Under the pieces are notes generated by a model, which did not search any database, was not told the origin of the DNA, and was given only the letters and a program-made list of their open reading frames with translations. A program made the position numbers and the translations under genes. Shown in pieces: positions 1 through 64,000 of a stretch of 64,000 nucleotides of DNA. This DNA comes from Nocardia tengchongensis (lineage in GTDB: Bacteria > Actinomycetota > Actinomycetes > Mycobacteriales > Mycobacteriaceae): contig NZ_CP074371.1 in assembly GCF_018362975.1 (NCBI RefSeq), positions 6,014,001 to 6,078,000 on the forward strand. The letters run 5' to 3'. The first letter of the stretch is position 1, and every line of letters starts with the position of its first letter.

Positions 1-1314
1 ACCAGCGGCCTTCCTCACCACCGGTGATCAGCGCCAGTTCCTCGGCGGTCATGTCGCCGGGCCGGGCCACCAGATGCACCAGCGGCCGTGCGTCGTCGGC
101 TTCGAGGACCTCGCGCAGCTCGCCCGCCCGCGCGCCCAGCGCGTCGGCGAACGCCTGCGCGATCCACACCGATGCGCGAACTCGAAAGCCAGGTGCGCCA
201 GCGGATCCGACGGCGCGAGCCGCTCCACCCACTCCTCCGGAGTGCGCTCGGCCACCCGCCGCAGCACCGCGTTCACGAACCCGGCCCGCCCCTGCCCGTA
301 CTCGGACCGCGCCAGCGCCACCGACGTGTCGACGGCCGCGTGCGCCCCGATCCGAGTGCGCAGCAACTGATAGGTCCCCAGCCGCAGCGCATCCAGCAGC
401 GGCCCGTCGATCTCGTCGACACCGCGCCCGGCGCAGTCCGCGATCACCGCGTCCAGCAGCCCCAGCGACCGCGAAGCCCCATAGGCCAATTCGGTGGCCA
501 GCGCCGCATCGCGGCCACTGATCTTCCGCTCCCGCAACAACCCCGGCAGCACCAGATTGGCGTAGGCATCCCGCTCTCGCACGGCCCGCAGCACATCGCG
601 CGCCACGATCCGCACCGGATCGGCCCCCGCCTTCTCCGCGCGCCGAGCGGCAGCGGCCCCCGGGTCGCCACCACGCGTCTCGGCCCCGCGCGCATCGGAA
701 CCGGCGCGCTTCGAGCCCCGATCCCCTTGCCCCGCAGTCCGTTCGGCGGGCTTCCCCCGCCCACCGCCGCGATTGCCGCCGAAGGAACGACCACCCGAGG
801 ACTCGCCCCGGTCACGTCCCGCACCACGCCGATCACCACCGGCCGACCGATCCGAACCCGAATCACGCCCGCCCGCAGCGAATCCGCCGCGGTCATCGTT
901 GGTGCGGCGTGCGCCGCCGGAGCGGTCGTCCCGGCGTCCCGCGGACTCTCGACTGTCGTTGCCGAAAGAGCGTCCGCCGGCGGCCGAGTCGCGGCTCCCG
1001 CCCGATCGGGCCGACCCCGCATTGCGGTCTCCTCCGGCGTATCCGCCACGCCGGTCGTCCCCGCGGCCACGGTCCGCGGCCGTGTCGCCACGATCGCGCG
1101 GGGTGTAGCCCTCGCGGCCGCGCAGGCCGCCGGAGGAACGATTCGAGTCCGAATCACGGTCTCGCGCAGGGCGTTCGCCGCGGCCGAATCCGGCGCGGCG
1201 GTCGCCGCCCTCGGAATTGCGGGGCGTCGCGGACGGGTTCCCCGAGGTGTCGGGGGCCGCGGCGGCGGAGCGCCGGAAGGGGCGGCGGGGGGCGTTCTCG
1301 TCAGGATGGGTCAT
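1..1314 (-). CDS. rsmB: 16S rRNA (cytosine-C5)-methyltransferase RsmB, partial, one frameshift
   Basis: The RsmB/Sun family methylates a cytosine of 16S rRNA. The gene runs off the left edge, so the SAM-binding catalytic domain is not in the window. Residues 1 to about 230 are an extremely Arg/Gly/Asp/Ser-rich tail with many RGG-like steps. Residues about 235-375 form the NusB-like RNA-binding domain ([36 protein letters not shown]). The reading frame breaks near position 171: one C is missing after the codons for EFAH, and the next frame resumes with [20 protein letters not shown], as expected. The ATG overlaps the fmt stop (ATGA), so it is translated with fmt. The break is probably a sequencing error. 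Confidence 0.9.
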
Positions 1315-2234
1315 TCGGTCACCGTTCCCGGTTCGAGGCGGGCGCCACGGGCCCAGTCCAGGGCGGGCATCATGCGTTTGCCCTGCGGCTGGACCTGGGT
1401 GAGGCGGACCGCGGTGGTGGCGGTGCCGATGAAGACGCCGCTCTTGCGGACGTCGATGGTGCGCGGCGGGAGGGTTTCCTCGACCAGTTCGACGGGGCCG
1501 AGTTTCAGGCGTTTGCCGTCGATCTCGGTCCAGGCGCCGGGGGCGGGGGTCACCGCGCGGATACGGCGGGAGATGGCCAGGGCGGGCTGATCCCAGCGGA
1601 TGCGGCCGGCCTCGGGTTCCACCTTGGGGGCGTAGGAGATGCCGTCGAGCGGCTGCGGAACCGCTTGCACGGTGCCGTCCTCCAGCCCGTCGAGAGTGGA
1701 TTCCAGCAGGTGCGATCCGCTTTCGGCGAGCCGCTCCAGCAGGGTGCCGGCGGTGTCGGTGACGGCGACCTTCTCGGTCATGGTGCCGAAGACCGGCCCG
1801 GTGTCGAGACCCTTCTCGATGAGGAAGGTCGACGCGCCGGTGTATTCGTCACCCGCCAGCAGCGCCGACTGCACCGGCGCCGCGCCACGCCAGGCGGGCA
1901 GCAGCGAGAAGTGCAGGTTGATCCAGCCGTGCCGGGGAATGGCGAGCACCGTTTCCGGCAGCAGCGCGCCGTAGGCGACCACCGGGCAGCAGTCCGGCGC
2001 CAGCTCGGTGAGCTGGGCGATGAATTCGGGCTCGGACGGCTTGCGCGGCGTGAACACCGGAATGCCGTGCTCGTCGGCCAATTGACCGATCGGCGAACGG
2101 GTGATCTTGCGGCCGCGTCCGGCCACCGCGTCCGGCCTGGTCACCACCCCGACCACTTCGTGCCGTTCGGATTCGATGAGTCGCCGCAGCGACGGCACCG
2201 CCGGTTCGGGGGTTCCCGCGAAGACCAGACGCAT
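1311..2234 (-). CDS. fmt: Methionyl-tRNA formyltransferase
   Basis: Fmt formylates Met-tRNA(fMet) using 10-formyl-tetrahydrofolate, the step that starts bacterial translation. The 307-residue protein begins [20 protein letters not shown]; an upstream in-frame start at 2258 exists, but GGAG lies at the right distance from 2234. Visible motifs are [19 protein letters not shown], holding the catalytic Asn and His, and KGLDTGPVF, holding the catalytic Asp. The length is normal. Its start lies one base from the def stop and its stop overlaps the rsmB start, so def-fmt-rsmB is one transcription unit. Confidence 0.97.
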
Positions 2235-2235
2235 A

Positions 2236-2808
2236 TCAGCGGCTCCGTTCCCGGCCACCGGCCGAGGCGCGGCGTCCGCCGCCGATCTCGGAGGCCGGCA
2301 GCACCGTGATTCCCTGTGTGAACCAGGACGATTCGCGAATCGTGCGCATGGCCTCCTTGCGGAAGGCCGATTCCAGGCGCTGCAGGAACAGCACGCCGTC
2401 GAGGTGGTCGGTCTCGTGCTGGACGCAGCGCGCCAGCAGCCCCTCGGCCCGGAACTCCACCGGCTTACCGGTCATGTCGACGCCGCGCGCGAGCACCGTC
2501 AGCGGGCGGGTCACGTCGAAGCGGACGCCGGGGATCGACAGACAGCCCTCGGGCCCGGTCTGGGTCTCCTCGCCGACGACCTCGAAGACGGGGTTGATCA
2601 GATGCCCCTGCGCGTCGCCGGTGTCGTAGACGAACACCCGTAGCCCGACCCCGATCTGCGGGGCCGCCATGCCGACGCCTCCGCTCTCGTACATGGTGTC
2701 GATGAGGTCGGTCACCAGCTGGCGCACCTCCCGGTCGAACGTCTCGACCTCCGCCGCGCGGGCGCGCAGGATCGGATCGCCGAACAGGCGGACAGGCTGG
2801 ATGGTCAC
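2236..2808 (-). CDS. def: Peptide deformylase
   Basis: Def is a metalloenzyme that removes the N-formyl group from nascent proteins. At 190 residues it has all three signature motifs: [10 protein letters not shown] (motif 1), EGCLSIPG (motif 2, metal Cys) and QHETDHLDG (motif 3, HExxH-type with two metal His and catalytic Glu). The C-terminus ends in a basic, disordered stretch. It is first in a def-fmt-rsmB unit, so the formylating and deformylating enzymes are made together. Confidence 0.97.
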
Positions 2809-2872
2809 GGGCAGCTCCCGATAGCGAACGAATACGGTCGTCTCATTTTACGGACGCCCGTGACCACCCTGA

Positions 2873-3898
2873 TCAGGAATGCGCCGCCAACACGACATCG
2901 GCGATTCCGGTGCCGAATGCGACCGGCACACAGTCCGGTGCCACGGCGTGTCCGGGATCGAGCAGATTGACCACCAGCCGCTGCGCGAACGCGTCGTAGA
3001 CCAGCTGGAAATGCCCGGTCAGGTCGGCCTCGCACTGCTCTTGCAGCACGATGTTGGTGGCGCCCGCACCGCGCAGGGCGATATTGGAATTGGGCTGGAT
3101 CATCTCATCCACCCGGCTGCCGATGGTCGTGTATTTCACACCCGGCACCGTGTCGCCGCCCGCGTTCAGGTCCTTGATGAACGGCGATCCCGCGGCCTGC
3201 TGCACGGCGGCGAGCGAGGATCCGAACTCGACGAGCTTGTAGATCCCGGGCACGGCGTCGGCGATCGGGACCAGTCCGTACATGATCCCGCCGTAGCTGG
3301 GCGAGGCCATGCCGATCCATTGACCGACCTTGGGCGCGCCGCCGAGCTTGTTGATCCAGTAGCGGGTCACGCTGGCGCCCTGGGAGAAACCGACCAGATC
3401 CACCTGGGTGGCGCCGGTGGCGGCGAGCACCTGATCGACGAAGACGCCGATCTGCGCGGAACTGGCCCACACGTCCTCGGTGCCGAAGGTGTCCTTGCCG
3501 GGTTTGCCGCCGTAGTCGAGGGCGAAGACGCAGATCCCGGCCTGTGCGAGCAGCGGGCTCAGGCCCGCCCAGTCGGAGTAGGCCGAGGAGTCGGTGCCGT
3601 GCGCGAGGACCACCGGGCGGGGGTGTTCGGCGGTCGGCTTGCAGCCGAAGTCGTTGGCGCCCTGGGGCGCCGCGCCCGGATGATCCTTCAAATATTTGGC
3701 CGCCGCCAGGTGCCCGGGCTGCGGCGGACCCTGCTGGTCCGGAATGTGCAGGACCGGCGCGGCCGCGGGTGCGGCCTGCGCGTAGGTCCCCGTCGGTGTG
3801 GCGGCCGTACCGAGCACGGCGGCCGCCAGCGCCACTACCCCCACCGGCGCGACGCGGCGCAGCAAAGCTCCGCGTGTCCGGTTCCTCTGTTGTCCCAT
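2873..3898 (-). CDS. Secreted alpha/beta-hydrolase lipase
   Basis: A 341-residue exported lipase/esterase. Residues about 1-40 form a basic N-region, a hydrophobic core (GVVALAAAVLGTAA) and an Ala-rich cleavage site. VVLAHGTDS is the oxyanion-hole strand, LVGFSQGASVTRY holds the nucleophile Ser in GFSQG, and the C-terminal Asp/His lie near VDEMIQPNSN and LTGHFQL. This resembles the actinobacterial triacylglycerol lipase family acting on exported lipids. The start is ambiguous: a duplicated segment supplies two in-frame ATG-GGA-CAA starts 33 bp apart (3898 and 3931). I chose 3898 because the signal peptide is then of normal length. Confidence 0.88.
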   Translation of the reverse strand: MGQQRNRTRGALLRRVAPVGVVALAAAVLGTAATPTGTYAQAAPAAAPVLHIPDQQGPPQPGHLAAAKYLKDHPGAAPQGANDFGCKPTAEHPRPVVLAHGTDSSAYSDWAGLSPLLAQAGICVFALDYGGKPGKDTFGTEDVWASSAQIGVFVDQVLAATGATQVDLVGFSQGASVTRYWINKLGGAPKVGQWIGMASPSYGGIMYGLVPIADAVPGIYKLVEFGSSLAAVQQAAGSPFIKDLNAGGDTVPGVKYTTIGSRVDEMIQPNSNIALRGAGATNIVLQEQCEADLTGHFQLVYDAFAQRLVVNLLDPGHAVAPDCVPVAFGTGIADVVLAAHS

Positions 3899-3943
3899 GT
3901 CACAAGATCGCATGGGGCGCTTTTGTCCCATGTCACGATCTTG
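3891..3943. repeat. Duplicated start-region motif with flanking inverted repeat
   Basis: A 13-bp direct repeat TGTCCCATGTCAC occurs at 3891-3903 and 3924-3936. Each copy contains an ATG (minus strand) in the lipase frame. Overlapping it, CAAGATCG (3903-3910) and CGATCTTG (3936-3943) form a perfect 8-bp inverted repeat. It may be an operator or a small tandem duplication. Confidence 0.6.
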
Positions 3944-3991
3944 ACCGGTTTCGGTCCGAAAGTCCCGGCGGTTTCCGGTGATTCGGAGCCG

Positions 3992-4672
3992 TCACTTTTC
4001 GGTGTGGTCGTCCTCGGCCAGGATCCGGTACAGCGAGCGGCGGGCCTCGGTGAGCACCTCGGCCGCCTTGGCCGCCTGATCGGCGGTGCCGACGGAAGCC
4101 ACCTGGGCCACCGCACCCAGCAACTGGCCGACCAGTCCACGCAGATCCAGGGCCTGATCGCCGACGTTGTCCTTCACGTCCTGCCAGGGATCACCCAGGT
4201 CGGCGCGGTTGGCCTCGACGAACTCGACACCGGATTCGGTGAGCTTGGCCGTCTTCCGACCCGACACCTTCTCGATGAGGACCAGGCCCTCGTCCTCGAG
4301 CTGCGCCAGGGCGGGGTAGATGGACCCCGGGCTGGGACGCCAGACATCCTCGCTGCGTTCGCGAATCTGCTGGATCAGCTCGTAGCCGTGCATGGGCCGC
4401 TCCTGCAGCAGCAGGAGGATGGCGGCGCGGACGTCACCGCGCCGGCCACGCCCGCCGCGGCCGCGACCGCGACCGAAGTGCGGGCCGGGCCCGAAGCCGG
4501 GACCGAAGTCCGGGCCGAATCCACGACCGTGGCCGTGGCGGTGCGGGCCGAATTCACCGCGCGGGCCGCGGGGCCCGCCTCTGCGCATCCGCGGATGTTC
4601 GGGGCCCTGCTGCTCGTCGCCGCGTCGCCGCCAGGGGCCGCGGCCCCGTTCGATGTGGTCCATGTGTTCCAT
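3992..4672 (-). CDS. PadR-family transcriptional regulator with RGG/FGP-rich N-terminus
   Basis: A 226-residue PadR regulator. The winged-helix core is at residues about 80-155 (AAILLLLQERPMHGYELIQQ; PSPGSIYPALAQLEDEGLV), followed by a C-terminal dimerisation helix. The first 80 residues are unusual: Gly, Arg, His and Phe repeats such as RGFGPDFGPGFGPGPHFGRG, long for the family and likely disordered. An AAGGAGG ribosome site precedes the ATG by 8 bp. A perfect 14-bp palindrome about 45 bp upstream suggests autoregulation. PadR proteins usually repress efflux or stress genes; no obvious target lies beside it apart from the lipase. Confidence 0.9.
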   Translation of the reverse strand: MEHMDHIERGRGPWRRRGDEQQGPEHPRMRRGGPRGPRGEFGPHRHGHGRGFGPDFGPGFGPGPHFGRGRGRGGRGRRGDVRAAILLLLQERPMHGYELIQQIRERSEDVWRPSPGSIYPALAQLEDEGLVLIEKVSGRKTAKLTESGVEFVEANRADLGDPWQDVKDNVGDQALDLRGLVGQLLGAVAQVASVGTADQAAKAAEVLTEARRSLYRILAEDDHTEK

Positions 4673-4715
4673 GGTCGTGCCTCCTTCAAGGCTCGTCGTT
4701 CTACTTGCTGCTATC

Positions 4716-4729
4716 GACGATATATCGTC
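4716..4729. promoter_or_regulatory. Candidate PadR operator
   Basis: GACGATATATCGTC is a perfect 14-bp palindrome in an AT-rich patch upstream of the padR start. Its placement in the promoter region fits autoregulation; assignment to PadR is inference from position. Confidence 0.55.
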
Positions 4730-4779
4730 AATCTATCCACAACAAGGTGAACTGGCACACAAACCGTCTGGTTTGGACT

Positions 4780-5469
4780 TTAGGGAGTCAGGAGCCCGTG
4801 CGCACGGACCGCGTCCCACAGCGCGGTCGCGCGATCCTCGGTCGGCAATGGATCGACCAGGGCGAATGTGCAGCCCAGGGCCTTCGCGCCGCCATCGGCC
4901 TCGAGGCTGTCGCCGACCATGAGCGCACGATCGGGCGTGACGCCCAGGCCGTCCAGGGCGGCTTCGAAGAGACGCGTGTCCGGCTTCATCGCGCCGACTT
5001 CGTACGACAAGGCGAATTCACCGATATATCGATGCCATCCGCGATCAGCGAAGGCCGGGCGGATGTCGAAGGCGATATTGCTGACCACACCCACTCGCAC
5101 CCCGGACTCGTGCAGCGCGCGCAGCACCCCACCGGTGTCCGGATAGGGCGTCCATTCGCTCGCGTCGCGCATGAGTCCGTAGAGCCGTGCCGCCTGGTCC
5201 GCGGGGACACCGGACTGCTCGAGCACGTCGAGGTAGGCCCTGCGGTGCAGGGCTGGGTCGAGATCGCGGTTCTCCCAAGCGTATTGGCCCTCGGCGTCGA
5301 ATTCGACGAATTGGCCGACCGGGGCGGTCATGCGACGCATGATCTCGGCGATCTCGTGGGTGTCGAGCAGGCGACCGTTCGCGTCGGTCAGGCACGCATC
5401 GTTGAATGCCGCGTCGTCGAACCGGAAGAGCGTGCCGGAGAAGTCGAACAGCACCGCGTCGATCGCCAT
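4780..5469 (-). CDS. HAD-superfamily hydrolase
   Basis: A 229-residue haloacid-dehalogenase-like protein. Motif I is VLFDFSGTLF: the nucleophile Asp is present but the usual second Asp (DxD) is Ser, as in some dehalogenase-like members. Motif II is GVVSNI, motif III is the Lys in GAMKPD, and motif IV is MVGDSLEADGGGA-like (VGDSLEADGGA). The Ser at the general-acid position argues against a classical phosphatase. The substrate cannot be predicted. It is divergent from the ABC ATPase gene, sharing an 86-bp promoter region. Confidence 0.85.
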   Translation of the reverse strand: MAIDAVLFDFSGTLFRFDDAAFNDACLTDANGRLLDTHEIAEIMRRMTAPVGQFVEFDAEGQYAWENRDLDPALHRRAYLDVLEQSGVPADQAARLYGLMRDASEWTPYPDTGGVLRALHESGVRVGVVSNIAFDIRPAFADRGWHRYIGEFALSYEVGAMKPDTRLFEAALDGLGVTPDRALMVGDSLEADGGAKALGCTFALVDPLPTEDRATALWDAVRAHGLLTP

Positions 5470-5555
5470 GTCGTCACCCTACACAGCGAATGTGCAGCAA
5501 ACCGTCAAGCGCGGACACCCCTCCACTTGTCTGAGGAGTTTGTTAGGCTGCAGAC

Positions 5556-6353
5556 ATGACGGAACCGGTGCTGAATGTCGACGACGTGACGGTGGTGCGG
5601 AGCGGAAACCCCATCCTGCAAGGGGTTTCGCTCACCGTCCGGGCCGGTGAGCACTGGGCGCTGCTCGGCCCGAACGGCGCGGGCAAGACCACGCTGCTGC
5701 GGATGCTCGGCGCATTCGAGCATCCGACCCGGGGAACTGTGGAAGTGCTCGGGCGGCGACTGGGCCGCGTCGACATGCGCGCATTGCGGGCGGGGATCGG
5801 CCATGTCGACCCGCGCCACGTCCCCAGCGGCGACCTCACGGTCCGCGAAGTCGTGCTCACCGGCGCGACAAACACCGCGGCCCTGATCCCCCGCCGGCAG
5901 CCCTCCCCCGCCGAGCTGGCCGAGGCGGACCGCCTGATCGATCTGCTGGGCCTGTCCCACCGCCGCGACGCCGACTGGCAGATCCTGTCCCAGGGGCAGC
6001 GCGGCCGCACCCTCATCGCCCGCGCCCTGATGCCCAGCCCGCGCCTGCTGCTGCTCGACGAACCGGCGACCGGCCTGGATCTGGCCGGGCGAGAACAACT
6101 TCTGGAGCGCGTGGACCTGCTCCAGCGCAGCCACCCCGAGCTGGCGTCGGTCCTGGTCACCCATCATCTGGAGGAGCTGCCGCCCGGCACCACCCACGCC
6201 ATGCTGCTGAGCAACGGTCGCACCGTCGCGGCCGGGCCGGTCGAAAGCGTGCTCACCACCGACCACATCAGCGCTTGCTTCGATCATCCCGTGCGCATCC
6301 TGCGCGACGAGGGGCGGTGGAGCGTGCGGCCCGCCCAATCCCAGCCCGCCTGA
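5556..6353 (+). CDS. ABC transporter ATP-binding protein (stand-alone)
   Basis: A 265-residue ATPase with all nucleotide-binding motifs: Walker A GPNGAGKTT (about residue 41), signature LSQGQRGR, Walker B LLLLDEP, and the H-loop His in VLVTHHLEE. No permease gene is adjacent, so it either works with a distant partner or has a non-transport role. The closest general resemblance is to the ModF/YlmA-like iron or molybdate-type ATPases found alone in Mycobacteriales; that is inference from composition and length. Confidence 0.88.
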   Translation: MTEPVLNVDDVTVVRSGNPILQGVSLTVRAGEHWALLGPNGAGKTTLLRMLGAFEHPTRGTVEVLGRRLGRVDMRALRAGIGHVDPRHVPSGDLTVREVVLTGATNTAALIPRRQPSPAELAEADRLIDLLGLSHRRDADWQILSQGQRGRTLIARALMPSPRLLLLDEPATGLDLAGREQLLERVDLLQRSHPELASVLVTHHLEELPPGTTHAMLLSNGRTVAAGPVESVLTTDHISACFDHPVRILRDEGRWSVRPAQSQPA

Positions 6354-6447
6354 ATCGAATCCGGTGCGTGCGGCGACGCCGCGTGATTCTTCCGGCGGCC
6401 CGGCACGCGTCGCACGCCCCCGAACCGGTTGGCGTGCTCGACCCCGG

Positions 6448-7029
6448 CTACGTCGCCGGAACCAGTGAGTCGATCCACCGTTCCAGGCGCGCGCCCTCGG
6501 CCGCCATCATCGCCGGATCACGGAAGGTGTTGGTGAGCAGGGAGATTCCCTGATACGCCGCCAGCAGCGCGACGGCGAGTTCGCGGGAGTCGGCGCGACC
6601 CAGGGCGGCGAACTGCGCTTCGATCCAGTCGAGCAGTCCGCGCATGACATCGGCGAGTTCGCGGTCGAGGCCGTCGGCGCGCTTGTCGAGCTCGGTGGCG
6701 AGAGTGCCCGAGGGGCAACCGAATCGGGCGGCCAGCTCGCGCTGCTCAACCCAGCCGCGCACCAGCGCCTTCAATCGCTCGGCGGGCGCGTCGAATTGCT
6801 CCAGCGCGGTGATGATCTCCCGCGCGGTCCGCGCGTGGGCGCCGATCGCGGCCTGGACCAGCTGATCCTTGGTCTTGAAGTAGTAGTACACATTGCCGAC
6901 CGGCACCTGCGCGGCGCGCGCGATGTCGGCGATGGTCGTCTTCTCCACGCCCTGTTCGTGGAAGACCTTGGCGGCGGCATCGGAGAGCCGCTCCCGCTTC
7001 CCCGTCGGCCGGACCACTGAGTCAGTCAT
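6448..7029 (-). CDS. TetR-family transcriptional regulator
   Basis: A 193-residue TetR repressor. The helix-turn-helix is near residues 20-60 (KTTIADIARAAQVPVGNVYYYFKTK in part), and the ligand domain contains CPSGTLATEL, typical of the TetR_C subgroup linked to oxidoreductases. The start at 7029 (MTDSVVRPTGK) is preferred over 7047. It is divergent from the NmrA-like gene; the 77-bp gap holds two TTAGTC-type palindromes, so it probably represses that gene and itself. Confidence 0.92.
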   Translation of the reverse strand: MTDSVVRPTGKRERLSDAAAKVFHEQGVEKTTIADIARAAQVPVGNVYYYFKTKDQLVQAAIGAHARTAREIITALEQFDAPAERLKALVRGWVEQRELAARFGCPSGTLATELDKRADGLDRELADVMRGLLDWIEAQFAALGRADSRELAVALLAAYQGISLLTNTFRDPAMMAAEGARLERWIDSLVPAT

Positions 7030-7090
7030 ACGACTAACTATAGACAACGCCCGGTCATGTGGCCTATGTTCGATTTAGTCAGCCAACTAA
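7024..7090. promoter_or_regulatory. Two TTAGTC-type operator palindromes
   Basis: Site 1 is AGTC-ATAC-GACT at 7024-7035; on the minus strand it reads TTAGTCGTATGACTGA. Site 2 is TTAGTCAGCCAACTAA at 7075-7090. Both share TTAGTC half-sites with a 4-6 bp spacer. They overlap the tetR start and precede the NmrA ribosome site, a layout typical of TetR control of a divergent pair. Confidence 0.6.
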
Positions 7091-7106
7091 CTCAGGAGTG
7101 AGACAG

Positions 7107-7952
7107 ATGATCGCAGTGACCGGAGCAACCGGAAATGTCGGCAGCGCCCTCGTGCGGGAGCTCGCCGCAGCCGGCGAGAAAGTGGTCGCGGTGTCCCGGG
7201 GCGAGAAGCCGATCGACCTGCCCGAGGGTGCGGAGCACCGCCGGGCCGACATCGGAGATCTCGACAGCCTCGCCGAGGCGGTAGCAGGCGCGCGGGCATT
7301 GTTCCTGCTCATCACCGGACCGCAGTTGGTCGAGGGACCCGCACCCGCCGAGGTGCTGAAAGCCGTTGCGGCAGCCGGTGTCCAGCGTGTGGTGTTCCTG
7401 TCCTCGCAGGGCGCGGTGACCCGGCCCGGCAGCGACGGGTACGCGCGCAGCATCGCATTCGAGCAGGCGCTCGCCGCCTCCGATCTGGAGTGGACGGTGC
7501 TGCGGCCCGGCGGCTTCTTCAGCAACACCTTCGCCTGGATCGAGCCGGTCCGGGCCCAGCGGATGATTCCCGCGCCGTTCGGGAACGTCGGTCTGCCGCA
7601 GGTGGATCCGGGCGATATCGCGGCCATGGCGGCGACCGCACTCCGGGAGGACGGCCACCACGGGCAGATCTACACGGTCACCGGGCCGGAACTGGTCACT
7701 CCGCGCCGGCAAGCGGACGCCCTGGCGGACGCGCTCGGGGAATCGCTGCAGTTCGTAGAGCTCACCCGGGAACAGGCACGGGAGAACATGCTGCGCTTCA
7801 TGCCCGCATCGGTCGCCGATCACACGCTCGACATCATCGGCGAGCCGACGCCGGAGGAACAGCTCGTCAGCGGCGACGTCGAAAAGGTCCTGGGGCGGCC
7901 CGCGACCTCGTACGCGGAATGGGCGGCCCGGGTCGCCCCCGCGTTCCGCTGA
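7107..7952 (+). CDS. NmrA-like NAD(P)-binding oxidoreductase/sensor
   Basis: A 281-residue atypical short-chain dehydrogenase. The Rossmann motif is VTGATGNVGSALV at the N-terminus, followed by VVAVSRGE and VVFLSSQGAV. The usual catalytic Tyr-x-x-x-Lys is replaced by YARSIAFEQ, as in the NmrA/QOR2-type family, which binds NAD(P) to reduce quinones or to sense redox. AGGAG lies 8 bp before the ATG at 7107. Control by the divergent TetR gene is likely from the shared operators. The substrate is unknown. Confidence 0.88.
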   Translation: MIAVTGATGNVGSALVRELAAAGEKVVAVSRGEKPIDLPEGAEHRRADIGDLDSLAEAVAGARALFLLITGPQLVEGPAPAEVLKAVAAAGVQRVVFLSSQGAVTRPGSDGYARSIAFEQALAASDLEWTVLRPGGFFSNTFAWIEPVRAQRMIPAPFGNVGLPQVDPGDIAAMAATALREDGHHGQIYTVTGPELVTPRRQADALADALGESLQFVELTREQARENMLRFMPASVADHTLDIIGEPTPEEQLVSGDVEKVLGRPATSYAEWAARVAPAFR

Positions 7953-7966
7953 CTTCGCCATTGATT

Positions 7967-8009
7967 ATTTCGTACGCAGCCACTTATCGTATACAGATGC
8001 ATACGAAAT
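7967..8009. promoter_or_regulatory. TCGTAY half-site cluster (candidate operator)
   Basis: ATTTCGTACGC (7967-7977) and GCATACGAAAT (7999-8009) are inverted repeats with one mismatch, and TCGTAT (7987-7992) pairs with ATACGA (8001-8006). The cluster covers the start of the 7997 gene. The MarR gene downstream is the nearest candidate regulator. Confidence 0.5.
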
Positions 8010-8422
8010 CATTCTCCGACGGCACCGTGCTCATGCCCTGGAATCCCGGCCCGAACGATCAGCGTCCGGGCCCGGTATTCGTCAGCGTGACCGACTTTCT
8101 CGCGGGCTCCGAGGCCGAGGCACGCGACATCTATACGGCCGGGCTGGAATTGGGCAGGACCTGGCCGGTCATGCAGGGTGCGGTCGGGCTGTGGCTGTGG
8201 GGGCGGCCGGCCGAGTTCCGGGGCGGCTCGATCTCGGTGTGGGAGTCCGAACGGGATATGCGCCGCTTCGTGCGCTGGCCCGTCCACACCGAGATCATGC
8301 GGGCCTGGCGTGGCCGCGTCGGAATCGGACTGGATTCCTGGCGGGCCGAACACTTCGACGCGCACGACATCCTGACCCGCGCGGGCGACACGATCGACAG
8401 GCCGCACCGGCACGCCGCATAG
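7997..8422 (+). CDS. Hypothetical protein, possible dimeric alpha/beta-barrel
   Basis: A 141-residue protein I cannot assign firmly. The stretch GSISVWESERDMRRFVRWPV followed by HTEIMRAWRG resembles the DUF3291 or spheroidene-monooxygenase-like ferredoxin-fold families, in which a conserved Trp and an acidic residue precede a helix. There is no signal peptide or membrane segment. It is followed 10 bp later by a MarR gene and is probably co-transcribed with it; a half-site cluster overlaps the start codon. Confidence 0.7.
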   Translation: MHTKSFSDGTVLMPWNPGPNDQRPGPVFVSVTDFLAGSEAEARDIYTAGLELGRTWPVMQGAVGLWLWGRPAEFRGGSISVWESERDMRRFVRWPVHTEIMRAWRGRVGIGLDSWRAEHFDAHDILTRAGDTIDRPHRHAA

Positions 8423-8432
8423 TCTGGACCGC

Positions 8433-8870
8433 ATGACAGACCGTCCGGACCTGGCAGCGATGATCGTCCCCCTCGGGCGCGCCCTGATGGCGGCCGAGCA
8501 ACCGGTGCTTGCCGCGCACGGGATCACCATGTGGGCATATGTCGTACTGCTGCATCTGGACGAGGGCCCGGCGCGGGGCCAGGGGGTGCTGGCTCAGGAG
8601 ATCGGGGCGGACAAGACGCGGATCATCGCGGTGCTCGACGATCTGCAGGAGCGGGGGCTCATCGAACGTCGCCCCGATCCCGCCGATCGCCGTGCACGGC
8701 TGCTCGCGCTGACCGCCGAGGGCCGCCGCCTCCGGGATGCGGCCCAGGCCGAGATCCAGGCCCGGGAGGACAGTCTGCTCGCCAAACTCCCCGCCGCGGA
8801 TCGGCGTGGCTTTCTCAATGCGCTCACCGCACTCGCCGCGCTCCCCCGCGACGAAATCACTGGACTCTGA
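8433..8870 (+). CDS. MarR-family transcriptional regulator
   Basis: A 145-residue MarR protein with the winged-helix signature: VLAQEIGADKTRIIAVLDDL (recognition helix) and GLIERRPDPADRRARLLALT (wing with the DxRxR motif). These are dimeric repressors that release DNA on binding phenolics or oxidants. It shares a unit with the preceding hypothetical gene, which it may control through the TCGTAY cluster. It converges on priA with a 56-bp gap. Confidence 0.93.
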   Translation: MTDRPDLAAMIVPLGRALMAAEQPVLAAHGITMWAYVVLLHLDEGPARGQGVLAQEIGADKTRIIAVLDDLQERGLIERRPDPADRRARLLALTAEGRRLRDAAQAEIQAREDSLLAKLPAADRRGFLNALTALAALPRDEITGL

Positions 8871-8926
8871 ACAAGATCCAGGGACCTACCGACGCGGTGA
8901 TCCGGGGACCGACCCGTCGAACAGAG

Positions 8927-11470
8927 CTAGCCGATGTCGATGGGGTCGATCTGGACGCGCAGAGGGGCGTCGGAGCGGTGGGTGCTGCGGACTGCCTGGG
9001 CGGCGGTGAGGGCTCGGGAGAGGGCGGCGGCGCCGGAGCGGTCGGCGCGCAGGATCATGCGTTCGACCTCGGCGGGAGAGTCGCCGGAGGAGAAGGGCTT
9101 TCGCGCACCGGGCGGCAGCGGGACCGGGCCCAGGACTTCCACGTTGCCGGGAAGCTTTGCCTCGCCGAGCAATTCGGCGATCGAGTCGGACGTGCCGTCG
9201 ATGGCGGCGAAGCGAACCGCGGGCGGGAAACGGACCTCGGTGCGTTGCTCGAGCTCGAAACGGGCGTGCCACACCGGATCCCAGCGCACCAGGGCCTGCA
9301 CGGTGGGCAGCGCGGCGTCGGCCATGACGATGACGCGGCCGCCGGGGCGGACCAGGGCGGCGGCCGACATCCAGCGGCGCAGGGCGTCCTCGGCGGCGCG
9401 CAGGTCGGCGCGGCCGAGCAGAGCCCAGCCGTCGAGAAGCATGGCGACGGCGTAGCCGCCGGGCACCGGGGGTTCGGCGCCGATGGTGGAGACCACCACC
9501 TGCGCACCCGCCGGCACGGTGTTCAGGATGGTGGAACCGCCCGAACCTCGAACGGGGACACCGGGAAACGCCCGCCCCAACTCTTCCGCCGTACGTGACG
9601 CGCCGATGACGACGGCCCGCAACGCTCGGGACCCGCACGCGCCGCAGCGGAACGCCGCCTCGGTGATTCCGCACCAGCGGCAGGCCGGGCTCTGGGCCTC
9701 GGCGACACCCTCACGCCCACTGCGCAATGCGCCACGTGACGCGGGCGCGCTGTCGGGCAACGCCAGCGGTCCATTGCAGTGGCGGCAGCGGGCCGGGATC
9801 CGGCATTTGGCGCAGGACAACGCCGGAATGTATCCGCGTCGCGGCACCTGAACCAGTACCGCCCCACCGTCTTTGAGCGCTTTGCGCGCCTCCATGAACG
9901 CCACCGCCGGGATGCGGATCGCCTGCGCGATGGGATCACGTTCCAGCGCCGCGTCGGTGTCCCCGGGCGCGGCGATACGCGGCATGGCCTGCCGCAGCAC
10001 CGACCGATCCGCGAGCAGGTCATGCGCCCACCCGGATTCGACGATCGCCTGCACCTCGGCAGTGCGCGCAAACCCGGCCGCGACGAACGCCGCCCCGGTC
10101 TCGTGCGCGCGCAACATGGCCACTTCCCGCGCATGCGGATACGGCGACCGCGGCTCGGCGAACGTATCGTCCCCGTCGTCCCACATCGCGATCAACCCGA
10201 GATCCCGCACCGGCGAGAACACCGCGCTGCGCGTCCCCACCACCACCTTCGCCTGCCCCCGCAACACCGACAGCCATCGCCGATACCGCGCCGAGGGCCC
10301 CAACCCGGCCGCCAACCCCACCGCCGACTCCCCCAGCAGCGCGACACATTCCGCCAGCACCCGATCCAGATCCCGCTGATCCGGCACCATGATCACCGCC
10401 CCGCGCCCACCCCTCACGGTCACCGCCGCCAACTCCGCCAGGCGCCGCGCCCAATCCTCCCCCGGCAACGCCTGCCACCCCGCCCGCGGCCCGCGCCCCG
10501 CCGCCAGCGCACCCAGGAACGAATGGCCGTGCACATAGCGGCCCCAACCGGGGAACTCGGCGGCCAATGACTGCGACGGTGCAGCACTCAGTTCTTGCGG
10601 TCCCGGCTCACCTTCGGGCGGCGTCACGGGCTCCACGCCTGCGCCGTCGGCCGCCGCGCCTCCGATGAATTCTCCGCCATCACGGGCTGGACCTGCGGTC
10701 GAGCCGATCTCCGTAGTGTTCCCCACAGCCACGGCATCGGCGGGCTCGACCGGCACGGGGACCGCGTTGTGGTCGAACGTAGCGCCCTCAGTGGCACTAC
10801 CGCTCTCGGTGAGGCCGAGCCCAGACTCCGTCGCGGGCTCGACGCCATCCAAATCTGCCTGTGCGGCAGCGATGTCCGCACTCCCCGGTGCCGCGACGGC
10901 CGAGGCGGCGGGCGCATTGCCCGGCTGCTCTGCGACCGAGAATTGCTCAGCATCGAGGTCGACCACGCCGTCCACGGCCACGACCGAATCGGCGGTGGCG
11001 TTCTTCTTCGAAGTGCGCTTGGGCTTTTCGGGCTTTTCTGTGCCTTCGGTTTCGACCTTGGCGTGGCGGGGTGGGATGGCGAGGCGGAGGACGTCGGCGC
11101 GGGTGCCGGCGTAGCGGGCGGCTACGGCGGTGACGAGTTTCAGGATTTCGGGGGTGAGGACTCGTTCGCCGGAGACGACGCGTTCGAGGCGGACGAGTTT
11201 GCCGGTGTGGTCGGATCTTTCGAGGCGTTCGAGGAGGTAGCCGTCGATGAGGCGGCCGGAGAAGCGGACTCGGACCCGGACGCCGGGTTGGGCGAGTTCG
11301 TCGAGCTCGGGGGGCACCACATAGTCGAAATCGCGGTCCAGGTGGGCGGGTTCGAGCAGGGGCAGGACCCGCGCGATGGGGCGCGGTACGCCAACGACGG
11401 CGGGAGCGTCGGGCTCGGAGGTGGTCTCCGTGCCCGACGCTCCCGTCGAGAACTGTTGGGCGCCGGTCAA
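8927..11470 (-). CDS. priA: Primosomal protein N' PriA (actinobacterial, helicase motifs lost)
   Basis: Replication restart protein, 847 residues, starting at TTG directly after the metK stop (TAATTG). Residues about 30-140 are the 3'-DNA-binding domain (VLPLLEPAHLDRDFDYVVP). Residues about 145-305 are an acidic Ala/Glu/Gly-rich insertion. The helicase core is degenerate: there is no Walker A GxGKT, and the DEEH position reads MWDDGDD, as in other actinobacterial PriA proteins that lack helicase activity. Zinc-binding Cys pairs are present (CAKC, CRHC, CRWC, CGAC). It likely loads DnaB as a scaffold rather than by unwinding. Confidence 0.93.
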   Translation of the reverse strand: MTGAQQFSTGASGTETTSEPDAPAVVGVPRPIARVLPLLEPAHLDRDFDYVVPPELDELAQPGVRVRVRFSGRLIDGYLLERLERSDHTGKLVRLERVVSGERVLTPEILKLVTAVAARYAGTRADVLRLAIPPRHAKVETEGTEKPEKPKRTSKKNATADSVVAVDGVVDLDAEQFSVAEQPGNAPAASAVAAPGSADIAAAQADLDGVEPATESGLGLTESGSATEGATFDHNAVPVPVEPADAVAVGNTTEIGSTAGPARDGGEFIGGAAADGAGVEPVTPPEGEPGPQELSAAPSQSLAAEFPGWGRYVHGHSFLGALAAGRGPRAGWQALPGEDWARRLAELAAVTVRGGRGAVIMVPDQRDLDRVLAECVALLGESAVGLAAGLGPSARYRRWLSVLRGQAKVVVGTRSAVFSPVRDLGLIAMWDDGDDTFAEPRSPYPHAREVAMLRAHETGAAFVAAGFARTAEVQAIVESGWAHDLLADRSVLRQAMPRIAAPGDTDAALERDPIAQAIRIPAVAFMEARKALKDGGAVLVQVPRRGYIPALSCAKCRIPARCRHCNGPLALPDSAPASRGALRSGREGVAEAQSPACRWCGITEAAFRCGACGSRALRAVVIGASRTAEELGRAFPGVPVRGSGGSTILNTVPAGAQVVVSTIGAEPPVPGGYAVAMLLDGWALLGRADLRAAEDALRRWMSAAALVRPGGRVIVMADAALPTVQALVRWDPVWHARFELEQRTEVRFPPAVRFAAIDGTSDSIAELLGEAKLPGNVEVLGPVPLPPGARKPFSSGDSPAEVERMILRADRSGAAALSRALTAAQAVRSTHRSDAPLRVQIDPIDIG

Positions 11471-12684
11471 TTACAGCCCGGCGGCCGCGCGCAGCTTCTC
11501 CGCGCGGTCGGTGCGCTCCCACGGCAGATCGACATCCGTGCGGCCGAAGTGGCCGTAGGCGGCGGTCGGCGCGTAGATCGGGCGCAGCAGGTCCAGATCG
11601 CGGATGATCGCGCCGGGCCGCAGGTCGAAGACCTCACCGATGGCGTCGGAGATCTTGATCGGGTCGACCAGCTCGGTGCCGAAGGTCTCGACGAACAGAC
11701 CAACCGGGGCGGCCTTGCCGATGGCGTAGGCGACCTGAACCTCGACGCGCTCGGCCAGGCCGGCGGCGACGACGTTCTTGGCGACCCAGCGCATGGCGTA
11801 GGCGGCCGAGCGGTCGACCTTCGACGGGTCCTTGCCGGAGAAGGCGCCGCCACCGTGGCGGGCCATGCCGCCGTAGGTGTCGACGATGATCTTACGGCCG
11901 GTCAGGCCCGCGTCACCCATCGGGCCACCGAGCACGAACTTGCCGGTCGGGTTGACCAGCAGGGCACGTCGGAGGTGTCGAGCGGGTTGGGCAGCTGCAG
12001 CTCGGACAGGACCGCGTCGACGACCTTCTCGCGGATGTCGGGGGCCAGCAGGTTGTCCAGGTCGATGTCGGCCGCGTGCTGGGTCGAGATGACCACGGTG
12101 TCGAGGCGCTTGGGGATGGCGCCGTCGTACTCGATGGTGACCTGGGTCTTGCCGTCGGGCCGCAGGTACGGCAGCACGCCGGTCTTGCGGACCTCGGTCA
12201 GACGCCGGGACAGCTTGTGCGCCAGCGAGATCGGCAGCGGCATCAGCTCGGGGGTCTCGACGGTGGCGTAACCGAACATCAGGCCCTGGTCGCCCGCGCC
12301 CTGACGCGCGATCTCGTCGTCCTCGCCGCCCACGCGGGCCTCGTGCGAGGTGTCCACGCCCTGGGCGATATCGGGCGACTGCGCGCCGATCGCGACGTTC
12401 ACGCCACAGGACGCGCCGTCGAAACCCTTTGCGGAGGAGTCGTATCCGATCTCCAGGACCTTCTCGCGAACGATGGTCGGGATGTCGGCATAGGCCGTGG
12501 TGGTGACCTCACCGGCCACGTGCACCTGGCCGGTGGTCACCAGGGTCTCCACCGCGACCCGGCTGCGCGGATCGGCCGCGAGCAACGCGTCGAGGATGGA
12601 ATCGCTGATGGCATCACAGATTTTGTCGGGGTGACCTTCGGTCACCGACTCACTGGTGAATAGGCGGCTGCCAGACGTGCGCAC
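11471..12684 (-). CDS. metK: S-adenosylmethionine synthase, one frameshift
   Basis: Makes SAM from methionine and ATP. It starts at GTG 12684 ([20 protein letters not shown]) after AGGGAGAGG. Motifs include EGHPDKICD, the hexapeptide-like [12 protein letters not shown] (ATP binding) and, after the break, [20 protein letters not shown] and [19 protein letters not shown]. The frame breaks near 11965: one base is missing in the codons before [18 protein letters not shown]. Both halves are normal and the enzyme is essential, so a sequencing error is likely. No SAM riboswitch was recognised in the 197 bp upstream. Confidence 0.95.
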
Positions 12685-12881
12685 AGTTGTTCCCTCTCCC
12701 TCAACGGGTTTCTCGTTTCGGGTGGCGACAGTAGCGTCTCCGCGCCATCGCACAACCCTTTGTCTCAGGTTATTCCAATATGCGCGTCACAGGGGCGAGC
12801 GCCACCGTGACGAGCACATTGTGACTCAGACACCCGCCGCGACCTGCGCGGCAGCCGTCCGAACCCTGCGGTGCCGAGGCT
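12685..12881. other. coaBC-metK intergenic region
   Basis: 197 bp without a gene. GTCAC (12786) and GTGAC (12807) bracket a short GC-rich stretch, possibly a weak hairpin. It likely holds a metK promoter; I see no recognisable riboswitch core. Confidence 0.35.
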
Positions 12882-14102
12882 TCAGCGGAGCAGAGGACCG
12901 AGTGCGTCGAGCACTCGGCTAGCCAGTAGGGCCTTGGACCCGTGGTCCAGGGCGATCTCGGTGCCGTCGGCGCCGAGCAACCAGCCGTCGTTGGTGTCGA
13001 CCTCGAAGGCCTTCCCCTCCCCGACGGCGTTCACGACCAACAGGTCGCAGCCTTTACGGGCCAGTTTGGCCCGGGCATGGGTGAGCACGTCGGCGTGCTC
13101 GTCCCCGGTCTCGGCGGCGAAGCCGACGATCGCGGTGCCCGGTAGGTGCCCGTCACGACGGGACTGAACCAACCCGGCAAGGATATCCGGTGTCTTGGCC
13201 AACTCGATCGAATTCGGTTCGCCCGCACCCTTTTTGATTTTGGAGGCGGCCACGTTGACCGGGCGGAAGTCCGCGACGGCGGCGGCCATGATGACGGCGT
13301 CCGCACCGAGCGAATGCTTGTCGACGGCCACCTTCAACTGCTCGGCGGAGGTCACGTGCACGACCTCGACCGCGGCCGGAGCCTCCAGGCCGATGGTGTT
13401 GCCCGCGATCAGCGTCACCTGCGCGCCGCGCTGGGCGGCCAGGCGCGCGATCGCGTAGCCCTGCTTGCCCGAACTCCGGTTGCCCAGGAAACGCACCGGA
13501 TCCAGCGCTTCGCGGGTACCGCCGGCCGAGACCACCACGCGGCGGCCCTCCAGGTCGCGCGGCAGCGCGTCGGCGCGTTCGAGCAGCAGCCGGGCCAGAC
13601 CGAAGATCTCCTCCGGCTCTGGCAGCCGGCCCGGACCGGTGTCGGTGCCGGTCAGGCGACCCGAAGCGGGTTCCATGACCACGGCGCCGTGCGCGCGCAG
13701 CATCGCCACGTTCGCCTTGGTGGCCGGGTGCTCCCACATCTCGGTGTGCATGGCCGGGGCGAAGAGGACCGGACAACGCGCGGTCAGCAGCGTCGCGGTG
13801 AGCAGGTCGTCGGCGCGGCCCTGGGCGGCGCGGGCCATCAGGTCCGCGGTCGCCGGGGCGATGACGACCAGATCGGCCTCCTGGCCGAGGCGCACGTGGG
13901 GCACTTCCGGCACGTCGGCGAAGACGCCGGTGTGCACGGGGTGCCCGGAGAGCGCCTCGAAGGTGGCCTTGCCGACGAACTGCAACGCCGACTCGGTGGG
14001 AATGACACGAACCTCGTGCCCGGTTTCGGTGAACCGGCGCACGAGGTTGCAGCTCTTGTAGGCGGCGATACCGCCGCCGACGCCGACGACGACTCGGGTC
14101 AC
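12882..14102 (-). CDS. coaBC: Bifunctional phosphopantothenoylcysteine decarboxylase / phosphopantothenate-cysteine ligase
   Basis: CoaBC (Dfp) carries out two steps of coenzyme A synthesis. At 406 residues, the N-terminal flavin decarboxylase half has GVGGGIAAYKS (His-flavoprotein fold) and FAPAMHTEMWEHPAT; the C-terminal CTP-dependent ligase half begins RRVVVSAGGTREALDPVRFL and contains NRSSGKQGYA and AAAVADFRP with KIKK. The length is standard. It lies 7 bp after rpoZ in the mihF-gmk-rpoZ-coaBC order seen throughout the Mycobacteriales. Confidence 0.96.
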   Translation of the reverse strand: MTRVVVGVGGGIAAYKSCNLVRRFTETGHEVRVIPTESALQFVGKATFEALSGHPVHTGVFADVPEVPHVRLGQEADLVVIAPATADLMARAAQGRADDLLTATLLTARCPVLFAPAMHTEMWEHPATKANVAMLRAHGAVVMEPASGRLTGTDTGPGRLPEPEEIFGLARLLLERADALPRDLEGRRVVVSAGGTREALDPVRFLGNRSSGKQGYAIARLAAQRGAQVTLIAGNTIGLEAPAAVEVVHVTSAEQLKVAVDKHSLGADAVIMAAAVADFRPVNVAASKIKKGAGEPNSIELAKTPDILAGLVQSRRDGHLPGTAIVGFAAETGDEHADVLTHARAKLARKGCDLLVVNAVGEGKAFEVDTNDGWLLGADGTEIALDHGSKALLASRVLDALGPLLR

Positions 14103-14109
14103 CGCGTTT

Positions 14110-14475
<366 letters not shown>

Positions 14476-14485
14476 AGTTCCGGGG

Positions 14486-15070
14486 TCAGGACCCCGAATT
14501 TGTGCTAACGAACAACGATACCAACTGCTCGCAGGCGCTGGTCACGTGGTCGTTCACGATGACGATGTCGAACTCGTCACAGGCGGCCAATTCGGTGCGC
14601 GCGGTCTGCAGCCGGCGCTCGATGACCTCGGGCGATTCGGTCCCGCGCGAGGTCAGGCGGGACACCAGCTCGTCCCAGCTGGGTGGGGCCAGGAAGACCA
14701 GCAGGCCTTCGGGCATGGTCTTGCGGATCGAGCGCGCGCCTTCGAGGTCGACCTCGATCAGGACGTGGTGTCCGGAGGCGAGCGCTTCCCGCACGGGTGC
14801 GGCCGGGGTGCCCGACCGCTGCAGTCCACCGTGGATATCGGCCCATTCGAGCATTTCGCCGCCATCGATCATGGCGTCGAACCTGTCGCGGGTGACGAAG
14901 TGGTAGTCCTGACCGTCGACCTCCCCGGGCCGCGGAGCCCGGGTGGTGGCCGACACACTGAATACCAATTCGGGCAGTCGTTCGCGTACGCAGCGCACGA
15001 CGGTGGACTTGCCGACGGCCGAGGGGCCGACCAGTACTACCAGTCGACCCTTCCGAGTGTGTTCGACCAC
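14486..15070 (-). CDS. gmk: Guanylate kinase
   Basis: Phosphorylates GMP to GDP. It is 194 residues, with the P-loop GPSAVGKST, the GMP-binding region [20 protein letters not shown], the lid region and the C-terminal VIVNDHV motif. It starts 7 bp after mihF, as in mycobacteria, where these genes form a unit. Confidence 0.97.
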
Positions 15071-15077
15071 CCTCGGA

Positions 15078-15401
15078 TTAATCGGCGCTGAAGTCGAACC
15101 GGGCCAGCAGCGCCTTACGCTGCCGGTCGCCCAGTCCGCGCAGGCGGCGGGTGGGAGCGATCTCGAGCTCGCTCATGATCTCGGCCGCCTTGACCTTGCC
15201 AACCTTCGGCAGGGCCTCGAGCAGCGCCGAAACCTTCATCTTGCCGAGGACTTCGTCCTTCTCGGCGTCCGCAAGGACCGTCTTCAGATCGGTGCCACCA
15301 CGCTTCAAGCGCTCCTTGAGCTCCGCCCGAGCGCGGCGAGCGGCAGCCGCCTTCTCCAAAGCAGCGGCGCGCTGCTCGTCAGTCAGCTGGGGAAGGGCCA
15401 C
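15078..15401 (-). CDS. mihF: Actinobacterial integration host factor
   Basis: A 107-residue nucleoid-associated protein of the actinobacterial IHF family, unrelated to the IHF of enterics. The N-terminal helices ([20 protein letters not shown]) are followed by the helix-two-turn-helix region [20 protein letters not shown] and the C-terminal [17 protein letters not shown]. It binds and bends DNA and is essential in mycobacteria. It is first in the unit with gmk, rpoZ and coaBC; its promoter must lie in the long region upstream. Confidence 0.96.
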
Positions 15402-16039
15402 GGTTCCTCCGTCTCATCGTTCATTGCTTGATCTACCTCCGGTAACCCGGTGGTCTCAGCGACCGTACCCACGACGCTTGCCGATTGCGAACCCACCCCC
15501 CAGGTCAGCGCGTGATTCGGCGCGCGACCGGGCCGGATGCACACCGCCGCGGGCGGCGGCGCACCGGGCGCGGCCGGCGACTCGGAGCGGGGGCGAATAG
15601 CCTTGCGGCCAGGGCTTTTTCGGGTTCTCGACCGGGCGTTCGAGGGCGTGGACTGGCCCCGGATGAAACCGTGACCGAGCTGTAATCACGCGACCTGGAT
15701 TTTTCTTGGATTTCTCGGCGTGTCGTTCGAATCGGTACCGCGTGTCGCGCATCACCGAGACCGTTCCCGGCAGCACGGAAGTACGCAATTCGGACACCTT
15801 TCGGTGCAGGTAGGGCCCGGTGGGGGCACCGGGTTCACCGCAGGGGCGGCCCGCTTGCGGCCCTCACACGGCCGCTGACGCGCGAAACACGGCCGACACG
15901 TACGCGGACACCCGCCGAGCCCCGGCGAAGGCGAGCGGGGCAATCCGGACAAACGTTCGATCGGGCCACACGGGCCGGCGCCGCCCCGGCCGGGTTCGCC
16001 TACAGCGAACAGGGCGGCGACGACGGCGATCCGGGACAC
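15402..16039. other. Long intergenic region upstream of mihF
   Basis: About 640 bp with no convincing gene. The open frames here are Arg/Pro-rich with no recognisable fold and look like GC-rich shadows. The mihF operon promoter and leader should lie in the left part. A GTTCGAATC word near 15727 resembles a tRNA T-loop, but the surrounding sequence does not fold as a tRNA. I see nothing else. Confidence 0.5.
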
Positions 16040-16468
16040 TCAGCCCTCGTACTGGCACAGCTCCACGAGCGTGCCTTCGGGCGCGCGGACATGGCCCACA
16101 CGCATGCCCCACGCGGGCTGATCGGCGGGCTCACCGACGATCGAGGCCCCGCGCTCACGCAGCACCGCCACCGCCTTGTCGACATCGGCGACGCGCAAAA
16201 CCACCACGGCCGTGTCGATTTCGGTCCGCGGCCGGTGCTCGGCGCCGATCGCGGCGTCCATGTAGGCACGGGTGAACAGCGCCAGATCCTGCCCGCCGAC
16301 GGTGAAGCAGGCGTAGGGCCCGTCCTCGGACTCGGGGACATCGCCGTCCACCTCGCTCTTCAGCGGCAGTTCGAGCACATCGCGATAGAACCGGAAGCTG
16401 GCCGCGAAATCGTCGACCAGGATCCGGGTTTGGGCGTAGGAGAGCAGGCCGAGGGCGGCGCCGGACAT
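16040..16468 (-). CDS. VOC-family (glyoxalase/dioxygenase-like) protein
   Basis: A 142-residue protein with two beta-alpha-beta-beta-beta modules of the vicinal oxygen chelate fold: QTRILVDDFAASFRFYRDVL in the first and AVVVLRVADVDKAVAVLRER in the second, ending EGTLVELCQYEG with the metal-type Glu. Candidate metal ligands of the first module are not clear. The start at 16468 (MSGAALG) is chosen over 16480. It could be a lactoylglutathione-lyase-like enzyme or a resistance-type binding protein; the substrate is unknown. Confidence 0.85.
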   Translation of the reverse strand: MSGAALGLLSYAQTRILVDDFAASFRFYRDVLELPLKSEVDGDVPESEDGPYACFTVGGQDLALFTRAYMDAAIGAEHRPRTEIDTAVVVLRVADVDKAVAVLRERGASIVGEPADQPAWGMRVGHVRAPEGTLVELCQYEG

Positions 16469-16520
16469 GAGAAATCCCACCTTTCTGCGGAGCGGTGGAT
16501 TCAGCGTAATGCGGCCCGGT

Positions 16521-17372
16521 TCAGGCGTCGGGCCAGAAGTCCTTCAAGCCCGGGGCCGCCTCCGCACCCTGCCGCACACCGGCTTCGTAAGCGGGCTCCA
16601 GCGCGGCGGCGCTGAACAGGTCGGGGCCGAATGCGGCGATCGCTCCGGCGTCGGGTGCGATGAAACTCGTTGCCGCGCCGCCCAGGTCGCGGTCGGAGGG
16701 GGCGTGCGGGAACAGGTGTGCCAGCGGTTCGATCACCAGGATGCGTTCGGCGCCGGCGGCCAGGTCGGCGTTGATGGGCGAGCGCATGCCGCCGTCGAAG
16801 TAATGGTCGTCGCCGATCGGAATGGGCGGGAAGACACCGGGGACCGCGGTGCTCGACGCCAGCGCCTCGAGCAGGGTGGCCTGGCCCGCCGGGGTCCACA
16901 CCTGGAGCGCACCGGTGGCCACGCTGATGGCGGTGATCCGCAGATCCCGCTGCGGCCAGTCGGTATGGCCGACGAACGCCCCGATGCGAGCGATATGCGC
17001 GGCCGGATCGCCGAGATTCATCTCGACGGCGCGGACTCCGGCGCGGCGGCGGGCCTCGGCCGGATCCAGGCCCGGGGTGTTCAACAGGCCGAAGATCTCG
17101 CCGAAGCGCGCCGGGTCGAAGGTGATCGGCGTGAACTCGGGGTTGTCCATGGCGGGCCGCCGCAGCAGCAGACTCAGGTCGACCTGCGCGGCCAGTGCCG
17201 CGCCGACGACCGCACCGGCCGACGTGCCGACGATCCGCCCGGCGGCCGCCGGGTCGATCCCGGCCTCGCGCAGCGCGATGACCACGCCCGCCATCCAGCT
17301 CAGACCGACCGCACCACCTCCGCCGAGCACGAGCGCATGGCGAATTCCCTTGGGCGGCACCGCGGCAGGCAT
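16521..17372 (-). CDS. Patatin-like phospholipase
   Basis: A 283-residue serine hydrolase of the patatin family with a Ser-Asp dyad. The oxyanion-hole loop is LVLGGGGAVGLSWMAGVV, the nucleophile elbow is VGTSAGAVVGA, and the Asp is in YFDGGMRSPINADLA. There is no signal peptide, so it probably acts on cytoplasmic or membrane lipids. Such single-domain patatins are abundant in Nocardia and mycobacteria. It lies alone, 36 bp before the VOC gene, and may be co-transcribed with it. Confidence 0.92.
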   Translation of the reverse strand: MPAAVPPKGIRHALVLGGGGAVGLSWMAGVVIALREAGIDPAAAGRIVGTSAGAVVGAALAAQVDLSLLLRRPAMDNPEFTPITFDPARFGEIFGLLNTPGLDPAEARRRAGVRAVEMNLGDPAAHIARIGAFVGHTDWPQRDLRITAISVATGALQVWTPAGQATLLEALASSTAVPGVFPPIPIGDDHYFDGGMRSPINADLAAGAERILVIEPLAHLFPHAPSDRDLGGAATSFIAPDAGAIAAFGPDLFSAAALEPAYEAGVRQGAEAAPGLKDFWPDA

Positions 17373-17505
17373 GCCGTCACTCTATCCGAGCCCGAAGCCA
17401 AGCGGAGGTGGTTCCTCCGAAAGTTCGGATTCAGGACTGGCACTTGGTGAACGCCTCCCGGCCCAGCGCAGGTCTCGATGACCCGTCGCCGATATCCGAG
17501 GAACG

Positions 17506-17545
17506 GGAATCGCCCCGGTCACAGTGGGACGACCGGGGCGATTCC
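17506..17545 (-). terminator. Terminator after pyrF
   Basis: GGAATCGCCCCGGTC (17506-17520) and GACCGGGGCGATTCC (17531-17545) form a perfect 15-bp stem with a 10-base loop, 35 bp past the pyrF stop. No clear T-tract follows. It closes the pyr operon. Confidence 0.85.
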
Positions 17546-17580
17546 GCAGCGCGATGCCTATTGCAGCAGCGCTACTGTAT

Positions 17581-18425
17581 TCAGCTTTGCAGGAAGGCGA
17601 ACTCGTCGGCCAGTTCGGCCACCCGCTGCTTCAGCGCGGAGACCGTCGGGCCCGACTTGAGGACCTCGCGTGACACATTCGGCAGCACCGCGCCGAGATC
17701 GCTCGCGGGAACCAGCTTCCGGATGGAGTCCGCTCCCCCGCCCTGCGCGCCCACACCCGGCATCAGGATCGGGCCGTTGAGCCGGCTCAGGTCCGGGGCC
17801 GAGTCCAGCGTCGCGCCGATCACCACACCGACGGAACCGAATTCGGCTCCGGCATTGGCGGCGGCCACGTCGTCGACCATGCGCTGGGCGATGGTGCGCC
17901 CGTCGGTGCCGGTGATGTTCTGCAGCGCCACCGCCTCCGGATTGGAGGTGGCGGCCAGCACGAACACGCCCCGGTCATTGGCCTCGGCGAGCTCCAGAGC
18001 CGGTGTCAGGGAGCCGAATCCGAGGTACGGGGACACCGTGACCGCGTCACTGCCCAGCGGCCCGTCGCCGAGCCAGGCGTGGGCGTAGGCGTCCATCGTG
18101 GAGCCGATATCGCCGCGCTTGGCGTCGGCCAGCACCAGGGTGCCGGCCTCCCGCAGCGCCGCGATCGTCTCCTCCAGCACCAGGATTCCGGCCGAACCGT
18201 AGGTCTCGAAGAACGCGACCTGCGGTTTGACCAGTGCCACCCGGCCCGCGAAGGCGCGCACACAGGCGTCGGCGAATTTCGCCACGCCCGCGGCGTCCTC
18301 GGACAGACCCCAGGCCCGCAGCAGCGGCGGATGCGGGTCGATGCCGACGCACAGCGGACCGTGCTCCCGCATCGACTCCCGCAGCCGGACCCCGAAACTC
18401 GTCATCCGCGCAGCGCCGGAGGCGC

Positions 18426-18429
<4 letters not shown>
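17581..18429 (-). CDS. pyrF: Orotidine 5'-phosphate decarboxylase (type 2)
   Basis: The last step of UMP synthesis, 282 residues, of the long actinobacterial type. The catalytic Lys-Asp motif is [18 protein letters not shown], the substrate-binding start is [15 protein letters not shown], and phosphate binding is at [11 protein letters not shown]. The ATG at 18429 overlaps the carB stop (ATGA); an internal ATG at 18405 is an alternative. It is last in the pyr operon, followed by a strong hairpin. Confidence 0.95.
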
Positions 18430-21731
<3,302 letters not shown>

Positions 21732-21732
<1 letters not shown>

Positions 21733-22850
21733 CAGGCTCCTTCCATCAGCATGGCGAAACGGTCGAACAGGTAGGCGGCGTCGTGGGGTCCGGCCGCGGC
21801 CTCGGGGTGGTACTGCACGGAGAAGGCCTTGCCGTTCACCAGCTGCACGCCTTCGACGACACCGTCATTGGCGCACACGTGGCTGACCTCGGCCTTGCCG
21901 AACGGGGTGTCGAAGACCTCGCCGCGCTCGCCCTCCAGGGCGAAGCCGTGGTTCTGCGCGGTGATCGAGATCCGGCCCGAATGATGTTCGATGACCGGCA
22001 CATTGATGCCGCGGTGGCCGAACTTCATCTTGTAGGTGTTGCGGCCCAGCGCCCGGCCCAGGATCTGGTTGCCGAAGCAGATGCCGAACAGCGGGATGCC
22101 CTCGCCCAGGACGCCCTGGGTGAGCGCGACCTGCGCATCGGCGGTGGCCGGGTCGCCCGGACCGTTGGACAGGAACACGCCGTTGGGGTTCAGTTCCTTG
22201 ATCTGGTCCAGGGTCACGTTCGAGGGCACCACGTGCACCCGCATGCCGCGCTGGGCGAACATGCGCGGGGTGTTGGACTTGATGCCGAGATCGACCGCCA
22301 CCACGGTGAACCGGTGCTCGCCGACCGGGTCGATGGTGTACATCGTGTCGGTGGAGACCTCACCGGCCAGGTCCGCGCCCAGCATGGACTGCTGGCCGTT
22401 GACCCGCGCCACCAGCTCCTCGTAGTCGGCGAGCTGATCGCCGGAGAAGATGCCCGCCTTCATCGAACCGCGGGTGCGCAGATGGCGCACCACCGCGCGG
22501 GTGTCGATGCCCGCGATGCCGACGACGTTCTGGTTCTCCAGCTCGGCCTGCAGGGTGCGGTTGGCGCGCCAGTTGGAGGCGCGGCGCGCGGGGTCGCGCA
22601 CGGCGTACCCGGCGACCCAGATCTTCGAGGACTCGTCGTCCTCGTCGTTCCAGCCCGTGTTGCCGATCTGCGGCGCGGTGGCCACCACGATCTGGCGGTC
22701 GTAGCTGGGGTCGGTGAGGGTCTCCTGGTAGCCCGTCATGGCAGTACAGAACACCGCCTCACCCAAGGTCTGCCCGACGGCGCCGAAGGTCGTCCCGCGG
22801 AACACGCGGCCGTCCTCGAGCACCATCACGGCAGTATTTCCGCTGCTCAT
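21732..22850 (-). CDS. carA: Carbamoyl-phosphate synthase small (glutaminase) subunit
   Basis: Hydrolyses glutamine and channels ammonia to CarB. It is 372 residues. The class I amidotransferase domain has [15 protein letters not shown] and the nucleophile Cys in [13 protein letters not shown], with the catalytic His-x-Glu in [13 protein letters not shown]. The start at 22850 ([14 protein letters not shown]) overlaps the stop of the preceding gene (ATGA); an upstream ATG at 22886 would lie inside that gene. It is translationally coupled on both sides. Confidence 0.96.
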
Positions 22851-23344
22851 GCCTCGTCTCCCGTCTTCGTAGCTGTTGCGGTCCATGCCGGGTACACCGC
22901 TTTGTCGTCACCGCGGAAACCGGTATCCACCTCGGTTCCGGTCGGCAATGTCCAGCGAATCACCAGCACACCGTCTTCTGTCATCACTTTGCCCGCGTGC
23001 CCGCGCTCGGCGCGCACCGCGGTGATGGATTCCTGCGGAATCCAGATCGTCCCCGCGCCGTCCCGCTCCAGCAGGATGCCGCGTTCGAATCGGGTCAGCT
23101 CCGCGGTGGCGCGGAAACCCAGGTCGCCCACCGTGATTCGCTGAATCCAGCTGGGGGCGAGGGTGCTGCCGAGGTAGAGCCCCGTGGTCGGCTCCAGCAG
23201 CTGCGCACCGCAGTCGGCGGGCACCGCGGGCAGGTCGCCGATCGCACCGGCCTGCTTCTTGGCCCGGCCGGTCCACGCCCAGTACATGAGCCCCAGGCAC
23301 AGCACGAAAAAGGCCAGCAGAATCAGTACTTGCAACAGTCGCAT
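22847..23344 (-). CDS. Membrane-anchored PH-like protein of the pyr operon
   Basis: A 165-residue protein with one N-terminal membrane segment ([19 protein letters not shown]) and then a mostly beta soluble domain ([40 protein letters not shown]), presumably cytoplasmic. A homologue of similar layout sits between pyrC and carA in mycobacteria (the Rv1382 position), so its place in the operon is conserved though its role is unknown. It overlaps carA by 4 bp. Confidence 0.82.
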
Positions 23345-23378
23345 GACGGTTCTCCGTATCCTTTTTGCGCTGTTCGGA

Positions 23379-23421
23379 GGGCCTGCGTGGTTACGCAAGC
23401 TTCCGCCTCCGGCCCTTGACC
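23379..23421 (-). repeat. Intercistronic stem-loop element, copy 1
   Basis: It contains GGGCCTGCGTGGTTACGCAAGC (split here as GGGCC plus the hairpin TGCGTGGTTACGCA at 23384-23397) and then CGCCTCCGGCCC followed by TTGACC. The same arrangement recurs in the pyrB-pyrC gap. It lies downstream of pyrC and upstream of the PH-like gene. Confidence 0.7.
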
Positions 23422-23448
23422 GCTCATCGCAGGATTCCCCACCCGCCG

Positions 23449-24741
23449 CTAACCGGCGACGATCTTGCCGTCCCGGGCGGTGAGCCGGCCGCGCAGGAAG
23501 GTGGCGGTCACCTTCGCGGGCAGGGTCATCGCCTGGAAGGGCGTGTTGCGGGCGATCGAGGCGAGTTCGCTCGCCTCCACCGTCCATTCGGTGGCCGGGT
23601 CGATCAGCGCCAGGTTGGCGGGTTCACCGACCGCGAGCGGCCGTCCCTGATCGTCCAGGCCCACGATCCGCGCCGGGTTCTCGCTCATGACCCGCGCGAC
23701 CCCGCGCCAGTCGAGCAGTCCCGGGTTGACCATGGTCTCCACGATGATCGACAGCGCCGTCTCCAGGCCCAGCATGCCGGGACGCGCGGACGCGAACTCG
23801 CAGCACTTGTCCTGTTCGGCGTGCGGGGCGTGGTCGGTGGCGACGCAGTCGATGACGCCCTCGGCGAGTGCCTGCCGCAGCGCGGCCACGTCGGAGGATT
23901 CACGCAGCGGCGGGTTCACCCGGTTCACCGCGTCGTAGGTCTCCAGGCGCGAGTCGTCGAGCAGCAGGTGGTGCGGGGTCACCTCGGCGGTGATCGAAAT
24001 GCCCTGGGACTTGGCCCATTTCAGCAGTTCGACGGTGCCGGCGGTGGAGGCGTGGCAGATGTGCACGCGGGCCCCGGCGTCGCGGGCCAGCAGCGCGTCA
24101 CGGGCCACGATGGACTCCTCGGCCGCGCGCGGCCAGCCGGCCAGGCCCAGGCGCGAGGCGTTCGGGCCCTCGTGCGCGACCGCGCCCTTGGTCAGGCGCG
24201 GCTCCTCCGCGTGCTGGGCGATGAGCACGCCCAGCGAGTTCGCGTATTCCAGGGCGCGGCGCATGATCAGCGGGTCGTAGACGCAGTGGCCGTCGTCGGA
24301 GAACATGCGCACCGCGCCGACGCCGGCGGCCATGGTGCCCATCTCGGCGAGCTGCTTGCCCTCGAGGCCGACGGTGACCGCGCCCACCGGGTGCACGTCG
24401 ACCAGGCCGACCTCCTGGCCGCGCTTCCACACGTGGTCGGTGATGACCGAGGTGTCGGCGACCGGGCTGGTGTTGGCCATCGCGAACACCGCGGTGTAAC
24501 CGCCCAGAGCGGCTGCGGCGGAACCGGATTCGATGGTCTCGGTGTCCTCGCGGCCCGGCTCGCGCAGGTGGGTGTGCAGGTCGATGAAGCCGGGCAGCAG
24601 GAACTGGCCCTTGCCGTCGACGATCTCGGCGTCGGGAGCGTTCAGCCCCGCACCGATCTCGCGGATCTCACCGTCGGCGAGCAGCACGTCGACCGCTTCA
24701 CCTTCACCGTAGAGAAAGACGTTCTTGATCAGGATGCTCAT
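23449..24741 (-). CDS. pyrC: Dihydroorotase
   Basis: Cyclises carbamoyl-aspartate to dihydroorotate. The 430-residue type I (class III) amidohydrolase has the metal motif [22 protein letters not shown] ([10 protein letters not shown]), the His ligands in ICHASTAGT and TPHHLLLD, and the catalytic Asp in CVATDHAPH. It sits between pyrB and the PH-like gene; both flanking gaps carry the repeated stem-loop element. Confidence 0.96.
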
Positions 24742-24764
24742 GCTGCTTCCTTTCCGCGTGCTCG

Positions 24765-24826
24765 GGGGCCCTGCGTGGTTACGCAGGCAAGCGCGGGGAG
24801 GCGGAGCGACGCCTCCGGCCCTGACC
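24765..24826 (-). repeat. Intercistronic stem-loop element, copy 2
   Basis: It carries the same hairpin TGCGTGGTTACGCA (24772-24785) and the same end CGCCTCCGGCCC-TGACC as copy 1, plus an extra hairpin GGAGGCG-GAGCGA-CGCCTCC (24797-24816). It fills the gap between pyrB and pyrC. Confidence 0.7.
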
Positions 24827-24829
24827 CGA

Positions 24830-25795
24830 TCACGCGACCACCTCGTCGGTTCCGACCAGCAGGCGGAACAGCACCGCCATGCGCATATGGACTCCGTTGT
24901 TGACCTGTTGCAGCACAGCCGCTTTCGGGGAATCGGCGACGGAGAAACCGATTTCCATGCCGCGCAGCATGGGGCCGGGATGCAGCACCACCGCGTGGTC
25001 GTCGAGCATCTTCATGCGGCGCTCGCTGAGGCCGTAGCGGATCGAGTACTCGCGCGCCGACGGGAAGAAGCCGCCGTTCATGCGCTCGGCCTGCACGCGC
25101 AGCATCATGACCGCGTCCGCGCCGGGCAGCTCGGCATCGAGGGAGTCCGAGACCCGCACCGGCCAGGCCTCCACGCCCACCGGCAGCAGCGTGCGCGGCG
25201 AGACCAGCACCACCTCCGCACCGAGGGTGCTGAGCAAAAAGGCGTTCGAGCGGGCCACCCGGCTGTGCAGGATGTCGCCGACCAGCACGACCCGCTTGCC
25301 CTCCAGGTCGCCGAGGCGCTGACGCAGGGTCAGCGCGTCCAGCAGCGCCTGGGTGGGGTGCTCGTGGGTGCCGTCGCCGGCGTTGATGATGGCGGGGCCG
25401 GGACCGGCGTAACCGCTCGAGGCCTCGTCCATCTCGTTGAACCAGCGCGCGATCTGATGCGCCGCGCCCGAGGCGGGGTGGCGCACGATGAGCGCGTCCG
25501 CGCCCGCCGCGTGCAGGGTCAGCGCGGTGTCGCGCAGCGATTCACCCTTGGAGACAGAGGAACTCGACGCGCTGACATTGATGACGTCGGCGCTCATCCA
25601 CTTGCCGGCGACCTCGAAGGAGACCCGGGTGCGGGTGGAGTTCTCGAAGAACACGGTCATCACCGTGCGCCCGCGCAGCGTCGGCAGCTTCTTGACCTCG
25701 CGGCCCAGCAGCGCCTGTTCGAACCGCTCGGCCTCGTCGAGCAGGCCGTTGGCGGTCTCGCGGTCCAGGTCGGTGACCGAGAGCAGGTGCTTCAC
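24830..25795 (-). CDS. pyrB: Aspartate carbamoyltransferase catalytic subunit
   Basis: Joins carbamoyl phosphate and aspartate, the committed step of pyrimidine synthesis. It is 321 residues, with the carbamoyl-phosphate motif STRTRVSFE, the [11 protein letters not shown] motif and the C-terminal [13 protein letters not shown] with aspartate-binding residues. No regulatory subunit gene (pyrI) is present. It overlaps pyrR by 4 bp. Confidence 0.97.
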
Positions 25796-26430
25796 TGGGT
25801 GTCACCCTCCTGACGCAGGTACACGCCGTCGCGGCCGTCGTGCTCGCGCAGCAGCACCGAGATGTCCTCGGTGCGCGCGGTCGGGACGTTCTTGCCGACG
25901 TAGTCGGCGCGGATGGGAAGTTCGCGGTGGCCGCGATCGATGAGTACGGCGAGCTGCACCGCGCGGGGGCGGCCCAGGTCGCGCAGGCCGTCCAGGGCCG
26001 AGCGCACGGTGCGGCCGGAGAACAGCACGTCGTCGACCAGCACCACCAGCGCGTCCTCGACGCCGCCCTCGGGCACCGAGGTGCGCTCGAGCGGGCGATG
26101 CGGCTTGGAGCGCAGGTCGTCGCGGTAGAGGGTGATGTCCAGGGAGCCGATCGCGGGGCGGACGCCGGAGAATTCCTCGATCCGGCCGGCCAGGCGATGA
26201 GCCAGAGTGGTTCCGCGGGTGGGGATTCCGATCAGCACCACGCGGGCAACCTGCGGATCACCGGAGTCCAACGCGGTCTTCTCGATGATCTGGTGCGCCA
26301 TGCGGGCGATCGTCCGGCCGACGTCGGAATCGGACAGCAGCTCGCGTCCGGTCTCGACCTGGTCCGGGTCGTGCCGCTGCGAGAACTCGGCAGCGCTCGA
26401 CTTGGCCGCCCGGTCTTCGGGCACAGCCAT
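25792..26430 (-). CDS. pyrR: Pyrimidine operon regulator / uracil phosphoribosyltransferase PyrR
   Basis: An RNA-binding attenuator or translational repressor that senses UMP and has weak uracil phosphoribosyltransferase activity. It is 212 residues, with the PRPP-binding loop [15 protein letters not shown] and [16 protein letters not shown]. The N-terminus carries about 20 extra residues relative to Bacillus PyrR. AAGGAGG lies 5 bp before the ATG and is covered by a hairpin in the leader. It is first in the pyr operon. Confidence 0.96.
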
Positions 26431-26475
26431 GCCGACCTCCTTCCCCGCCTCACGGGACGGTCCGTTAAAGGATGT
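26431..26475 (-). promoter_or_regulatory. pyrR: Putative PyrR-binding leader with sequestered ribosome site
   Basis: Reading leftward, the leader has CCTTTAAC, then CGGACCGTCCCGTGAGGCGG forming a small hairpin (CCCG/CGGG with a TGAGG loop), immediately followed by AAGGAGG and the pyrR ATG. A GTGAGG loop beside the Shine-Dalgarno is what PyrR translational repression in mycobacteria uses; that link is from family knowledge. No attenuator-type terminator is visible. Confidence 0.65.
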
Positions 26476-26728
26476 CTTTCGGGCAGTGACCCTACCAGCG
26501 CGGGAATGGCCCGCCGACCCCGCACCCCCTGTGTGTCAGCGGTCGACGCACCGCCGCGGCAACCGCTCCGACCTGCCGGAACTCATCGCACCCGGGTTCA
26601 CCAGCAAGTCCGTGGCAATGCGCAGGTCCGGCCACTGTGGCAGGGTTCACGCCCGCCCGGCGATCCCCCGGTCCTGGCTACCGGCCGGTTGTCATACACC
26701 GTATATCGACGTGTGCGATGCTCGGAGG

Positions 26729-27715
26729 GTGAGCAATGACGCTGAATTCACCGAACCCGCCCGGGTCAACTTCCGCGGGTACGGCGGCATCACCATCGCC
26801 GGAGACAGCTGGGGACCCCAGGACGGCCCATTGGTGGTATTCCTGCACGGCGGCGGGCAGACCCGCGGATCGTGGAAGGACTCCGGACTGGCCCTGGCCA
26901 AGGCCGGCATGCACGCGGTCCTCCTGGACGCGCGCGGCCACGGCGACAGCGACTGGGACCCGGACGGCAACTACCGCCGCGACGCCATGGTCGAAGACCT
27001 CATGGCGGTGCTCGAGCAGCTCGGCAAGTCGGCGTTCATCGTCGGCGCGTCCATGGGCGGGCTCACCGGCCTGATGGCCACCACCCACCCCGAGGCCGCG
27101 CGCATCACCGGCCTGGTCCTCGTCGACGTCGTGCCGCGCCCCGAACGCAAGGGCGTCGAACGCGTCATCAACTTCCTCTCCAGCAATCCCGAAGGCTTCG
27201 CCAGCCTCGAGGAGGCCGCCGACGCCGTCGCCGCCTACCTCCCCCACCGCCGCCGGCCCCGCAATCCCGAAGGCCTGCAACGCAATCTGCGCAAGCGCGC
27301 GGACGGCCGCTGGTACTGGCACTGGGATCCGGCCATGATGGGCGGCCCGCGCGACGGGCGCGGCGAGGAGATCGACGTCCACACCGAGGCCCTCGAGAAC
27401 GCGGCGAAGCAGCTGAGCATCCCGACCCTGCTGGTGCGTGGCGCGCTCTCCGACGTCGTCAGCGAGGAGGGCGTCACGGCCTTCCGCGCCCTGACCCCGC
27501 ACGCCGAGTACATCGAGATCGGCACCGCCGCCCACACCGCCGCCAGCGACGCCAACGACGAATTCACCGACGCCGTGGTCGATTTCGTCCGCGCCCACAA
27601 TCGGCGACCAGCACGGCTGATCACCCCGCCTAGAGCAGCATCCTGTCGAGCAGGCGGTCGAGCAGTTCGACCGCCCGCTCCCGGGTGGCGCCACCCGCCA
27701 GCACGAACTGGGTGA
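26729..27715 (+). CDS. Alpha/beta hydrolase
   Basis: A 328-residue alpha/beta-hydrolase. The oxyanion strand is VVFLHGGGQTRGSW, the nucleophile elbow is VGASMGGLTG, and a C-terminal His lies in IGTAAHTAASD. It begins at GTG 26729 (VSNDAEFTEP), but CGGAGG directly abuts it, so GTG 26711 is possible. The normal fold ends near residue 300; the last 25 residues are Arg/Pro-rich and overlap the convergent tetR gene by 86 bp, which may reflect a lost stop or a frameshift. It is divergent from pyrR. The substrate is unknown. Confidence 0.85.
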   Translation: MSNDAEFTEPARVNFRGYGGITIAGDSWGPQDGPLVVFLHGGGQTRGSWKDSGLALAKAGMHAVLLDARGHGDSDWDPDGNYRRDAMVEDLMAVLEQLGKSAFIVGASMGGLTGLMATTHPEAARITGLVLVDVVPRPERKGVERVINFLSSNPEGFASLEEAADAVAAYLPHRRRPRNPEGLQRNLRKRADGRWYWHWDPAMMGGPRDGRGEEIDVHTEALENAAKQLSIPTLLVRGALSDVVSEEGVTAFRALTPHAEYIEIGTAAHTAASDANDEFTDAVVDFVRAHNRRPARLITPPRAASCRAGGRAVRPPAPGWRHPPARTG

Positions 27716-28223
27716 TGCTGCTGACGCCGCCGACGATCAGCTCGGCGTCCAATTCCGCGGCGTGCGCATCGGATTCGGCCCCCCGAGCGCGCAGCAGCTG
27801 CTCGGTGATCACCGTGACCAGATAGCGCGGCGCCCCCATCATCTCCTCGGAGGTGACGGTGTCCCCGGTCAAATTGGCCGCATGAAAGGCCGCGAACACC
27901 AGATTGTCCTGCCGCCGCCGCTCATCGAGCGGCAGCAGCCCCACCGCGAAGGTGCGAATGATCTCCCGCGGCGTCGCCGCGGGCCCCAGCGCCGTGAACT
28001 GTTCGGTGAACCCCACCCCGAAATCCGCCACCACCGCCGTATGGGTGGCGAGCATCAAGTCCCGCTTGGTCCCGAAGTAGTACTGAATCAGCCGCACCGA
28101 GATCCCCGCCTCGGCCGCCACCGCCTGAAAGGTGGCGGCATCGAGCCCACCGGTGGCGATAACCGTGCGTGCGGCAGTGGTGATCTCCCGCCGACGCTGC
28201 TCGTGATCAACCAAACGAGGCAT
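27630..28223 (-). CDS. TetR-family regulator of the adjacent hydrolase
   Basis: A 197-residue TetR protein. The HTH is AATFQAVAAEAGISVRLIQY followed by YFGTKRDL. The start at 28223 (MPRLVDHEQRRREI) is preferred over 28283, which would lie inside the operator region. Two copies of a TGGTACG/CGTA-type element lie between it and the divergent hydrolase at 28335, so it likely controls both genes. Confidence 0.92.
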   Translation of the reverse strand: MPRLVDHEQRRREITTAARTVIATGGLDAATFQAVAAEAGISVRLIQYYFGTKRDLMLATHTAVVADFGVGFTEQFTALGPAATPREIIRTFAVGLLPLDERRRQDNLVFAAFHAANLTGDTVTSEEMMGAPRYLVTVITEQLLRARGAESDAHAAELDAELIVGGVSSITQFVLAGGATRERAVELLDRLLDRMLL

Positions 28224-28264
28224 CTGACCAGCTCTCTTACGACTTCCCAGCGATTGAAGATTTT

Positions 28265-28305
28265 GATGGTACGCCCATATCATTTTTATGGTACGTTCGT
28301 ATCAT
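28265..28305. promoter_or_regulatory. Tandem TetR operator copies
   Basis: GATGGTACGCCCATATCAT (28265-28283) and TATGGTACGTTCGTATCAT (28287-28305) are direct copies spaced by 22 bp, about two helical turns. The second contains the palindrome TACGTTCGTA. They lie between divergent tetR and hydrolase genes. Confidence 0.65.
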
Positions 28306-28334
28306 CAACGAAGATGATCACGGGGAGGCACACG

Positions 28335-29216
28335 ATGGCCAAGATCGGGCGATTCAAGAACGCGCAAGCCAAGGCCGACTACCTGAGGGCCTATGACGAC
28401 CTGGCCGCACAGTGGCCGGTGGCGGCGACGGACCTCGATGTCGAAACCTCCTTCGGCACAACACGAGTGCGCAAGTCAGGCAGTGGCGAAGGTGCGCCGA
28501 TCGTGTTGTTGCCCGGGATGCCGGGGATGGGGTTGTTCTGGATGCCGTTCATCGAAGAGATGGCGCGTGAGCATGTCGTGTACACGGTGGATCCGATGGG
28601 GTGGGCGGGGCGCAGTGAGCAGACAGCGCCGCTGAAGGGGCAGCACGACATTGTGCGGTGGCTGGTCGAGGTGTTCGACGGGATCGGGGCCGAGCGGGTG
28701 CATTTGGCCGGGTATTCGGGGGGATCGTGGCTGTCGCTGCTGTTCGCGTCGCAGCGGTCGGATCGGCTGGCCAGTATCACCATGCTCGAGCCCGATGCGG
28801 CTTCGTTCCTGAAGCCGAAGTGGGGGCTGCTGTTCAAGTTCCTGTTCGGCGGGATCCGGCCGACGCGGGAGAAGATGGAGAAGTTCCTGGAGTGGATGAC
28901 TCCGGGGGTGAAGCTCTCCGAGGAGATGTGGACTCTGACGTTGGCCGCGTTGAAGTTCCGCATCGCGATGCCGTGGTCGCGGCTGCTGCCCGACGAGCAG
29001 TTGGGCAGGGTCACCGCGCCGATGCTGGTGCTGTTCGGGGAGACGACGATCGCCAATGACGCGCATGCGGCCGCGGCACGGGCGCGGGAGTGCATTCCGG
29101 GGGCCGATATCGAGATCTACCCCGGTGTGGGGCACGAAATGCTCTGGGCGATACCGGAAACGGTGATTCCGCGCTTCCTCGGATTCGTGGAGCAGCACGA
29201 TCAGGTGCGGGCCTGA
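28335..29216 (+). CDS. Alpha/beta hydrolase under TetR control
   Basis: A 293-residue alpha/beta-hydrolase with a cap domain. The oxyanion region is VLLPGMPGMGLFW, the nucleophile elbow is LAGYSGGSWLS, and the catalytic His is in PGVGHEMLW. GGGGAGG precedes the ATG. There is no signal peptide. It resembles uncharacterised esterase/epoxide-hydrolase-like proteins; the substrate is unknown but is probably the inducer of the divergent TetR. Confidence 0.9.
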   Translation: MAKIGRFKNAQAKADYLRAYDDLAAQWPVAATDLDVETSFGTTRVRKSGSGEGAPIVLLPGMPGMGLFWMPFIEEMAREHVVYTVDPMGWAGRSEQTAPLKGQHDIVRWLVEVFDGIGAERVHLAGYSGGSWLSLLFASQRSDRLASITMLEPDAASFLKPKWGLLFKFLFGGIRPTREKMEKFLEWMTPGVKLSEEMWTLTLAALKFRIAMPWSRLLPDEQLGRVTAPMLVLFGETTIANDAHAAAARARECIPGADIEIYPGVGHEMLWAIPETVIPRFLGFVEQHDQVRA

Positions 29217-29414
29217 TCAGGTCGTCGCGCAGTAGATGACCGCCGGGTAGGTGGCGAGGAACGCCCACAGGAAGGTGTTGAGGCGCATGAGGATCGCGGT
29301 GCCGATGTGCAGGAGAGCCGCGAAAGTGCCGTTGTGGGCGTAGCGCCCCTCGACCGTGATGTTCCCCTGCAGCTGACCCGCTGGCACCTGCGCCAACCTG
29401 CGAAGAGACCTCAC
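29217..29414 (-). CDS. Possible small membrane protein (uncertain)
   Basis: A 65-residue open frame reading back from the alkB promoter, with one hydrophobic stretch (AALLHIGTAILMRLNTFLWA). No clear ribosome site precedes the GTG, and a longer version would overlap the SOS box. It may be non-coding; listed because it fills the 238-bp gap and has a plausible membrane segment. Confidence 0.25.
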   Translation of the reverse strand: MRSLRRLAQVPAGQLQGNITVEGRYAHNGTFAALLHIGTAILMRLNTFLWAFLATYPAVIYCATT

Positions 29415-29418
29415 CTTG

Positions 29419-29432
29419 CGAACATATGTTCG
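29419..29432. promoter_or_regulatory. LexA SOS box upstream of alkB
   Basis: CGAACATATGTTCG is a perfect 14-bp palindrome matching the actinobacterial LexA consensus CGAAC-N4-GTTCG. It lies 22 bp before the alkB ATG, within promoter range. This predicts SOS induction of alkB. Confidence 0.85.
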
Positions 29433-29454
29433 ACCACGTGGTAGCGTCGTGCGC

Positions 29455-30080
29455 ATGTCGACGCCACTGCAGGGATCGCTGTTCGATGGGTTCGGGGAGG
29501 TCGAGCTGGGCGGGCTGGACGGCCTGCGGCGCACCGAGCTCGGCGACGGCGCGTGGGTGGATGTGCTGCCCGGGTGGTTGAGCGGGGCGGATGAGCTGTT
29601 CGAGCGGCTGGCGGGCGGGGTGCCGTGGCGAGCGGATCGGCGGGCCATGTACGACCGGGTAGTGGATGTGCCGCGGTTGCTGTCGTTCTACGACGAGGGC
29701 CGCGAGCTACCGGACCCGATCCTCACCGAGGCGCGAAATGCGCTGAGCGCGTATTACTTCCGGGAACTCGGGGAGTCGTTCGCGACGGCGGGCCTGTGTT
29801 ACTACCGCGACGGGAACGACAGCGTCGCCTGGCACGGCGACACCATCGGGCGCGGCGCGACCGACGACACCATGGTCGCGATCGTGTCGGTGGGTGCGGC
29901 GCGCGCCTTGCTGCTGCGCCCGCGCGGGGTGGCGCGAGCGTGCGATATCCGCTCGGGCACGGGGATCTGATCGTGATGGGTGGATCATGCCAGCGCACCT
30001 GGGAGCACGCCGTGCCCAAGACCCGGCGGCCAGTGGGGCCGCGCATCAGCATTCAATTCCGCCCGCGCGGCGTCCGGTGA
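29455..30080 (+). CDS. alkB: AlkB-family 2-oxoglutarate/Fe(II) DNA repair dioxygenase, one frameshift
   Basis: Oxidatively removes alkyl lesions such as 1-methyladenine and 3-methylcytosine. The Fe-binding motif HxD is in VAWHGDTIGRG; after the break, the distal His is in RTWEHAVPK, and the 2-oxoglutarate Arg is in GPRISIQFRPR. The preceding CYYRDGNDSV is typical. One G is missing in a G-run near 29929 (RPRGGGASVRYPLGHGDLIV when restored). The start is ATG 29455 (MSTPLQGSLFDGFGE). A LexA box 22 bp upstream makes this a likely SOS gene. Confidence 0.88.
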
Positions 30081-30118
30081 GGCCGGGTGGGCATCGAAAG
30101 GCGCTGCGGCGGTAGCGA

Positions 30119-31351
30119 TCAGGGGCGGCGGGCGAAGTCCGGGGTGGGCTCGGGCCGGACACCGCGGGCCACCAGGTAGATCGGGAGGCTGCGCAGCACC
30201 GGGATGCGACGGAAGATCCGCACCGACAAGGGGGTGCGCGGCGCGTTGGAGACGCTCAGCCGTCCCGCCACCGCGGGGCGCACCACCCTGGCGTGGGCGA
30301 TGCGCTGCATGCCCTGGACCACGGCGGTCGGCAGCAGGCGGCGGCGCTGGACGCGGGCCAGATCGGCGGTGGTGACGGTGCGCGACAACAGTTTCGGGGC
30401 GAGGATGCGGGCCGCGGCCACCGCGTCCTGGACGGCCAGGTTGATGCCGACACCGCCGATCGGGGACATGGCGTGGGCGGCGTCGCCGAGGCACAGCAGG
30501 CCGTCGGTGTACCAGCGGTCGAGCCGGTCCAGTTTCACGTCGAGAAGTTTCACCTGCTCCCAGTCGTGGAGGGCGTCGGTGCGGTCGGCCAGCCAGGGCA
30601 CCACCTCGGCCAGGCTGCGCATGATCTCGCCGACCGGGTGCCGGGCGCGCTGGTCGGCGTCGCTGCCCTTGGCGATGAGTGTCGCGCTCTGCCAGTAGTC
30701 GCCGCGATCGAACATGACCACCACCCGGTGGGCGGTGACCACCGGAATCAGTCCGGACGGATCGGTGTCGTTGCGCGGAATCCGGAACCACCAGGTGTCG
30801 AACGGCGTCGGCCAGGCGCGGACGCCGAGCCCGGCGGCCGCGCGCAGCACCGAGGAGCGGCCGTCGCAGGCCACGGTCAGATCGGCGTGGATCTCCCCGG
30901 TCGCCCCATCCGCGGTGCGATAGCGAACCCCCGCGACCACGTTGTCGGTGCGCAGCAGGTCCACCGCCTCGGTGTTCATCCGCAACCGGAAACTCGGTTC
31001 GACCTCACCGGCACGCGCCAGCAGATCCAGCAGATCCCACTGCGGCACCATGGCCACGTACTTGTGACGGCCCGGAATGTGGGCGAAGGAACCCAACGTC
31101 ACCATCCGGCCACCGATCGGGATCTGCACCGTGTTCAGCCGTCGCTGCGGCAGTTTCGCGAAGTCCTCGCCCAGTCCCAGGGCGTCGATGAGGTCGAGGG
31201 TCGTCGGGTGCACGGTGTCGCCGCGGAAGTCGCGCAGGAAGTCGCCGTGTTTCTCCAGCACGGTGACCTCGACGCCGGCGCGGGCCAGCATCAGCCCCAG
31301 GAACATGCCCGCCGGTCCCCCACCGGCGATGAGACAGGTCGTGCGTTCCAT
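30119..31351 (-). CDS. FAD-dependent aromatic-ring monooxygenase
   Basis: A 410-residue flavoprotein hydroxylase of the PHBH type. The FAD-binding GxGxxG is CLIAGGGPAGMFLGLMLARA, the second motif near DG is TVACDGRSSVLR, and the GD motif is GLLCLGDAAHAMSPIGGVGI. C-terminal residues 340-410 form a basic, membrane-associating segment. Such enzymes hydroxylate phenols or polyketides in antibiotic tailoring or xenobiotic breakdown. It is followed by a GXWXG protein gene; the two may be co-transcribed leftward. Confidence 0.9.
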   Translation of the reverse strand: MERTTCLIAGGGPAGMFLGLMLARAGVEVTVLEKHGDFLRDFRGDTVHPTTLDLIDALGLGEDFAKLPQRRLNTVQIPIGGRMVTLGSFAHIPGRHKYVAMVPQWDLLDLLARAGEVEPSFRLRMNTEAVDLLRTDNVVAGVRYRTADGATGEIHADLTVACDGRSSVLRAAAGLGVRAWPTPFDTWWFRIPRNDTDPSGLIPVVTAHRVVVMFDRGDYWQSATLIAKGSDADQRARHPVGEIMRSLAEVVPWLADRTDALHDWEQVKLLDVKLDRLDRWYTDGLLCLGDAAHAMSPIGGVGINLAVQDAVAAARILAPKLLSRTVTTADLARVQRRRLLPTAVVQGMQRIAHARVVRPAVAGRLSVSNAPRTPLSVRIFRRIPVLRSLPIYLVARGVRPEPTPDFARRP

Positions 31352-31427
31352 CGGGACCTCCCGGGTCGAAGACCGCTCTCACCGTCGATGGTAGGACGCC
31401 GACTCCGGGACAGACGCTTCGCGGCGG

Positions 31428-32015
31428 CTAACTGTCGCGGTGCAGGACGAAGAAGTACGGCTCGTCCAGCCCGCGCATGTCCATGACCCCGAGCAGGGTG
31501 TCCGCGTCGACGCGGCGGAAGATGTCGATGATCGGCAGGTGGTCGTAGACCATTGCGGCACTGGACTTTCCCCGGAATTCCAGGTCGCGCAGCCGGGCCC
31601 GCGAGGCGGTCGTCCGCAGCATGGGCCGCAGCACCCCGAGTGAGCGGCGCACCGGCGACAGCGCCGTCACCGGCACCTTGCCCGCCAGGAACAGCGGCAC
31701 CCGGCGCGGGTCGATCGGGAAGATCTCGCCGTCCGGGGCGGCGAACAGCAGCGGCTGTACGTGGTCGGCGCTGTCGAATTGCTTGCCGTACCAGCCTGTT
31801 TCGACGAGCATGCCGTCCCAGGGGTGACCGGTCCCCACCTCCGCGCCGCGCCAGCGACCGGTGGTGATGTCCTCGACGCGCACCTCCGGCAGGCTGTCGA
31901 ACAACTCCCACGCCTGGGTGGCGGTGGCCGCGCCGTCCATCAGGGCGCGCAGGCGGGCGCCCTCCGTCGCCGAGCCGGCAACCATCATGATCTCCTCGGT
32001 GAGAGTCGACGACAT
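31428..32015 (-). CDS. GXWXG / DUF4334 domain protein
   Basis: A 195-residue protein. Residues about 50-65 carry the N-terminal motif GRWRG of the GXWXG domain, then WDGMLVETGWYGKQFDSAD. The second half has the DUF4334 pattern LEFRGKSSAAMVYDHLPIID and ends DEPYFFVLHRDS. The function is unknown; members are common in Nocardia and mycobacteria. It lies upstream of the monooxygenase in the same direction. Confidence 0.82.
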   Translation of the reverse strand: MSSTLTEEIMMVAGSATEGARLRALMDGAATATQAWELFDSLPEVRVEDITTGRWRGAEVGTGHPWDGMLVETGWYGKQFDSADHVQPLLFAAPDGEIFPIDPRRVPLFLAGKVPVTALSPVRRSLGVLRPMLRTTASRARLRDLEFRGKSSAAMVYDHLPIIDIFRRVDADTLLGVMDMRGLDEPYFFVLHRDS

Positions 32016-32140
32016 TGTTTCTCTCACCCTAGGCCGGGGACCGGTGGATCCGATGGGGCGTGCGCGGCCACGATAGCGACCGGTTTGGCCGAATATGCCG
32101 ATCCCACGAACCCGCCCGCCACTCGGTCGCCGTCGGTCGA

Positions 32141-33118
32141 TCAGCCCAGGGCCGCCGGGGATTCGGCGTGCGGGACGAGCAGCCGCGGACTGCCCGAGCC
32201 ATCCGACGGAACCGCCCAGATATCGGCGTCGCCACCGCCGCGCGAGACCGCGTAGCCGATGGTGTTCGAGTCCAGCCACGCCGGTTGGTCGTCGACGCTG
32301 CGGGTTTCGGCCAGCGGGGTGCGCACGCCCGAGGCCAGGTCCAGCACCGAGAGCCGCCAGCCCTTCGCAGGGTCGCCGTCGACGGCCGACTTGAACGCGA
32401 TCCGCTTGCCGTCCGCCGACAACGACGGGCATTCCACGTTCTGGGCGATGGTGCGGACGGTCTTCGCCGCGATATCGCCCCGCACCAGGTAGCGGCGGCC
32501 GTCGGTGGACATGGTGGCGTAGAAGGTGTTGTCGTCCGCGGCGAAGGTGATGCCCCAGAAGTTGAGATCGGCCGCGGTGTAGGGGCGGCCGTCCACCACG
32601 ACCGCCAGGAACTCCAGGGAATCGATCATGTCGCCGGTCGTGAGGTCGACCAGTCCGGCGCGGGTGGAGAAGCGGCCGTTGTTGTAGGAGTCGCCCGCCA
32701 CGAACACCGTCCAGGCCACCAGCCGCCCGTCGCCGGACAATCGGGTGCGGTTCGGGACGCCGACCAGCGGGATCTCCCGCGTCACGGTCAGATCGGCGTC
32801 CAGGATGGCGGCCTGGAAGGTGGCCAGCGGGCCGTCGGGCCGCAGGCAGATGCCGCTACCGGCCGCCGCGGCCACCCGCAGGCATTCGAGCTTCGACACC
32901 GCGCGCGCCGCACCCGGATCAACGGCGGACACCATCGCCACATGGCCCTTGCTCTCGGCCGCGGTGCTGCGGAACAAGATTCGGGGCCCGGGTGAGATGT
33001 TCAGCGCCTCGTAGGCGACGGCGGGCTGCGCGCGCGTCCCGGTGAACACGCCGTAGCCGATGGCGATCGCGGCCAGGACCAGCGCCCCGAGCAGGGCCGA
33101 CACCGTACGCCGGTTCAC
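32141..33118 (-). CDS. Membrane-anchored TolB-like beta-propeller protein
   Basis: A 325-residue protein with an N-terminal anchor or signal (LGALVLAAIAIGYGVF) and a run of WD40/TolB-like blades with patterns such as RLSGDGRLVAW, SLSADGKRIAFKSAVDG and WLDSNTIGYAVS, ending DIWAVPSDGSGSP. It is probably exported to the cell envelope. The GTG at 33118 overlaps the stop of the MFS gene (GTGA), so the two are translationally coupled and likely act together. The role is unknown. Confidence 0.82.
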   Translation of the reverse strand: MNRRTVSALLGALVLAAIAIGYGVFTGTRAQPAVAYEALNISPGPRILFRSTAAESKGHVAMVSAVDPGAARAVSKLECLRVAAAAGSGICLRPDGPLATFQAAILDADLTVTREIPLVGVPNRTRLSGDGRLVAWTVFVAGDSYNNGRFSTRAGLVDLTTGDMIDSLEFLAVVVDGRPYTAADLNFWGITFAADDNTFYATMSTDGRRYLVRGDIAAKTVRTIAQNVECPSLSADGKRIAFKSAVDGDPAKGWRLSVLDLASGVRTPLAETRSVDDQPAWLDSNTIGYAVSRGGGDADIWAVPSDGSGSPRLLVPHAESPAALG

Positions 33119-34407
33119 GCGTGCTCCTCCGCGGCCTCGGCGACGTCCTCGGCGGTCCCGGCGGTCTGGACGCCGCGCAGCAGCACAGCGATCACGACCA
33201 CGGCCACCGCCACCAGAGCGGCGGCGACCCGGCTCGCGTTCGCCGGTCCCCACAGCGTCCAGGCCAGGCCGAACAGCACCGAAGACACCAGGTAGGACAG
33301 CGCCTGCCCGGTCTGGATCAGCGCGATTCCGGTGGTGCGCAACGCTTTCGGCAGCACCGGACCGGCCAGCGCCATCAGCACGCCGTCGGTCGCGGCGTAG
33401 AACAGGCCGTAGAGCGCGAGGACCACCACCAGCAGCGCGGTGCCGCCGAACGGCCCGAACAGCAGCAGGTACACCAGCACCAGCGCGGTGTAGCCGCCGA
33501 GCACCACGGTCAGGCGGCCGATCTTGTCGGCGAGCACGCCCAGCGGGGTGGCCAGCACCAGATACGACAGGTTGGTGCCGACGGCCAACAGCGGAAACCA
33601 GCTGACGCTCAGGTGTTCTCGCTGCTGCAGCAGCAGGTAGACGAAACCGTCGCCGATGGTCACCAGCCCGGCCAGGCAGGCCGCGGCGACCAGCCGACGC
33701 ACCGGCGTGAGCCGGATCAGCCCGCCCAGCGAGCGCGGCGACACCGCACCATTGACCGGTTGCTCGTCGCGGTGGTCGCGCACGAACAGCACCAGGATCA
33801 GGACGCCGAACGCGGCGATGCAGAAACTGGCCACGAACACCGCGTCGTAGGCCTGCGCGGTGGCGGCGAGGATGCCGATCGCGACCAGGGGCCCGACGAA
33901 CGCGCCGATAGTGTCCATCGTCCGGTGCACGCCGAACGCGCGGCCGTAGAGCCGCGGCGGGGTGGACAGGGTGATCAGGGCATCGCGTGGGGCGGTGCGC
34001 AGGCCCTTGCCGGTGCGGTCGACGGCGATGACCGCGCCGATCGCGCCGACGGCGCTGCCCGCGGCCGGCATGCCGAGTTTCGCGACCGCCGACAGGCCGT
34101 AGCCCAGTCCGGCGATGAACTTGCGGCGGCGGGTGAGGTCGGCGACGTAGCCGCCGATCAGCCGCAGCAGGGCGGTCGCGCCGGTATAGGTGCCGTCGAC
34201 GACGCCGTAGGCGGCGGGGCTCAGATGCAGTCCGACGACCAGGTACACCGGCAGCACGGCGGTCATCATCTCCGAGGAGATGTCGGTGACCAGGCTGACG
34301 GCGCCGAGCGCGAACACATTGCCGCTCAACAGGAAGAACGCCTTGCGGCGCGACGGTGTCGCGTCGTCGCCCCCGGAGTGCGGGCGGTCGATCGTGGACA
34401 TGTACAT
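33115..34407 (-). CDS. MFS transporter
   Basis: A 430-residue major facilitator with about 12 membrane segments. The conserved loop 2-3 region is GGYVADLTRRRKFIAGLGYG, with the MFS motif D-R-x-G-R/K-type LADKIGRLTVVLGG in the second half. The middle loop (DHRDEQPVNGAVSPRS) is cytoplasmic. The substrate is unknown; the family covers drug and solute export. It starts at ATG 34407 (GAGG 10 bp upstream). It is coupled to the beta-propeller gene. Confidence 0.92.
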   Translation of the reverse strand: MYMSTIDRPHSGGDDATPSRRKAFFLLSGNVFALGAVSLVTDISSEMMTAVLPVYLVVGLHLSPAAYGVVDGTYTGATALLRLIGGYVADLTRRRKFIAGLGYGLSAVAKLGMPAAGSAVGAIGAVIAVDRTGKGLRTAPRDALITLSTPPRLYGRAFGVHRTMDTIGAFVGPLVAIGILAATAQAYDAVFVASFCIAAFGVLILVLFVRDHRDEQPVNGAVSPRSLGGLIRLTPVRRLVAAACLAGLVTIGDGFVYLLLQQREHLSVSWFPLLAVGTNLSYLVLATPLGVLADKIGRLTVVLGGYTALVLVYLLLFGPFGGTALLVVVLALYGLFYAATDGVLMALAGPVLPKALRTTGIALIQTGQALSYLVSSVLFGLAWTLWGPANASRVAAALVAVAVVVIAVLLRGVQTAGTAEDVAEAAEEHA

Positions 34408-34513
34408 GGGCGTACTACCTCAGGGGGTCGCGGGGAAGCCGCTCGGGACACATCGTCGGGTCCGCGAGCGGGGTCATTTCAGCTGCCGATCGATCCGGTT
34501 GCCCGGTGAACGG

Positions 34514-35365
34514 TCAGTTCCACACGTTGGTGATCTCCGCCGCGGGGTTCAGGTGGGCCAGACCGTAGGCGCTCTCGACGGTGCTGAGCACGTTGTAGTG
34601 GTTGATCTGGTTGGAGAAGCTGCCGACCTGGGTGTGCGCGCCGACGAAGGTGGTGAAGATGTGGTTGGACGAGCCGCCGTTGTCCTCGTCGAAGGTGACG
34701 ATGAGCAGGCTGTTGTGGGTCTTGGCCCACTGCGCGTAGGCGTCCATGTTGTTCTTCAGCCAGTTGTCACCGGTTTTGATCGAGCAGTCGTGCATGTCAT
34801 TGCACAGGTCGGGCGCCACGTACGAAACCGTGGGCAGGGTCGCGTAGTTCGCCGAGGTCGGGAACGTGCTGAAGCGGACGTTGCTGGTCGCGGGCACGTT
34901 GCTGAAGAACGGCGCGGCATTGTGCTTGCGCGCGTAAGTGCCGCTGGTGCAGCCGGTGTAGCCGTCCGACGGCATGGCCTCCGAGTAGCTCTTGAAGGTC
35001 TTGCTCGCGGTGATCAGCTGGTTGGCGATGTTGTTGCCGCTGAAGGTGTGCGGGCAGCTGTCGTCGGTGATGCCCTGGGTGGACCCGGAGAACATCGCCA
35101 GGTAGTTCGGCTCGCTCGGGTGGGTGACGCCGAACGACTGGGTGAACTTCGCGCCCTGACCGGCCAGGCTGTTGAAGTAGGGGGCGCTGGAGCTGCCGTT
35201 GATCTGCGAGTAGGCATGGTTCTCGAACATCACGACCACGATGTGGTCGAACGCCGGAACGACCGCCGCCGCCTGCGCGTGGGACGAGACTGCCACCGCG
35301 GACGTCGCCATACCGATGAACGCTGCGGCCGCCATGACGACGGGAGCGATGCGCTTCCTGAACAC
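34514..35365 (-). CDS. Secreted phosphoesterase (acid-phosphatase/phospholipase C-like)
   Basis: A 283-residue PF04185-type phosphoesterase. The signal peptide (VVMAAAAFIGMATSAVAVSS) has an AxA-type cleavage region. The metal and nucleophile motifs are IVVVMFENHAYSQ, THPSEPNYLAMFSGS, and LIVTFDEDNGGSSNHIF with the Asp/Glu ligands. The GTG at 35365 has AGGAGG 6 bp upstream. It acts outside the cell, probably releasing phosphate from phosphomonoesters or phospholipids. It is divergent from the J-domain cassette. Confidence 0.9.
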   Translation of the reverse strand: MFRKRIAPVVMAAAAFIGMATSAVAVSSHAQAAAVVPAFDHIVVVMFENHAYSQINGSSSAPYFNSLAGQGAKFTQSFGVTHPSEPNYLAMFSGSTQGITDDSCPHTFSGNNIANQLITASKTFKSYSEAMPSDGYTGCTSGTYARKHNAAPFFSNVPATSNVRFSTFPTSANYATLPTVSYVAPDLCNDMHDCSIKTGDNWLKNNMDAYAQWAKTHNSLLIVTFDEDNGGSSNHIFTTFVGAHTQVGSFSNQINHYNVLSTVESAYGLAHLNPAAEITNVWN

Positions 35366-35555
35366 GAATCCTCCTGAAGGAGTTGAACTCAACCCCGGCA
35401 GCACCGCCAGGGCCGCGTCATCGTAAGAACCGACTCGCGCATTTCCGACAAATGCTGGGAGACAACCGATGTGCGGTAGGTGAACAAACCGGCGCGACGA
35501 CGGCCCGGCTTTTTGTCGATTCCACAAGAACTTGGCCAAAACACTGGCGCCGATC

Positions 35556-35578
35556 GTTTTAGTCATCTAGCCTAAAAC
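35556..35578. promoter_or_regulatory. Candidate operator before the J/VWA/PurA/NrtR cassette
   Basis: GTTTTAG (35556-35562) and CTAAAAC (35572-35578) are a perfect inverted repeat with a 9-bp spacer, one base before the ATG at 35580. The total span of 23 bp is close to the size of known NrtR sites, and a NrtR-like protein is encoded in the same cassette; the link is inference. Confidence 0.6.
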
Positions 35579-35579
35579 C

Positions 35580-36599
35580 ATGACCACAGCGCGAGAGACC
35601 GCGGAGACCATCCGGGCGGCGCGGCGGCCCGAGGATCTCTTCGGTTCCGCCGCAACCGATTCCGCCGGCCGGCAGGCCGCCCGGCGCCGATACCACCGGA
35701 TGGCCGCCAGCGTCCACCCCGACCGGGTCGAGGCCGTCGACACGGCCGTCGCGAGCGCGGCATTCGCCCGGCTGTCGGAGCTGTACCAGCGCTGGCTGGA
35801 TATCGACGAGGCCGCCCTCGAGGTGACCGGCGCCCACGGGCGGTACCCCGTCGGGGCGCTGCACGCCGCCGGATCCATCGCCGACGTGTACCGCTCCGGA
35901 TCCGATCGGGTGGTGAAGATCCCGCGCCGCGCGGCCGCCAACCGGCTGCTCGCCGGTGAGCGAAACGCCTTGCGGGACATCGCGACCGTGGCCGGCGAGC
36001 ACCAGTGGCTGCGGCCCTACTTCCCCGAACTCGTCGACACCGTCGACCATCTCGACTCGGGCACCGGGGAACACCGCACGGTCAATGTGCTGGCCGGCCT
36101 GATCGGCGGATTCGTGACGATGGACCAGGTCCGCGCCGCCTACCCCGATGGGCTCGACCCGCGCGATTACGCGTGGATGCACCGGCGGCTGCTGCGCTGC
36201 CTCGCCGGAGCGCAACTCGCCGGCTGGGTGCACACCGCGATCAACCCCGCCAACGTGCTGGTACATCCACGACTGCACGGAATCGTGCTGGTGGGCTGGT
36301 CTTTCGCGACCCGCCCGGGCAACCCGGCGGCGGCGACGCTGAAGTCGCTGGACTATCCGCCCGAGATCCGCGACGCCGTCTCCCCCGCCACCGACATCCA
36401 CCTCGCGCATCGCCTCATGCTCACCATGCTCGGCGACCGCGCACCCGCCCCGATGCGTGCCTACGCCACCGGGTGCCTGCAAGCCGATCCCGGACTGCGG
36501 CCCGACGCCGCGGACCTGCTCGGCGAATTCGACGATCTGCTCGACCGGCTCTACGGGAAGCGCCGCTTCCGGCCCTTCGAGCTCACGAAAGGTAAGTGA
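35580..36599 (+). CDS. J-domain / pseudokinase fusion protein
   Basis: A 339-residue protein of two parts. Residues about 10-75 are J-like (RYHRMAASVHPDRVEAVDT), with HPD at 46-48. Residues about 90-330 follow the protein-kinase fold: GSIADVYR glycine-rich-like loop, VVKIP with Lys113, helix-C Glu127, and the catalytic-loop equivalent VHTAINPANVL (218-227). There HxD reads HTA, so the catalytic Asp is gone, and the DFG position reads VGW. It is therefore a probable pseudokinase with a chaperone-recruiting domain. It is first in a four-gene unit; the stop lies 5 bp before the VWA start. Confidence 0.8.
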   Translation: MTTARETAETIRAARRPEDLFGSAATDSAGRQAARRRYHRMAASVHPDRVEAVDTAVASAAFARLSELYQRWLDIDEAALEVTGAHGRYPVGALHAAGSIADVYRSGSDRVVKIPRRAAANRLLAGERNALRDIATVAGEHQWLRPYFPELVDTVDHLDSGTGEHRTVNVLAGLIGGFVTMDQVRAAYPDGLDPRDYAWMHRRLLRCLAGAQLAGWVHTAINPANVLVHPRLHGIVLVGWSFATRPGNPAAATLKSLDYPPEIRDAVSPATDIHLAHRLMLTMLGDRAPAPMRAYATGCLQADPGLRPDAADLLGEFDDLLDRLYGKRRFRPFELTKGK

Positions 36600-36604
36600 T
36601 CACC

Positions 36605-37584
36605 ATGGGTTACGGAAGCTGGGACGACAGCGCCTACGACGCGGCGCGGACCTTCCGCGCGGCCAAGGGACTCGACGACTTCGGTTACACCGCCGACATG
36701 CGCTCCACGCCGTGGGAGCAGTGGAAGGCGCACCCCACCCTGGATCCGTTCGGGGTCGGCATGCGGGAATCGCGCGACTCCGACGACCACGGCAACTCGC
36801 TGCCCATCGCGGTGCTCTTCGACGTCACCGGATCCATGGGCCGGGTGCCGCGGGTGATGCAGGAGAAGCTGGCCAAACTGCACGGACTGTTGCAGCGCAA
36901 GGGATATGCCGACGATCCGCAGATCCTGTTCGGGGCCATCGGCGACGCCGACAGCGACCGGGTGCCGCTGCAGGTCGGGCAGTTCGAATCCGACAACCGC
37001 ATGGACGAACAGCTGCGACTGATCCTGCTCGAAGGCGGCGGTGGCGGCAGAAGTCCGAAAGCTATGAACTGGCCGCGTATTTCATCGCCCGCCACACCGC
37101 CACCGACGCGTGGGACAAGCGCGGCCGCAAGGGCTACCTGTTCATCGTCGGCGACGAGCTGAACAAGAAGCGCCTGCCCGCGCGGCACATCCAGTCCGTC
37201 ATCGGCGACGACGTGCGCAGCGACATCGCGGTCGACTCGATCTACCGCGAGCTGGCCGACCGCTGGCACGTGCACTACATCCTGCCCAATCAGTCCAGCT
37301 ACTACCGGGATCCGGAGATCGCCGAACACTGGCAGGCGCTGCTGGGCGAGCGGTTCCTGCGGCTCGACGATCCGGCCGCGGTGTGCGAACTCATCGCGCT
37401 GACCATCGGCATCGGTGAGGACCGCGTCGATCTCGGGGCCGGACTGGCCGATCTGCGCGACATCGGATCGGCGGGCGAGGCCGACGCGGTGGGCAAGGCC
37501 CTCGCTCCCCTGGGCGCGACCCGCCGCGGCGCCAGCGCCGGGGCGCTGCCCGCCACCACCGGCGTCGACGACGTCGACCTCTGA
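36605..37584 (+). CDS. VWA-domain (MIDAS) protein, one frameshift
   Basis: A VWA protein of about 326 residues. The metal-ion-dependent adhesion motif DxTxS is AVLFDVTGSMGR (Asp73-x-Thr75-Gly-Ser77). The fold continues through ILFGAIGDADSDRVPLQVGQ, the restored GGGGQKSESYELAAYFIARH and YLFIVGDELNKKRLPARHIQ. One base is missing near 37049 in a GGC run. There is no membrane segment. VWA proteins paired with kinases or AAA partners organise assembly in stress and conflict systems. The start is ATG 36605 (a GTG at 36596 overlaps the previous stop). Confidence 0.82.
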
Positions 37585-37613
37585 ACCGGGACCGACACAG
37601 GAAGGGACACAAC

Positions 37614-38867
37614 ATGTTCGGCGACCGTCACCTGATCGTGGTGGACCTCGGCTTCGGCGACGCCGGCAAGGGGGCCACTGTGGACTGGCTGTGCTCACCG
37701 CACGCCGGGCTCGACGTGGCCGCGGTGGTGCGGTTCAACGGCGGCGCCCAGGCCGCCCACAATGTGCTCGCCGACGGCCGCCACCACACCTTCCGGCAGT
37801 TCGGGTCCGGCACCCTGTCCGGGGTGCCGACCCTGCTGTCCCGGCACATGCTGGTCGAACCGCTGGCCCTGGCCGCCGAGGCCCGCGAACTCGCGGCCCT
37901 CGGGGTCGCCGACCCGCTGTCGCTGCTGTACGTCGACGAGCGGGCACTGCTCACCACGCCGATCCACGGGGCCGCCAACCGGTGCCGGGAGGATACGAGG
38001 GGTACCGCCCGGCACGGATCGTGCGGCATCGGCATCGGCGAGACCGCGAGCTACGCCCTCGACCACGACGCGCCCCGGGTCGCCGACTGCCGGCGGCCGG
38101 AAGTGTTGCGGCGCAAGCTGATCGCGCTGGAGGAGCACTACGCGCCGCTGCTCGCCGGCGGGCGGCACCGCTACGACCCGATCGACGACCTGGTCGGGGC
38201 CTACACCGCGTTCGCGCGAGCGGTGGCGATCCTGCCGGGTGAGCAGCTCGCGGGGTTCGCGCGCACCGGCCGGCTCGTCTTCGAGGGCGCGCAGGGCGTG
38301 CTGCTCGACGAATGGCGCGGCACCCACCCCTACACCACCTGGTCCACCGTCGAACCCCGGCACGCGCGAGACATGCTGGCGCGCATCGGGGCTCCCGGTT
38401 ACGTGCTCGGCGTGACCCGGGCCTACCTGACCCGGCACGGGGCCGGCCCGTTCCCGACCGAGGACCCCGCGCTCTCGATTCCCGAGCCGCACAACGGAAC
38501 CGGCGTGTATCAAGGGGCGTTCCGGCGCGGGCACCTCGATCCGCTGCTGCTGCGGTACGCGATCGAGGCCTGCGGCGGGATCGACGGGCTGGCCGTCAAC
38601 CACCTCGACGCGCTCGGCGACATCCGCACCGCCACCGGCTATCTCACCGCCGACGGCTGCGTCGACCGGCTCGACTGCGGGGTCTGGCAGGACCTCGGCC
38701 ACCAGCAGCGGCTCACCGAGCTGCTGGAGGCCGCCACCCCGGCGTACGCGGATCTGCCCGCCGACGTACCCGGCTACCTGGAAGCCGAACTCGGCGCGCC
38801 GGTGGTGCTGACCGCCTGCGGGCCGGACCGGGCCGATCGCACACTCCGGATCACCGCTCAGGCATGA
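37614..38867 (+). CDS. Divergent adenylosuccinate-synthetase-like enzyme (PurA paralogue)
   Basis: A 417-residue PurA-family protein. Visible are the GTP/IMP motif GFGDAGKGATVDWL (canonical GDEGKG; the catalytic Asp is kept), NGGAQAAHNVL with the His41 equivalent but the first His of the canonical NAGH loop lost, FEGAQGVLLDEWRGTHPYTT, and YVLGVTRAYLTRHGAGPFPT. The guanine-specificity region reads LAVNHLDALGDI. The pattern of kept and changed residues suggests a GTP-dependent ligase on a purine-type substrate other than the housekeeping reaction. It is third in the cassette. Confidence 0.82.
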   Translation: MFGDRHLIVVDLGFGDAGKGATVDWLCSPHAGLDVAAVVRFNGGAQAAHNVLADGRHHTFRQFGSGTLSGVPTLLSRHMLVEPLALAAEARELAALGVADPLSLLYVDERALLTTPIHGAANRCREDTRGTARHGSCGIGIGETASYALDHDAPRVADCRRPEVLRRKLIALEEHYAPLLAGGRHRYDPIDDLVGAYTAFARAVAILPGEQLAGFARTGRLVFEGAQGVLLDEWRGTHPYTTWSTVEPRHARDMLARIGAPGYVLGVTRAYLTRHGAGPFPTEDPALSIPEPHNGTGVYQGAFRRGHLDPLLLRYAIEACGGIDGLAVNHLDALGDIRTATGYLTADGCVDRLDCGVWQDLGHQQRLTELLEAATPAYADLPADVPGYLEAELGAPVVLTACGPDRADRTLRITAQA

Positions 38868-38877
38868 TTGTCCCCTT

Positions 38878-39501
38878 GTGGAGCAACAATCGGCGGTATC
38901 CATCGACGTGATCGCCCTGCGCTACGGGCCCGACGACCCCACCGCCACCCTCGGCATCGCCGCGCGGCGGTGGGAACCGTTCGCCGGCGCCCTCGCACTG
39001 CCTGGCGTACTGCTGGGACTGGGCGAACGGCTCGCCGAGGCCGCCACCCGCGCGGTCCACACCAAACTCGGGGTGCCCGCCGACGCCATCCTCGCCGTCG
39101 GCCAGGTCGCCACCTTCGACGAACCCAACCGCGACCCGCGCGGGCCGACCCTGTCCATCGCCATGTGGGCGGTCGTCGGACCGCACGAGAGCGACACCGC
39201 GACCTGGGTGCCCTTCGACGCGGTCCCGCACCTGGCCTTCGACCACAACCAGATCGTCGCGACCGCCCGCGACCGGCTGGCCGACATGCTGTGGAAGGAC
39301 CTGACCTTCACCCGCGCCCTCACCGGCGACGAGTTCACCGCCACCCGCGCGGTCGGTCTCACCACCGCCCTGCACGGCGCGAAACCCGATGCTGGCAACC
39401 TGAATCGGACCCTGGCCGCGCTGCCCGGCCTGTCCCGGACAGGCGAACGCGTCCGGGTGAAGGCCACCGGGCGGCCCGCGGCCGTCTGGTCCTTCGCGTG
39501 A
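38878..39501 (+). CDS. NrtR-like regulator: degenerate Nudix domain plus winged helix
   Basis: A 207-residue protein starting at GTG 38878, 10 bp after the PurA-like stop. The Nudix box region GERLAEAATRAVHTKLGV keeps Gly, Glu50, Arg58 and Gly65, but the three catalytic Glu positions are Ala59, Thr62 and Lys63, so hydrolysis is unlikely. The C-terminus (FTATRAVGLTTALHG, NLNRTLAALPGLSRTGERV, GRPAAVWSF) matches the winged helix of NrtR regulators. In that family the Nudix domain senses an ADP-ribose-like ligand. The likely role is sensing a purine metabolite and controlling the cassette. Confidence 0.8.
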   Translation: MEQQSAVSIDVIALRYGPDDPTATLGIAARRWEPFAGALALPGVLLGLGERLAEAATRAVHTKLGVPADAILAVGQVATFDEPNRDPRGPTLSIAMWAVVGPHESDTATWVPFDAVPHLAFDHNQIVATARDRLADMLWKDLTFTRALTGDEFTATRAVGLTTALHGAKPDAGNLNRTLAALPGLSRTGERVRVKATGRPAAVWSFA

Positions 39502-39529
39502 CCCGGCGATAGCCGGAAGTCGCCGAGAC

Positions 39530-40102
39530 TCAGGCGGATTGTCTGATCACCGACTCCACGAGCTGACGAACGGCCTCCCGCAGCCGGTCCTTGTGCCCGG
39601 CCCGGACCAGGTACGGCACCAGCTCCCCGCCCAAGGGAGCCAGCAACAGACCGCCGACGACCTCGGCATCCAGGTCGGGGCGGAGCTCGTGCAGCAGGCT
39701 GCTGATATGGGTGGCCCAGAAGGCGTGGAATTCCTCGCGATGCGGGTGCGGCGGGAGGGCCTGGTAGGCGACGTTCAGTTCGATGTCGTCGGCGATCAGG
39801 CAGGTCATGGCGTCGAAGTAGGCCAGTAGCCGGTCCGCTGCGGGCGCACCCGGCCCCAGCGGGGGCGGGCCCGATCGCACCGCCTCCATCAGGCCGGTCG
39901 CGCCGTCGGCGATGAGCTCGTAGAGCAGACCGGCCCGGCTTCCGAAGCGGTGGAACAGGGTGCCTTTGGCGACCCCGGCCGCGGCGGCGATGCGGTCCAT
40001 CGTGGCCGCCTCCGCGCCCTCCTCGGCGAACAGCCGGCGCGCCGCTTCGAGGATTGCCTGCCGGTTGCGGGCGGCATCGGCACGTTCCTTGGGCGGGTTC
40101 AT
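39530..40102 (-). CDS. TetR-family regulator
   Basis: A 190-residue TetR protein. The HTH is AATMDRIAAAAGVAKGTLFH followed by RFGSRAGLLYELI. It starts at ATG 40102 (MNPPKERADAARNR). Two TTGACC/GGTCAA palindromes lie in the 84 bp between it and the divergent quinone oxidoreductase, so it likely represses both. Confidence 0.92.
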   Translation of the reverse strand: MNPPKERADAARNRQAILEAARRLFAEEGAEAATMDRIAAAAGVAKGTLFHRFGSRAGLLYELIADGATGLMEAVRSGPPPLGPGAPAADRLLAYFDAMTCLIADDIELNVAYQALPPHPHREEFHAFWATHISSLLHELRPDLDAEVVGGLLLAPLGGELVPYLVRAGHKDRLREAVRQLVESVIRQSA

Positions 40103-40123
40103 ATCACCACTTCCATTGACAAC

Positions 40124-40171
40124 TTGACCGACGGTCAATATCTTCGCAGACATATCTTGACCATCAGTCAA
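40124..40171. promoter_or_regulatory. Paired TTGACC operators
   Basis: TTGACCGACGGTCAA (40124-40138) is a perfect 6-3-6 palindrome. TTGACCATCAGTCAA (40157-40171) is a near copy. Their spacing is 33 bp, about three helical turns. They are probable binding sites of the adjacent TetR. Confidence 0.7.
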
Positions 40172-40186
40172 CTTATGAGGTTTTCA

Positions 40187-41158
40187 ATGCAAGCAATCCT
40201 ATTGACCGGCACCGGCGGACCCGAGGTCCTGGTCGCGAGCGAGGTGCCCGCGCCGCGCCCACAGGCCGGGCAGATCCTGCTGCACACCCGGGCGATCCCG
40301 GTGCTGTTCCCGGAGACCATGCTGCGCTCGGGCGCGTTCCCGCTGCCGGTCCAGTTCCCGATCGTGTTCGGCACCCAGGCCGCGGGCGTGATCGCCGAAG
40401 TCGGCGCAGGCGTGGATCCGTCGCTCATCGGGCGACGAGTGGTGGTGAGCAGCAACAGTTTCGGCACCTACGCCGAACAGGTGTGCGTTCCCGCCGAGGC
40501 CGCCACCCTGATCCCCGACGGACTGGGCACCGACGCGGCCGCGGCCGTCGCCATGAGCGGTTCGGTGGCCATCCCGCTGCTGGAGACCGCGCGGCTCACC
40601 GGCACCGAGACCATCCTCGTCGAGGCTGCCGCGACCGGCGTCGGCGCTTACCTCACCCAACTCGCCAAGGAATACGGTGCGGCACGGGTGATCGCCACCG
40701 CGGGCGGGGCCGAAAAGGCCGCGCAGGCCCGCGAATTCGGTGCGGACGCCGTCCTCGATCACCACGTCCCGGGATGGACCGGGCAACTGCGCGAAATCCT
40801 CGGCGGCGCAACGCTGGACGTGGTCTTCGACTCCCTCGGCGGCGAATCCGCGCTCGCACTGCTGGATCTCATGACCCCGCTGCGCGGCCACATGCTCAGC
40901 TACGGCTTCCTGTCCGGCGCGCCCGCGCAGGTCGGCGCCATGGATCTGATCATGCGCGGGCTCACTCTCACCGGATGCTCCGGGCCGGCCTGGCTGGCCG
41001 GGGTCGCGGCCGCGACCGGAACCGCCCTGGACCGGGCCGCGACCGGGTCGCTCACCCCGCTGGTCGACCGGGTGCTGCCGCTGCACCAGGCCGCACACGC
41101 CCACCGGCTGCTGGAGGATCGCGCCGCCAAGGGCACGATCATCCTGCGCGCCGGCTGA
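40187..41158 (+). CDS. Medium-chain quinone oxidoreductase (zinc-less MDR)
   Basis: A 323-residue NADPH-dependent oxidoreductase of the quinone oxidoreductase family. It has the substrate domain start (GTGGPEVLVASEVPAPRP), VFGTQAAGVIAEVGAGV, the Rossmann motif VEAAATGVGAYLTQLA, and no zinc Cys/His set. GAGG lies 7 bp before ATG 40187. It likely reduces quinones or unsaturated carbonyls, with the inducer sensed by the divergent TetR. Confidence 0.92.
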   Translation: MQAILLTGTGGPEVLVASEVPAPRPQAGQILLHTRAIPVLFPETMLRSGAFPLPVQFPIVFGTQAAGVIAEVGAGVDPSLIGRRVVVSSNSFGTYAEQVCVPAEAATLIPDGLGTDAAAAVAMSGSVAIPLLETARLTGTETILVEAAATGVGAYLTQLAKEYGAARVIATAGGAEKAAQAREFGADAVLDHHVPGWTGQLREILGGATLDVVFDSLGGESALALLDLMTPLRGHMLSYGFLSGAPAQVGAMDLIMRGLTLTGCSGPAWLAGVAAATGTALDRAATGSLTPLVDRVLPLHQAAHAHRLLEDRAAKGTIILRAG

Positions 41159-41160
41159 GC

Positions 41161-41703
41161 TCAGAGGTCCTTCAGGCAGAAGGTGGTCGGCTGCTCGGTC
41201 AGCGTGATGACCTTGTCGGCTTCCTCGCCGCACAGGTTCTCGTCCGACTGGCCGTCGATCCGGGTCAGCACCTGGAAACTCGCGTTGCTGGTACCGCATT
41301 CGGCGTACTGATAGCCGGTCATCATGCTCTCGTGATAGCAGGCGCCCGGCTGGAAATTCGGCGCCAGACACAGGTACGCCATCGAGGCGCCGTTGAGCGT
41401 CTCCTCGTAGGAGGTGTAGTCGGCGGCGCACTCGGCCTTGGCGCTGGAGTGCTTGGCCACCTTGTACACCGCCTTCGGGGAGGCGCAGTCCACCGGCTCG
41501 GTCTTGGAATTGATCATCGACCCCTCGATAACGTTGATGCAATCACCGACCTTCGAGCGTCCGGTATCGGACTTTCCCGCGTCCTTGAGGCTGTCCGCAC
41601 CCTTCTGGACTGCCGAGCAACCCGCCAGCACCAGTGCGAAAATCGCCACGGCCACCGGGATCAGCCGCCACCACCGCCGGGAACCCGCCGAACTCACCTG
41701 CAT
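41161..41703 (-). CDS. Secreted lipoprotein, LppU-like
   Basis: A 180-residue lipoprotein. A basic region, the hydrophobic core PVAVAIFALVLAGC with lipobox LAGC, then a short Ser/Lys linker and a Cys-rich domain (KVGDCINVIEG, EPVDCASPKAVYKV, and further Cys in CAADY, YLCLAP, GACYHE, ECGTS, CGEEAD, FCLKDL). Four disulfides are likely. The pattern VGDC...VDC matches the actinobacterial LppU/SCO3897 family. The role is unknown. The start is uncertain (41703 chosen; 41736 possible). Confidence 0.82.
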   Translation of the reverse strand: MQVSSAGSRRWWRLIPVAVAIFALVLAGCSAVQKGADSLKDAGKSDTGRSKVGDCINVIEGSMINSKTEPVDCASPKAVYKVAKHSSAKAECAADYTSYEETLNGASMAYLCLAPNFQPGACYHESMMTGYQYAECGTSNASFQVLTRIDGQSDENLCGEEADKVITLTEQPTTFCLKDL

Positions 41704-41866
41704 CGTTGCCACGAACCTCTCTTCACCGGTTGTCATTCGAACCTCGACAACCCAACCCGGACGGCGACCGGCGAGCATCCGTGGAACCACGGGATCGGCC
41801 CGGCATCGGCGCGAACCCGGCGCCGAGTTAGGCTCCGCTCGGGGCCGTTCGCTCGGAAAGGAGTGC

Positions 41867-44800
41867 GTGATCGAGCCATTCGTCGGCCGCGTTCACGAAC
41901 TCTCGACGCTGGACGCGACCTACTGCACGCCCGGCCGGCACCGCGTGTTCCTGGTCGAAGGTCCGGCGGGAATCGGAAAGTCCAGACTGCTGGCCGAATC
42001 CGTCCGGCATGGCCGCGCGGCGGGTCTGCGGGCGATCACGGTCGCGGCCACAGAATACGAGCGGTCCACGCCCCGCCAGGTGCTGCTGGATCTCGCCGAC
42101 CAACTCGACCACGACGCTGATGGCTATCGCTATGGCGACGGCGACGGCGATAGCGGCACCGATGGCGATGCCCACATGGTCGATCCCGGCGGCCGCACAC
42201 CGGATCACGGGATCGCGACGGCCGATACCCGGGAGTCCGCGCGGTGGCTGCGGCACCGGCTCGCAGGCACTCCCACGGTCCTGATCATCGATGACGCGCA
42301 CTGGGCCGACCCGGCGTCACTGCGGGTGCTGGCCGTGTTGATCCGGCAGTCGCCGATGCCCGCGACCGTGGTCCTCGCCTATCGGACCGGACAGTTTCCC
42401 ACCGAACTCGGTGCCGCCCTGCGAACCCCACGCGCCGACGTGACCCATCTGAGCGTGCCGCCGCTGTCCACGGACGAAGCGACCGCGCTGCTCCCGGACC
42501 TGACGCCCGCACACCGCGCCCGGCTCGTCGCCGCGGCCCACGGCAATCCGCTGTATCTGCAGGTCCTGGCCGAACTCACGCCCGCGGAACTGGATCAGGC
42601 GCTGCGCGACGATCCCGTCGACACCGGGTTCGGCCATGCCGCACTGGACCGCACCCTGCGCGCCGAACTCGCGCACCTGCCGCCCCGCGAACAACTCGTC
42701 GCCCAGGCTGCCGCGGTGTGCGGCGCGACCGCCGACACCGAACTGCTCGGCGCCACCGCCGAAGTCACCCGCACCGACCTCGACGCCGCGGTCGACGACC
42801 TGGCCCGGCGCGGCTGGCTCACCGTCACCGGCGGCACCGTCGCCTTCCGCCATCCCCTCATGCGCACCGCCGCCTACCGCCTCGCCGGCCCCGCCTGGCG
42901 CGCCGCCGCCCACGACCGCGCCGCCCGCTTCCTGCGCACCGTCGACGCCCCGGTCCTGGTCCGCGCCCGCCACCTCGAACACGCCTTCGGCAGCCGCGAC
43001 GACCTCGCCGCCACCGAATTGATCCGCGCCGCCGAACAAGCCCTCGCCACCGCCCCCGCCACCAGCGCCCGCTGGATCGAAGCCGCCATCCGCCTCACCC
43101 CCGACCCACGCCCATCCGGTGGCCTCGATGCGATCGCCGACTCGGGCTCGACCGCCGACCGGGACGCCGCCATGCGCCCGGGCTCGACCAACGTCACCGG
43201 TGCGACCATCTCCCCGGGCACCGATGCGGACGCGACGCGCGTGTTGCTCGGGCGGGCACTGCTGTTGTCCGGGTCCGCCGAGCGGGCGCGGGACGTGCTC
43301 GAACCGCTCCTGCCGCACGAAGATTCACACTCCTCCACGACCTCACCCCGAGCGAGTGCGAACGTCCCGCACGCCGAACCCGTACCGGCCGCGTCGGACG
43401 CTCCCGGATTGTCGGCGAGCAACGAGGCGGTGCTGCTGTACGCGCGATGTGAGCGGATTCTCGGCCGGATCGACAGTGCGCGGCGGCTGCTGGCGGGGGC
43501 GGTCGAGCGGCTGGATCCGGGCGAGAGTGGTTCGGTGCAGCTGGAACTGGCGATTCTGGAATCCCAGGACAATCGCGATCGGGAGGCGGAGGTGCGGATC
43601 CGGGCACTGTTCGCGTCGGGGGCCGTGCGGGATCCGGCGATTCGAGCGGCGGCATGCACGTTGCGCAGCATGGGGCAGCTCAACAGTCTGGACCTGCGCG
43701 CGGCGCGGGACGCGTATCGGATCGCCGAACGAGAATTCGCGCAGCTCAACGACACTCGGCTGCTCGACGGCGTGCACGCGGTGGCGGCGCTGGGCTGGAT
43801 GGCGTACTTCCTCGACGATCAACGCACCGGTCTCACCCACATCGAACGCGCCATCACCGTCTGCCACCGGCACGGCCGCAGCTTCGTGCTGCCGGAGCTG
43901 CACACCGTCCACGCCTACTCCCTCGCCAAGATCGGCCGCTACGACGACGCGCTCGCCGCCGCCGAGGACGCCCTGGAAACCGCACGGCTGTACGGATATC
44001 CGGGCATCGCGCCACTGGCCGGCGCGGCGAAGCTGCGAATCCTCCAGGACACCGCACCCGCCGCAGAGGTGCTGCGCTGGTGGCGCACCCTCGACACACT
44101 CCCCCGGCCCGCCATGCGATGGTGGCGCGCCACCGTCGACGCGGCCCTCGCCGAAATCGCCCGCGCGCTACCGCATCCGGCCCGGCCTCAGCCCACCGGC
44201 GCCACATTGCCCACTGCCGCCACAGCCACAGTGCCCGATGACACCACATCGGCCATGCTGCCCACCGCCCCCGAATCGGCAAGGCCGCCCACCGACATCA
44301 GGTCGGCAACGCAACCCACCGACAGCGAAACCGCAACGTTGCCCATCGACGCCACATCATCCGGTGTGCCGACCGGAGCTACGCCGACCGCCCGCGCCGG
44401 TGTCACTACCTCGCAGTCGATGCCGAACGCCGCCGGGCCGGTCACCGATACGTCCGTGCAGCCGGAGGCCATGGACGCGCAGTCGCGGGAACATCCGATG
44501 CGGGCCGCGGAGCTCGCGGTCGGAGCGCTGGCGTGCCTCGCCCACGGCGACCTCGAGACGGCAGGGGCACTGGTGGAGCGGGCGGGCGAGGTGGCCGAAC
44601 GGCTCGACCTACCCGGGCAGCGGGCCGCGGCGGCGCGGGCGCGGGCCGGATATCTGTGCGCACGAGGCGATCTCGAAGCGGCCGCCCAGGCGGCGGCAGC
44701 GGCGATCGCGCACTACGGTCAGGCCGGGATGCCCGTCTTTCGCGCCCAGGCCATGCTGGTGGCCGCCGAAATCGACGGGAAGCGAGGCGATTTCGCCACC

Positions 44801-45115
44801 GCGACCGCGCGAATCGCCTCCGCCCGAGAGGAATTCGCGGCGGCCGGTGCGCACGAGCTGCTCACCGCCGCCACCACCGCGCAGCGCAAGCTGGCGGGTC
44901 ATCGCAGTGTGAGTGGTGCGACCATATTGAGCGAGCGTGAACGCGAGGTCGCCGAGCTGGCGGCGCGGGGACTCACCAACAAGGACATCGCCGAAAAGCT
45001 GTTCCTGAGCCCGCGCACCGTGGAGGACCATCTGGGTCGCATCCTGCGCAAACTGGGGCTCACCGGTCGCGGCGGGATCGCGCACAAGCTCGCGGAATTG
45101 GACCGACCGGACTGA
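41867..45115 (+). CDS. Large LuxR-family ATPase regulator (LAL type)
   Basis: A 1082-residue STAND-type regulator. The start is GTG 41867 after GGAAAGGAG. The N-terminal ATPase has P-loop GPAGIGKS (32-39) and Walker B LIIDDAHW; a Gly/Asp loop (YGDGDGDSGTDGD) sits between. The middle has repetitive TPR-like helices. Residues about 770-850 are a Thr/Ala/Pro/Ser-rich linker with loose repeats. The last 65 residues are the LuxR HTH (LSEREREVAELAARGLTNKD, IAEKLFLSPRTVEDHLGRIL). The target and ligand are unknown. It stands alone, divergent from the lipoprotein gene. Confidence 0.93.
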   Translation: MIEPFVGRVHELSTLDATYCTPGRHRVFLVEGPAGIGKSRLLAESVRHGRAAGLRAITVAATEYERSTPRQVLLDLADQLDHDADGYRYGDGDGDSGTDGDAHMVDPGGRTPDHGIATADTRESARWLRHRLAGTPTVLIIDDAHWADPASLRVLAVLIRQSPMPATVVLAYRTGQFPTELGAALRTPRADVTHLSVPPLSTDEATALLPDLTPAHRARLVAAAHGNPLYLQVLAELTPAELDQALRDDPVDTGFGHAALDRTLRAELAHLPPREQLVAQAAAVCGATADTELLGATAEVTRTDLDAAVDDLARRGWLTVTGGTVAFRHPLMRTAAYRLAGPAWRAAAHDRAARFLRTVDAPVLVRARHLEHAFGSRDDLAATELIRAAEQALATAPATSARWIEAAIRLTPDPRPSGGLDAIADSGSTADRDAAMRPGSTNVTGATISPGTDADATRVLLGRALLLSGSAERARDVLEPLLPHEDSHSSTTSPRASANVPHAEPVPAASDAPGLSASNEAVLLYARCERILGRIDSARRLLAGAVERLDPGESGSVQLELAILESQDNRDREAEVRIRALFASGAVRDPAIRAAACTLRSMGQLNSLDLRAARDAYRIAEREFAQLNDTRLLDGVHAVAALGWMAYFLDDQRTGLTHIERAITVCHRHGRSFVLPELHTVHAYSLAKIGRYDDALAAAEDALETARLYGYPGIAPLAGAAKLRILQDTAPAAEVLRWWRTLDTLPRPAMRWWRATVDAALAEIARALPHPARPQPTGATLPTAATATVPDDTTSAMLPTAPESARPPTDIRSATQPTDSETATLPIDATSSGVPTGATPTARAGVTTSQSMPNAAGPVTDTSVQPEAMDAQSREHPMRAAELAVGALACLAHGDLETAGALVERAGEVAERLDLPGQRAAAARARAGYLCARGDLEAAAQAAAAAIAHYGQAGMPVFRAQAMLVAAEIDGKRGDFATATARIASAREEFAAAGAHELLTAATTAQRKLAGHRSVSGATILSEREREVAELAARGLTNKDIAEKLFLSPRTVEDHLGRILRKLGLTGRGGIAHKLAELDRPD

Positions 45116-45146
45116 ACGCGGGGGTCCGGCTCGCGGCGAACCGGGA

Positions 45147-45404
45147 TCAGCCGGTGATATCCCACTCGTACACGGTCAGTTCCGATGCGCCCGTGGTGTG
45201 AATCGGGTCGGTGCTGATCAATTCCTGTGCGGCAGCCAGATTCTCGGCGGTGATCACGTACGCGCCGCCGCTGCCGTCGGTGAATTTGCCGGTCTCCACC
45301 AGCTGTCCGCGCTCGCGGACCACCGCCAGCCACTCCTGATGCGGAACGGCGATGGAAGCGTCGAAGCGCGGGGTGCGCATGGCCATGACCAGATATTTGC
45401 GCAC
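45147..45404 (-). CDS. YCII-family protein
   Basis: An 85-residue protein starting at GTG 45404 (GGAG 10 bp upstream). The pattern MRTPRFDASIAVPHQEWLAV and SGGAYVITAENLAAAQELIS, then DPIHTTGASELTVYEW, is the YCII fold with the conserved His and Asp. Related proteins act in dechlorination or as small stress proteins; the function here is unknown. It is 19 bp from nusB and probably the last gene of that unit. Confidence 0.85.
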   Translation of the reverse strand: MRKYLVMAMRTPRFDASIAVPHQEWLAVVRERGQLVETGKFTDGSGGAYVITAENLAAAQELISTDPIHTTGASELTVYEWDITG

Positions 45405-45423
45405 CCTGCGCTTCTCCTTCGAA

Positions 45424-45939
45424 CTACTTCTCGTCGTCGGCGACGGTCGACCGGGTCGCGGCCGCGGCGGCCCGCACCTGCGGGGCCACCTGAACCACCT
45501 GGCCGAGCACACCGTTGATGAACGACGGGGAATCGTCGGTGGACAGCTCCTTGGCCAGCTCCACCGCCTCGTCCACCGCCACCACCGGGGGAACGTCGTT
45601 GGCGTGGAACAACTCCCACACCGCCACCCGCAGAATGGCGCGGTCCACGGCGGGCAGCCGGGGCAGCGTCCAATCCTGCGACAGATACGACTCGATGGTG
45701 CCGTCCACCCGATCCAGATCGTCGGCGACGCCTTCGACCAGGACCCGGGTGTAGGGGCTCACCGGAGCCACCGATTCCTCACGCACCGACAGCGACACCC
45801 GCTCCGAGAGCAGATCCGCGGGATCGATATCGCGCGCCTCCGCCTCGAAGAGCAGGTCCACCGCACGCCGGCGCGCCTTGTGCCGTGCGCCGAGCTTCTT
45901 GAAAGACTTCTTGTCCGACTGATCGGCCACGGAAGACAT
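45424..45939 (-). CDS. nusB: Transcription antitermination protein NusB
   Basis: Binds boxA RNA with S10 in rRNA antitermination. It is 171 residues. The N-terminal basic [20 protein letters not shown] is the RNA-binding region; the C-terminal helices include [20 protein letters not shown] and [20 protein letters not shown], ending FINGVLGQV. It lies downstream of efp in the usual order. Confidence 0.96.
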
Positions 45940-45950
45940 TATCCGCCGCG

Positions 45951-46514
45951 TCAGGAGTTGACGCGGCTGATGTAGCTGCCGTCGCGGGTGTCGATGCGCA
46001 GCTTGTCACCCTGGTTGATGAACAGCGGCACCTGCACCTCGGCGCCGGTCTCCACGATGGCGGGCTTGGTGCCGGCCGAGGAGCGGTCGCCCTGCAGGCC
46101 CGGCTCGGTGTGGGTGACGATGACGTCGATCGCGACGGGGAGCTCGACGAACAGCGCCTCACCCTCGTGCATGGCGATCTGCACGGCCATGTTCTCCAGC
46201 AGGAAGCCGGCATTGCGGCCCAGCAGCGCCTCGCTCAGGTGGATCTGGTCGTAGGTGTCGCCGTCCATGAAGATGTAGTCCTCACCATCGTGGTAGAGGA
46301 AGGTCATGTCGCGACGGTCGACGGTCGCGGTCTCCACCTTGACGCCGGCGTTGAAGGTCTTGTCGACGACCTTGCCCGAGACCACGTTCTTCAGCTTGGT
46401 GCGCACGAAGGCGGGACCCTTACCCGGCTTGACATGCTGGAACTCGACAATCTGCTGCAGATTGTTGTCGATCTTCAGCACGAGGCCGTTCTTGAAGTCG
46501 CTGGTGTCCGCCAC
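45951..46514 (-). CDS. efp: Translation elongation factor P
   Basis: Relieves ribosomes stalled at polyproline. It is 187 residues with three beta-barrel domains. The domain I loop is [18 protein letters not shown], with the Lys at the tip that needs no beta-lysylation in actinobacteria. The C-terminal domain has [20 protein letters not shown]. It starts at GTG 46514 after GAGG. It is followed by nusB and preceded by pepQ. Confidence 0.96.
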
Positions 46515-46551
46515 TGTCCTCGGATCTCCTACTAGTCGTTGCAACCGCGCG

Positions 46552-47676
46552 TCAGTCGACGACGGTCAGGTCTTTGCTGGTGTGGGTGAGCAGCTCCGGG
46601 CCCCCCTGGCGAACCACGAGCGTGTCCTCGATCCGAACGCCACCGCGGCCGGGGAAGTACACACCTGGCTCGACGGTCACCGCCACGCCATCCAGCAGTG
46701 TACCCGTGCCGGTTTTGGCGATTCCGGGCGCTTCGTGAATCTGCAGGCCGACGCCATGTCCGAGACCGTGCACGAACAGGTCCCCGTGACCGGCCGCTTC
46801 GATCACCTGGCGGGACGCGGCGTCCACGGCCGCGGTCGAGACGCCGGGGGCCAGGGCCTCGCGGCCCGCCCGCTGCGCGGCGCTGACCAGGTCATAGACC
46901 TCGCGATGCCAGTCGGTGGCCGCGCCCAGTACGAAGGTGCGGGTCATGTCGGAGTGGTAGCCCTGCGACACCGCACCGAAGTCGAGTTTCACGAAATCGC
47001 CGGTGGCCAGCACCGCGTCGGTCGGACGGTGATGCGGGACAGCCGAATTCGCACCCGCGGCCACGATGGTCTCGAAGGCCACCGCTTCCGCGCCGTGCTC
47101 GAACATCAGCCACTCCAGGTCGCGGGCCACCTGGCGTTCGGTGCGGCCCGGGCACAGGCCACCGCGCTCGAGCAGGGCGGCCAGCGCCGCGTCGGCGGCC
47201 GCGCAGGCCGCACGCAGGCAGTCCACCTCGTAGTCGTCCTTGACCATCCGCAGCTGCTCGACCAGGCCCGGGACCGGGACCAGGTCCAGGCCGGTGCCCA
47301 GCGCGGCCAGGCCGCGATGCTGGTCGACGGTGACCACGTGGCTCTCGAACGCGACTCGGCCGGTCTGCCATTCCCCCGCGATCTCGATCACCCGGCGCGC
47401 GCAGGCCCGGTTGATCTCGGCGCGCAGATCGGGCACCTGCACGCCGACCTGGGTGAGGTAGCGGCCGTCGGTGCTGATGAGGGTGCGGTCCTCGCTGGAA
47501 TCCCAGGCGTAGACCAGCAGCGCGGCATTGGAACCGGTGAAACCGGTCAGGTACCGGATATTGATCAGGTCCGTGACCAGCAGGGCGTCGACACGGTTCT
47601 CCACCAGCAGATTCCGCAGGCTGGCCCGGCGCAGCGCGTAGTCGGGTCGCCGGGCCGGATCGTGATCAGCAGACAT
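46552..47676 (-). CDS. pepQ: Xaa-Pro aminopeptidase/dipeptidase
   Basis: A 374-residue M24 metallopeptidase. Metal ligands are seen in [19 protein letters not shown] (Asp, Asp), [17 protein letters not shown] (His, catalytic His) and the two Glu near the C-terminus ([19 protein letters not shown]). The N-terminal creatinase-like domain occupies residues 1-125. It cleaves peptides before or after proline. It is 37 bp upstream of efp in the same direction. Confidence 0.95.
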
Positions 47677-47826
47677 GCGTCAAAGCTACCGCCGACACGC
47701 CGCGACACGGGCCCGCAACACGTGAATGGGGTGGTTACGGAAACCCGGGTGTTCACATCCGAAGAGGTTGTCCACATTTCGCGATCCCGCCGCCCACGCG
47801 GGCCGCGGGTGCGGGAACCTCGAAGG

Positions 47827-48435
47827 ATGAATTCGACGGCGATGCTGGTGCTCACGGTGTGGTGCGCGGTGCTGAGCGCCTTCGACGTGCGGTGGCGGCG
47901 GCTGCCCGACGCGCTCACCCTGCCGGGCGCGGTGATCGTCCTCGGCTACGGATTCTCCCTGGGCACACCCGGATTGGCGGTGCTGGGGGCATTGCTGCTG
48001 GCCGTCCCGTATCTGCTCCTGCACCTCTGCTGTCCCGCCGCGCTGGGCGCGGGAGATGTGAAGCTCGCGCTGGGGCTGGGCGCGGCGACCGCCCTCGGCG
48101 GAGCGCAGAGCTGGGCGTGGGCCGCGATCGCGGCACCCCTGCTGACGGCCTGCGCCGGGGTGGGAACCCTCCTTGTCACGGACTACCGCCCGAGGTGGCC
48201 CGGCTACCAGGCGCGGTTGCCGGTCGGCGCACAGTCACACCGGCATCCGGGCTCGCGGTGGCTAGCATTGCCCGTGATTCGCATCATGATCTTGATGTGG
48301 CGTCCGGCGTGGGCGTCCGACGCCCGCACCCCGGCTGTTCGGGGCGGCGGCGCGGCGGTCGGCGAGGTCGCGACACTCCCGCACGGGCCCGCCATGTGCG
48401 CGGCAAGCGTGCTGGCGTTGCTGGCCGGGCGCTGA
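47827..48435 (+). CDS. A24-type prepilin peptidase-like membrane protein
   Basis: A 202-residue inner-membrane aspartic protease. The first Asp is in LSAFDVRWRRLPDALTLPGA and the second in LGAGDVKLALGLGAATALGG. There is no N-terminal methylase domain, as in actinobacterial tad-type peptidases. The C-terminal third is odd: between TLLVTDYRP and LPHGPAMCAASVLALLAGR lie about 50 residues (HRHPGSRWLALPVIRIMILM) that do not fit the fold. It is upstream of aroC, in the same direction. Confidence 0.85.
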   Translation: MNSTAMLVLTVWCAVLSAFDVRWRRLPDALTLPGAVIVLGYGFSLGTPGLAVLGALLLAVPYLLLHLCCPAALGAGDVKLALGLGAATALGGAQSWAWAAIAAPLLTACAGVGTLLVTDYRPRWPGYQARLPVGAQSHRHPGSRWLALPVIRIMILMWRPAWASDARTPAVRGGGAAVGEVATLPHGPAMCAASVLALLAGR

Positions 48436-48497
48436 CATCGGGCTTACGTGCGGACCACGTGTCCGGGCACCCCTGTTCTCATGAAAGGATGTCACTC

Positions 48498-49704
48498 GTG
48501 TTGCGCTGGATAACTGCCGGAGAATCCCATGGTCCTGCTCTCGTCACCATCCTCGAGGGGATGGGTGGCCGGTGTCGAGGTGACCTCCGCCGATATCGGC
48601 GCGCAGCTGGCCCGGCGACGACTCGGGTACGGGCGGGGCGCGCGGATGAAGTTCGAGGCCGACGTGGTGACCATGGTCGGCGGCGTGCGGCACGGCCGCA
48701 CCATGGGCGGACCGGTCGCCATCGAGGTGGCGAACTCGGAGTGGCCCAAATGGACCCAGGTCATGTCCTCGGATCCGGTGGACGAGACCGAGCTGGCGGA
48801 CATGGCCCGCAACGCGCCGCTGACCCGCCCGCGCCCGGGCCACGCCGACTACTCGGGCATGCTCAAGTACGGCTTCGACGACGCCCGCAACGTGCTCGAG
48901 CGCGCGAGCGCCCGCGAGACCGCCGCCCGCGTCGCCGCGGGGACGGTGGCCAAGAACTTCCTGCGCCAGGCCCTCGGGGTCGAGGTGATCTCGCACGTGG
49001 TGTCGATCGGCACGGCCGCCGACACCACCGGCGTGGTGCCGACCGCCGCGGATCTGGACGCCATCGACGAATCGCCGGTGCGCGCGTTCGACAAGACCGC
49101 CGAGGCGGCCATGATCGCCGAGATCGAGGCGGCCAAGAAGGACGGCGACACCCTCGGCGGCGTGGTCGAGGTCGTGATCGAAGGCCTGCCCGTGGGTCTG
49201 GGCTCGTTCACCTCCGGTGAGGCGCGCCTGGATTCGCGACTGGCCGCGGCGCTCATGGGCATTCAGGCCATCAAGGGCGTCGAGGTCGGCGACGGTTTCG
49301 AGACCGCACGCCGGCGCGGCAGCCAGGCCCACGACGAGATGCGGCCCGGCCCCGACGGCGTGCTGCGCTCCACCAACCGGGCGGGCGGTCTCGAAGGCGG
49401 CATGACCAACGGTGAGGCGCTGCGGGTGCGCGCGGCGATGAAGCCGATTTCGACGGTGCCGCGTGCGCTGGCCACCGTGGACATGTCCTCCGGCGAGGAG
49501 GCCGTGGCCATCCACCAGCGCTCGGACGTGTGCGCGGTCCCCGCCGCCGGCGTGGTCGCCGAGGCCATGGTGGCGCTGGTCGTGGCGCAGGCGGTGCTGG
49601 AGAAGTTCGGCGGCGACTCGCTGCCCGAGACCATCGACAACATCCACGCCTACCTGAAGCGGATCAACGCCCGCCCGCACCTCCCAGGCAACGCCGGGCA
49701 GTGA
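48498..49704 (+). CDS. aroC: Chorismate synthase, one frameshift
   Basis: The last step of the shikimate pathway, FMN-dependent. It starts at GTG 48498 ([20 protein letters not shown]) after AAAGGA. One extra G near 48564 disrupts the frame in [15 protein letters not shown]. Signature motifs follow: [38 protein letters not shown] ([20 protein letters not shown]) and [20 protein letters not shown]. The stop overlaps the aroK GTG (GTGA). The break is probably a sequencing error. Confidence 0.95.
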
Positions 49705-51172
49705 CCGCTGAGCACAGTGCGGCGCCCGGCGAGAACGAACCGGCCGTCACGGTCGTAGACCCGGCCGCCGCGCCCGGCGCCGCCGAGAACACCGGTGGCG
49801 TCGAGACGACCAGCACCGGTGAGCAGAACGGCACCGAGGAAACGACCGGTGCCGACGCCGCAGCCGGTGACACCGCGGATTCGGGCGAAACCGGCCGTGC
49901 CGCACCCAGTGTCGTGCTGGTCGGCCCGCCGGGCGCGGGCAAGTCGACCATCGGGCGCAAGCTGGCCCGCGAACTCGGCGTGGAGCTCTACGACACCGAC
50001 GCCGGCATCGAGGAGCGCACCGGGCGCACGATTCCGGAGATCTTCGCCGAGGACGGCGAATCGGAGTTCCGGCGCATCGAGGAAGAGGTCGTCCGCGACG
50101 CGGTGCTCGCCGGGCACGGCGTGGTCTCCCTCGGCGGCGGCTCGGTGCTCTCGGCCGCTACCCGCGAGCTGCTGCGCGGTCGCACCGTCATCTACCTGGA
50201 AATCAGTGTGGGCGAGGGCCTGCGCCGCACCGGCGCGAGCACCAACCGCCCGCTGCTCAACGGCGACGACCCCGCCAAGAAGTACCGCGAGCTGATGAAG
50301 ACCCGCCGCCCCCTCTACCGCGAGGTGGCGACCATCCGGGTCCGCACCGACGGCCGCAGCCCCGGCCGCGTCGTCCGCATGATCCTGGCCAAACTCGGCG
50401 TCGAACCGACCGAGCGTCCCGAGGATCCGGCCACCGAGCCCACCCCCGCCGAGCCGGCCACGACTTCACGCTCCCGCGCCCGCCGCAAACGCCGCCGCGG
50501 CGGCGGCCGCGGTCGTGGCGAGACCACCGTGGCCGCGACCGAAACTACCACCGCCACTGCCGATTCCGATGGCCCGGACCGCACTGGCGCGGCGGTCGGC
50601 GGACGCCCCGACGAGACCACCGACGGCACCGACACCGCGAAACGTGGTCGCCGCAACCGGCGTTCGCGCCGCCGCGGTGGCCGAGCCGCCGAAACCGGTG
50701 CGACCACATCGGCTTCCGCGACCACACCGGCATCGACGACGACCGCGCCTGCCGCGGCCACGGATCGACGGCCGGTGGACGTTCGGCCACGACCGACGAT
50801 TCCAGCGCGCGCACCGGCACGGGTACCTCATCGGATGCCTCGGCCAAGCGCGGTGGACGCCGGCGGCGCGCGGCGCGCGCGGCCGGTGCGCCCGCGCAAT
50901 CCGCGGGCGGCCCCCACGATTCGTCGTCGGCTACGCCCGCGCGCGGGTCCGAGATCGCCGCGGCATCGACGGCTCGGCCGGATACGCCCGCCGCGCAACC
51001 GGATTCGAACGGTGGCCCCGGCGCCGCCGCCGCGCCCGGCAATGGCAGGTCCCGCCGCGCGCGGGCCCGCCGCGCCCGCGCGCGAGCCCGCGAGCACGAC
51101 GATGCCGGTCACGGTGCGCCCAACGGCAGCGATCCGAGTGCCACTCCCCCTGCGCCGGAGGGAGTTTCGTGA
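49701..51172 (+). CDS. aroK: Shikimate kinase with long basic C-terminal tail, one frameshift
   Basis: Phosphorylates shikimate. The GTG at 49701 overlaps the aroC stop. Residues 1-70 are an acidic Thr/Ala/Glu extension. Residues about 70-240 are the kinase: Walker [37 protein letters not shown] lid region and [11 protein letters not shown]. From about 250 to the end are about 240 residues of Arg/Ala/Thr-rich tail ([33 protein letters not shown]). The frame shifts near 50762, after which [14 protein letters not shown] continues to the stop. A tail of this size is far beyond the usual length of about 170 residues. Confidence 0.9.
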
Positions 51173-53323
<2,151 letters not shown>

Positions 53324-53462
53324 TGAAACTTGTTACAGAACCATAGCCCGACCGGGGCCGCGAACCGCATTCGGCCCCGACACGCGGCCGCACAGCTACC
53401 CGCACCGCGGCCGGTGAACACGCCGTACGAGCATCCCGCTGCCCAGGAAGCACCGGAACCGA

Positions 53463-53491
53463 AACGGCCGCAGAGTGTCTCCGCGGCCGTT
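53463..53491 (-). terminator. Terminator after aroE
   Basis: AACGGCCGC (53463-53471) and GCGGCCGTT (53483-53491) form a 9-bp stem, with outer GAAAC/GTTTC adding pairs past a bulge. It follows the aroE stop by 20 bp. Confidence 0.75.
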
Positions 53492-53511
53492 CTGGTTTCG
53501 ATGGATTGCGG

Positions 53512-54334
53512 TCAGTCCTGCAGTGCCGCGGCCATTTCCGCGCGCGGCGCGGACTTGCCCGTGAACTGCTCGACCTGACCGTAGGCCTGGTTCAGGAGCA
53601 TCTCCAGGCCACTGACAACGGTGTGGCCCGCCCGCTCGACCGCTGCCGCCAGCGGCGTGGGCCACGGGTTGTAGATGGCGTCGAGCACTACCGGGGCCGC
53701 CGCCACCGCGTCCGCCACGGCCGCGGCCGCCTCGGCGGGCACGGTGCTGACGACGGCGTCCACATCGGAGCACACGAACAACAGGCCTCGGGATCGAAGC
53801 CGAGGACCTCGGCCGACATGCCCAGCTGCTCGGCCAATTCCAGCGTCTCCGCGGCCCGGCCGCGATCACGGGCCACGATGGTCACCGTGTGCGCGCCCAG
53901 GTCGGCCAGCGCCAGCAGGGCGGGACGGGCGGTGCCGCCCGCGCCCAGCACCACCGCGCGCGAGATCTCCTGCACGCCCGCGCCTTCCAGCGCGCCGCGC
54001 ACGCCGTCCACGTCGGTGCAGTCCGCGCGCCAGCCGGATGCGGTGCGCACCAAGGTGTTCGCCGAGCCGACCAGCACCGCGCGATCGGTGCGCTCGTCGG
54101 CGTAGGCCAGGGCGGCGACCTTGCCCGGCATGGTCACCGACAGGCCGACCATTCGGGGCCGAGTCCGTCGACGAGGCCGGGCAATTGCTCGCCGGTGCAC
54201 TCGATGCGCTCGTAGCTCCAGTCCAGGCCCAAGGCCCGGTAGGCGGCCAGATGCAGTTGGGGCGAACGGGAGTGGGCGATCGGGCTGCCGAGCACGGCGG
54301 CCCTGCGCTTACCGTCCACTGTCGAGAATTCCAC
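53512..54334 (-). CDS. aroE: Shikimate dehydrogenase, two frameshifts
   Basis: Reduces dehydroshikimate with NADPH. It starts at ATG 54334 ([20 protein letters not shown], with SHSRSP-type substrate motif HSRSPQLH). Missing bases near 54152 (GPEWVGLSVTMPGKVA) and 53784 (FDPEALLFVCSDVDAVVST) are needed to keep the frame. VLGAGGTARPALLALADLG is the NADPH motif; the end is GLEMLLNQAYGQVEQFTG. It overlaps the mltG stop by 26 bp. The breaks are likely assembly errors. Confidence 0.93.
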
Positions 54335-55803
54335 TCTGCCTGGCCTTTTCGATATTGCGCAGGTGCTCGTTGTAGTTCTCGGTGAACAACGTGGTGCCCT
54401 GCTTGTCGACGGTGACGAAGTACAGCCACGGGCCGGGCGCGGGATTCTCCATGGCGCGCATGGCTTCCAGCGACGGCGCCGAGATCGGCGTCGCGGGCAG
54501 GCCGGGCATGGCGTAGGTGTTCCACGGGGTCTTGTGCGCGCGATCGGAGTCGGTGGTGGCGACCTCGGTCTTGTCCAGCGCGTAGTTGACGGTGGAGTCG
54601 AACTGGAGCGGCTGCTGCACCGCGAGCCGGTTCACGATGACCCGCGCCACCTTCGACATGTCCTGGGGCAGCGCCTCACGCTCCACCAGCGACGCCGCGA
54701 TCAGCGTGTCGTAGGCGCTCAGCCCGTTCGCCGCACCGGACTGCGCGAGCCCGGACGCCTCGTAGCTGCGCGCGCTCGCGGTCACCAACTGCTTGAGGAT
54801 GTCCTGCGCGCCGGCGGTGGGATCGAAATCCAGGGTGCCGCCCGCGATCAGACCCTCGAGCTGGCGGGAGCGGTCCGGGACCGTCTTGACCCGTTCCAGC
54901 GCCCAGGTCGGAACCCCAGCGCCATCGGATCACCGGTGGAGCCAGCCTGGTCGAGCTGCTCGTAGGTGACGCATTTGGCGGCGCTGCCGGTGCCGACGCA
55001 GCTGGCCTCGGCGATCTTGCGGTAGATGCCGTCCTTGCGGGCGCCGGTGTTGACGTCGCTGGAGTCGTGCAGCTGGCGGCCCCCGGAGATGACCACGTTG
55101 CCGACCGGGCGTCCTTGCTGAACAGCGCGGTCACCGCTTCGGCGCCCTTGCTGTGGCTCGGGATGGCGTAGTAGCCGGGCTGGATGGAGTTCATGTTGGT
55201 ATTGCGCACGGCCGCTTCGTAGAACGCGCCGCTGCTGGCCACCACGCCCTTGTCGGCCATGGTGTCCGCGATCTGGGTCGCGGTGTCGCCGGGCTTGATC
55301 TGGATGATCGCCAGCGGACCCTGCGGTCCCGAGAAGTCGGCGGGACCGCTCAGCTTGCCCATGAACTTCCAGCCGGCGAAGCCGAGCGCGCCGACGAACA
55401 GGACCGCGAACACGCCCGCGATGACGAACAGGTTGCGGCGGCGGCGCTTACGCTCGGCGGCTTTGCGGGACGCCATGCGGGAGCGCTTGGGCCGCTGGCC
55501 CCGGCTTCCGCCCCGCGCACCCGAACGGCCGGGCCGCTCGGTGCGGCGGCCGCGTTCGGCCCGTCCGCGCTCGGGACGCTGGGGGGCGCCGCGGCGCGGG
55601 GGTTCCGGCTCGAGCGGCGGGTTGTCGGCGAACTCCTCGCCCGCGTAGGGCTCGTTCTCGTAGAGCTCGTCCTCGTAGCGCGGGATGACGGTGGTGTCGT
55701 CCTCGTAATCGTCCGCCTCGGACCATTCGAGATCGTCGCGGCGATAACGTCGTTCGGCGTTCTGCCGGTAGCGTTCCTCGGCCCGCGTCCAGCGGTCGGT
55801 CAT
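54309..55803 (-). CDS. mltG: Endolytic murein transglycosylase MltG, two frameshifts
   Basis: Cuts nascent glycan strands and sets peptidoglycan chain length. A cytoplasmic acidic then basic N-terminus (about 120 residues, [18 protein letters not shown]) is followed by one membrane segment ([20 protein letters not shown]), a LysM-like part and the YceG domain with the catalytic Glu in [20 protein letters not shown]. Bases are missing near 55108 ([13 protein letters not shown]) and 54916 ([14 protein letters not shown]). It overlaps ruvX by 4 bp. Confidence 0.92.
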
Positions 55804-56402
55804 GCGTCCTCACCACGCGGCTTCAATAGGGCACTCCGTTCGTCCAACCATCCTTGCAGGATCGACACGGCGGCGGCCTGATCGATGACCTGCCGCTGCC
55901 CGCGTGCGCGAACTCCACTGTCTCGCAACGCACGTGCAGCAGACACCGTAGTCAACCGTTCGTCGGATAGCCGCACCGGGACGGGTGCGATGAGCTTCCG
56001 CAAACGTCCCGCGAAGGTGGCCGCCAGCTTAGCCGACGAGCCGCTCTCCCCACGTAATGTGCGCGGCAAGCCAACGATCACTTCGACGGCTTCATACTCC
56101 CGCACAATCTCAGCAATCCTGGACAGATCGGAGGCCAGCGTGCCGGGCGCGACCTTCTTCGCGCGCGGCACGGTTTCCACCGGAGTGGCGAGCAGACCGT
56201 CCGGATCGCTGGAGGCGACGCCGATCCGGACCGAACCGACATCGATGCCGATGCGCCGCCCGCGCCCGGGGTCTGCCGCGGCGCTGGGCCGCTCGGACGC
56301 GAACCCGCGCCCGTCGCCGGACACCCCGGACGCCTCGGTCGGCGTCCGGGCAAATCCGGAGGAATCTCCCGAACCTGTCCGCGCTGTGTCGGAGTCGCCC
56401 AT
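55800..56402 (-). CDS. ruvX: Holliday-junction resolvase-like RuvX (YqgF)
   Basis: A 200-residue RNase H-fold nuclease with a role in rRNA processing and recombination. The catalytic Asp is in [19 protein letters not shown], with [13 protein letters not shown] and the C-terminal acidic [10 protein letters not shown]. The first 48 residues are a Gly/Ser-rich extension. It starts directly after alaS and its stop overlaps mltG (ATGA). Confidence 0.94.
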
Positions 56403-59068
<2,666 letters not shown>

Positions 59069-59139
59069 AGGTATCCAGCCTACCGTTCCCAGTCCAGGGA
59101 GTTTCCACCCACCACCGGGCGATAGCTACCATCGCCTGG

Positions 59140-59798
59140 GTGACTGTGATCCCCGACCCATCCCAGCGCTTCCCGCTCCCGCACGCGCCCCGGACCGTCT
59201 TCCTGAAACCGCACGTCACCTCGCCGAATATCGAGGTCGGCGACTACAGCTACTTCGACGATCCGATCGCGGCGACCGCCTTCGAGACCGACAACGTGCT
59301 CTACGCGTTCGGCCCCGAGAAACTGATCATCGGCAAATACTGCGCCATCGCGAGCAACACCCGCTTCATCATGGCCGGCGCGAACCACCCCACCGCGGGC
59401 GTGTCGACCTTCCCGTTCACCATCTTCGGCGGCGCCTGGGCCGAGCAGACGATGGACTCATCACCTCGATTCCGTCCAAGGGCGACACCGTGGTCGGTAA
59501 CGACGTGTGGTTCGGCTACAACAGCCTGATCATGCCGGGCGTGCGGATCGGCGACGGCGCGATCATCGCGACCGGCGCGGTCGTCACCGCCGACGTGCCG
59601 CCGTACACGATCGTGGGCGGCAATCCGGCCCAGGTGGTGAAGCAGCGCTTCAGCGACGCCGAGGTGGGGCAGCTGCTGCGCGCGGCCTGGTGGAACTGGC
59701 CGGTCGAGCTGATCACCGAGAACGTGCGCATCATCATGGGCGGTACGCCCGCCGAGATCGAGCGGATCGCCCTGCACAACGGGCTGATGGCGGACTGA
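59140..59798 (+). CDS. Hexapeptide-repeat O-acetyltransferase (Vat/CatB-like), one frameshift
   Basis: About 220 residues, of the left-handed beta-helix acetyltransferases that include streptogramin and chloramphenicol acetyltransferases. The pattern is [35 protein letters not shown] with catalytic His in [12 protein letters not shown], then [33 protein letters not shown] and [13 protein letters not shown]. One C is missing near 59457 ([18 protein letters not shown]). The GTG at 59140 is chosen as start. It may confer resistance, but many relatives act on other substrates. It is divergent from alaS. Confidence 0.88.
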
Positions 59799-59887
59799 CC
59801 TGCGGCGCAGACGGATTCGGGGCGTGCCGGTCGACTGTTTTTGGCAGTCGGTGCAATTCGGCGCGCCGCGCATATCCGCGCGCGACG

Positions 59888-61243
59888 CTACTTGCCCCGG
59901 ACGATGCGGCGCAGTTTGGTCACGCGCGGGCCGACTTCGCGTTCGTAGCCGTGATCGGTCGGGTGGTAGTAGTCGGTGCCGACCAGTTCGTCCGGCGGAT
60001 ATTGCTGGCCCAGAACGCCGTCCGGATGATCGTGGGGGTACTTGTAGCCCTGCGCATTGCCCAGGGCGGCCGCGCCCGCGTAGTGGCCGTCGCGCAGGTG
60101 CGGGGGCACCGCGCCCGCCTTGCCCGCGCGGACGTCGGCCATGGCCGCCGATGCCCTTGACCACCGAACCGATTTCGGGGCGGTGGCGATGTGAATCGTG
60201 GCCTGGGTCAAGGCCAATTGCGCCTCGGGCATACCAACCAGCTGAACCACTTGGGCTGCGGCGACCGCGGTCTGCAACGCGGAGGGATCGGCCATGCCGA
60301 CCTCCTCGCTGGCCTGAATCATCAGGCGGCGGGCGATGAATCGCGGATCCTCACCGGCACTGATCATCCGGGCCAGATAGTGCAACGCGGCATCGACATC
60401 GGAACCGCGCAGCGACTTGATGAAGGCGCTGATCACGTCGTAATGCTGGTCACCGGCACGGTCGTAGCGGACCGCCGCCTTGTCGACGCTGGCCTCCACC
60501 AGCTCCACGCCGACGGTGCCGTCCAGCGAGGACTCCGCCGAGGCTTCCAGCGCCGTCAGGGAGCGTCGCGCGTCGCCGCCCGCGATGCGCACGATGTGGT
60601 CGAGCGCGGCGTCGGTGACCGTGTACTCCCCCGCCAGTCCGCGCGGGTCCTCGATGGCTCGCCGCAGCACCTGGCGAATCTCGGTCTCGGACAACGACTG
60701 CAGTTGCAGCACCAGCGACCGCGACAGCAGCGGCGACACCACCGAGAACGACGGGTTCTCGGTGGTCGCCGCGACCAGCAGCACGATCCGGTTCTCGACC
60801 GCGGCCAGCAACGCGTCCTGCTGGGTCTTCGAGAAGCGGTGCACCTCATCGATGAACAGCACGGTCTGTTCGCCGGCGGTGAGCCGCCGCCGCGCCAGAT
60901 CGATGACCGCGCGCACCTCCTTCACGCCCGCCGACAACGCCGACAGCGCCTCGAAGCGGCGGCCGGTGGCCTGCGAGAGCAGTGATGCGAGCGTGGTCTT
61001 GCCGGTTCCGGGCGGACCGTAGAGCAGGACCGAGGCGGCCCCGGACCCCTCGATCAGCCGGCGCAGCGGCGAGCCGGGACCGAGCAGATGCTGCTGACCC
61101 ACCACCTCGTCGAGGGTGCGCGGCCGCATCCGCACGGCCAGCGGCGCGAAGCGGTCGTCCCCACTCGGGATGCGCGCGGCGCGCGCGTCGTAGTCGTCGG
61201 CTACGGCCTGCGTGCCCGGCGCATCGAACAGCCCATCACTCAC
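59888..61243 (-). CDS. rarA: AAA ATPase RarA/MgsA family, with a likely pair of compensating indels
   Basis: A recombination/replication-fork factor of about 451 residues. Walker [18 protein letters not shown], Walker [18 protein letters not shown], sensor [20 protein letters not shown], and the C-terminal domain [20 protein letters not shown] with [15 protein letters not shown]. Between IATAPKS and AAMADVRAG the residues VRWSRAS replace the usual pattern; another frame reads SVVKGIG there, so two offsetting indels lie near 60140-60172. GTG 61243 ([10 protein letters not shown]) is preferred over 61273. Confidence 0.92.
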
Positions 61244-61485
61244 GCGCACGACCCTACCGACCGGCTCCGACACGATCCCCGGCCTCCAGCACCAGCGCGG
61301 ACAGCGGGCGGCGAAACGAGCGCGGCAACCGGCCGCTCCCGGCCGCGCGGGACCTCATGCTCGGGGGCTACACCGTCAGCCGGGCGCGCCGCCGAGCCTG
61401 GCCGTGCACAGGGACGCTGGCCGGAATCTCACCCTCGGATTCCGGCCCGCACCTTGGAGGACGAGCCTCCCATGCTGGTCGAGGA

Positions 61486-62656
61486 CTACTCCTCCCAGCG
61501 CTCCTCGAGCGTGGCCGACACGTGTTCGGCGAAGTCGCCGAGGGTGTCGTCGCCGGTGCAGCGGGCGTCCTCGGCGAGGGCGGCCCAGCGGTTGATCAGG
61601 GCGGCCGAGCGCGGGGATCGACAGCCCATGTTCGCGGGCGGCGGCGATGCGGGCGTGGTCGGCGGGCAGGAACCAGTAGGTGGACAACCACACCCAGATC
61701 AGCCGGGCCTCGAGGATGCGTTCGGCGAGCACGGCGTCGTCGGCGAGGGCCGGCCAGACGGCGACCACCTCCGAACGCCACGCCTCCACCATCTGGCGGG
61801 CGCGTTCGCGCGACAGCTCGAAATCGCAGAGGCAGCCGGGGAACGAGACCAGGGCGTAGGCGATGTCGAGGGTGGCGTCGCGGAAGCCGCCCCACTCGTA
61901 GTCGAGGAACCGCGCGCCCTCGTCATTGAGAATGACGTTGTCGGGGCACAGGTCCGACGGGCTGAAGGCGCGGTAGCGTCCGGCCGAGAACAGGCGGTTG
62001 CCGCGCACGATGCGTTCGGCGATCTCGCCGGGCACCTCGATGCCGAGTTCGCGCTGCAGCATGTCGGGCAGCTCCGCGACCGCGGATTCGGACTGCTGGG
62101 CGATGCCGTCGACCCGGTGCACCACGTCGACGCGGCGCAGCAGGGCCACGAAGTCGGCCTCGCGTCCGACGGTCGCGGCGTGCATGCGGCCCAGGGCCTG
62201 CGCGAACGCCATGAGCGCGTTGCGCTTGTTGGGCTCGACCCCGGACTGCAGGACCGCGGTGAGGGAGAGGTTCTCGCCGAGGTCGCTGAGAATGAGCAGA
62301 CGGCCGGGCAGGCTGTAGCCCAATAAGTAGGCACCGGGGCGGTGGTCGCGTCCGAGGGCGGTGGTGAATTGGTACGAGACCGCCTCGCGGAGGAATGCGG
62401 AATCGATGCTGGCGACCCCGGGCGCCATGCCACCGGTACGTCGCTGCGACGCCGGACCCGCCACCTGCTTCACAATGAGTGTGCGAGGGAGCGAGAAGGC
62501 GTTCTCCGCAACGCGGACACGTAGGACCGTCGTCCTACCACTGCCGCTGAGCTCCATGGGATCACTCAGCTTCACCGCAGCACCCATTCGCTTTGTGAGC
62601 AACTGTTGTGCCGCGGACACGACTTCGGCGGCGCGTTCGGCCAATAGTGCGGTCAT
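61486..62656 (-). CDS. Phosphotransferase-family (APH-like) protein, one frameshift
   Basis: About 390 residues with a kinase-like APH/choline-kinase fold. There is an ATP region early (RTLIVKQVAG), the catalytic loop AFSPSDLCPDNVILNDEG (the usual HGDxxxxN reads SDLCPDN) and the metal motif ARFLDYEWGGFRDATLDIAY. The Asp and Asn are kept. One extra C in a C-run near 61615 breaks the frame; corrected, it ends INRWAALAEDARCTGDDTLG and HVSATLEERWEE. The start is ATG 62656. The substrate is unknown. Confidence 0.82.
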
Positions 62657-62852
62657 CGGAACCCAAGTTACTCCCGTCAGGTCACTTTCAGCGAGCGGTT
62701 GCACAACCTTTCGCGCGTCGGACGGCGTGTCTTTGTGAAGGGTTTGCCCACGCGGCGCTGGTTGCTTGACACAACCAGCGGGGTCTAGTTGTCTCATGGA
62801 TCAACTGCTGTGCGCCACACCGTAAACCGGGAAATGTGAAAGGCTTGCGACC

Positions 62853-63906
62853 ATGACTGGCACGCCGCCCTCAGCACCGTACGATCCCTCCGGCGACCGT
62901 CCCGTCGCCAGCGGCGGCGAACAGTACCCACCGCACACCGTCAGCACCAAAACCCCGAGCCTGCAGCGGTTTCCGGCGCGCCCGAGCCGGTTCCGGCGCC
63001 CAGCCGCCACCAGCTGCCCGGCCTCGCCGGGTACCCGCAGTTCGACGGACCCGGCGCCGCGCAGTACGGCAGCGAGCCCGTGGAACCTCCGCCGGCGCTG
63101 ACCCCGCAATCGGGCGTGCCACACGCACCGCCGGGTTTCGGCGGCGGCGTGCCGCCGCAGTTGCCGCCGGCGCGATGCCGGCGGGCAATCCGCCTCCGCC
63201 GGGCGGCTTCCCGCCCGGTTCCATGCCGCCGCCCGCCGCGGGCCCGGCCACCGAACCCGTCCCGCAACAGTCCTACGCCCCGCCGCGCGAGAAGCTCGAT
63301 GTCGGCGGGGCCCTCACCTACGGCTGGGATCGGTTCCGGCTCAATCCCGTTCCGTGGGTCGGAATGGTACTGATCGGTCTCATCGCCTGGCTGCTCGTCA
63401 CCCTGCTGGTGAGAATCGTTGACATCCAGTCGCTGTCGGCGGTCGTGCTGCTGTTCGCGGTGGCGTCGCTGGTGGTGTGGCTGCTGCAGGCCGCGATGAT
63501 CCGCGGCGCGCTCTACGAGACCGACGGCACCCCACCCGATTTCCCGGCCTTCTTCGGATTCGTGAACGCCGGCAATGTGCTCATCACCGCGCTCATCGTG
63601 TTCGCGGCGTGCTTCCTGGCCTCGATCGCGTGCCTGTTCCCGGCGGTCATCGTGGGCGTTTTGTGCATGTTCGCGCTGCATTTCGTGATCGATCAGGACC
63701 AGAACCCGATCGCCGCTGTCCAATCCAGCGCGCGACTGGTGATCGCCAATGCGCTGCAGGTGTCGCTGCTGGCGCTGGCGGTGCTGCTGATGACGGTGGT
63801 CGGCACGCTGTTCTGCGGTCTGGGTCTGCTCATCGCGGGACCGATGACGGCGATCGCCACCACCTACGCCTACCGCAACCTCACCGGCCGGCTCGTCGTG
63901 TACTGA
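62853..63906 (+). CDS. Proline/glycine-rich membrane protein, two frameshifts
   Basis: About 350 residues. The N-terminal 145 are a disordered Pro/Gly/Gln tail (MTGTPPSAPYDPSGDRPVAS; GGFPPGSMPPPAAGPATEPV) that must be joined across missing bases near 62935 and 63168. The C-terminal 200 residues have several membrane segments (WVGMVLIGLIAWLLVTLLVR; VLITALIVFAACFLASIACL; VIVGVLCMFALHFVIDQDQN) with the short motif FALHFVIDQDQNPIAAVQSS. This layout matches the mycobacterial Pro/Gly-rich membrane protein beside rarA (Rv2560 position). The function is unknown. Confidence 0.8.
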
Positions 63907-63934
63907 GTTCCCGACCGCAACCCACCACATAACC

Positions 63935-63970
63935 AGCGACGCCGCCCTGCATCAGCAGGGCGGCGTCGCT
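63935..63970 (+). terminator. Strong terminator hairpin
   Basis: AGCGACGCCGCCCTG (63935-63949) and CAGGGCGGCGTCGCT (63956-63970) form a perfect 15-bp stem with a 6-base loop. It follows the Pro/Gly-rich membrane gene and may also end a convergent gene. Confidence 0.88.
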
Positions 63971-63988
63971 ATCGGACGGCGGTCGAGG

Positions 63989-64000
63989 CTACTTGGCCTC
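63989..64000 (-). CDS. Possible 3' end of a leftward gene
   Basis: Reading leftward the last bases give Glu-Ala-Lys and a TAG stop, 18 bp after a terminator hairpin. The rest is outside the window, so this is only a suggestion. Confidence 0.3.
   Translation of the reverse strand, partial: EAK

What the first reader, a model, noticed from the sequence alone, without database searches (positions are those of the whole stretch)
35556..39501. Four-gene cassette: J-domain/pseudokinase, VWA, PurA paralogue, NrtR-like regulator
Four same-strand genes with gaps of 5, 29 and 10 bp. Seen: HPD motif plus a kinase fold with HTA instead of HxD; MIDAS DxTGS; PurA signature motifs with altered IMP/loop residues; a Nudix box without its catalytic Glu, plus a winged helix. 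A perfect inverted repeat sits at the first start codon. Known: VWA proteins pair with kinases or AAA partners in stress and conflict systems, PurZ-type PurA paralogues make modified purines in phages, and NrtR senses nucleotide-like ligands. Inference: a regulated purine-metabolite pathway with a chaperone-like assembly pair. I do not know of a described system with this exact set.
Basis: partly seen in the sequence, partly recalled or inferred. Interest (0 to 1): 0.88.

Follow-up and report, generated by a model that had tools for sequence, protein, structure and literature searches.

The report
Phage-and-bacteria shared PurA–VWA cassette
A small gene set, built around a repurposed purine-making enzyme and a dedicated partner protein, is shared by soil bacteria and large phages and seems undescribed, so it may make an unknown nucleotide product used in stress or phage–host conflict.

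Summary
The cassette is real and is a conserved system. Its core is VWA + PurA-like. PurA-like accompanies VWA in 79 of 80 actinobacterial loci (the other is cut by a contig end) and 78 of 80 viral contigs. A J-domain pseudokinase is present in 49 and 45 of these. An NrtR-like regulator accompanies bacterial copies, and lies divergently in three proteobacterial plasmids. The three Bixzunavirus phages opened carry kinase–VWA–PurA in the same order.

The inverted repeat is a 23-bp operator, GTTTTAGT-N7-ACTAAAAC or GTTTGAGT-N7-ACTCAAAC. It is in 79 of 80 loci at the cassette start, with no copy elsewhere in 1.58 Mb, and matches the architecture of the characterised M. smegmatis NrtR site.

PurA-like is neither housekeeping PurA nor PurZ. 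It keeps Asp13/His41/Gln224 in 163 of 163 aligned, but its substrate pockets are rebuilt: T301Q, V273H and no R303 in 163 of 163.

Correction: in this genome the VWA frame is broken by one base near 37,045; all 160 VWA genes of the searched loci are intact.

Product and role are unproven. I commit to a repressed, GTP-dependent nucleotide-ligase operon.

The parts
35556..35578 (.). Operator: 23-bp palindrome of GTTTTAGT-N7-ACTAAAAC type (here 1 mismatch), leaving one base before the first start codon
   Evidence: 79 of 80 loci, 0 elsewhere
35509..35531 (.). Possible second, degenerate copy of the operator 47 bp upstream (6 of 8 arm pairs)
   Evidence: a second weak site (up to 5 mismatches) in 21 of 80 loci, 18 of them at 47-48 bp
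35580..36599 (+). JK: J-domain (about 35658-35816, HPD intact) fused to a protein-kinase-like domain without the catalytic Asp (pseudokinase)
   Evidence: DnaJ, 16.3 bits, below cut-off; phrog_3043, 4e-24; pLDDT 93.1
36605..37162 (+). VWA protein, first part with the MIDAS-type DVTGS; frame broken near 37,045, so the last ~38 codons are out of frame
   Evidence: (phrog_2971, 1.3e-37)
37054..37584 (+). VWA protein, remaining part, in a different frame from its start
   Evidence: (phrog_2971, 5e-28)
37614..38867 (+). PurA-like enzyme of the adenylosuccinate synthetase fold, catalytic core kept, IMP-phosphate and aspartate pockets rebuilt
   Evidence: (PF00709, 5.2e-59)
38878..39501 (+). NrtR-like regulator: Nudix fold without catalytic Glu plus winged helix

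Best explanation
A portable, self-repressed operon for a repurposed GTP-dependent ligase. SHOWN by sequence: VWA and PurA-like are the core pair. PurA-like keeps the phosphoryl-transfer residues of adenylosuccinate synthetase but has a different, conserved pocket where IMP's phosphate/ribose and aspartate bind. The operon start carries a dedicated NrtR-type operator, and a dead-Nudix NrtR-like gene is part of the operon (or divergent from it). INFERRED: the NrtR-like protein represses the operon and lets go when its Nudix pocket binds a nucleotide-like ligand (ADP-ribose or NAD most likely, by analogy with M. smegmatis NrtR). The enzyme then uses GTP to activate an oxo group on a purine-type substrate, and a nucleophile other than canonical aspartate displaces it, giving a modified purine nucleotide or nucleotide conjugate. 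VWA is its obligate partner, and the J-domain pseudokinase, where present, brings DnaK to assemble, activate or dismantle the VWA-PurA complex. Phages carry the same genes, nearly always without the repressor, and would make the product during infection.
Against: No substrate, product or ligand was tested. JK is absent beside VWA in 31 of 80 genome loci and 35 of 80 viral loci, and was not found by profile anywhere in the Vibrio phiKT1024 and Rhizobium TM39 records (the latter is titled 'partial genome'), so it is not essential to the unit. Only 2 of 80 viral loci have the regulator, and these two have an intact catalytic Nudix box; none of the viral loci has this operator, so the regulation is a host feature. 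Conserved Arg304 of the cassette family might still hold aspartate, so a non-aspartate nucleophile is not proven. No adenylosuccinate lyase gene is part of the set. The kinase part is not uniformly dead: 6 of 47 viral JK keep the HxD Asp and 17 of 47 an Asp at the DFG position, though none keeps both. The VWA frame is broken in this very genome.
Confidence: 0.5

Rival explanations
1. An auxiliary adenylosuccinate synthetase that simply boosts AMP supply (as a phage auxiliary metabolic gene, kept by hosts), with VWA/JK as passengers.
For: Clear AdSS fold and catalytic residues; that phages often carry nucleotide-metabolism genes is recalled.
Against: Aspartate/IMP residues replaced in 163 of 163; a separate clade from 25 housekeeping PurA; the own genome already has a housekeeping PurA; the near-absolute link to VWA is unexplained.
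Confidence: 0.12
2. A PurZ-type enzyme making 2-aminoadenine or another DNA base, i.e. a DNA-modification cassette.
For: RefSeq names Bixzunavirus proteins '2-aminooxy adenylosuccinate synthetase', the same string as phiVC8 PurZ; both are phage AdSS paralogues.
Against: Asp13 kept where phiVC8 PurZ has Ser; PurZ model only 2.6e-05, 23.6 bits against a cut-off of 300; none of the recurrent neighbour families listed looked like a polymerase, DatZ or MazZ (my reading of the sequences, no family search); bacterial hosts carry it too.
Confidence: 0.08
3. A NAD/ADP-ribose stress or counter-defence module: induced by ADP-ribose released when NADase defences act, and carried by phages to survive them.
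For: NrtR answers to ADP-ribose in M. smegmatis (PMC6800001 passages); shared by phages and hosts; the Vibrio phage locus has a NADAR-family gene and the Rhizobium phage locus an NMN adenylyltransferase/Nudix and a phosphoribosyltransferase-like gene within about 5 kb.
Against: Those neighbours did not recur in at least 5 of the 85 viral loci clustered; another NrtR-family member senses L-arabinose (PMC4666351 passages); no clear defence enrichment seen.
Confidence: 0.25
4. A protein-modifying or signalling triad in the manner of TerY-P, with VWA and kinase as actors and PurA-like as nucleotide supplier.
For: VWA plus kinase-like protein side by side; weak kinase hits to MkoA, Mad6 and PD-T4-6; some viral kinase parts keep one catalytic Asp.
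Against: None of 49 bacterial and 47 viral kinase parts has both catalytic Asp; no TerY-P model among the hits of the five pieces (what TerY-P consists of is recalled).
Confidence: 0.05

Closest known systems
NrtR / NdnR regulators of NAD metabolism (e.g. M. smegmatis NrtR, MSMEG_3198)
   Same: Nudix fold with degenerate catalytic box plus winged helix; autoregulatory arrangement; 23-bp palindrome with 8-7-8 arms beginning GTTTT
   Different: Target is the JK-VWA-PurA operon, not the nad genes; inner arm bases differ (AGT or GAGT against CGA); ligand unknown
Adenylosuccinate synthetase PurA
   Same: Fold, P-loop, Asp13, Lys16, His41, Gln224, Asp333 (162 of 163)
   Different: Arg303 absent, Thr301 to Gln, Val273 to His, Asn38 to Gln (161 of 163), Thr129 mostly Cys (152), Arg143 not kept; separate clade; linked to VWA
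Phage PurZ (phiVC8, S-2L)
   Same: AdSS paralogue carried by phages
   Different: phiVC8 PurZ has Ser for Asp13, the cassette keeps Asp; a host version exists; no Z-cluster-like neighbours noticed
VWA with AAA/chaperone partners (RavA-ViaA type) and TerY-P triads
   Same: Intracellular VWA protein beside a protein with chaperone- or kinase-type domains
   Different: Partner is a J-domain pseudokinase, and the linked enzyme is a PurA-like ligase (comparison recalled; RavA-ViaA seen only as an abstract start in a search listing)

Membership tests
Housekeeping adenylosuccinate synthetase (PurA) | Groups with housekeeping PurA in a tree | tested here: not met
   58 cassette rows and 25 housekeeping rows on two sides of a branch, SH-aLRT 100 (quick search without bootstrap, housekeeping rows all from Actinomycetota)
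Housekeeping adenylosuccinate synthetase (PurA) | Scores above the curated equivalog cut-off (TIGR00184, 395.55 bits) | tested here: not met
   117.8 bits; own housekeeping copy 548.6
AdSS fold superfamily (chemistry) | Catalytic Asp13, His41, Lys16 and Gln224 | tested here: met
   163 of 163 each (10 of 172 loci rows, mostly truncated or low-scoring, were left out)
PurA substrate set (IMP + aspartate) | Arg303/Thr301 of the aspartate and ribose site | tested here: not met
   R303 gap and T301Q in 163 of 163; role of R303 from a PMC8342488 passage, of Thr301 recalled
PurZ | Ser in place of Asp13 | tested here: not met
   Asp 163 of 163; phiVC8 PurZ has Ser; Ser as PurZ-specific from a PMC8342488 passage
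PurZ | Curated model NF038379 above cut-off | tested here: not met
   23.6 bits against 300
NrtR family | Nudix fold plus NrtR winged helix | tested here: met
   Allorhizobium member 57.1 bits (cut-off 27) to NrtR_WHD and a viral one 83.8; window protein itself only 15.7 bits, joined to the Allorhizobium one by profile, 6.4e-21
NrtR family | Palindromic operator at its own operon | tested here: met
   79 of 80 loci; binding itself not tested
NrtR family (NAD regulators) | Responds to ADP-ribose or NAD | not testable with these tools
   Needs a binding assay
VWA domain | VWA fold with MIDAS motif | tested here: met
J-domain co-chaperone | HPD motif in a J fold | tested here: met
   49 of 49 bacterial, 43 of 47 viral; J-domain chains found by profile
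Active protein kinase | Both catalytic Asp (HxD and DFG) | tested here: not met
   HxD Asp in 0 of 49 bacterial and 6 of 47 viral, DFG-position Asp in 0 of 49 and 17 of 47, both in none; the beta-3 Lys is kept in 49 of 49 and 21 of 47
TerY-P and other catalogued defence systems | Specific PADLOC model hit | tested here: not met
   Only weak kinase hits for JK; 1 of 54 VWA weakly to HerA models

The most novel reading that the evidence does not exclude
An undescribed nucleotide-chemistry system shared by phages and bacteria. A new branch of the adenylosuccinate synthetase fold, paired with a VWA protein and often a DnaK-recruiting pseudokinase, makes a so far unknown purine conjugate. Actinobacteria appear to have taken the cassette from phages, since their clade lies inside the viral diversity, and put it under an NrtR sensor of ADP-ribose-like signals.
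Probability: 0.45. Interest if true: 0.9.

Novelty: categorically new. Interest (0 to 1): 0.8.

Why it matters
The gene pair occurs in 190 mycobacteriophage records (some phages are listed twice; those listed are about 152-161 kb, and the three opened are Bixzunavirus), in Rhizobium and Vibrio phages, and in Nocardia, Rhodococcus and Pseudonocardiaceae. It still carries names such as 'hypothetical protein' or a name shared with PurZ. The rebuilt active site makes a clear prediction of new chemistry, and the operator makes the inducing signal directly testable. If the ligand is ADP-ribose, it would tie this system to NAD-depletion defences.

Tried and rejected
PurZ/2-aminoadenine reading: rejected on Asp13 and model scores. 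Housekeeping PurA: rejected by tree and cut-offs. Defence island: 6 flanking window proteins gave one hit, to a CARF3 model through the luxR-type HTH at the end of a regulator. Of 128 flanking ORFs picked by script in 10 of the 80 genome loci I scanned 120. The listed hits are generic UvrD-type helicase, RTasHel, mad3 (4 ORFs) and AriA (3 ORFs) models, with 25 of 39 families shown; I read this as no clear enrichment, not as proof. Conserved phage neighbours: besides the core, TROVE-like (8 loci) and DUF2828-like (5) genes, a membrane-protein family (7) and several families of 5 loci recurred among the 85 viral loci clustered; many of the 5-locus families come from the near-identical Bixzunavirus records (TROVE and DUF2828 are recalled from the sequences, though a TROVE gene is annotated in the Vibrio phage). 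Spread: VWA found in only 2 of 396 evenly drawn phylum genomes, the own genome included, so it is patchy. Sequence relatives of VWA among solved structures: none at E up to 1. Literature: no described system with this set in the seven searches aimed at it (listings and abstract starts seen, plus passages of PMC7159879); the library holds only openly licensed papers, so a subscription paper could have been missed. Rodionov 2008 on NrtR was not held.

Results that weaken my reading: JK is missing in 31 of 80 genome and 35 of 80 viral loci; L119 and L130 have VWA without PurA-like although about 3 kb follow; Rhodovulum plasmid L213 has VWA, JK and the Nudix gene but no PurA-like hit, and Variovorax L210 has no Nudix hit; 6 of 47 viral kinase parts keep the HxD Asp; the loci are related and were picked by similarity to VWA, so the counts are not independent trials. 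An earlier operator pattern (variable spacer, one half-site type, window set by the open frame) found 66 of 80, with 189 overlapping matches in all loci together. Rows left out: 10 of 172 PurA-like (6 truncated or short, L168 with the insert, L016, L169 and L176 low-scoring) and 10 of 105 JK (short or low-scoring) before the residue counts; L070 is the one genome locus without the operator, where the arms look degenerate.
Full report
WHAT IS THERE. The window lies in an 8.0-Mb single-contig genome whose nearest named relatives are Nocardia. One correction: the VWA gene is split by a one-base frame change near 37,045. The ORF beginning at 36605 ends at 37162, and the family's C-terminal half continues in another frame to 37584. 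All 160 VWA genes in the 80 genome and 80 viral loci are single frames (at least 282 aa), as are those of the other nine family genomes. Sequencing error and real loss cannot be separated here.

THE SET IS A SYSTEM. PurA-like at E up to 1e-60 occurs in 10 of 151 family genomes (4 of 31 genera). All 10 have VWA and the NrtR-like gene around it, and JK was seen in 8 of these 10 short loci. Of these 80, PurA-like is present in 79, the NrtR-like gene in 77 and JK in 49. The missing PurA-like (L053) and NrtR-like genes (L034, L053, L066) are at contig ends; JK is truly absent upstream in the 8 JK-less loci I inspected. IMG/VR gave 221 relatives, best 80 kept: PurA-like in 78 of 80, JK in 45 of 80 (at E up to 1e-5), NrtR-like in 2 of 80. 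Among 50,697 annotated phage records, tblastn found JK in 190, VWA in 207 and PurA-like in 227 (GenBank and RefSeq copies of one phage count apart). The Mycobacterium/Mycolicibacterium ones number 190 in each search; the three I opened are Bixzunavirus with order kinase, VWA, PurA, with a small ORF before PurA in two of them. 10 Rhizobium and 6 Vibrio phage records have VWA and PurA-like hits, and the one of each that I opened carries the pair side by side (a 60-aa ORF between them in the Vibrio phage); neither record has JK by profile. Some of the remaining PurA hits are ordinary PurA of bacterial contigs (e.g. Salmonella). Plasmids: 21 of 72,556 records have VWA, 11 of them Rhodococcus. Of the six opened, Rhodococcus opacus has the full order JK-VWA-PurA-NrtR; Allorhizobium, Acetobacter and Rhizobium carry JK-VWA-PurA with the Nudix regulator divergent; Variovorax lacks the regulator; Rhodovulum lacks PurA-like. 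A changed arrangement with the same members is strong evidence for a functional unit.

THE OPERATOR. Counting GTTTTAGT-N7-ACTAAAAC or GTTTGAGT-N7-ACTCAAAC with at most 2 mismatches, 79 of 80 genome loci have it between -150 and +60 of the first start codon, and none of the 1,578,913 bases has it elsewhere. It sits before JK (49 loci) or, where JK is missing, before VWA (30 of 31). In 24 of 79 both arms have changed together to the GAGT/ACTC type, and in 12 the left arm alone differs. An earlier pattern search with one half-site type found 66 of 80. The motif was defined on the same related loci, so the count is not a test on independent data; the absence elsewhere is the informative part. The own genome has it once with at most 1 mismatch; one further place has 3, as many places as the reversed control finds. 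Viral and phage loci have none in 1,421,894 bases. The M. smegmatis NrtR site is GTTTTCGA-N7-TCGAAAAC (PMC6800001, passages), the same architecture. The actinobacterial NrtR-like proteins have Ala and Lys where an active Nudix box has Glu (positions 59 and 63, 87 of 87). NrtR-type regulators with degenerate Nudix boxes use the pocket to sense ligands (PMC4666351 and PMC6800001, passages).

THE ENZYME. In 163 cassette proteins (89 bacterial including the window, 74 viral; 10 of 172 rows left out) aligned with 25 housekeeping PurA (numbering of the own housekeeping copy, which matches E. coli by motif), Asp13, Lys16, His41, Glu221 and Gln224 are kept in all, Thr239 and Asp333 in 162. Thr301 is Gln, Val273 His, Lys267 Arg and Arg303 a gap in all; Asn38 is Gln in 161 and Thr129 Cys in 152; Arg143 is not kept; Lys331 is His in 138. 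Arg303 of E. coli contacts the ribose O2' and the aspartate (PMC8342488, passage); the other roles are recalled. So the phosphoryl-transfer chemistry is probably kept and the substrates changed. The cassette proteins form one side of a branch (SH-aLRT 100) against housekeeping PurA. The 18 actinobacterial rows are one clade (99) that lies, on forks of 81-89 support, inside the viral ones. This suggests acquisition from phages, although distant bacterial copies were not in the tree. phiVC8 PurZ has Ser at position 13. RefSeq's '2-aminooxy adenylosuccinate synthetase' for Bixzunavirus is the same name as on phiVC8 PurZ and is probably misleading.

MECHANISM AND ODDS (my judgement). Conserved functional unit: about 0.97. 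Repression of the operon by the NrtR-like protein at the 23-bp site: about 0.9. Non-canonical substrate(s) for PurA-like: about 0.8. VWA as physical partner of PurA-like: about 0.65. JK bringing DnaK to that complex: about 0.4. Ligand ADP-ribose- or NAD-like: about 0.4. Product a modified purine nucleotide: about 0.5. Phage counter-defence or host stress role: about 0.35, not shown.

NOVELTY. Every part has a known fold, but I found no description of the set in seven literature searches aimed at it in an open-licence library, and the phage and host genes I saw are annotated as hypothetical, kinase, Nudix, adenylosuccinate synthetase, or with a name shared with PurZ.

Noticed in passing
L003:6886-8664 and L017:5897-7711 (Bixzunavirus VWA genes): VWA carries an intein-like insertion after the conserved KGY, absent in phage Tonenili (L015): a presence/absence polymorphism among related phages.
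   Followed up: partly
L168:3400-5922: A viral PurA-like gene has a long insertion beginning with Cys and ending HN, directly after catalytic His41: an apparent intein in the active site.
   Followed up: partly
Bixzunavirus PurA records in 'phages': RefSeq product '2-aminooxy adenylosuccinate synthetase' is shared with phiVC8 PurZ, but the catalytic position differs; likely name transfer.
   Followed up: yes
L110:3143-3889 and L113:7559-8290: Two viral contigs have a Nudix-winged-helix protein with an intact catalytic Nudix box (REVEEETG) near VWA-PurA, and a JK placed after PurA; the L113 one lacks the J-domain.
   Followed up: partly
L211:9408-14870: Downstream of the Allorhizobium cassette lie an AAA (AAA_5), a DUF5682 and a DUF4132 gene, and a T6SS VgrG on the other side.
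   Followed up: no
L013 and other viral loci: TROVE-like genes lie within 8 kb of VWA-PurA in 8 of 85 viral loci; possible RNA-particle link.
   Followed up: no
L213:7001-8029: The Rhodovulum plasmid VWA protein is annotated 'TonB-dependent receptor', an evident misannotation.
   Followed up: no
L211:5907-5929 and L212:5749-5771, 5848-5870: The NUD-JK intergenic regions of the Allorhizobium and Acetobacter plasmids hold palindromes with TTAGAC/CTAA-type arms, possibly the regulator's sites there.
   Followed up: partly
window 34514-35566 (-) and 41438-45115 (+): Phosphoesterase-family gene upstream, and a large AAA/LuxR-type regulator downstream; of the five window flank genes tested only TetR (10), the zinc dehydrogenase (9) and the AAA/LuxR gene (3) recur among 80 genome loci.
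   Followed up: partly
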